DNA from: a virus
Length of the DNA stretch: 21,317 bases
Virus record (IMG/VR): IMGVR_UViG_3300046048_000112
Coordinates: 1-21,317 of that record
Reading direction: 5' to 3' (one strand)
Shown here: positions 1-21,317 of the stretch, in pieces
How positions within the stretch are numbered: the first letter of the stretch is position 1
Layout: the number at the start of each line of letters is the position of its first letter
The notes under the pieces: model-generated
Told to the model about the DNA's origin: nothing
Seen by the model: only the letters and a program-made list of their open reading frames with translations
Databases searched by the model: none
Program-made: the position numbers and the translations under genes

Positions 1-45
1 ATCAAATGGTGGGGCTTAAAACTCCACTCGAACACTGGAAACTGA
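1..45 (+). CDS. C-terminal tail of an upstream gene (partial)
   Basis: Frame 1 is open from the window edge to a TGA at 43-45 and encodes only the tail IKWWGLKLHSNTGN. The stop lies 13 bases before the next start, the tight spacing seen throughout this operon, so it is probably the end of a real gene. Too little remains to identify it. Because the next genes are DUF3150-like and VWA/metallopeptidase-like, and such genes usually follow a MoxR-type AAA ATPase in phages, the missing gene may be that ATPase. That identity comes from context alone. Confidence 0.4.
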   Translation: MKWWGLKLHSNTGN

Positions 46-58
46 AAGGAGAAGTGAA

Positions 59-1285
59 ATGAATGCGATGAATGAGAAGTTACGTCAGGCAATCGAGGCG
101 GCTCAGAACGCAACACCTGAGGTGATGCGCCACGAGACCATGCACGAGGCGATGGAGCGCAAGCCCACACCCGAGGAGTGGAACAAGGAGACGGGTGAAC
201 TCGGCCACCATACCTCTACCCATGAGGGATGTAGTTGTGGGTGTGACCCTAACTACAGCCAGTGCGGTGGGTGCGGGTGTGATGTGCGCCAGTGCATCTG
301 CGAATCTACTTATGCTGACGAAGAGTTGTGCAGTCAGCCCGACATGGGTGGCACCGATCACGAGGACCGCGCTGACGTCGTCGACGACGTCGTCGCTCCA
401 TCGTACCAACCTGCAAAGCTCGCCCACATCAAGGGGCTTGATGAGAAGGCCGTCTTGATACAGCTCAAGCGCAGGCAGTACAGCCCATACAAGCTGGATA
501 AGGATGAGACAGATGCTTATGGTGCAGGCAACGTCAACAAGCACCTATTCAGTGGCTCAGATAATCGTGTGAAGAAAGCTATGTCAGCTTATGGTGAAGT
601 CTATACCTTCGTGAAAGACAACACCGTCCCTTGGAGCACCGGCATAGAGTTGTTGAACATCAACAACTACATCGACTTCACTCGTGAACTGCGTGCGCTC
701 ATAACTAAAGCTGATGCGGCGGTAGATGATCTGGTTACCCACTGGAATGACGAGGTAGCCGAGGACATGGCACGCCTCACCAAGATTGCGCAGGCAAAAG
801 GCAAGCCGAGCCTCGCCAACATGGATGACTACCCATCGGCCGAAGAAATGCAGGGGAAGTGGAGCATCGAGGTCAGGTATATGCCTGTGCCTACGACTGG
901 TGACTTCCGAGTGAACATCAGCGACGAGGACAAGGCCACGTTGCAACAGCAGTTGGATGACGCCGAGAAGAATGCGTCAACCCACGTCATAGAGCAGATG
1001 CTTGACCCGATGCGCTGTGCTGTAGAGAAGTTGAGCGTTCCCATCGGAGTGGATGGGAGTGTGTTCCGTGACAGCCTGATCGACAACATGGTCGAGGTGT
1101 CTGAGCGTATGAACAAGGTAAACATCAGTGATGACCCCGTTGTACAGCAACAGATCAACGACCTGCGTGCGTTGGTCGGCGTCTACGCCAGTAAGAAAGA
1201 AGCATTGCGTCAGTCTCAACCCTTCCGTGCTGACGCCAAGGCGAAGATCGACGAGCTTATGGGAAGGATGAAAGGGTTGGTGTGA
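59..1285 (+). CDS. DUF3150-like protein with Cys-rich N-terminal region
   Basis: The protein has 408 residues and starts at an ATG 7 bases after an AAGGAG site. Residues about 1-115 are variable and contain nine cysteines between 58 and 91 (CSCGC, CGGCGC and CIC patterns), suggesting metal binding. Residues about 125-408 look like the DUF3150 family: a KLDK stretch near 145, a VPW...GIELL segment near 193, a DYPSAEEM segment near 263 and a MPVPTTGDFRV segment near 280, with helical, coiled-coil-prone ends. DUF3150 genes are usually found in phages and proteobacteria beside MoxR-type AAA ATPases and VWA proteins; the biochemical role is unknown. A VWA/metallopeptidase gene follows two small genes downstream, supporting the call. 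The Cys-rich stretch is joined to the conserved part through a short acidic DVVDDVV linker. The family is fairly secure; the function is not known. Confidence 0.7.
   Translation: MNAMNEKLRQAIEAAQNATPEVMRHETMHEAMERKPTPEEWNKETGELGHHTSTHEGCSCGCDPNYSQCGGCGCDVRQCICESTYADEELCSQPDMGGTDHEDRADVVDDVVAPSYQPAKLAHIKGLDEKAVLIQLKRRQYSPYKLDKDETDAYGAGNVNKHLFSGSDNRVKKAMSAYGEVYTFVKDNTVPWSTGIELLNINNYIDFTRELRALITKADAAVDDLVTHWNDEVAEDMARLTKIAQAKGKPSLANMDDYPSAEEMQGKWSIEVRYMPVPTTGDFRVNISDEDKATLQQQLDDAEKNASTHVIEQMLDPMRCAVEKLSVPIGVDGSVFRDSLIDNMVEVSERMNKVNISDDPVVQQQINDLRALVGVYASKKEALRQSQPFRADAKAKIDELMGRMKGLV
374..391. repeat. Perfect 18-bp palindrome inside the DUF3150-like gene
   Basis: GACGTCGTCGACGACGTC reads identically on both strands. 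It encodes the DVVDDVV linker between the Cys-rich and conserved parts of the protein. It may simply reflect alternating GAC and GTC codons rather than a binding site. Confidence 0.6.
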
Positions 1286-1434
1286 TGACCAGAGCAGAAC
1301 AAAGACAGGCATGGCGAGCATTCCTCAAACTGGTAGGTCGTAAGAACAAGTGCACCTTTGCCGAGTTCCCTACCGAGGAGGCACGCTACTACGCAGTCAC
1401 CAGAATGGGGGTGAAATATGTCAACGATAGATAG
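1285..1434 (+). CDS. Small basic hypothetical protein (49 aa)
   Basis: An ATG overlaps the stop of the DUF3150-like gene (TGATG at 1283-1287) and the frame runs to a TAG at 1432-1434. The 49-residue product begins MTRAEQRQAWRAFLKLVGRK and is rich in Arg and Lys, with no transmembrane segment or clear motif. It overlaps the next gene by 17 bases, which is typical of this operon, and fills a stretch that would otherwise be empty. The GAAGGATGAAAGG sequence before the start can serve as a ribosome binding site. It is not a recognised family; it could be a small accessory protein of the DUF3150/VWA cassette. Confidence 0.55.
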   Translation: MTRAEQRQAWRAFLKLVGRKNKCTFAEFPTEEARYYAVTRMGVKYVNDR

Positions 1435-1681
1435 TAGAACCAAGCTTGAGAACCCGTCAATATGGCACGTAGGGTATTGGACACCGCATCTTATCCGGTG
1501 GCAACACCAACTGTACAGGCTGTTCCCTACTCAGATGCGGGAGATTGAACAGCTTACGGCAAACCAATGTAAGCAGACTATGCTTATGTATCAAGACGAG
1601 TACGCCGTGTTCTGTGCGGTGGAAAGGATGACCCTACCCCAACACCTTAGAGAGGAAGAGAGGAGACACGAACATGATTGA
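1418..1681 (+). CDS. Hypothetical protein (87 aa)
   Basis: The start ATG follows a GGGGGTGAA site, and the frame ends inside the start region of the metallopeptidase gene (8-base overlap). The product is soluble-looking, rich in aromatic residues and His near the N-terminus (HVGYWTPHLIRWQHQLYRLF), and ends in a charged tail EERRHEHD. I do not recognise the family. Its position between the DUF3150-like and VWA/metallopeptidase genes, overlapping both neighbours, suggests co-translation with that cassette. Confidence 0.7.
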   Translation: MSTIDSRTKLENPSIWHVGYWTPHLIRWQHQLYRLFPTQMREIEQLTANQCKQTMLMYQDEYAVFCAVERMTLPQHLREEERRHEHD

Positions 1682-2807
1682 CATGACCGTAGTTAAACAC
1701 AAGGTAGCCAAGGCCAAGTCCTTGTTGATCCTTGACCATCCGTTCTTCGGCTCGACTGTATCGAAGAGGCCGTTGGTTTGGACAGACGCAGTTCCGACTG
1801 CCGCGTGCAGTAAGATCGGAACCATCTACCTGAACCCTGAGTTCGTTGCCACGCTGAAGACGTCGCAGATTGTGTTCCTTCTGGCGCATGAGGCACTGCA
1901 CTACATGCTCATGCACGCACTACGTATGGGGCATCGTAAGCAACAGCCTTGGAACATCGCCGGTGATAAGGTGATCAACGATACCCTTACCAACGCAAAG
2001 GTTGGTGAGTTTATTGAAGGTGGTGTCACCTTTGATGGGGCACGCAACCACGCAACCGAGGAACTGTATGATGAGAACGATGATTGGGGTGGCGGAGGTG
2101 GTGGTATCGGCGATGATGTGGGCATTGCGCCGGGAGATGACGAGCCTATGGATGAAAGCTCTATCCATGAGCTGGAAGCCAAGGTGAAGATCGAAGCCAT
2201 CCAGTCTGCGAAGGCGGCGAAGGCCGTGGGCAAACTGCCTGCGTCTATGGAGCAGATGATTGATGAACTCATCAACGTCAAGACACCGTGGCATGAGATA
2301 CTCGAACGCTTTATGACGAACAGGATACGAGATGGGTACTCGTGGAAACGTCCGAACCGCAGGTTCATAAGCAAGGGATTGTACCTGCCCGGAACCGACT
2401 ACATCCCGAGGATGGGGCACCTTGTCATAGCTCAGGACACGTCCGGCTCCATCGGTCAGCGTGAACGCAACGAGTTCAACGCGCACTTCAACCGCATCCT
2501 CGATGTGTGTGGGCCGGAGAGAGTGACGGTGCTGTACTGTGATGCGGCCATCAATCGTGTCGATACCTTCACGCCCGAAGAATTCCCTGTCATGCTGAAG
2601 CCTTGCGGCGGGGGTGGTACATCCTTCCGTCCTGTCATTGACTGGGTACTTGCTTGTGGTGAAGAGGTTGAGTGTCTGGTGTATCTAACTGATGGGTATG
2701 GTGATCAGTCGTGCATACCTGAACCGGCGTTCCCTACTGTGTGGTTGACGACTGGAAGTGAAGACTTTGATTGGGGAACCATAATCAAATTTGAACCGGA
2801 GGAATAG
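1674..2807 (+). CDS. DUF2201-type metallopeptidase with VWA-like domain
   Basis: The protein has 377 residues and an ATG preceded by GAGAGGAG. The N-terminal part has a zinc-protease signature HEALH at residues 72-76, followed by NIAGD at 94-98, as in the putative metallopeptidase family DUF2201. A Gly/Asp-rich linker (about 137-160) leads to a C-terminal VWA-like domain with the metal-site motif DTSGS at 255-259, a conserved GGTSF at 314-318 and LTDGYGD at 338-344. VWA domains bind partner proteins through a metal ion, and this family is usually encoded with MoxR-type AAA ATPases that remodel protein complexes. Both the protease-type and VWA metal-binding residues look intact. It may be a protease, or a metal-dependent adaptor that keeps the fold; the substrate is unknown. 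Domain assignment is strong, biological role inferred. Confidence 0.85.
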   Translation: MIDMTVVKHKVAKAKSLLILDHPFFGSTVSKRPLVWTDAVPTAACSKIGTIYLNPEFVATLKTSQIVFLLAHEALHYMLMHALRMGHRKQQPWNIAGDKVINDTLTNAKVGEFIEGGVTFDGARNHATEELYDENDDWGGGGGGIGDDVGIAPGDDEPMDESSIHELEAKVKIEAIQSAKAAKAVGKLPASMEQMIDELINVKTPWHEILERFMTNRIRDGYSWKRPNRRFISKGLYLPGTDYIPRMGHLVIAQDTSGSIGQRERNEFNAHFNRILDVCGPERVTVLYCDAAINRVDTFTPEEFPVMLKPCGGGGTSFRPVIDWVLACGEEVECLVYLTDGYGDQSCIPEPAFPTVWLTTGSEDFDWGTIIKFEPEE

Positions 2808-2809
2808 TC

Positions 2810-3529
2810 ATGAAAGAGTTTGAGTTTAACCATGCGCAACAATCGTGGGACAGATACAAAGAGTTCCACACAACTGGGTGGGATCATCCGTTCGTTGAGT
2901 TTGCCAACGGGCAACTCATCATCACCCACCTCCCTAACCCTCGCAATCGGAAGATGTATGACAGGTACGACATACAGTTGGTGACTACCACCGATCCCGA
3001 CGTTCCCCGTCTGTACCTGAACAGTGAGGACGAGAACCCCATACCCAAAGCATGGGTGCAACAGGGTGGGCAACAGTATCTGGCAGTAGATTGGGAGCGT
3101 GAGGTAGCTGTTGCTATCGGCTACCTTTGGTACAAACAGGGTACGCCCACACACTGGACAGAATCAGTGCCCGACAACATCAACGGTGCGAGTGTGTACT
3201 GGTCTGGCCCGAAGCGTCTGCCCATAGCACTGTGTGGTATCACCGTCAGCACCCCCGACAAGGTACGCAACGCAGAAATCCAAGAGAAACTAAGGGAAGT
3301 TATCCCTGCCCTCCATGCTATCGAGCGGATGAAGAACCCACCCATCCCTCGCTACCTGCACGGTGGGAAGATAGACCTGAAGGTGGAGTGGCTTGACCTA
3401 ACAACTGAGCAACTCGTTGCTGAGTTATCTAGGGATGACCACACTCTAAAATCCGTGACACGGTGCGGGTTCAACTCGTTGCGTGTCGTTCAAGAAGTAC
3501 CTTACCTCTACGTTAAGAAAGGAAACTAA
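2810..3529 (+). CDS. Hypothetical protein (239 aa)
   Basis: The ATG lies 2 bases after the previous stop with a GGAGGAATAG site. The product appears globular, with many aromatic residues and no transmembrane segment or recognised motif. A middle stretch reads like beta-strands (QYLAVDWEREVAVAIGYLWY), and the C-terminal third contains a charged helix-like region. It belongs to the same transcription unit as the metallopeptidase/VWA gene and may be part of that cassette. No function can be assigned from the sequence. Confidence 0.75.
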   Translation: MKEFEFNHAQQSWDRYKEFHTTGWDHPFVEFANGQLIITHLPNPRNRKMYDRYDIQLVTTTDPDVPRLYLNSEDENPIPKAWVQQGGQQYLAVDWEREVAVAIGYLWYKQGTPTHWTESVPDNINGASVYWSGPKRLPIALCGITVSTPDKVRNAEIQEKLREVIPALHAIERMKNPPIPRYLHGGKIDLKVEWLDLTTEQLVAELSRDDHTLKSVTRCGFNSLRVVQEVPYLYVKKGN

Positions 3530-3532
3530 ACT

Positions 3533-4114
3533 ATGGCAAACACAGCAATCTACAAAGCGCAGTCTATGTTGGGTAGGTGTGAAGCGTTGTCGCACATCAC
3601 CGCTACCATCGACCCCAGCCGGTGGACGTCTCGCAAAAAAGGACTTATCACCAAAGCCATCACCGATGGTATCGCCGCTTGCGGTAAAGATACGGCTTGG
3701 CTCGTAACAAGGATGGTGGAATCTGAGTGTGGTGAATCGCTTCCTTCGCTAACCCGTTGGGGTACGTGTATCCGGGCCGAGCACATCAAGCCGGAGAGGT
3801 TAGATGATTTGATGGCGTATACAGCCGCATGGATACGGCTCAGGCAATCCAAAGCTACAGAAAGGATCGACCAGTGGGGCAGGAAGCGCGTGGTAGGTGG
3901 TATAAGCTGGACAGAGAAGAGGTTTCTGGAAGAGCTTAACTTCCACAGTGTGTCTGAGATACCTGTGAACTCTCGGATGACGCATAAGGAACGTCATATG
4001 TTTATACGTGAGTATATTGTAGAGCCGGACACAGACCAACAACGTGCCCGTGATAGGCTGGTCGAGAGGATTAATAATGATGAGCCTATAACATTCGTGT
4101 TCGCCAACAACTAA
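3533..4114 (+). CDS. Hypothetical protein (193 aa)
   Basis: The start ATG follows AAAGGAAAC and lies 3 bases after the previous stop. The product is mildly basic and mostly helical in appearance. It has a DPSRWTSRKKGLITKAITDG segment near residues 27-46, and ends with charged and Asn-rich residues. No conserved catalytic pattern or membrane segment is evident and I do not recognise the family. Coding is supported by tight spacing to both neighbours and by a strong AAAAGGAGG site for the next gene just after its stop. Confidence 0.75.
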   Translation: MANTAIYKAQSMLGRCEALSHITATIDPSRWTSRKKGLITKAITDGIAACGKDTAWLVTRMVESECGESLPSLTRWGTCIRAEHIKPERLDDLMAYTAAWIRLRQSKATERIDQWGRKRVVGGISWTEKRFLEELNFHSVSEIPVNSRMTHKERHMFIREYIVEPDTDQQRARDRLVERINNDEPITFVFANN

Positions 4115-4130
4115 CAAAAGGAGGTACATC

Positions 4131-4802
4131 ATGGCGTACGTACGTATCACAGATGAGATGAGGAAGAGGGTGGGTGAGACCGTTGAGCGCATGAAGCAGA
4201 ATGAGATACGTCACCTTCAGATTGACGAGCTTTCGGTCGGAACTCCAGAGTACGAATCTATTGTTGCCATCATAGAAGATGACGCATGGGGAAAGTTTCT
4301 TCCGCTGAAGGCACAGATGCCATCAGAATGGTTCTCTACCATCGACTCAGTTGAGGCGCGGTTCATGGATACTAACGGCCTGACAGTCCATCGCCCGAGG
4401 GTGGTATTGAGTGACCCCCACGACAAGTTCCCACCGAACGTCAGCAGGTGGGGGTTGAGCGTGAACATCCGCATCGAAAAATGTAATGATGTGGTGGTCA
4501 CGTGGCTGGCCAACATAGCTGTCGCTAAGGAGAAGAAGAAAGAGTGCGAAGCTAAGTTCTCTACCATCCGTGCCCAACTGCTTAACTTCTTGACGCAACA
4601 CGCCTCACTCAACACCGCACTCAAGGAGCTACCGGAGCTTGAGATGTATGTTCCCTCCGACTATATGGACAGGGTGCGAGAAAAGGTAGTGCGCAACAAA
4701 CCGGAACCACGAACGGCCGCAGAAGACGAACCACCATTGGTTGACAAGGATTTGCTGACCAGCACGGCCGTAGCCGCCCGTATTCAGGGCGTAAAAGGAT
4801 GA
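4131..4802 (+). CDS. Hypothetical protein (223 aa), last gene of the left cassette
   Basis: The ATG is preceded by an excellent AAAAGGAGG site. The N-terminal half contains a conserved-looking segment (MPSEWFSTIDSVEARF near residue 63) followed by beta-rich sequence. Residues about 125-160 form a Lys/Glu-rich helix, probably a coiled coil (AKEKKKECEAKFSTIRAQ). The C-terminal 40 residues are Pro/Glu-rich and probably flexible. The organisation (mixed domain, coiled coil, floppy tail) would suit a structural or adaptor protein, but the family is not recognised. A promoter region follows, so this gene probably ends the left-hand transcription unit or is read through into the next. Confidence 0.75.
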   Translation: MAYVRITDEMRKRVGETVERMKQNEIRHLQIDELSVGTPEYESIVAIIEDDAWGKFLPLKAQMPSEWFSTIDSVEARFMDTNGLTVHRPRVVLSDPHDKFPPNVSRWGLSVNIRIEKCNDVVVTWLANIAVAKEKKKECEAKFSTIRAQLLNFLTQHASLNTALKELPELEMYVPSDYMDRVREKVVRNKPEPRTAAEDEPPLVDKDLLTSTAVAARIQGVKG

Positions 4803-4848
4803 ACATCAACGTGGGGGAAGGTTTATGAGCGAAGACCTTGACACCTAG
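4799..4848 (+). other. Two overlapping mini reading frames before a promoter
   Basis: An ATG at 4799 overlaps the stop of the previous gene and gives MNINVGEGL (stop 4826-4828). A second ATG at 4825 overlaps that stop, is preceded by GGGGGAAGG, and gives MSEDLDT (stop 4846-4848). Both keep the ATGA overlap style of real genes here. They could be remnants of a lost gene or leader peptides; they may equally be chance. Confidence 0.25.
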
Positions 4849-4866
4849 TAATTCATATGATATAAA
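4838..4866 (+). promoter_or_regulatory. Sigma70-like promoter before the early small genes
   Basis: A perfect -35 TTGACA (4838-4843) is followed after 17 bases by TATAAA (4861-4866). The palindrome TCATATGA at 4853-4860 sits between the boxes and could be an operator half. It would drive the genes starting at 4907. Confidence 0.65.
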
Positions 4867-4868
4867 GG

Positions 4869-4877
4869 TGCTATAAT
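4869..4877 (+). promoter_or_regulatory. Overlapping extended -10 promoter element
   Basis: TGCTATAAT is a perfect extended -10 (TGnTATAAT). It lies only a few bases downstream of the TATAAA box and has no good -35 at 16-18 bases. It may be the true -10, or give a second start site about 11 bases downstream of the first. Confidence 0.5.
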
Positions 4878-4906
4878 TTCGCCTCACTAACAGAAGGAGA
4901 CCGCCT

Positions 4907-5113
4907 ATGAAACAACCGACCATTCGCCAGTTGGAGCTGGCGAACCCCGAGTTCTTTTCCCCAGAACTTGGGAAGTACGGAGAGATCACAAGCCACAAGT
5001 TCGAGCAAGAACCATCGGGGCTGATGTGGAAAGTCCGTACTAAGTTAGGAACGTACCCAGTGTACAGGGTTGGTAAAGATTTGTCACTGGATTACGTAAG
5101 GCATGGGTGGTAA
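4907..5113 (+). CDS. Small hypothetical protein (68 aa)
   Basis: The start ATG follows AGAAGGAGA and is the first gene after the promoter region at 4838-4877, which makes it a leading gene of the transcript. The product is soluble and mixed in charge, with a probable beta-hairpin (SGLMWKVRTKLGTYPVYRVG). No known family is recognised. First genes of phage early transcripts are often host-takeover or regulatory proteins, but nothing in this sequence shows that directly. Confidence 0.65.
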   Translation: MKQPTIRQLELANPEFFSPELGKYGEITSHKFEQEPSGLMWKVRTKLGTYPVYRVGKDLSLDYVRHGW

Positions 5114-5115
5114 CC

Positions 5116-5328
5116 ATGCCTGTGCTAATGAACGAAAAGTATCTTCGTGAGTTAGCGGAACTGGTGGATGGCCTTACTGATAAGGACATCTGCCCAGAGG
5201 ATGGTGCACGGCTACTGGCGAAACTGCTGGACGCCGTGCCCATCCTTGTTTCGCAGATAATCAACCTTCAACAGGCGCTTCTCGAAATCAATCCGAGCAC
5301 GCCCCCAACAACAAGGAGGTTACAATGA
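5116..5328 (+). CDS. Small helical acidic protein (70 aa)
   Basis: The ATG at 5116 is preceded by GGGTGG. A GTG at 5107 in the same frame is an alternative that would overlap the previous gene. The product is mostly leucine-rich helix with alternating acidic residues (YLRELAELVDGLTDKDICPE and a following ARLLAKLLD stretch), consistent with a small dimerising protein. Its stop TGA overlaps the ATG of the XRE regulator that follows, so the two are probably translationally coupled. It might be a partner of that regulator; the family is unknown. Confidence 0.6.
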   Translation: MPVLMNEKYLRELAELVDGLTDKDICPEDGARLLAKLLDAVPILVSQIINLQQALLEINPSTPPTTRRLQ

Positions 5329-5546
5329 GTAATCTTGTCATGAAGACATGGGATACGGAGACTACGCCGCCCCGTGTCAAAGCCGTACTGACCGCACTGA
5401 ACCGGACGCAGGCTCAGCTTGCCGACGTCCTCGGTGTGTCGTTGGTCACCGTCAACCGATGGGCGAATGGCCGTACTGTGCCCGATCGCCGTAGCCGGAC
5501 GATGCTCGAAAAACTTGAGCGTGTCTACGTCCAGAAGGAGGCGTAA
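5325..5546 (+). CDS. XRE-family (Cro/CI-type) helix-turn-helix regulator
   Basis: This 73-residue protein has a perfect ribosome binding site (AAGGAGGTTACA). Residues about 29-52 form a classical helix-turn-helix: TQAQLADVLGVSLVTVNRWA, followed by NGRTVPDRRSR, the usual Cro/CI-type layout. There is almost nothing beyond the HTH, so it is a minimal DNA-binding protein that would dimerise weakly, or act with a partner such as the preceding small helical protein. It is a candidate binder for the palindromes in the window's promoters (4853-4860, 13546-13567), which is inference. Fold assignment is strong. Confidence 0.85.
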   Translation: MSNLVMKTWDTETTPPRVKAVLTALNRTQAQLADVLGVSLVTVNRWANGRTVPDRRSRTMLEKLERVYVQKEA

Positions 5547-5547
5547 C

Positions 5548-5988
5548 ATGAGTCGCCTATGTGATGTATGCGGTCATTCCCTGACCCTCGATACGCTCGG
5601 TATGGAGTGGGGATTCGTAGCTAACGCACCGATGAATACTACCCGTCATTACACCTGCGATAGCGGTCATCCCGGTGCGTTCCATACGACAAGCACAGCT
5701 ACGGACGATTACTTCAGCCGTAAGCACGACAGTGGGAAGCCAGACTACACCCTTCTCCCACTTACAGAACTCGAAGGTGTCGTGCGCGTCCTTGAGTTTG
5801 GTCAGGAGAAGTACGCACGTGATAGTTGGAAGCAGACGCCGGATGGGTATCGTCGATACCTTGCCGCCGCCATGCGCCACCTTGCCGACGAGCTGAGCAA
5901 GGACGACATTGATATTGAGAGCGGCCTGCCTGTGATTGACCACGCAATCACAGACCTCATCTTCGCTCGATGGTTCAAGCACCAGTGA
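5548..5988 (+). CDS. DUF5664 dATP/dGTP diphosphohydrolase-like protein
   Basis: The start ATG at 5548 follows AAGGAGGCGTAAC; an upstream in-frame ATG at 5419 lies inside the XRE gene and is rejected. The 146-residue product begins with a Cys/His-rich segment (CDVCG at about 5-9, then C and H near 37-41) that may bind zinc. From about residue 60 it has the DUF5664 pattern: KHDSGKPDYTLLP, GVVRVLEFGQEKYA, an RRYLAAAMRHL helix, and a DIESGLPVIDHAITDLIFA end. This family is annotated as a dATP/dGTP diphosphohydrolase N-terminal domain and belongs with phage nucleotide-pool enzymes. The likely job is trimming host purine dNTPs in favour of phage DNA synthesis. Zinc binding and substrate are inferred. 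Confidence 0.75.
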   Translation: MSRLCDVCGHSLTLDTLGMEWGFVANAPMNTTRHYTCDSGHPGAFHTTSTATDDYFSRKHDSGKPDYTLLPLTELEGVVRVLEFGQEKYARDSWKQTPDGYRRYLAAAMRHLADELSKDDIDIESGLPVIDHAITDLIFARWFKHQ

Positions 5989-6158
5989 GGAAGCCCCGGT
6001 ATGTGGGGTGGTGCAGGCATCACGAGATACCTGTACACGAAGATAAGTACCGGCAGAAATGTATGGCCGGTACACGTGGCAAGCGGTGCAAGTATTTTAC
6101 ATTCAAGTTGCCTGCATTTTTAATCAAGCGGAAACAACCTAAAGGAGAAAAGCGATGA
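5970..6158 (+). CDS. Small basic Cys/His protein (62 aa)
   Basis: The frame begins at an ATG 19 bases inside the previous gene; a GTG at 5985 overlapping that gene's stop (GTGA) is an alternative start. The ribosome binding site is weak. The product is strongly basic and has WCRHH, a single Cys near residue 31, and GKRCKYF, giving a CxxH...C...C pattern that could bind zinc. It ends at the ATGA overlap with the next gene. It may be a small nucleic-acid-binding protein; family unknown. The weak start signal lowers confidence. Confidence 0.5.
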   Translation: MVQAPVRKPRYVGWCRHHEIPVHEDKYRQKCMAGTRGKRCKYFTFKLPAFLIKRKQPKGEKR

Positions 6159-6532
6159 ACGAATTTGCGAGAAAACGTTGGCACTCAGACAAGAAGATTT
6201 TGGCCCACCGTGAGCAACTCAAGGCGCTCGCCAAGAACACCATCCTCGCCGCACTGGCCGATGACTTGCCCAGCAAGACACTCAAGAACGCCATGAGTTT
6301 CCATGTTGTGCGTGACTGCGACCTGCGTGCTACCCTCGAAGAGAAGGCAATCTCCTGCCACAAACTCGCCGGCTGGACAGCCTTCGTCAACAGGAAGGGC
6401 AACCTCGTCCACGTCCTGCCCCAAGAGGGAGACTTCCACATCCGTCTCCCCATCTACTACTCCATCGCCAATGCGACGGACAAGCACATCGTGCGTATCC
6501 TCCAAGGCATGGTGCACGGGAGGTTGGCATGA
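6155..6532 (+). CDS. Hypothetical protein (125 aa)
   Basis: The ATG overlaps the previous stop and follows AAAGGAGAAAAGCG, a strong site. The product has a Lys/Ala-rich helical N-terminal half, and a beta-rich C-terminal half (WTAFVNRKGNLVHVLPQEGD) ending in a helix. No motif or membrane segment is recognised. Codon use and spacing match its neighbours. It lies in the small-gene block before the polymerase and may be an accessory or host-interaction protein. Confidence 0.7.
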   Translation: MNEFARKRWHSDKKILAHREQLKALAKNTILAALADDLPSKTLKNAMSFHVVRDCDLRATLEEKAISCHKLAGWTAFVNRKGNLVHVLPQEGDFHIRLPIYYSIANATDKHIVRILQGMVHGRLA

Positions 6533-6687
6533 CACGCAAGTCTGTCATGACCGCCTGCCCCTATTGCAACGCCGCCCAAACCTACGACAAGCTACATACC
6601 CGGGTGTATGAGTGCGGGACTGTGGCTGATCGAGACACACAGATATACAGGAGAGCGTGCGGCGGCAAAGGAGAGTTGAAGCAATGA
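6529..6687 (+). CDS. Small zinc-ribbon protein (52 aa)
   Basis: The ATG at 6529 overlaps the previous stop (ATGA) and follows GGGAGG. The 52-residue product has CPYC at residues 10-13, then Cys at 29 and Cys at 44 (CGG), the arrangement of a short zinc ribbon like those in phage Lar- and Com-type small proteins. Its stop at 6685-6687 overlaps the polymerase start. It could be a zinc-stabilised regulator or an anti-restriction-type protein; only the metal-ribbon fold is supported. The frame was found by direct reading. Confidence 0.6.
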   Translation: MTRKSVMTACPYCNAAQTYDKLHTRVYECGTVADRDTQIYRRACGGKGELKQ

Positions 6688-8663
6688 AACTACTAACGCT
6701 GGATTTCGAGACGGCATACGGCAAGCATCCTGAGACAGGGGAAGATATCACCCTGTCCAAGATGACGACCGAAGAGTATGTCCGTCACCCCAAGTTCAAG
6801 ATACACGGCGTCGGTCTGAAGTGGAACGACAATCCGGGTGTCTACTGGCATACACCTTTTGAGTTAGACAAGCTCCACAAATTACCGTGGCATGATATAG
6901 CTGTGCTCTGCCACAACACCATGTTCGATGGGTTCATACTGCACGAACACTTCAAGCTCTATCCAAAGATGTACCTCGACACGTTGTCGATGGGTCGTGC
7001 TCTCTACCCACAGGAATCCGTCTCCCTCTCCAACCTGTCCAAGCTACTGGGAGTGGGGAAGAAGGGTCACGAACTGGAGAACACCAAGGACAAGTGGGAA
7101 CTGACTGATGCTGAACAGCGCAGGCTGGGCGGGTACTGCGCTACCAACCAAGACAGTGATTGCAACCTGACGTGGCGTCTGTTCCAGATCATGAAGACCA
7201 TGATGCCACTCGAAGAACTGCGGGTCATCGACCTGACACTCCGCATGTTCTGCGATCCGATCCTTGAGCTGGATAAGGATGTGCTTGAGGATCATCTGAG
7301 CGAAGTGTTGGCACGTAAGAGTACCCTGCTCGCCTCGGTGGACGTCGACCTCAAGGAACTGCGGAGCAACCAGAAGTTTGCTGACACACTGCTCTCCCTT
7401 GGGGTTGACCCACCACTCAAGATCAGCAAGACCACGAAGAAAGAGACGTATGCCTTCGCCAAGACTGACGAGGGCATGCTTGCTCTGCTTGACCACGAAG
7501 ACCCTATCGTTGCCACGTTGGCGGAGGCACGGCTAGGCGTGAAGTCCTCGATCGAGGAGACACGTACTGTCCGGTACCTCGGCATCGCTGAACGTGGCCC
7601 ACTTCCAGTTGCACTATCCTACTGCGGTGCAGGTAACACACTGCGTTGGTCGGCCGCAGACAAACAGAACCTTCAGAACCTGCCACGTAAGGGCAACCTG
7701 CGCCGTGCGATCGTAGCCCCACCGGGGTACATCCTCGTGGTCGCTGACCTATCAGCTATCGAGGCACGCATGCTGGCGTGGATGGCAGGACAAGAGTCAC
7801 TGTTGCGCATCTTCCGTGAGGGAGGTGACGTGTACTGTGCCTTCGCCGCCGATATCTTTCAACGTGCCATCACCAAGAAGAACGAACTCGAACGCTTCTT
7901 GGGCAAGGTCTGCATCCTTGGGCTAGGCTACTCCATGTCATGGCCGACACTGGCACGTGCCATGGCTATCGGCCCACTCGGACAGGCACCGGTTATCTTT
8001 GGTGTCGACCACCTCAACATGTTCGGCTACACACCAGAGGATGTAGCTGAGTGGCGCAACAACAAGGACTTCTGGAAGAAAGCAAAGAAGACAACCAACA
8101 AACTCAAGGGCGACGACCTTGCCGCCCACTGCCTGATCGCATCCTATCTCGTCAATACCTACCGTGCCGCCAACGATGCTATCCCTGACTACTGGAAGTC
8201 ATGCACCTCCATGCTCAGGAGCATGAGCCGTGGCACATCACAGGATTTTGGTGCCGTCTACACGGAACAAGACAGGCTCTGGTTACCCAGTGGTCTGTCG
8301 TTGCAGTACCGCAACCTGCGCCGTGAAGAAGACGAGGACTCAGACGATGGTAAAATGAACTGGGTCTATGATGGACGCAAGGGCAAGCAGTTTATCTATG
8401 GTGCCAAGCTCACGGAGAACATCACCCAAGCCTTGAGCCGCATCGTGCTGTCACACTGGATGGTCAACATCAAAGCACACAACCCACAGTACAAGGTAGC
8501 GTGGACTGTGCACGATGAGGTCATCTGTTGTGTACCCGAAGACATGGGTGAGCAGTGCTTGGATGACTGCATCGAACTGGTCAAGGACGCACCGGCATGG
8601 TGCCCTGACCTACCACTCGCCGCCGAGGGTGGGCTGGCCTACAACTATGGAGAGGCTAAGTGA
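6684..8663 (+). CDS. Family A DNA polymerase with 3'-5' exonuclease
   Basis: The 659-residue polymerase starts at an ATG 8 bases after AAAGGAGAG; a longer GTG start at 6657 is rejected because it would sit inside the previous gene without a site. The exonuclease has LDFET (Asp7, Glu9), HNTMFDG (77-83) and, near 151-159, YCATNQDSD in place of the usual YxxxD. The polymerase domain has RWSAADKQNLQNLPR (321-335), motif A ADLSAIEARMLA (354-365), motif B with Arg404, Lys408 and Gly-Tyr 415-416, and motif C HDE (610-612). There is no 5'-3' exonuclease domain, as in T7-like polymerases. It would copy the phage genome with the primase-helicase and SSB-like protein downstream. Its Zn-ribbon neighbour overlaps the start. 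Gene identity is very secure. Confidence 0.95.
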   Translation: MKLLTLDFETAYGKHPETGEDITLSKMTTEEYVRHPKFKIHGVGLKWNDNPGVYWHTPFELDKLHKLPWHDIAVLCHNTMFDGFILHEHFKLYPKMYLDTLSMGRALYPQESVSLSNLSKLLGVGKKGHELENTKDKWELTDAEQRRLGGYCATNQDSDCNLTWRLFQIMKTMMPLEELRVIDLTLRMFCDPILELDKDVLEDHLSEVLARKSTLLASVDVDLKELRSNQKFADTLLSLGVDPPLKISKTTKKETYAFAKTDEGMLALLDHEDPIVATLAEARLGVKSSIEETRTVRYLGIAERGPLPVALSYCGAGNTLRWSAADKQNLQNLPRKGNLRRAIVAPPGYILVVADLSAIEARMLAWMAGQESLLRIFREGGDVYCAFAADIFQRAITKKNELERFLGKVCILGLGYSMSWPTLARAMAIGPLGQAPVIFGVDHLNMFGYTPEDVAEWRNNKDFWKKAKKTTNKLKGDDLAAHCLIASYLVNTYRAANDAIPDYWKSCTSMLRSMSRGTSQDFGAVYTEQDRLWLPSGLSLQYRNLRREEDEDSDDGKMNWVYDGRKGKQFIYGAKLTENITQALSRIVLSHWMVNIKAHNPQYKVAWTVHDEVICCVPEDMGEQCLDDCIELVKDAPAWCPDLPLAAEGGLAYNYGEAK

Positions 8664-8917
8664 TGGTGGAATTGTACAAGTCAGAGGTCACTCTACAAGC
8701 TGGTCTTATTAACGAACTCCGCACCGAGTTAGCCACAGCGAGGGAGGAGAACAAGCGGCTACGCGAGAAACTAAAAACCTGCCAAATGGATACGTTCATT
8801 AAGGCGGCTGAGATAGCAGAATTGCATTTTATACCCGGACATATGGTTTGTTCGCCAAGTTTTGCTAAAGCAGGAGCAGATAAAATCCGCAAAGCCGCAG
8901 AGGAGGTAACGCAATGA
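8663..8917 (+). CDS. Small coiled-coil protein (84 aa)
   Basis: The ATG overlaps the polymerase stop (TGATG), with GGAGAGG upstream; a GTG 3 bases earlier is possible. Residues about 10-47 form a leucine-rich heptad helix (LINELRTELATAREENKRLR), then a short C-terminal part with two Cys and CSPSF. It has no signal peptide or transmembrane segment. It precedes two tiny membrane proteins and the 3D-domain protein, so it may belong to that group, or be a DNA-polymerase accessory. Function is not identifiable. Confidence 0.65.
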   Translation: MVELYKSEVTLQAGLINELRTELATAREENKRLREKLKTCQMDTFIKAAEIAELHFIPGHMVCSPSFAKAGADKIRKAAEEVTQ

Positions 8918-9096
8918 CGTTGGGAGAACAGATCGTATCAATGGCAGTCATCGGGCTGGTGTTTGGTTGGGTAGGTACCGCAGTAGTTGGGTTCCTGTCC
9001 GGTGTTACCAACAGCCGCAGACAAAAACGTATTGACTGGTACGAGCGTCGTCTTATGGATGACCTCGACCAAAGGAGACCCGACAATGATAAGTGA
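8914..9096 (+). CDS. Small membrane protein, one N-terminal transmembrane helix (60 aa)
   Basis: The ATG overlaps the previous stop and follows GAGGAGGTAACGCA, a strong site. Residues about 8-28 are a hydrophobic helix rich in Gly, Val and Ile, then a strongly basic segment (SRRQKRIDWYERR) and an acidic tail. Positive charges after the helix suggest the tail is cytoplasmic. Its size and single hydrophobic segment would fit a small membrane effector or holin-like protein, but no holin family is recognised. It overlaps the next membrane gene by 11 bases. Confidence 0.65.
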   Translation: MTLGEQIVSMAVIGLVFGWVGTAVVGFLSGVTNSRRQKRIDWYERRLMDDLDQRRPDNDK

Positions 9097-9232
9097 AACA
9101 GCAGTGTGGTTGGTCCTATTGGGTGCGTTTATCAGCGTCGTGGGCGTGTTTGTTTTCTGCGCCCTCTGTCTCGCCAGTCAAGCTGATGATCAGATGGACG
9201 AGATGATGCGCAAAATGCGCGAAGAGGATTGA
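9086..9232 (+). CDS. Tiny membrane protein (48 aa)
   Basis: The start ATG follows AAAGGAGACCCG; an in-frame upstream start at 8987 lies inside the previous gene. Residues about 7-31 are a hydrophobic helix (VWLVLLGAFISVVGVFVFCA), followed by an acidic tail with many Met and Asp/Glu (DQMDEMMRKMREED). Together with the preceding 60-residue protein it makes a pair of single-helix membrane proteins just before the membrane-anchored 3D-domain protein. A role in phage lysis or membrane disruption is possible, but not shown by sequence. Confidence 0.6.
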   Translation: MISETAVWLVLLGAFISVVGVFVFCALCLASQADDQMDEMMRKMREED

Positions 9233-9233
9233 C

Positions 9234-9749
9234 ATGAAGAGCGTAGTGTTATACGTTGTTTGCGTGTTGGTGTGCTTCGGGATATTTATCGCCGAGGTGA
9301 GCACACTGAACGACCAGATAGCCAAGCTCAACGACGAACTGGGCGAGGCCAAGTCGCAGGTATCTTCTCTCGAATACTTATTGGAGAGGGACGAGCGAAT
9401 ACTCCGAGATGTTTTCGGGGGGTGGTCACGAGAACACGCAACGTACGGCGCTAAAGTCACGGTCACTGCGTACTCATCAACAGTCGACCAGACAGACAGC
9501 AGTCCATACGTCACCGCTGATGGGAGTACCGTACGTCGCGGATACATAGCCGTCAGCCGTGACCTTCTAACAGAACTAGGTCTGACAATGGGGCAACGTG
9601 TGCTTCTAGTAGGCTACGGAGTTTTTGAGATTCGGGATAAGATGAACGCCCGTTTCTCTCGGCGCGTAGACATCTGGATGGCCGACCGCAAGGCGGCTAA
9701 GCTGCACGGTGTTAAGCACTCACTGATGATCTGGTTTGGAAAGGGGTAG
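9234..9749 (+). CDS. Membrane-anchored 3D-domain murein-acting protein
   Basis: The 171-residue protein starts at an ATG after an AGAGGATTG site, one base past the previous stop. Residues about 4-21 are a hydrophobic anchor (VVLYVVCVLVCFGIFIA), likely leaving the C-terminus in the periplasm. A leucine-heptad coiled coil spans about 25-60. Residues about 75-171 match the 3D domain found in MltA-type lytic transglycosylases: VTVTAY, TAD(G)STV, GYIAVSRDLL, the GYGVFEIRDKMNARFSRRVDI stretch, then a Lys/Ala-rich tail. The conserved Asp residues in IRD and VDI are present. MltA-like enzymes cut glycan strands, so the protein may degrade or bind peptidoglycan for lysis or entry. No cleavable signal peptide or lipobox is seen. 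Domain strong, role inferred. Confidence 0.75.
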   Translation: MKSVVLYVVCVLVCFGIFIAEVSTLNDQIAKLNDELGEAKSQVSSLEYLLERDERILRDVFGGWSREHATYGAKVTVTAYSSTVDQTDSSPYVTADGSTVRRGYIAVSRDLLTELGLTMGQRVLLVGYGVFEIRDKMNARFSRRVDIWMADRKAAKLHGVKHSLMIWFGKG

Positions 9750-9752
9750 TGT

Positions 9753-9926
9753 ATGCGTGTTACCAAAAGAGAAGCAGGCAACAAGATTTGCCCACTCAAC
9801 ACAAACACCATGGAGGCCTGTTTTTGCTACGCTGATGCGTGCATGATGTGGCGTTGGGCATATGATGGTGTTGACATTTCCCAAGACGAGAAGCGTGGCT
9901 TCTGTGGAATGGCAGGTGCACCATGA
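9753..9926 (+). CDS. Small Cys-rich phage protein (57 aa)
   Basis: The ATG lies 3 bases past the previous stop, with GGAAAGGGG upstream; its stop overlaps the next ATG (ATGA). The product has ICP at 12-14, ACFC at 22-25, Cys at 30 followed by MMWRW, and FCGMAG near 50-55. This matches a recurring phage pattern with C...C...CMxWR then GxCGxAG. The five cysteines suggest metal binding, and the role is not known. The frame was found by direct reading. Confidence 0.65.
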   Translation: MRVTKREAGNKICPLNTNTMEACFCYADACMMWRWAYDGVDISQDEKRGFCGMAGAP

Positions 9927-10150
9927 GCTTGACCAAGAAACAGACTCTGCTCGTCGACGCCCTCATCAACGGCGGACACATATGGAGAGCTGGTAGCTCT
10001 TCCTATTACCTCGCCCGGGTCGTCGGTCACTACAACACAGGTAGCCCGATCTTCAAGTCCGAGCCGATCAATGGGCGCACGTTCACTGCGCTTGAACCAC
10101 TCTTGAGCAAGGACTTGTACTCAAGTGGAGATCGGTGGGTGCTCAAATGA
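9923..10150 (+). CDS. Small hypothetical protein (75 aa)
   Basis: The ATG overlaps the Cys-rich gene's stop; its own stop overlaps the start of the nuclease gene (ATGA). The ribosome binding site is modest (GGCAGGTGCACC). The product starts with MSLTKKQTLLVDALINGGHI, a winged-helix-like or helix-rich start, and ends in a beta-type stretch (TFTALEPLLSKDLYSSGDRW). I do not recognise a specific family, although phage proteins of this size with an opening helix of this kind can be DNA-binding. Confidence is moderate because of consistent overlaps on both sides. Confidence 0.6.
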   Translation: MSLTKKQTLLVDALINGGHIWRAGSSSYYLARVVGHYNTGSPIFKSEPINGRTFTALEPLLSKDLYSSGDRWVLK

Positions 10151-10848
10151 TTACGGAAGTGTTTGACCCGGAAGGTCGCCCGTTCACATGGTCCTTCTCA
10201 GCGATGAGTGACTACGATACATGCCCCTTTCAGTACGCCGCAAAGCGCTTCTATCGTTCGATCAAGTTCGAGGAGACAGAGGCTACACTGTGGGGCAGTC
10301 GAGTACACAAGGCCAAGGAACTGCGGCTGTCGGAGGGAACCCCACTACCGAAAGAGATGGACCACTGGGAGAAATACTGTCGCGTCCTTGAGACCAAGGG
10401 CGCAGCTCCCAGCGAACTGTATGTCGAGAAGCAGATCGCCCTCGACGTATCGCTCAAGCCAGTTGACTGGTTTGCCCCGACTGCATGGGCACGGGGGGTA
10501 GTGGACGTCCTGATCATCGACGGAGACACGGCGTATATCTATGACTGGAAGACAGGCAAGGTCAAGGATAACCTGCTCCAGCTCCAGCTCTTCGCTTGGT
10601 TTGTAAACCATGCGTTCCCCGGCATAGTCAACTATGTCTGTCGATTCATCTGGCTCAAGTTCGACAAGATAACTGGCGAAGACTTTACCTACAACGACAT
10701 ACCGGCGATCACCAAGATCATAGATGCCAAGACTCAGCGCATGATGGAGGCATGGAAGCTCGGTCTCTTTCAACCCAGCCCGTCCGGCCTGTGCCGTGGC
10801 TGGTGCCCTGTCGAAGAGTGTATTCACTGGAAAGGATCGAGACGATGA
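10147..10848 (+). CDS. Cas4/RecB-like PD-(D/E)XK nuclease
   Basis: The ATG at 10147 overlaps the previous stop; an upstream GTG at 10135 is a weaker alternative. The 233-residue protein has an SFSAMSDYDTCPFQY start with Cys26, then GSRVHKA with His54, VEKQ (Glu94), RGVVDVLI with Asp120, YDWKTGK with Asp133 and Lys135, and QLQLFAW (Gln145 and 147), which are the motifs of RecB-type PD-(D/E)XK nucleases. Cys216, Cys220 and Cys225 near the C-terminus, with Cys26, could hold a 4Fe-4S cluster as in Cas4 and AddB. It probably trims or resolves DNA ends during phage replication and recombination. No CRISPR genes are nearby, so it is a phage nuclease, not an adaptation system. Strong call. Confidence 0.85.
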   Translation: MITEVFDPEGRPFTWSFSAMSDYDTCPFQYAAKRFYRSIKFEETEATLWGSRVHKAKELRLSEGTPLPKEMDHWEKYCRVLETKGAAPSELYVEKQIALDVSLKPVDWFAPTAWARGVVDVLIIDGDTAYIYDWKTGKVKDNLLQLQLFAWFVNHAFPGIVNYVCRFIWLKFDKITGEDFTYNDIPAITKIIDAKTQRMMEAWKLGLFQPSPSGLCRGWCPVEECIHWKGSRR

Positions 10849-11111
10849 GCGGACGAAAGAACAAACACCTGCGCAAGATAGCGAGGGAGATGTCGCAAGG
10901 GGCCATCAATGAGATGGTAGCCAACACGAACGACGTCATCCTAGCTATGCAACAGAACTGGCCACGTGAGGATAAGCTGGAGTTCTGCAAATGGTTTCTC
11001 GATGGGGAGATGCCGGAGTGGATGTCCGTAAAGGAACCCGCTGATCCCGCACAACTTGAATTTGATTTTGAGGGAGGACACGATGACGCCAGAGGGGAAG
11101 GTCAAGGCTAA
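10845..11111 (+). CDS. Small protein with acidic tail (88 aa)
   Basis: The ATG at 10845 overlaps the nuclease stop (ATGA), with AAAGGATCGAGACG upstream. The product has a basic N-terminus (SGRKNKHLRKIAREMSQG), a helical middle, and near its C-terminus the sequence DPAQLEFDFEGG inside a Glu/Asp-rich tail. QLEFDF loosely resembles the QLxLF-type motif by which bacterial proteins bind the replication clamp, but this is only a resemblance. It overlaps the VRR-NUC gene by 29 bases, so it is probably produced with it. Possible replication accessory; family unknown. Confidence 0.65.
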   Translation: MSGRKNKHLRKIAREMSQGAINEMVANTNDVILAMQQNWPREDKLEFCKWFLDGEMPEWMSVKEPADPAQLEFDFEGGHDDARGEGQG

Positions 11112-11391
11112 AGTTAAGCTACTGCTCAAGAAGCACGGAGCATGGAGCTTCCTGCCTGTGTCAGGTGGGCTGGGTGCGCACGGCATACCAGATGTGATCG
11201 CTTGCCATTGCGGCAAGTTCATCGGTATCGAGTGCAAAGCACCGGGGAAGAAGGACAACACTACAGCACTGCAACGTATGCAGATAGATGGGATCAAGAC
11301 AGCGCGAGGTATCGCCATGGTGGTAGCTGACGCTGACGACCTTGGGTACCTTGACTCAATGTTGAGAAGGATTACAGATGAATACTGTTAA
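11083..11391 (+). CDS. VRR-NUC domain endonuclease
   Basis: The start ATG at 11083 has GAGGGAGGA upstream; a longer start at 11056 is rejected. This 102-residue protein is a stand-alone VRR-NUC nuclease. Motifs: GKVKAKVKLLLKKHGAW helix, SGGLGAHGIPDVIA with Asp37, IGIECKAPG with Glu50 and Lys52, and TALQRMQ with Gln64. These are the catalytic core residues of the PD-(D/E)XK superfamily member found alone in phages and fused in FAN1. Stand-alone phage versions cut DNA junctions such as Holliday junctions. It sits between the Cas4-like nuclease and the SNF2-like helicase, and overlaps the helicase gene by 14 bases, as seen in many phages. Identity is very likely. Confidence 0.9.
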   Translation: MTPEGKVKAKVKLLLKKHGAWSFLPVSGGLGAHGIPDVIACHCGKFIGIECKAPGKKDNTTALQRMQIDGIKTARGIAMVVADADDLGYLDSMLRRITDEYC

Positions 11392-12934
11392 GGTCATCAA
11401 AGACCATATTGTATTTCAGGCCCGTGATGTCGAGCGCGTTAGGAAAATGTTTCCTGATGTGAAGTCGTCCGTTCTCAATGGCACGAACATCTGTGCTGTC
11501 CCTCACACACTGGGGGCCACGCGGTTCTTCGTCAACGCCGGCCGGGAAGTCCAGTCTCCGCTCAACACGACCTATAACTGGCCGGGACGGTTCACTCCGT
11601 ATGACCACCAACGGGTGACCTCTGAGTTCCTAGCCCTCAACTCCCGTGCTTATTGCCTGTCTGGGATGGGCACGGGCAAAACGAACTCGGCCTTATGGAC
11701 AGCCGACTACCTCATGAAGGAGGGAGAGATCAACAAGGCGCTGATCTTTGCCCCCCTGTCCACCCTCGACCGTGTGTGGGCGCACGAGATTTTTCAGACA
11801 CTGCCCCACCGCACATACCGCATCATCCATGGGACACGGGATAAGCGCCGTGCCTTGATGGAAGAGGATGTAGACTTCTACATCATCAACCACGATGGAG
11901 CGAACATCATCAGAGACCTGCTTGCTACTCGGGAGGACATCGACCACTTCATCATCGATGAGCTGGCCGTCTACCGCAACTCGCAGACCAAGAGATGGAA
12001 GGTGATGTTCGAGCTTTTGAATAGGCAGGGCATTGCTCGCTCTGCTTGGGGGCTGACGGGTACACCAACACCCAACGCTCCGACCGATGCGTTCGGCCAG
12101 ATCAGACTGCTGACCCCTGAGTCATACCGGTGGTCGTTCCGTAAGTTCAGGGACGAGACAATGAATCAGGTGACGCAGTTCAGGTGGGTGGCCAAGCGAA
12201 CTGCTGCGGATACAGTCAACAAGCTGATGAAACCATCCATCAGATTTGCTCTTGAGGATTGCATCGACCTCCCACCTACGATCTACCAAGAGCGAGAGGC
12301 ACCGCTGACTGCCGAGCAACAGAAGCACTACAACGAGCTGGTCAAAGAGGCCGTGACAACTGTCGGGCAGTCCTTGGTATCAGCCGTCAATGCTGGCGTG
12401 CTGCTCAACAAGCTGGTGCAAGCGGCCTGTGGCGTCCTGTACGGGCCGAACGATGAGGTACTGGAGCTGGACTTCGGACCTCGCTTATCCGTCCTCAAGG
12501 AAGTCATTGAGGGAAGCAACGAGAAGGTAATTGTATTCGTTCCCCTGACCGGCACGCTGAACGCCATAGCACGGGAGCTAAAGAAGGACTGGTCCGTCGC
12601 TATCGTTGACGGCAACGTCCCTCCGAACGCACGGAATCAAATCTTCCGTGAGTTTTCTAATGACCGTGATCCGCATGTCCTTGTCGCAAACGCAGGGACA
12701 ATGGCCCATGGACTGAACCTTATCGCAGCGTCGACAATCGTCTGGTACGCTCCGGTCCATTCCAACGAGACTTACATTCAGGCTAACGCCCGTATCGTGA
12801 GGCCGGGGCAAACCAACATCACTAACATCGTGCACATCCATGGCACATCTGCCGAACGTAGGATTTATTCCACCCTGCGCGAGCGGGGCAGGCTTCAAGA
12901 TGTTGTCTTGGCACTAGCGAAAGGACGTGGATGA
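11378..12934 (+). CDS. SNF2/DEAD-like superfamily 2 helicase
   Basis: The ATG overlaps the VRR-NUC gene, with AGAAGGATTACAG upstream. The 518-residue protein shows FTPYDHQ (72-78), motif I GMGTGKT (96-102), motif II DELA (194-197, a variant of DEAH), motif III LTGTPTPN (226-233) and, in the second RecA-like domain, an AGTMAHGLNL segment and a QANARIVRPGQ motif VI. These are hallmarks of SNF2-type superfamily 2 helicases or translocases. In phages this gene often follows a VRR-NUC gene, and the pair may process replication forks or recombination intermediates. Chromatin remodelling does not apply; it would translocate along DNA using ATP. Identity is secure, though the exact substrate is not known. 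Confidence 0.9.
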   Translation: MNTVKVIKDHIVFQARDVERVRKMFPDVKSSVLNGTNICAVPHTLGATRFFVNAGREVQSPLNTTYNWPGRFTPYDHQRVTSEFLALNSRAYCLSGMGTGKTNSALWTADYLMKEGEINKALIFAPLSTLDRVWAHEIFQTLPHRTYRIIHGTRDKRRALMEEDVDFYIINHDGANIIRDLLATREDIDHFIIDELAVYRNSQTKRWKVMFELLNRQGIARSAWGLTGTPTPNAPTDAFGQIRLLTPESYRWSFRKFRDETMNQVTQFRWVAKRTAADTVNKLMKPSIRFALEDCIDLPPTIYQEREAPLTAEQQKHYNELVKEAVTTVGQSLVSAVNAGVLLNKLVQAACGVLYGPNDEVLELDFGPRLSVLKEVIEGSNEKVIVFVPLTGTLNAIARELKKDWSVAIVDGNVPPNARNQIFREFSNDRDPHVLVANAGTMAHGLNLIAASTIVWYAPVHSNETYIQANARIVRPGQTNITNIVHIHGTSAERRIYSTLRERGRLQDVVLALAKGRG

Positions 12935-12974
12935 TGAACAACCTGCAACCAATACAGACGAGGTCGTGACTAAT

Positions 12975-13361
12975 ATGAAACCAGTGATATGTCCATACTG
13001 TGGGGAACCGACGGAGTACACCTCGTCGGCTAATGTTTATAACGGCACACACTACGGCATGATCTACCTGTGCAGTCCATGTAATGCCTATGTTGGTGTC
13101 CACAGGAACAGCCGGAAAGCCCTTGGGATACCAGCAAACAAGGAGCTGCGTGAAGCACGTACGCAGCTACACCTGCTGTTCGATCCAATCTGGAGGAACG
13201 GCTGCGGGGTAAGTCGATCACAAGCCTACCACTGGTTGGCCAGTGAGATGAACATCCCTGTCAGCGAATGTCACATCGGCATGTTCAATCTGGAATACTG
13301 CAAGATGGCTACCAAAATCATCCAAGAAAGGAAAGGCATATGTCAGACAAAATCCAGTTGA
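12975..13361 (+). CDS. Zinc-finger protein, DUF3268-like
   Basis: I chose the ATG at 12975 (GAGG upstream); an in-frame GTG at 12927, overlapping the helicase gene and near AAAGGAC, is the main alternative. The product begins MKPVICPYCGEPTEY and contains CPYC followed about 25 residues later by CSPCNAYVGVH, a zinc ribbon. After it comes AREAR/QLH-type helix and a WASEM-like segment (HWLASEMNIPVSECHIGMFN). This layout fits the phage family DUF3268, a small zinc-finger protein with a helical C-terminal part. It may contact DNA or bind the adjacent helicase; no function is established. The fold is well supported by the cysteines. Confidence 0.7.
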   Translation: MKPVICPYCGEPTEYTSSANVYNGTHYGMIYLCSPCNAYVGVHRNSRKALGIPANKELREARTQLHLLFDPIWRNGCGVSRSQAYHWLASEMNIPVSECHIGMFNLEYCKMATKIIQERKGICQTKSS

Positions 13362-13510
13362 ACATGCGTTGCGAGGACATGGGAGATGAGCTGTGCTTCA
13401 TCACTGAAGTCACAGGGATACTCACCAAGGAGTTAGTCAGCTTCAAAGATCAGCGGATCAGAGAGAAGCTGGTCGCGTTAGGGTGGACGCCGCCACCGGA
13501 AAGGGGGTAA
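13340..13510 (+). CDS. Small hypothetical protein (56 aa)
   Basis: The ATG at 13340 is preceded by AAAGGAAAGG and overlaps the end of the DUF3268-like gene by 22 bases. The product is acidic near the start (RCEDMGDELCFITEV) and ends in a short helix and PPPERG. It has two cysteines but no paired metal motif. It is the last gene before the promoter at 13528, so it may end the upstream transcript. Family unknown. Confidence 0.6.
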   Translation: MSDKIQLNMRCEDMGDELCFITEVTGILTKELVSFKDQRIREKLVALGWTPPPERG

Positions 13511-13527
13511 TAAATTTGGTATGGTGC

Positions 13528-13556
13528 TTGACAAGTAGTAGAAGCTAGTGTATGTT
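13528..13556 (+). promoter_or_regulatory. Sigma70-like promoter for the SSB-like operon
   Basis: A perfect TTGACA (13528-13533) is 17 bases from TATGTT (13551-13556). It sits in one of the few intergenic gaps (13511-13582), directly before the coiled-coil and SSB-like genes. Confidence 0.7.
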
Positions 13557-13567
13557 ACCATACACTA
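13546..13567. promoter_or_regulatory. Probable repressor operator (9-bp inverted repeat)
   Basis: TAGTGTATG and CATACACTA form a perfect 9-bp inverted repeat with a 4-base centre (TTAC). It covers the -10 box of the promoter at 13528-13556 and the likely transcription start, so a bound dimer would block RNA polymerase. The XRE-family protein at 5325-5546 is a plausible binder. It is not a terminator, since no T-run follows. Confidence 0.65.
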
Positions 13568-13582
13568 AGGAAAGGAGGTTCC

Positions 13583-13987
13583 ATGAACCTAGATCAACTG
13601 ACTGGAAAGTATGTAGAACTGCGGGATAGGCGCTCTGTGCTGAAGAAACAGTACGAGCAAGATGATGCGTCTCTCAAGGTCATAATGGAGAAGATCGAAG
13701 ATCGACTCCGTGAGATGTTGACCGACATGGGGGCCAACAGTGCAAACACAGCGCATGGCACGGTGTACAAGACGTACAAAGAGTTTGCCAACGTAGCGGA
13801 TTGGGACATGGTTCTCAACTTCATCCGTGACAACGAACGTTGGGACATGCTCGAACGCAGGATCAGCAAGACTGCGGTCAAGGACATCATGCACCAGACC
13901 CCAGAAGGAACGTATCTTAACCCACCCCCACCGGGGGTCAACTTCTCACGCACGGAAGTCGTGCAAATTCGGAGGAAGAACACATGA
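13583..13987 (+). CDS. Coiled-coil protein of the SSB operon (134 aa)
   Basis: The ATG has AAAGGAGGTTCC upstream and is the first gene of the promoter at 13528. Residues about 1-45 form a charged coiled coil (KYVELRDRRSVLKKQYEQDD and on), then a beta-type stretch (TVYKTYKEFANVADWDMVL) and a C-terminal PPPPGVNFSRTEVVQIRRK segment. Comparable small phage proteins occur directly before SSB- or recombination-type genes, but the family is not named with confidence. Its TGA overlaps the ATG of the SSB-like gene, so they are probably made together and may interact. Confidence 0.65.
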   Translation: MNLDQLTGKYVELRDRRSVLKKQYEQDDASLKVIMEKIEDRLREMLTDMGANSANTAHGTVYKTYKEFANVADWDMVLNFIRDNERWDMLERRISKTAVKDIMHQTPEGTYLNPPPPGVNFSRTEVVQIRRKNT

Positions 13988-14949
13988 GCAAAAACGAAAT
14001 CGCATTAGTGGACATGGACAACGTACCGGCCTACCTTCGTGACCCGGGTCGCGCACGTGAGATGAACGCCGAAGCTACTGCTGGCATCAGCACCGGCTTC
14101 CCGCCCAGCATCCGCATCAAGAACGGCAAGTTCCGTTTGGTCGACGGCGCTGGCGAAGAGACCGTGCTGAAGCACACCGATCTGAAAGAGGGCATCTACC
14201 TCGACATGGTTGTGTTGCGTGCCAAGCCGGGACTGAACAAGGTGTGGTATGCCAAGCCGTACGATCCCAATGCAGAAGCGTCTGCTCCTGACTGCTTCTC
14301 CCTCGACGGTTCTCGCCCTGACCCCAGCGTGCGTGAGCCTCAGTGCGGTACCTGTGCCGCATGCCCGATGAACGCTTGGGGTTCCGGCCGCAACCAAGCA
14401 GGCGAGGCGACCAAGGGTAAGGCATGCGCCGACAACAAAATCCTTGCTGTTCTGCACAAGGGTGGCGTGTACCAGTTCAAGATTCCACCGGCATCCCTGA
14501 AGAACTGGGGTGTGTTCGTGAAGAATCTGTCGGCCCGTGACATCCCGCTCGGGGCTGTCATCGTTTACGCTTCGTTCGACGACGAAGTTGATTACTCGGT
14601 GCTGACGTTCCGCGTCGGCAACTTCATCCCCGAGACCCACATCGACCGGCTGATCAAGATCGCAGGCTCGCCCGAAGTGGAAGAGATCATCAATCCTTCT
14701 GCTCCGCCTAACCCTCCGGTCAACCAGCCCGGGGCTGACAAGGTGCCTGAGACTAAGGCCAAGCCCAAGCCTGCTCCTGCTCCTGACCCCACTGCCGATC
14801 TCTTCGGTGACGGTGACGAAGGGGAATCCAGCAAGGAGAAGGAAGAGAAGCCGAAGCGCACCACTCGCCCTGCCCCGGCCAAAAAGGACGAGGAAGACGT
14901 CAGTGATGTTCCGACCGATGCCGAGATCGCTGCAAGCCTCGGCCTCTAA
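13984..14949 (+). CDS. Probable single-stranded-DNA-binding protein with zinc site and acidic tail
   Basis: The ATG follows GGAGGAAGAAC and overlaps the previous stop. The 321-residue protein has a beta-rich core (residues about 40-220: IRIKNGKFRLVDG, LDMVVLRAKP, VYQFKIPPASLKNWGVFVK, SVLTFRVGNF). A cysteine cluster (Cys104, 121, 124, 127 and 148, including CGTCAACP) probably binds zinc. The C-terminal third is Pro/Lys-rich and then acidic, ending with alternating charges (ADLFGDGDEGESSKEKEEK, then DEEDVSDVPTDAEIAAS). This layout, core plus flexible acidic tail, is that of phage SSBs such as T7 gp2.5 and T4 gp32, and its promoter and position in a replication cluster agree. It is not a standard OB-fold SSB, so the function is inferred. 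Confidence 0.65.
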   Translation: MSKNEIALVDMDNVPAYLRDPGRAREMNAEATAGISTGFPPSIRIKNGKFRLVDGAGEETVLKHTDLKEGIYLDMVVLRAKPGLNKVWYAKPYDPNAEASAPDCFSLDGSRPDPSVREPQCGTCAACPMNAWGSGRNQAGEATKGKACADNKILAVLHKGGVYQFKIPPASLKNWGVFVKNLSARDIPLGAVIVYASFDDEVDYSVLTFRVGNFIPETHIDRLIKIAGSPEVEEIINPSAPPNPPVNQPGADKVPETKAKPKPAPAPDPTADLFGDGDEGESSKEKEEKPKRTTRPAPAKKDEEDVSDVPTDAEIAASLGL

Positions 14950-14965
14950 TACCTGATAGGCTTCT

Positions 14966-15053
14966 GGGGATTGTCCCGTTACAGGGTTCCCAGCCCTGTA
15001 GACGGGTGGACGTCCAAAGGGCGATGGTGGGTTCGAGTCCCACCCCTTCCCCG
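14966..15053 (+). ncRNA. tRNA-like structured element of unclear status
   Basis: The 88-base span closes with GGGGA (14966-14970) against TCCCC (15048-15052). It contains a textbook T arm (GTGGG TTCGAGT CCCAC, 15027-15043) and a variable-arm-like hairpin CGTCC-AAA-GGGCG (15011-15023), giving a class II tRNA length. A hairpin ACAGGG-TTCCCAG-CCCTGT (14981-14999) would give a U33-containing loop with anticodon CCC, but it is embedded in a longer 12-bp hairpin with one bulge (14975-15006), and no canonical D arm is visible. The acceptor match is only 5 bp. It may be a divergent or decayed tRNA, a tRNA-like regulatory RNA, or an attachment-site fragment of a tRNA. No gene covers 14950-15064. Confidence 0.4.
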
Positions 15054-15076
15054 GTTCCTTAGTTATGGAGAGTCCT

Positions 15077-15364
15077 ATGAATGAGCTACCATCATTTGCT
15101 TATGTGCTGAAGGTTATGGAGAACGCTGGCCTGACCCCCACGGAGATGATAAACCTCCTCCCGATCGGCCGCGCCACGTTCTACAGTTGGAAAAGAGGTC
15201 AGCCAATCGGTGACATTTTACGTTATCGGCTTACCATTGCGAGGTGCAAAGTTATAGAGCAGGCTACACTTGCTGGTAAATTACCATTGTCCGTCAACGT
15301 CCTGAGAAGTTCGAGGAGACCCGCGATAGAGAAAGCGTTGGCCGAAGCTCGTCTATCTCGTTGA
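15077..15364 (+). CDS. Small helix-turn-helix-like protein (95 aa)
   Basis: The ATG at 15077 is preferred because GGAG lies 6 bases upstream; an ATG at 15065 has no such site. Residues about 18-40 (GLTPTEMINLLPIGRATFYS, then WKRG) resemble a helix-turn-helix of the transcriptional regulator or terminase-small-subunit type, and the rest is basic with an Arg-rich tail. It lies just after the tRNA-like element and before the primase-helicase, whose promoter begins at its stop codon, so it may regulate that gene. Fold suggested only by pattern. Confidence 0.6.
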   Translation: MNELPSFAYVLKVMENAGLTPTEMINLLPIGRATFYSWKRGQPIGDILRYRLTIARCKVIEQATLAGKLPLSVNVLRSSRRPAIEKALAEARLSR

Positions 15365-15390
15365 CTCTGCGGCAATCACCATTGCATAAT
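15361..15390 (+). promoter_or_regulatory. Promoter for the primase-helicase gene
   Basis: TTGACT (15361-15366), containing the stop of the preceding gene, is 18 bases from CATAAT (15385-15390). GCAAT-CACC-ATTGC (15372-15385), a 5-bp inverted repeat with 4-base centre, lies between the boxes and may be an operator. The -10 is imperfect. Confidence 0.5.
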
Positions 15391-15433
15391 AGAACCTTCC
15401 CGCCGCACAACCTAAGAGTCAGGAGGTCTGTCT

Positions 15434-18292
15434 GTGTTGAATTTAATTCTCCCCGATATGGGGTACTACGTTGTTATGCTGTACAAAAAGGGGTCAGAGA
15501 AACCCTTCCACAAATACCACGACACGATTGAAGAAGCGACTGAATGTATTGCGAGGTATGCCGACAACGAAAACTACACGGTGTACCTCGCACAGTCAGC
15601 CTATGCAGAGAAGCGCCGCATCAAGGAAAACGTCCGAGCCATCCGCTCGTTCTGGCTGGACATAGACTGTGGCCCTAACAAGCCCTTCCCCACTCAAGGG
15701 CATGCGTTCAAGGCACTGGTCGAGTTCGTCACGAAGACAGGGCTACCCCGTCCCATCGTCGTTAACTCAGGCCACGGGCTGTATGCCCATTGGCCGCTGA
15801 CTGATGAAGTCCCTCGTCAGTCATGGGTGCAGAGTGCTAAGCTCCTCAAGAACGTGACATCTGTTTATGAGTTTGAGGCGGACTCATCGAGAACTTCCGA
15901 TGCAGCTTCAGTGCTCCGTCCTGTCGGCTCTGTCAACAGGAAGGTCAAGTGCGATGGGTGCAACGACACACTCGAAGGTGTTGGGTATGAGTGTCCTTGC
16001 GGTGGCGTGGGGGTACAGACTGCCAAGCCGGTTACTCTGATCCCCGCTGCCTATGACGCTCCGACGTCTATCGGCAACTTCACTACGTTGCTGGAGAAAG
16101 CAGCTAAGAGGGCCAACCTTACTTTTGATAAGGTAACTTCCGCCCCCAAGAAGTCCAAGGACATCAACTCAGAGTTCCAAATCTACGACAACGTGGCCCC
16201 CACGGCCGACGCTGAGATCATCGCTGACAAATGTCAGCAGATGGCCATCATCCGTCGCACCAAGGGGAATGTGTCCGAGCCGTTCTGGTACGCTGCTGTC
16301 GGCCTGCTGCGCTACACCATGCAGTCCCCGGACATTATCCACGAGTGGTCGAGTGGGCACCCGAACTACTCGGCCCATGAGACGGACGCCAAGATCAAGC
16401 AGCACGAAGAGTCAGGGGCCGGCCCGTCAACGTGTGCCTACCTCAACGACTGCAATGAGAAGGGCTGCGCTGGCTGCGTCTACAAAGATAAGATTCGTTC
16501 CCCTATCGTGCTAGGCCGAGTGCTTCGTGAGCTTGCGAACATGGCCGGCATCGAGCCACCGACACCATTTGCGAGGGCCGAGGATGGCCTGTATGTGAAG
16601 ATCGAGGATGTAGATATACGCTTCTACTCCAACGATCTCTACGTTGATTCTGTGGCGTATGACGAGAGCCTACCTGCTGAAGTTGTGGTCATCAAGCACC
16701 ACCTGCCACAGGATGGGTGGCTTGAGTTCAACATGAAGACTTCGGCGCTGACCGACACGCGCTCCGCAATGGTATCTTTGTTCGACAACCATGTCACAGT
16801 GGTCGGGCAAAAGGAGAAAAAGTTTATGGTGTCGTACATCGAGAGTTACGCTGAGAAGCTCAAGCGGGAGCGCAAGCTCAACCATCTGCTATGCCAGATG
16901 GGGTGGAAGAACATTCACGACGAGACCAAGTTCGTGCTCGGCAAGCGGATGTTCAACGAAGACGGCACGGTTACCACCGTGTCAATGGCGCACAATATTC
17001 CACAGTCAGCCAAAGCGTTTCATCCACAAGGAGAGCTTTCTGAGTGGATCAAGGCCACGCACTTCCTGTCGCTCCCCGGCATGCAGCCGCTGGCCTTTGC
17101 TTTTCTGGCCGGTGCCTTCGGTGCTCCGCTGGTCAAGTTCACAGGGTACAACGGGGCAATGGTTTCTCTGCTTGGTCCATCCGGCATAGGTAAGACACTG
17201 GTTGGTGAGTTAGCACTGAGTGTGTACGGCAAACCAAACCAACTTACGATGCACATGGAAGACACCAAGAACGCGCTGGTCGGCCGGCTTGGCATCTACG
17301 GTAGCCTCCCCTTATACATTGACGAGGTCACCAACCTCGAATCGATGGAGCTGTCCAGCCTGATCTACCGCATCACACAAGGCAGGGACAAGGTTAGGCA
17401 GGGGAGGGACGCCGTCGAGAAAGCATCCATCAATCAGTGGAACACACTAGCCCTCGTTAGTACCAACAGCTCCATCGTAGACAAACTCTCCGGCGCTAAG
17501 CTGGATGCCTCAGCAGAAGTCAACCGCATCTTCGAGATCACCATCGAGCGCAACCAACACCTCACCCGTGAAGTAGGCAAGCAGACGCACCGTGCGTTCA
17601 GCGACAACTTCGGATTGGCCGGCCAAGAATATCTGCGCTACCTCACCATGCACACATCAGAGCACAGGGAACGGCTCGATAAGGTAATCGCTCTGATCGA
17701 CAAACGCACCAACGCGCAAGCGGAGGAGCGGTTCTGGTCGACGGTGGCCGGGGTTGCCATCTATGGTGGGTCAATAGCCAAGTCGCTTGGCCTGATTGAG
17801 TTCGAGATAGCACCAATCCTTGAATGGGTTGTTGACGCAATCATCGAGATGCGCACCGGCAAGGCTGACAGCCACAATGATGCGGTCTCAATCCTCGGCC
17901 AGTTCCTTGACGAGCACGCAGCCAACGCCCTTATCGTCAAGGATGGGCGTGTCGTTCACGAGCCACGCGGTGCGCTAGTGTACAGGATAGATGTGGATAC
18001 TCAGGCGCTGCTGATAGGGCGCAAGAAGCTCAATGATTGGGTGAACAAACGGTACGGCTCTTACACCTCAGTGAAGAATGAGCTGCTTGAGAGCGGGGCA
18101 TTGCGCAGTCACAACTACCGCAAGGTTCTTGGCGCAGGTACCTCATGGTCAGGGACACAGCAGCCATGCTGGATGGTCGACTTGCAGAACCCCACGCTCG
18201 GCGTCGTCAATATGGTTTTGTCAGAGAAGATTCGCAGGCTTGACAAACTGCATAACCTCGATGATCTTGATGCGCAGGCCGTCACGCATTGA
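15434..18292 (+). CDS. Primase-helicase: AEP-like primase fused to DUF927-like ATPase
   Basis: The start is a GTG at 15434, 7 bases after a perfect AGGAGG. The 952-residue protein has an N-terminal archaeo-eukaryotic-type primase with LDID (Asp76, Asp78), SGHGLYAHW (112-120) and LRPVGSVNRK (161-170). An inserted zinc knuckle has Cys173, 176, 187 and 189. A PriCT-like linker follows, with a second Cys group (334, 340, 345, 348). The C-terminal half is a helicase-type ATPase of the DUF927 class, with Walker A GPSGIGKT (581-588) and Walker B LPLYIDE (625-631), then a sensor-like LALVSTN. It would open the origin or fork and make primers, replacing separate primase and helicase genes. The two cysteine groups could be zinc or iron-sulphur sites. 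Identity is strong, zinc sites inferred. Confidence 0.9.
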   Translation: MLNLILPDMGYYVVMLYKKGSEKPFHKYHDTIEEATECIARYADNENYTVYLAQSAYAEKRRIKENVRAIRSFWLDIDCGPNKPFPTQGHAFKALVEFVTKTGLPRPIVVNSGHGLYAHWPLTDEVPRQSWVQSAKLLKNVTSVYEFEADSSRTSDAASVLRPVGSVNRKVKCDGCNDTLEGVGYECPCGGVGVQTAKPVTLIPAAYDAPTSIGNFTTLLEKAAKRANLTFDKVTSAPKKSKDINSEFQIYDNVAPTADAEIIADKCQQMAIIRRTKGNVSEPFWYAAVGLLRYTMQSPDIIHEWSSGHPNYSAHETDAKIKQHEESGAGPSTCAYLNDCNEKGCAGCVYKDKIRSPIVLGRVLRELANMAGIEPPTPFARAEDGLYVKIEDVDIRFYSNDLYVDSVAYDESLPAEVVVIKHHLPQDGWLEFNMKTSALTDTRSAMVSLFDNHVTVVGQKEKKFMVSYIESYAEKLKRERKLNHLLCQMGWKNIHDETKFVLGKRMFNEDGTVTTVSMAHNIPQSAKAFHPQGELSEWIKATHFLSLPGMQPLAFAFLAGAFGAPLVKFTGYNGAMVSLLGPSGIGKTLVGELALSVYGKPNQLTMHMEDTKNALVGRLGIYGSLPLYIDEVTNLESMELSSLIYRITQGRDKVRQGRDAVEKASINQWNTLALVSTNSSIVDKLSGAKLDASAEVNRIFEITIERNQHLTREVGKQTHRAFSDNFGLAGQEYLRYLTMHTSEHRERLDKVIALIDKRTNAQAEERFWSTVAGVAIYGGSIAKSLGLIEFEIAPILEWVVDAIIEMRTGKADSHNDAVSILGQFLDEHAANALIVKDGRVVHEPRGALVYRIDVDTQALLIGRKKLNDWVNKRYGSYTSVKNELLESGALRSHNYRKVLGAGTSWSGTQQPCWMVDLQNPTLGVVNMVLSEKIRRLDKLHNLDDLDAQAVTH

Positions 18293-18317
18293 CACGGACG
18301 TAAACGTACGCTAAGAT
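18289..18317 (+). promoter_or_regulatory. Promoter at the end of the primase gene
   Basis: A perfect TTGACA (18289-18294), with the primase stop inside it, is 17 bases from TAAGAT (18312-18317). The only thing downstream before the terminator is about 80 bases of non-coding sequence. Confidence 0.55.
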
Positions 18318-18323
18318 ACGATC

Positions 18324-18399
18324 ACAGACAGACAGACGTTCATCGTCTATCCGCTTTAGGGCGGCACCGTTAACTCACTCCCGGTGCCGCCCATTTTTT
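18324..18399 (+). ncRNA. Candidate small RNA (about 76 nt)
   Basis: From a predicted start about 7 bases past TAAGAT, the transcript would run to the T-run of the terminator. It contains ACAGACAGACAG, a hairpin AGACG-TTCAT-CGTCT (18334-18348), and the terminator hairpin. No reading frame with a ribosome binding site is seen. It would end 2 bases past the stop of the convergent gene, so it could pair only minimally with that mRNA. Inferred from a promoter-terminator pair only; target unknown. Confidence 0.4.
18359..18399 (+). terminator. Strong intrinsic terminator
   Basis: GGGCGGCACCG (18359-18369) pairs perfectly with CGGTGCCGCCC (18382-18392) around a 12-base loop, followed by A and TTTTTT (18394-18399). 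The T-run favours the + strand; the minus strand has no T-run after the hairpin. It separates the + strand replication operon from the convergent gene. Confidence 0.9.
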
Positions 18400-21317
18400 A
18401 TTTGGGCAGGAATTTTTCCATCAGGACATCGCGCTTGGTAACAACACCTTTGTCGTTGTAGACGCGGCTCTTGATAGCACGCATCGTACTGTTCGGGTAG
18501 ACAGGGAAGCTCGGGTGCTTGGCGTTCCATGCAGCGATCTCAGCTACAGCTTCTCGCTTGGCTATGGAATCATTGTCGATGACTGCATCTGCTAGCCTGT
18601 TGTAGAGGCGCTGCTGCTGCTTGGCCACCTTGGCGCTGATGTTGGCCTTCATGCGCTCTACCTTCTTCGGCTGTACGTAGTCGTAGGGCATGATGCCCAA
18701 AGACAGCGTGATCGCATCCCACATGTCCGCCCCTTCACTCAGGCGCTTGCCGCCGGCCGTCACTACTCCATCCTTCTCAACAAAATTGAATGCGCGGATC
18801 GGGTCTTTGATCGCTTTCGGTACCATCTTCTCAAGCCCAGCCATGTACTCCCCATCCATAACCTTGTTGACCCCATCAAACAGATCACGGCCGGCCGCGT
18901 AGGATGGTCCCATCAAGCGAGCGGCGTAGTAGTCGTACAACGCAGCCCCTTCCAGATGGGCAGGGGTGAACCCCGGCTCCAGCCCGAGTGTGTCCGACGT
19001 GCCAATACGTGGCGACAGGTTCCAGCCGACACCGCCGAGGATACCGGTCTCCATCATGCGGACGACGGCGTCCGGTGTACCGTTCTCCTTCATCGCATTG
19101 TGGAACTCAGTGCGACTGTCAAAGAACTCGTCATCCTCATCATCCCCAAACGTACGGACGACGGCGTCGACTACCTCGAACATGACGCCAGCCAGCGGCA
19201 TACCCAGCGCACCGGCCAGAACACCAGAGGTGCCCATCATGTAGCTCAGTTCTTTCAGTGCCTGCGTTCTAATGGCTTTGTTTTGCCCACGCAAAGACTC
19301 GACAGCAAGGCGGCTGATCCGAGCCACCAAGCTCAGCGAGTAATACTTGAACTGTGATGCGACGCGCACGAAGGGGTGCTTGATCATGAACAGCGGCTTG
19401 GCTTCCTTGCTGTAGTCGAACATGGTGCCGGTGTTGATCTCGTGCTGGGCATAGTACAATGCCTCTGCCCAATCCTTGTGCTTCTGGTACGCGAGGTCGA
19501 AGCCAGAGATAACCGCAGTAGCCCTCGACAGTTCCTCTCCTTTGCGCATGAAGAACAAGGCGAACGGCATCATGCCCGAGTGAGCTTTGCCCTGCGCCAG
19601 CTCGATGGTCTCATTGGCGTAGGTAGTACCAACCATATTGCGTTGTAGTGCGGTGTACATCAGCAAGGCGTGGCGGTCTGATTCGCTCAGGCCGGCGACC
19701 AAGGCGTTGATCTCCCTCGGTGACATCAGGTTGTCGCCAACTTTTGCGGCCTTCCCTGCGGCAACGTCTTCTTCCGTAGCCGTAGCGTAAATACGTTCGT
19801 ACAATCCTCGGGCCACGCTGTCCTTGACGATGTTGTTCGGTCGCATGCGTGCGTCTGTAGCCATGGACATTGCCCGTCCCATCGCAGCGATAGACTTGGT
19901 CATGCCGAAGTTCGATGCCATCTTAGGCAGGGCAGTGATCCCGAGCTGACTCATTTGCACGAGGAACGTGGAGGGAGAGGACATGTACCAGATGCTGGCC
20001 AGCCGGCTAGCCGCAGCGAACGGCAACGGGACGGCCGGAGTATTACGTGAGACTTCGAGATGTTCCTTCAGGTGCGAGAGGACAGCCATCTCCATGTCAG
20101 GAGTTTCCCCCGCCTTGGCCTTGGCACGGACATAGTTCTCCATGTCAACCAGCCCCTTGTCGAGATGGAATCCATGCTGCAAGCTGGCGAGGTTCCCCGC
20201 ATGCCGAGTCATGTAGTCACTGACGGAGCGCACCATGTCGCCGTTGTAACCGGGGATGCTCCCACGTCTGACAGAGTTCTTGTAGGCTGATGTGTCCGGC
20301 AACGAGTCCATCCAAACGCTAGTCAGCATGCCCATCACTTCCTCGACCTGACGTTCGGCGGCGTTCATAGCGATCCGCCTGTCCTCGGCTGACAACTCAT
20401 CTACGGACTTACCCATCCGGCGCAGCTCGCGCTTGAAGTAGGTGTCAATCAGCGTCTTGGACTTAACCTTCATCTTGTCAAGCAGTTGCTGAGATGAGGT
20501 CCGAGTCGACGGGTCCGTCGAGTTGTAGCTGGCACGGACGTCAGTGTAGCGAGGCGTACCGTCTGCCTTCTTCATGCCCTTCAGCTCGGCCAAACGAGCG
20601 TCACGAGCGCCGATGTTCTCGAAGGCGCTCAGGTAGAACTGACCATCCCCTTTCGGGCCGGGAACAGAGGTATCTGTGGCAATGACGTAGTAGTCACCGA
20701 AGCGAGCAAGTGGGAAGTACACCCCACGCAGGCTGGCAAAGGAATCTGTCGCCTCCTTCACCATCTTCTCCCGGGTCCTGACGTCCCCGCCCTCAGTTAT
20801 CTCGTGGATTTTCTCGATGAGCGCCTTGCGTTCCTTGTTGCGCACGTCCTTGAGTTTGTCTGCAACATCAGCGAACACGGCTTTAGTCTCAGGGTCCATC
20901 CGATTGTAGGCTTCGACAGCCGCGTTGTACCCCTGCTCGAACGTCATGCCAGTGGTGCCCAGCAAACCTATCTTCCCCCACTGTTCCTCTGCTGCACGCA
21001 GACTACCAAAGTCAGTGACCCAGTCCTGCTGCTTCAGCGGCTTACGTGGATCAACCTGATGAAGCGTTGACAGTCCGGCCGCACCACTGAACGCCTCTGC
21101 GCGTTTGGTGCTCCGCCTCAGTGGCGACAACGCGAGCGTGAATGTATCTAGGATACCGTTACGGGTACCGGAGAAAGACTGCTGCCGCTCATACCATTGG
21201 CGCAACCCACTGATCTTCGCCCCGTACATGTTGACGATCTCAGGCACCGGCAGGAACTGGAGCCACGATCTGGCGGTCTGGCTCGGAACAGTCTTGGCGT
21301 TCTGCAATGTGCGCAGT
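18398..21317 (-). CDS. Large polyvalent protein, PLxRFG type (partial at N-terminus)
   Basis: The minus-strand frame is open to the right edge, so the N-terminus is beyond the window; the 969 residues counted from the TTG at 21307 are a minimum. PLARFG at about residues 199-204 is the signature of PLxRFG proteins, a domain found near the C-terminus of giant phage polyvalent proteins. The long C-terminal part resembles a large-polyvalent-protein-associated domain (LPD38 type), with helical, Ala- and Met-rich sequence and a hydrophobic stretch near SYMMGTSGVLAGALGMPLAG. Related proteins are packed in virions or injected into the host, often with enzyme domains upstream that protect phage DNA. 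The gene converges with the replication operon, as expected for a virion module transcribed separately. Domain seen from motif; virion location inferred. Confidence 0.75.
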   Translation of the reverse strand, partial: LRTLQNAKTVPSQTARSWLQFLPVPEIVNMYGAKISGLRQWYERQQSFSGTRNGILDTFTLALSPLRRSTKRAEAFSGAAGLSTLHQVDPRKPLKQQDWVTDFGSLRAAEEQWGKIGLLGTTGMTFEQGYNAAVEAYNRMDPETKAVFADVADKLKDVRNKERKALIEKIHEITEGGDVRTREKMVKEATDSFASLRGVYFPLARFGDYYVIATDTSVPGPKGDGQFYLSAFENIGARDARLAELKGMKKADGTPRYTDVRASYNSTDPSTRTSSQQLLDKMKVKSKTLIDTYFKRELRRMGKSVDELSAEDRRIAMNAAERQVEEVMGMLTSVWMDSLPDTSAYKNSVRRGSIPGYNGDMVRSVSDYMTRHAGNLASLQHGFHLDKGLVDMENYVRAKAKAGETPDMEMAVLSHLKEHLEVSRNTPAVPLPFAAASRLASIWYMSSPSTFLVQMSQLGITALPKMASNFGMTKSIAAMGRAMSMATDARMRPNNIVKDSVARGLYERIYATATEEDVAAGKAAKVGDNLMSPREINALVAGLSESDRHALLMYTALQRNMVGTTYANETIELAQGKAHSGMMPFALFFMRKGEELSRATAVISGFDLAYQKHKDWAEALYYAQHEINTGTMFDYSKEAKPLFMIKHPFVRVASQFKYYSLSLVARISRLAVESLRGQNKAIRTQALKELSYMMGTSGVLAGALGMPLAGVMFEVVDAVVRTFGDDEDDEFFDSRTEFHNAMKENGTPDAVVRMMETGILGGVGWNLSPRIGTSDTLGLEPGFTPAHLEGAALYDYYAARLMGPSYAAGRDLFDGVNKVMDGEYMAGLEKMVPKAIKDPIRAFNFVEKDGVVTAGGKRLSEGADMWDAITLSLGIMPYDYVQPKKVERMKANISAKVAKQQQRLYNRLADAVIDNDSIAKREAVAEIAAWNAKHPSFPVYPNSTMRAIKSRVYNDKGVVTKRDVLMEKFLPK

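Follow-up and report, generated by a model that had tools for sequence, protein, structure and literature searches.

A tRNA-like element behind an SSB-like phage gene as a possible substitute for the hairpin of its relatives

The window, by which we mean the whole stretch of DNA analysed here, comprises 21,317 nucleotides of the virus record IMGVR_UViG_3300046048_000112. The gap between its SSB-like gene and the next gene on the plus strand holds a structured element with several tRNA-like parts. The genes and features of this region are as follows.

13984 to 14949, plus strand: upstream gene, SSB-like; assigned to a PHROG of unknown function, with a low-confidence model giving OB-like matches only and an acidic disordered tail
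14964 to 15054, plus strand: tRNA-like element, both strands of its closing stem included, read from the sequence and folded
14964 to 14970, plus strand: 5' strand (CTGGGGA) of the predicted closing, acceptor-like stem; pair probability 0.88-1.0 in contexts of 115 and 221 nt
14975 to 15006, plus strand: predicted 12-bp hairpin with one bulge and the loop TTCCCAG (14987-14993), anticodon-arm-like; persists in every context tested
15011 to 15023, plus strand: predicted triloop hairpin CGTCC-AAA-GGGCG, variable-arm-like
15026 to 15044, plus strand: T arm GGTGGG-TTCGAGT-CCCACC, from sequence reading and a T-arm scan
15048 to 15054, plus strand: 3' strand (TCCCCGG) of the predicted closing stem
15077 to 15364, plus strand: small downstream gene, HTH-like by eye; start placed by GGAGAG at 15067-15072 and by alignment with the related locus L026
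15361 to 15390, plus strand: promoter-like site TTGACT-18-CATAAT before a DUF927 gene; a comparable sequence occupies the corresponding position in L026

That the upstream gene encodes an SSB is a fair guess. The protein model has a pLDDT of 61, its Foldseek matches are not significant, the OB-like rows of VIA-align reach Z 3-5 and the protein matched no solved structure and no Pfam family; we therefore only infer its identity. The open reading frame of the small downstream gene opens at 15065, but the gene probably starts at 15077, behind GGAGAG, which would make 14950-15076 the true gap. Relatives of this small gene were found on the contig of L026 only. Just upstream of the element no site resembling a promoter was detected, which makes transcription within the message of the SSB-like gene most likely. 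An intrinsic terminator was considered and dropped, as the element does not combine a GC stem with a T run and no plus-strand terminator-like site was found between 13400 and 15600.

The T arm has a 6-bp stem and the canonical GGTTCGAGTCC, and its loop agrees with the TTCRANY pattern of canonical tRNAs. The central hairpin reads CCCGTTACAGGG-TTCCCAG-CCCTGTAGACGGG with one bulged base. In the closing stem, 14964-14970 pairs with 15048-15054 through C-G, U.G, four G-C and A-U pairs. Four bases, TTGT, join this stem to the next arm in the predicted fold, whereas on the other side the unpaired CCT at 15045-15047 separates it from the T stem. The predicted fold has no D stem, and the element carries no CCA. 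An earlier sequence-only reading had described a perfect T arm, a triloop hairpin, a bulged 12-bp hairpin with a 7-base TTCCCAG loop and the lack of a standard D arm, all of which we recover. The 5-bp closing stem that it named exists as well, but is part of a stem of 7 bp, and its claim that a 7-bp acceptor cannot be fitted does not hold in that form: such a stem is there, three bases away from the T stem.

The minimum free energy of the element is -50.4 kcal/mol (z -2.6), none of 200 shuffled sequences was equally stable, and the region is the second most stable 110-nt stretch within the 21 kb. Pair probabilities in the 115-nt and 221-nt contexts are mostly 0.9-1.0, falling to 0.62-0.68 beside the bulge. 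When the context is extended to at least 331 nt (331 and 601 nt), pairing with the upstream coding region displaces the closing stem, the triloop hairpin and the T arm but leaves the 12-bp hairpin intact. Upstream translation or co-transcriptional folding would be needed for the tRNA-like form to persist. A more extreme structure than the tRNA-like element was met elsewhere in the window: the sequence at 5130-5270 on the plus strand, inside the reading frame 5107-5328, folds into a three-way junction of great stability (-60.5 kcal/mol, z -5.7).

Strict T arms arise by chance 27 times per 10 Mb, both strands counted, in Markov sequence of the same dinucleotide make-up, which corresponds to a probability of about 1.6e-4 for a single strand of 115 nt. 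The T arm thus exceeds chance. When the flanks are shuffled around the fixed T arm, a 7-bp closing stem no more than four bases from the T stem appears in 11% of the sequences, and a closed loop with at least three branches in 7%. Given the T arm, the remaining cloverleaf is weakly better than chance and only suggestive, so that it is the T arm which carries the tRNA signal.

With default settings ARAGORN called no tRNA at the element. The relaxed run that had been proposed did return low-score calls, which contradict each other. Rfam gave nothing at the gathering threshold for the element or the window, and the best tRNA-type score of the element was 16.5 bits for tRNA-Sec (RF01852), against a gathering threshold of 47. 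In a canonical tRNA the 7-bp acceptor sits directly on a 5-bp T stem; here CCT intervenes. The loop at 14987-14993 does have the form of a 7-base anticodon loop with U33, but the minimum free energy fold pairs part of it. Of the marks of a tmRNA, neither an RF00023 match nor a G3.U70 pair was found, the third pair of the closing stem being G-C, and a tmRNA remnant was considered and dropped. We likewise dropped a mobile repeat, as the slot elements have no copies elsewhere in the loci examined beyond the T arm.

The slot behind the SSB-like gene was followed through its relatives. Three scans gathered 149 family loci with sequence beyond the stop codon, 93 of them distinct. A single-sequence scan with the DUF927 protein gave no relatives, while an alignment together with L026 gave 339, of which 80 were kept. 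Slot statistics were calculated for 62 distinct gaps of 30-180 nt, nine of them with lengths set by hand. Their mean z of -2.38 compares with -0.35 for coding stretches of equal length (p 3.5e-14, an optimistic value because some of the gaps are related to each other). The window's own slot belongs to this pattern: the sequence separating the SSB-like stop codon from the next gene is stably structured, at z -2.2 to -2.6. Simple GC hairpins account for most of the 62 gaps, among them the gaps of L026 and L032, the closest relatives. The hairpin persists even where the next gene differs, as seen by eye for instance in L038 and L041, which ties it to the end of the upstream gene. The hairpins of L026, L032, L037 and L061 share slot and strand with the window element, are stable, have no T run and are soon followed by the next gene; unlike it, they are single stem-loops without T arm or branches.

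A second T arm was found in the slot of L035/L117 (GCGGG-TTCGAAT-CCCGC). It is part of a tRNA-like fold with further arms and a 9-bp closing stem, CGGGCGGTG/CACCGCCCG, directly beside the T arm; the pair probability of this stem is only 0.4 in a 160-nt context. Both T arms run in the sense of transcription. As the two cases need two changes on the tree of the SSB proteins, separate gains are the simplest reading; one gain with later losses is a possible alternative. The slot elements exchange rapidly: in L117, L121, L122, L123 and L124 the DNA flanking the slot is 83-93% identical on either side, but their slot elements are unrelated, L124 having a plain hairpin, L117 the tRNA-like fold and the other three different sequences with GC-rich closing stems. 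The many-armed structures are less certain than the hairpins because several of them have unremarkable z-scores of their own (L035 -1.5, L123 -0.5, L063 0.2). Among the records searched, no homologue of the exact window element was found, and a DNA similarity search of phage records returned nothing. In bacterial genomes the SSB-like family gave two MAG matches, neither with a T arm. Rfam found nothing at gathering in the loci and slot elements except Hammerhead_II in L019.

Two further structures in SSB-like gaps should be mentioned. Nine loci (L172, L174, L175, L176, L177, L178, L180, L181 and L185) have in common a long, conserved hairpin in which GGGGAA faces AGTACCCC, an arrangement that recalls a loop-E motif. 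Five of the loci were searched against Rfam and gave no match. In the gap of L144 lies an inverted repeat, perfect over about 17 bp, which encloses a branched interior (z -4.7) and may be a small mobile element.

tRNA frames also occur in some members of the family after the helicase gene, where tRNA-Leu-like bodies were located.

L133, 107 to 212: tRNA-Leu-like body
L138, 736 to 848: tRNA-Leu-like body
L203, after position 1692: remnant of a tRNA-Leu-like body

The bodies of L133 and L138 sit behind a promoter-like sequence, TTGACA...TAAGGT. Acceptor, D-arm sequence, T arm and CCA are intact in both, and their anticodon regions are entirely different. L203 has a decayed 5' remnant, and L205 and L206 have none. 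This pattern fits the reuse of a scaffold and the decay of a tRNA alike.

Unusual T-arm elements were also noted at other viral loci. L285 contains a mini tmRNA of 84 nt at 3336-3419 on the minus strand, where an endolysin gene ends. It scores 63 bits (E 1.9e-24) with the Rfam tmRNA model and lacks about 290 model positions, namely the tag reading frame and the pseudoknots. Elements consisting of acceptor and T arm that ARAGORN does not call were seen in L240 and L263 (60 nt, minus strand, with one other hairpin), before an Erf-like gene in L236 (5917-6017) and as a 46-nt minihelix in L019 (2260-2305). The hammerhead ribozyme of L019, of type II, lies at 3175-3241 on the plus strand, about 900 nt from that minihelix (42.3 bits, gathering 37).

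We tentatively favour, at somewhat less than even confidence, the explanation that the element is a tRNA-derived or tRNA-mimicking intercistronic RNA, which after the SSB-like gene does the job of the relatives' hairpin. As a stable boundary it would protect the upstream message against 3' exonucleases, and it may uncouple this message from the small downstream gene. The T arm together with the closing stem could be recognised by tRNA enzymes, chiefly RNase P, and a cut by RNase P on the 5' side of the element, which is conjecture, would make the message end. Published substrates of this enzyme among phage RNAs and mRNAs (PMC11143913) lend the step some encouragement; it is weakened by the three bases between closing and T stem and by the absence of CCA. 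Against a substitute for the hairpin also count the competition by the upstream coding region in long contexts and the fold outside the T arm, which only weakly beats shuffled flanks. The regulatory tRNA mimic in the SSB transcript envisaged by the sequence-only reading gains partial support from a slot that is structured throughout the family and from the second T-arm element of L035/L117.

An intact T arm next to a broken remainder is also what would be left if a tRNA gene had entered the slot and was degenerating, its D arm gone, its T arm surviving by recency and its fold without a selected role. The decayed 5' part that L203 keeps of a tRNA-Leu-like gene, fuller in L133 and L138, would be a parallel. 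However, the slot is structured in most relatives, the slot of L035/L117 holds a T-arm element with a long closing stem, and a lone T arm without acceptor continuity would be an odd survivor, so that we consider decay unlikely, if worth keeping in mind. The complete replacement of slot elements between phages so similar on both sides is what an arms race predicts, and L133 and L138 keep their tRNA frame around two different interiors; both would suit a decoy or regulatory small RNA, that is, a free-standing tRNA mimic binding a host factor or a tRNA-directed defence. The sequence directly before the element shows no promoter-like site, though, a plain hairpin suffices in most relatives and no target is known, and we take this to be quite improbable. 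It is very unlikely that a GC-rich gap simply formed two ordinary hairpins, one of which happens to resemble a T arm. The weak significance of the remaining fold given the T arm would agree with this, but the chance rate per slot given above is low, and two of the 62 distinct slots hold a strict T arm.

Even less probable is an attachment site, in which a copy of a host tRNA 3' end would be used for integration. This had been suggested before, and many isolated T arms in viral contigs adjoin integrase-like genes, as judged by eye. But no tyrosine integrase or serine recombinase was found in the 21 kb of the window (possibly a fragment), and among nine relative records one has a tyrosine integrase and none a serine recombinase. 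Furthermore, the 26-nt T-arm/acceptor end had no match in the genome collection, where exact matches were searched, which leaves the suggestion unsupported. Hardly any weight can be given to a functional tRNA of unusual build or to a tRNA-like domain of the tmRNA type: TTCCCAG would suit an anticodon loop (U33, CCC, A37), the long helix without D stem recalls the tmRNA domain and the tRNA-Sec score points weakly in the same direction, whereas neither ARAGORN at default nor Rfam calls the element, D arm, CCA and G3.U70 are missing and the T and closing stems are not contiguous.

A wider and rather speculative reading is that the SSB-like gap, and in some members the helicase gap, is a swappable RNA cassette. 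The frame of acceptor and T arm would be reused as a scaffold around a hypervariable interior, with tRNA-processing enzymes making and protecting a non-decoding RNA or a message end. The mini tmRNA of L285, the 60-nt forms of L240 and L263 and the 46-nt form of L019 would then belong to a broader phenomenon. If the element does replace the relatives' hairpin, phages would employ tRNA-like folds as interchangeable message-end elements, phage mRNA processing would be tied to RNase P, and some of the T arms skipped by tRNA finders in viral contigs would be explained. The slot offers a natural experiment, as near-identical phages differ locally in one structured RNA.

In the literature searched there is no description of such an element, but several known systems resemble it in part. 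Like the window element, the tRNA-like domain of tmRNA (RF00023) combines T arm and closing stem with a long helix and has no D stem; the window element differs in matching neither this family nor the tmRNA D-loop sequence, and in the missing G3.U70. tRNA-Sec has a long variable-arm-like hairpin in common with the weakly scoring element, which in contrast has no D arm and no UCA in its loop and stays below gathering. The mascRNA/menRNA family (Rfam RF01684) offers a comparison for how the element might work, as its members are small tRNA-like folds that end a transcript on the 3' side, and the L117 element scores 21.7 bits with it. However, these RNAs are eukaryotic, that score is below the gathering threshold of 42.5 and the window element is unmatched. 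RNase P was reported to process phage RNAs and the mRNA of the T4 SSB gene, gene 32 (PMC11143913). Its substrates phi80 M3 RNA, the precursor of P1/P7 C4 RNA and T4 gene 32 mRNA are, like the proposed message, phage transcripts with tRNA-like features (PMC11143913). The window element is unrelated to them in sequence and has no CCA, and its cleavage would be conjecture; with T4 gene 32 mRNA it would share, in addition, the position on an SSB message (PMC11143913).

Follow-up and report, generated by a model that had tools for sequence, protein, structure and literature searches.

The analysed window, i.e. the whole stretch of DNA under study, is a 21.3-kb record of an uncultivated phage in which the genes on the plus strand form a replication operon. 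This operon encodes a family A polymerase (6657-8663), an SNF2 helicase (11378-12934), an ortholog of a gene family of about 130 amino acids (13583-13987) and a DUF927 primase/helicase (15434-18292). The ~130-aa family shows only a weak likeness to Pam3 gp33 (DUF7307) and Gp157/Gam, which stays below the Pfam cut-offs. On the minus strand, the C-terminal part of a large polyvalent gene (DarB-like, LPD39; 18398-21316) converges on the operon. No DNA similarity to phage records was found, and the nearest isolates, Rollin and RHph_TM27A, are without the unit described below at the corresponding place, with RHph_TM27A having the terminator alone.

The interval 18289-18399 is flanked by the stop codons of the primase gene and of the polyvalent gene (18398). 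It starts with a sigma70-type promoter on the plus strand (TTGACA-17-TAAGAT, 18289-18317), consisting of a -35 box TTGACA (18289-18294), a spacer of 17 nt and a -10 box TAAGAT (18312-18317). The -35 box overlaps the end of the primase gene, the stop codon of which (TGA, 18290-18292) lies inside TTGACA. Scored with E. coli-like frequencies, this promoter has the top sigma70-type score on the plus strand of the window, and 0 of 566 background windows score as high. A plain count of the promoter consensus is not above chance, with 1 found and 1.9 expected in shuffles. In nine related records, TTGACA-17-TANNNT occurs 21 times compared to 2 occurrences of the reversed pattern, an excess suggesting that phages of this group probably use host sigma70-type promoters.

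With a start site derived from the position of the -10 box, a plus-strand small RNA of about 76 nt is predicted (18324-18399). Its 5' leader ACAGACAGAC (18324-18333), the predicted seed, is a perfect complement of 15426-15435 and is followed by a small hairpin AGACG-UUCAU-CGUCU (18334-18348), as indicated by folding, and by the sequence CGTCTATCC (18344-18352). The RNA ends with an intrinsic terminator (18359-18399), which also terminates the upstream operon and consists of a perfect 11-bp stem (18359-18369/18382-18392), a 12-nt loop UUAACUCACUCC and a U tract (ATTTTTT) containing the stop codon of the polyvalent gene. A simple terminator scanner allows loops of at most 8 nt and thus missed this terminator. 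Folding of 18324-18400 yields a z-score of -6.35 relative to shuffles. An ORF check revealed no plausible gene within 18289-18399, and one overlapping-frame ORF (18078-18314) ends inside the interval. An earlier note on this DNA had described the promoter, a perfect 11-bp terminator shortly downstream, the lack of a reading frame between them, the hairpin and a transcript of about 76 nt ending at the tail of the convergent polyvalent gene; all of these features are confirmed, the length being correct given a start at 18324. Rfam 15 gave no match in the window at gathering score, and only weak, chance-like matches appeared at a lax threshold.

The earlier note had named conservation in relatives as a point to be checked, and such conservation was indeed found. 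L153 and L154, which are the nearest relatives and have primases 53% identical to that of the window, retain the promoter, the start site, the leader with ACAGAC, CGTCTATCC and a terminator, and the sequence between these elements has diverged. The order in both, at or just after the primase stop, is TTGACA-17-TAGTAT, 6 nt, AC(AC)AGAC, then CGTCTATCC, which is invariant across all three phages, a C/U-rich stretch and a terminator of different sequence. The hairpin arms AGAC(G) and (C)GTCT are kept as well, with differing loops. A scan of 2.9 million viral contigs with the exact unit pattern matched only L153 and L154. The phage L155 (primase identity 46%) has TTGACT-17-TATAGT, 6 nt, a body of about 20 nt and a terminator immediately ahead of the convergent genes. 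The -35 box of its small-RNA promoter is overlapped by a perfect 11-bp inverted repeat, TAGACGGAAGT-acttg-ACTTCCGTCTA (L155 7311-7337), which resembles an operator or an upstream hairpin.

Most relatives with 38-45% primase identity have a different gene order. A promoter, a short RNA and a terminator follow the DUF927 primase in 26 of 29 distinct junctions, with primase identities down to 28%. In these 29 junctions, the best promoter ahead of the terminator is mostly located at one fixed place (combined p 5e-9), and the distance from the -10 box to the terminator stem is 38-47 nt in most of them. In a wider group with primases of about 30% identity, the primase gene is followed by a short plus-strand ORF and then by the promoter-RNA-terminator unit. 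Here the -10 box TANNNT comes immediately after the stop codon (TGA-TANNNT or TAG-TANNNT), and the -35 box coincides with Leu-Arg codons (TTTACG, TTGCGY) in the last ORF. The RNAs of this group are composed of a 5' hairpin, a C/U-rich stretch and the terminator. MAFFT/RNAalifold aligned only the terminator of such diverse RNAs; since the hairpins are not alignable by sequence, folding was compared to shuffles instead. The first 28 nt of the predicted RNAs fold better than shuffles (combined p 1e-12), and 18 of 19 RNAs have a hairpin that begins no more than 3 nt away from the predicted start. The combined p-values assume independent lineages. The motif CTCC is present in 23 of 23 clade-2 RNAs, with 7.4 expected. 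Three phages (L202, L225, L227) have the terminator, but neither promoter nor RNA body. In these, the -10 box is absent, CTN Leu codons occur where most promoter-bearing relatives have TTA/TTG, and the terminator follows the stop codon almost directly, which looks like an apparent loss of the RNA gene.

The RNAs of this family are hypervariable, yet they co-vary with the translation-initiation region of the ~130-aa gene, which lies two to five kilobases upstream of the RNA in the same operon. Plain duplex energies against all start regions revealed no significant single target in most phages; because these energies are dominated by the terminator and by G+C content, the analysis relied on exact pairing runs controlled by swapping and permutation, with gene starts called by a heuristic. 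When the RNA locus was masked, 61 start regions paired perfectly with the phages' own RNAs over 9 nt or more, compared to 12.9 expected with swapped RNAs. The ~130-aa gene is the recurring target and ranked first of 18 gene families without preselection. Pairing with this gene is perfect over typically 9-13 nt and covers the Shine-Dalgarno sequence, as in the RNA/start-region pairs TCCTCTTGGT/ACCAAGAGGA (L198), TCGCTCCTTC/GAAGGAGCGA (L188), CTCCATGATTT/AAATCATGGAG (L222), TCTCCATTGTTAT/ATAACAATGGAGA (L145) and TCCCTTCTTGT/ACAAGAAGGGA (L153). In 21 lineages the mean own run was 9.19 nt compared to 5.98 nt in permutations (z 9.7, 0/100,000), a permutation test that is conservative for related pairs. 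Secondary targets are the SNF2 helicase (z 3.8, p 0.00075) and the adjacent ~300-aa gene (z 3.7, p 0.0004). In the same 18-family test, the polymerase and the polyvalent gene gave no co-variation signal.

The co-variation was replicated in a hold-out set from two further scans comprising at least 154 loci. In 22 lineages unlike the earlier ones, the own run was 8.27 compared to 6.24 (z 7.5). The strict promoter pattern missed 67 of 115 hold-out loci, and a relaxed rule found a promoter in 93 of 108. Independently of any promoter rule, the 45 nt before the terminator were analysed in 54 lineages, resulting in an own run of 8.28 compared to 5.93 (z 13.8) and in runs of at least 9 nt in 25 of the 54 lineages, with 2.4 expected. 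Windows shifted by 45 nt and 90 nt upstream (z 0.1 and 0.4) and the reverse complement (z -0.3) were flat in these 54 lineages, and the strand and place of the pairing element are therefore fixed.

In the window phage, the best match is the primase start. The leader ACAGACAGAC pairs with GTCTGTCTGT, reaching from the last base of the Shine-Dalgarno sequence (AGGAGG, 15421-15426) across the spacer into the GTG start codon; the predicted target site on the plus strand is 15426-15436 (GTCTGTCTGTG). This match of 10 nt ranks first among 30 genes, and the ACAGAC repeats pointed out in the earlier note are likely to be the pairing seed. In L153, GCACAGACAG pairs with CTGTCTGTGC and AATAAGCAC with GTGCTTATT in the primase start region, and in L154 ACACAGAC pairs with GTCTGTGT. 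Dinucleotide shuffles gave p-values for the primase pairing of 0.001-0.016 (window), 0.014-0.033 (L153) and 0.015-0.038 (L154). The own primase run was reached by 0, 1 and 1 of 47 unrelated RNAs, respectively, and 3 of 47 equalled or surpassed the window RNA in duplex energy on the window primase. Co-folding of the RNA with the primase leader yields a gain of about 12.6 kcal/mol over the separate molecules. The L155 RNA showed no significant primase pairing in dinucleotide shuffles. With this pairing observed in three related phages and of moderate statistical strength, the primase is a likely candidate for the window RNA's own target. A second possible target, the start-codon region (6153-6161, plus strand) of a 125-aa gene (6155-6532), has a statistically weak 9-nt match to the hairpin loop and its flank.

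The L153 RNA also matches its ~130-aa (134-aa) gene, the family-wide target, over 11 nt. This match is absent in the window and L154, where the gene and the own RNA share runs of only 6 nt and 4 nt, respectively. That L153 matches both genes, and the window and L154 the primase only, suggests that retargeting may be in action in this group. A promoter-like sequence before the primase gene, TTGAC...TTGCATAAT, is conserved in the window (15361-15390), L153 (~3932-3963) and L154 (~3935-3968), so that the target mRNA may arise apart from the long operon transcript.

It is very likely, judging from these sequence comparisons, that 18289-18399 constitutes a gene for a small RNA, transcribed from a host-sigma70 promoter of its own, which acts in trans as an antisense RNA and exerts negative feedback on replication genes. 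The assumption of a likely phage small RNA in the earlier note is thus strongly supported by the conserved unit and by the co-variation of RNA and target ribosome-binding site in many lineages. The gene closes the replication operon on the 3' side, uses the operon's terminator and would give rise to a ~76-nt RNA that pairs with the Shine-Dalgarno/start region of mRNAs from the same operon and blocks ribosome loading. Such a block of translation initiation is suggested by the fact that, in most lineages, the pairing covers the Shine-Dalgarno sequence or the start codon, and we infer that the RNA is made and that it represses rather than activates. Chief target of the family would be the ~130-aa gene, and the SNF2 helicase and the neighboring ~300-aa gene would be additional ones; in the window phage, L153 and L154, the leader with ACAGAC at the 5' end would be aimed at the primase start site. 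Repression of replication proteins would constitute the negative feedback: since the RNA gene ends the operon encoding its targets, an increase in genome copies might raise the amount of RNA and lower that of replication proteins. Conceivably, the RNA could be silenced or titrated by transcription coming late from the convergent gene. The earlier note had named neither a target nor a mechanism; its suggestion that the RNA may be a regulator made during replication fits, because the target prediction called for in that note led to start regions of replication-operon genes, and its other suggestion, a decoy, is not needed.

A different explanation would be that only the operon terminator is real and that the promoter is a chance match from which no separate RNA is made. 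A terminator is required wherever an operon ends, a plain count of the consensus in this region does not exceed that of shuffles, and RHph_TM27A, L202, L225 and L227 do have a terminator alone. The promoter is, however, kept at constant spacing in relatives despite diverged sequence, and co-variation with a distant start region is seen for the 45 nt preceding the terminator, but not for shifted windows or the reverse strand, which makes this explanation very unlikely. A real RNA could also have its pairing segment cut out of the operon's 3' UTR by processing, as the segment is also part of readthrough operon mRNA and seven hold-out lineages without a recognizable promoter still co-vary (z 2.8). 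With a promoter in nearly all lineages and a hairpin beginning at the predicted start in 18 of 19 RNAs, this origin of the pairing segment appears improbable.

A generic anti-Shine-Dalgarno RNA that dampens a wide range of mRNAs of phage or host, instead of a small set of phage genes, would account for CTCC in all clade-2 RNAs, for pairing that is better at start regions than inside genes in 4 of 7 phages and for one phage (G016) with 7 start regions at 9 nt or more. However, own RNAs outdo swapped RNAs and the pairing therefore extends beyond the Shine-Dalgarno sequence; furthermore, CTCC is found in 15 of 25 hold-out RNAs, and RNAs without it match the differing Shine-Dalgarno sequence of their own target. 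A generic action is thus rather unlikely. A location next to the primase gene, where two operons converge, would also suit a replication primer, a transcript linked to an origin or a road-block between the two operons. Short units of promoter and terminator can be associated with origins, and the OOP RNA of phage lambda is located next to replication genes. Such functions predict no co-variation with distant ribosome-binding sites and can be given hardly any weight.

An antisense RNA acting on replication genes would resemble several known regulators. The c4 RNA of phages P1 and P7 prevents translation of a phage mRNA by antisense pairing at its ribosome-binding site (PMC12197685), as is proposed here. 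However, c4 controls the antirepressor gene ant, whereas the RNA studied here has its own promoter at an operon 3' end, is hypervariable but co-varying, and has its best targets among replication-operon genes rather than at an antirepressor ribosome-binding site. OOP, a short lambda RNA with its own promoter, is antisense to cII and promotes cII decay via RNase III (PMC12197685). It is similar in size and setting, but the targets of the present family are kilobases away and pair over 9-13 nt at the Shine-Dalgarno sequence. PreS of lambda, which targets host dnaN, and VpdS of VP882, which acts on phage and host mRNAs, are likewise phage-encoded trans-acting sRNAs and function with Hfq (PMC12197685); for the present RNA, sequence evidence indicates phage replication genes as targets. 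CcsR1 and other 'cuckoo' RNAs of alphaproteobacteria are also small hairpin RNAs exposing a C/U-rich anti-Shine-Dalgarno-like stretch, but they are bacterial and their CCUCCUCCC motif is absent from the window RNA. A weak cmscan match to CcsR1 (RF02791) at 18338-18398 (E 0.024) was rejected, as its 17.7 bits are far below the gathering score of 65.3.

A search of open-access papers found no description of this replication-operon small-RNA family, which is apparently undescribed. It is likely that these RNAs represent a large phage family beyond the reach of similarity search, defined by position and by co-evolution with replication-operon ribosome-binding sites, which would act as a built-in antisense brake on DNA replication and be retargeted between genes. 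Most of the phage trans-acting sRNAs described so far belong to temperate phages that infect model hosts. In the present family, the joint evolution of RNA and target across many lineages makes the pairing testable by seed swapping, and position combined with co-variation between RNA and start regions offers a general route to regulatory RNAs that are too variable for similarity searches.

The function of the ~130-aa target gene is now of interest. Before the corresponding ~134-aa gene of the window, a promoter-like sequence TTGACAAGTAGTAG...TATGTT (13528-13556) is present, which is conserved in L154 and reads TTGACA-17-TACATT in L153. The terminator loops of L214, L223, L228 and the window are long and C/U-rich (e.g. 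UACUCCCCUUU; window UUAACUCACUCC) and perhaps provide a second pairing site.
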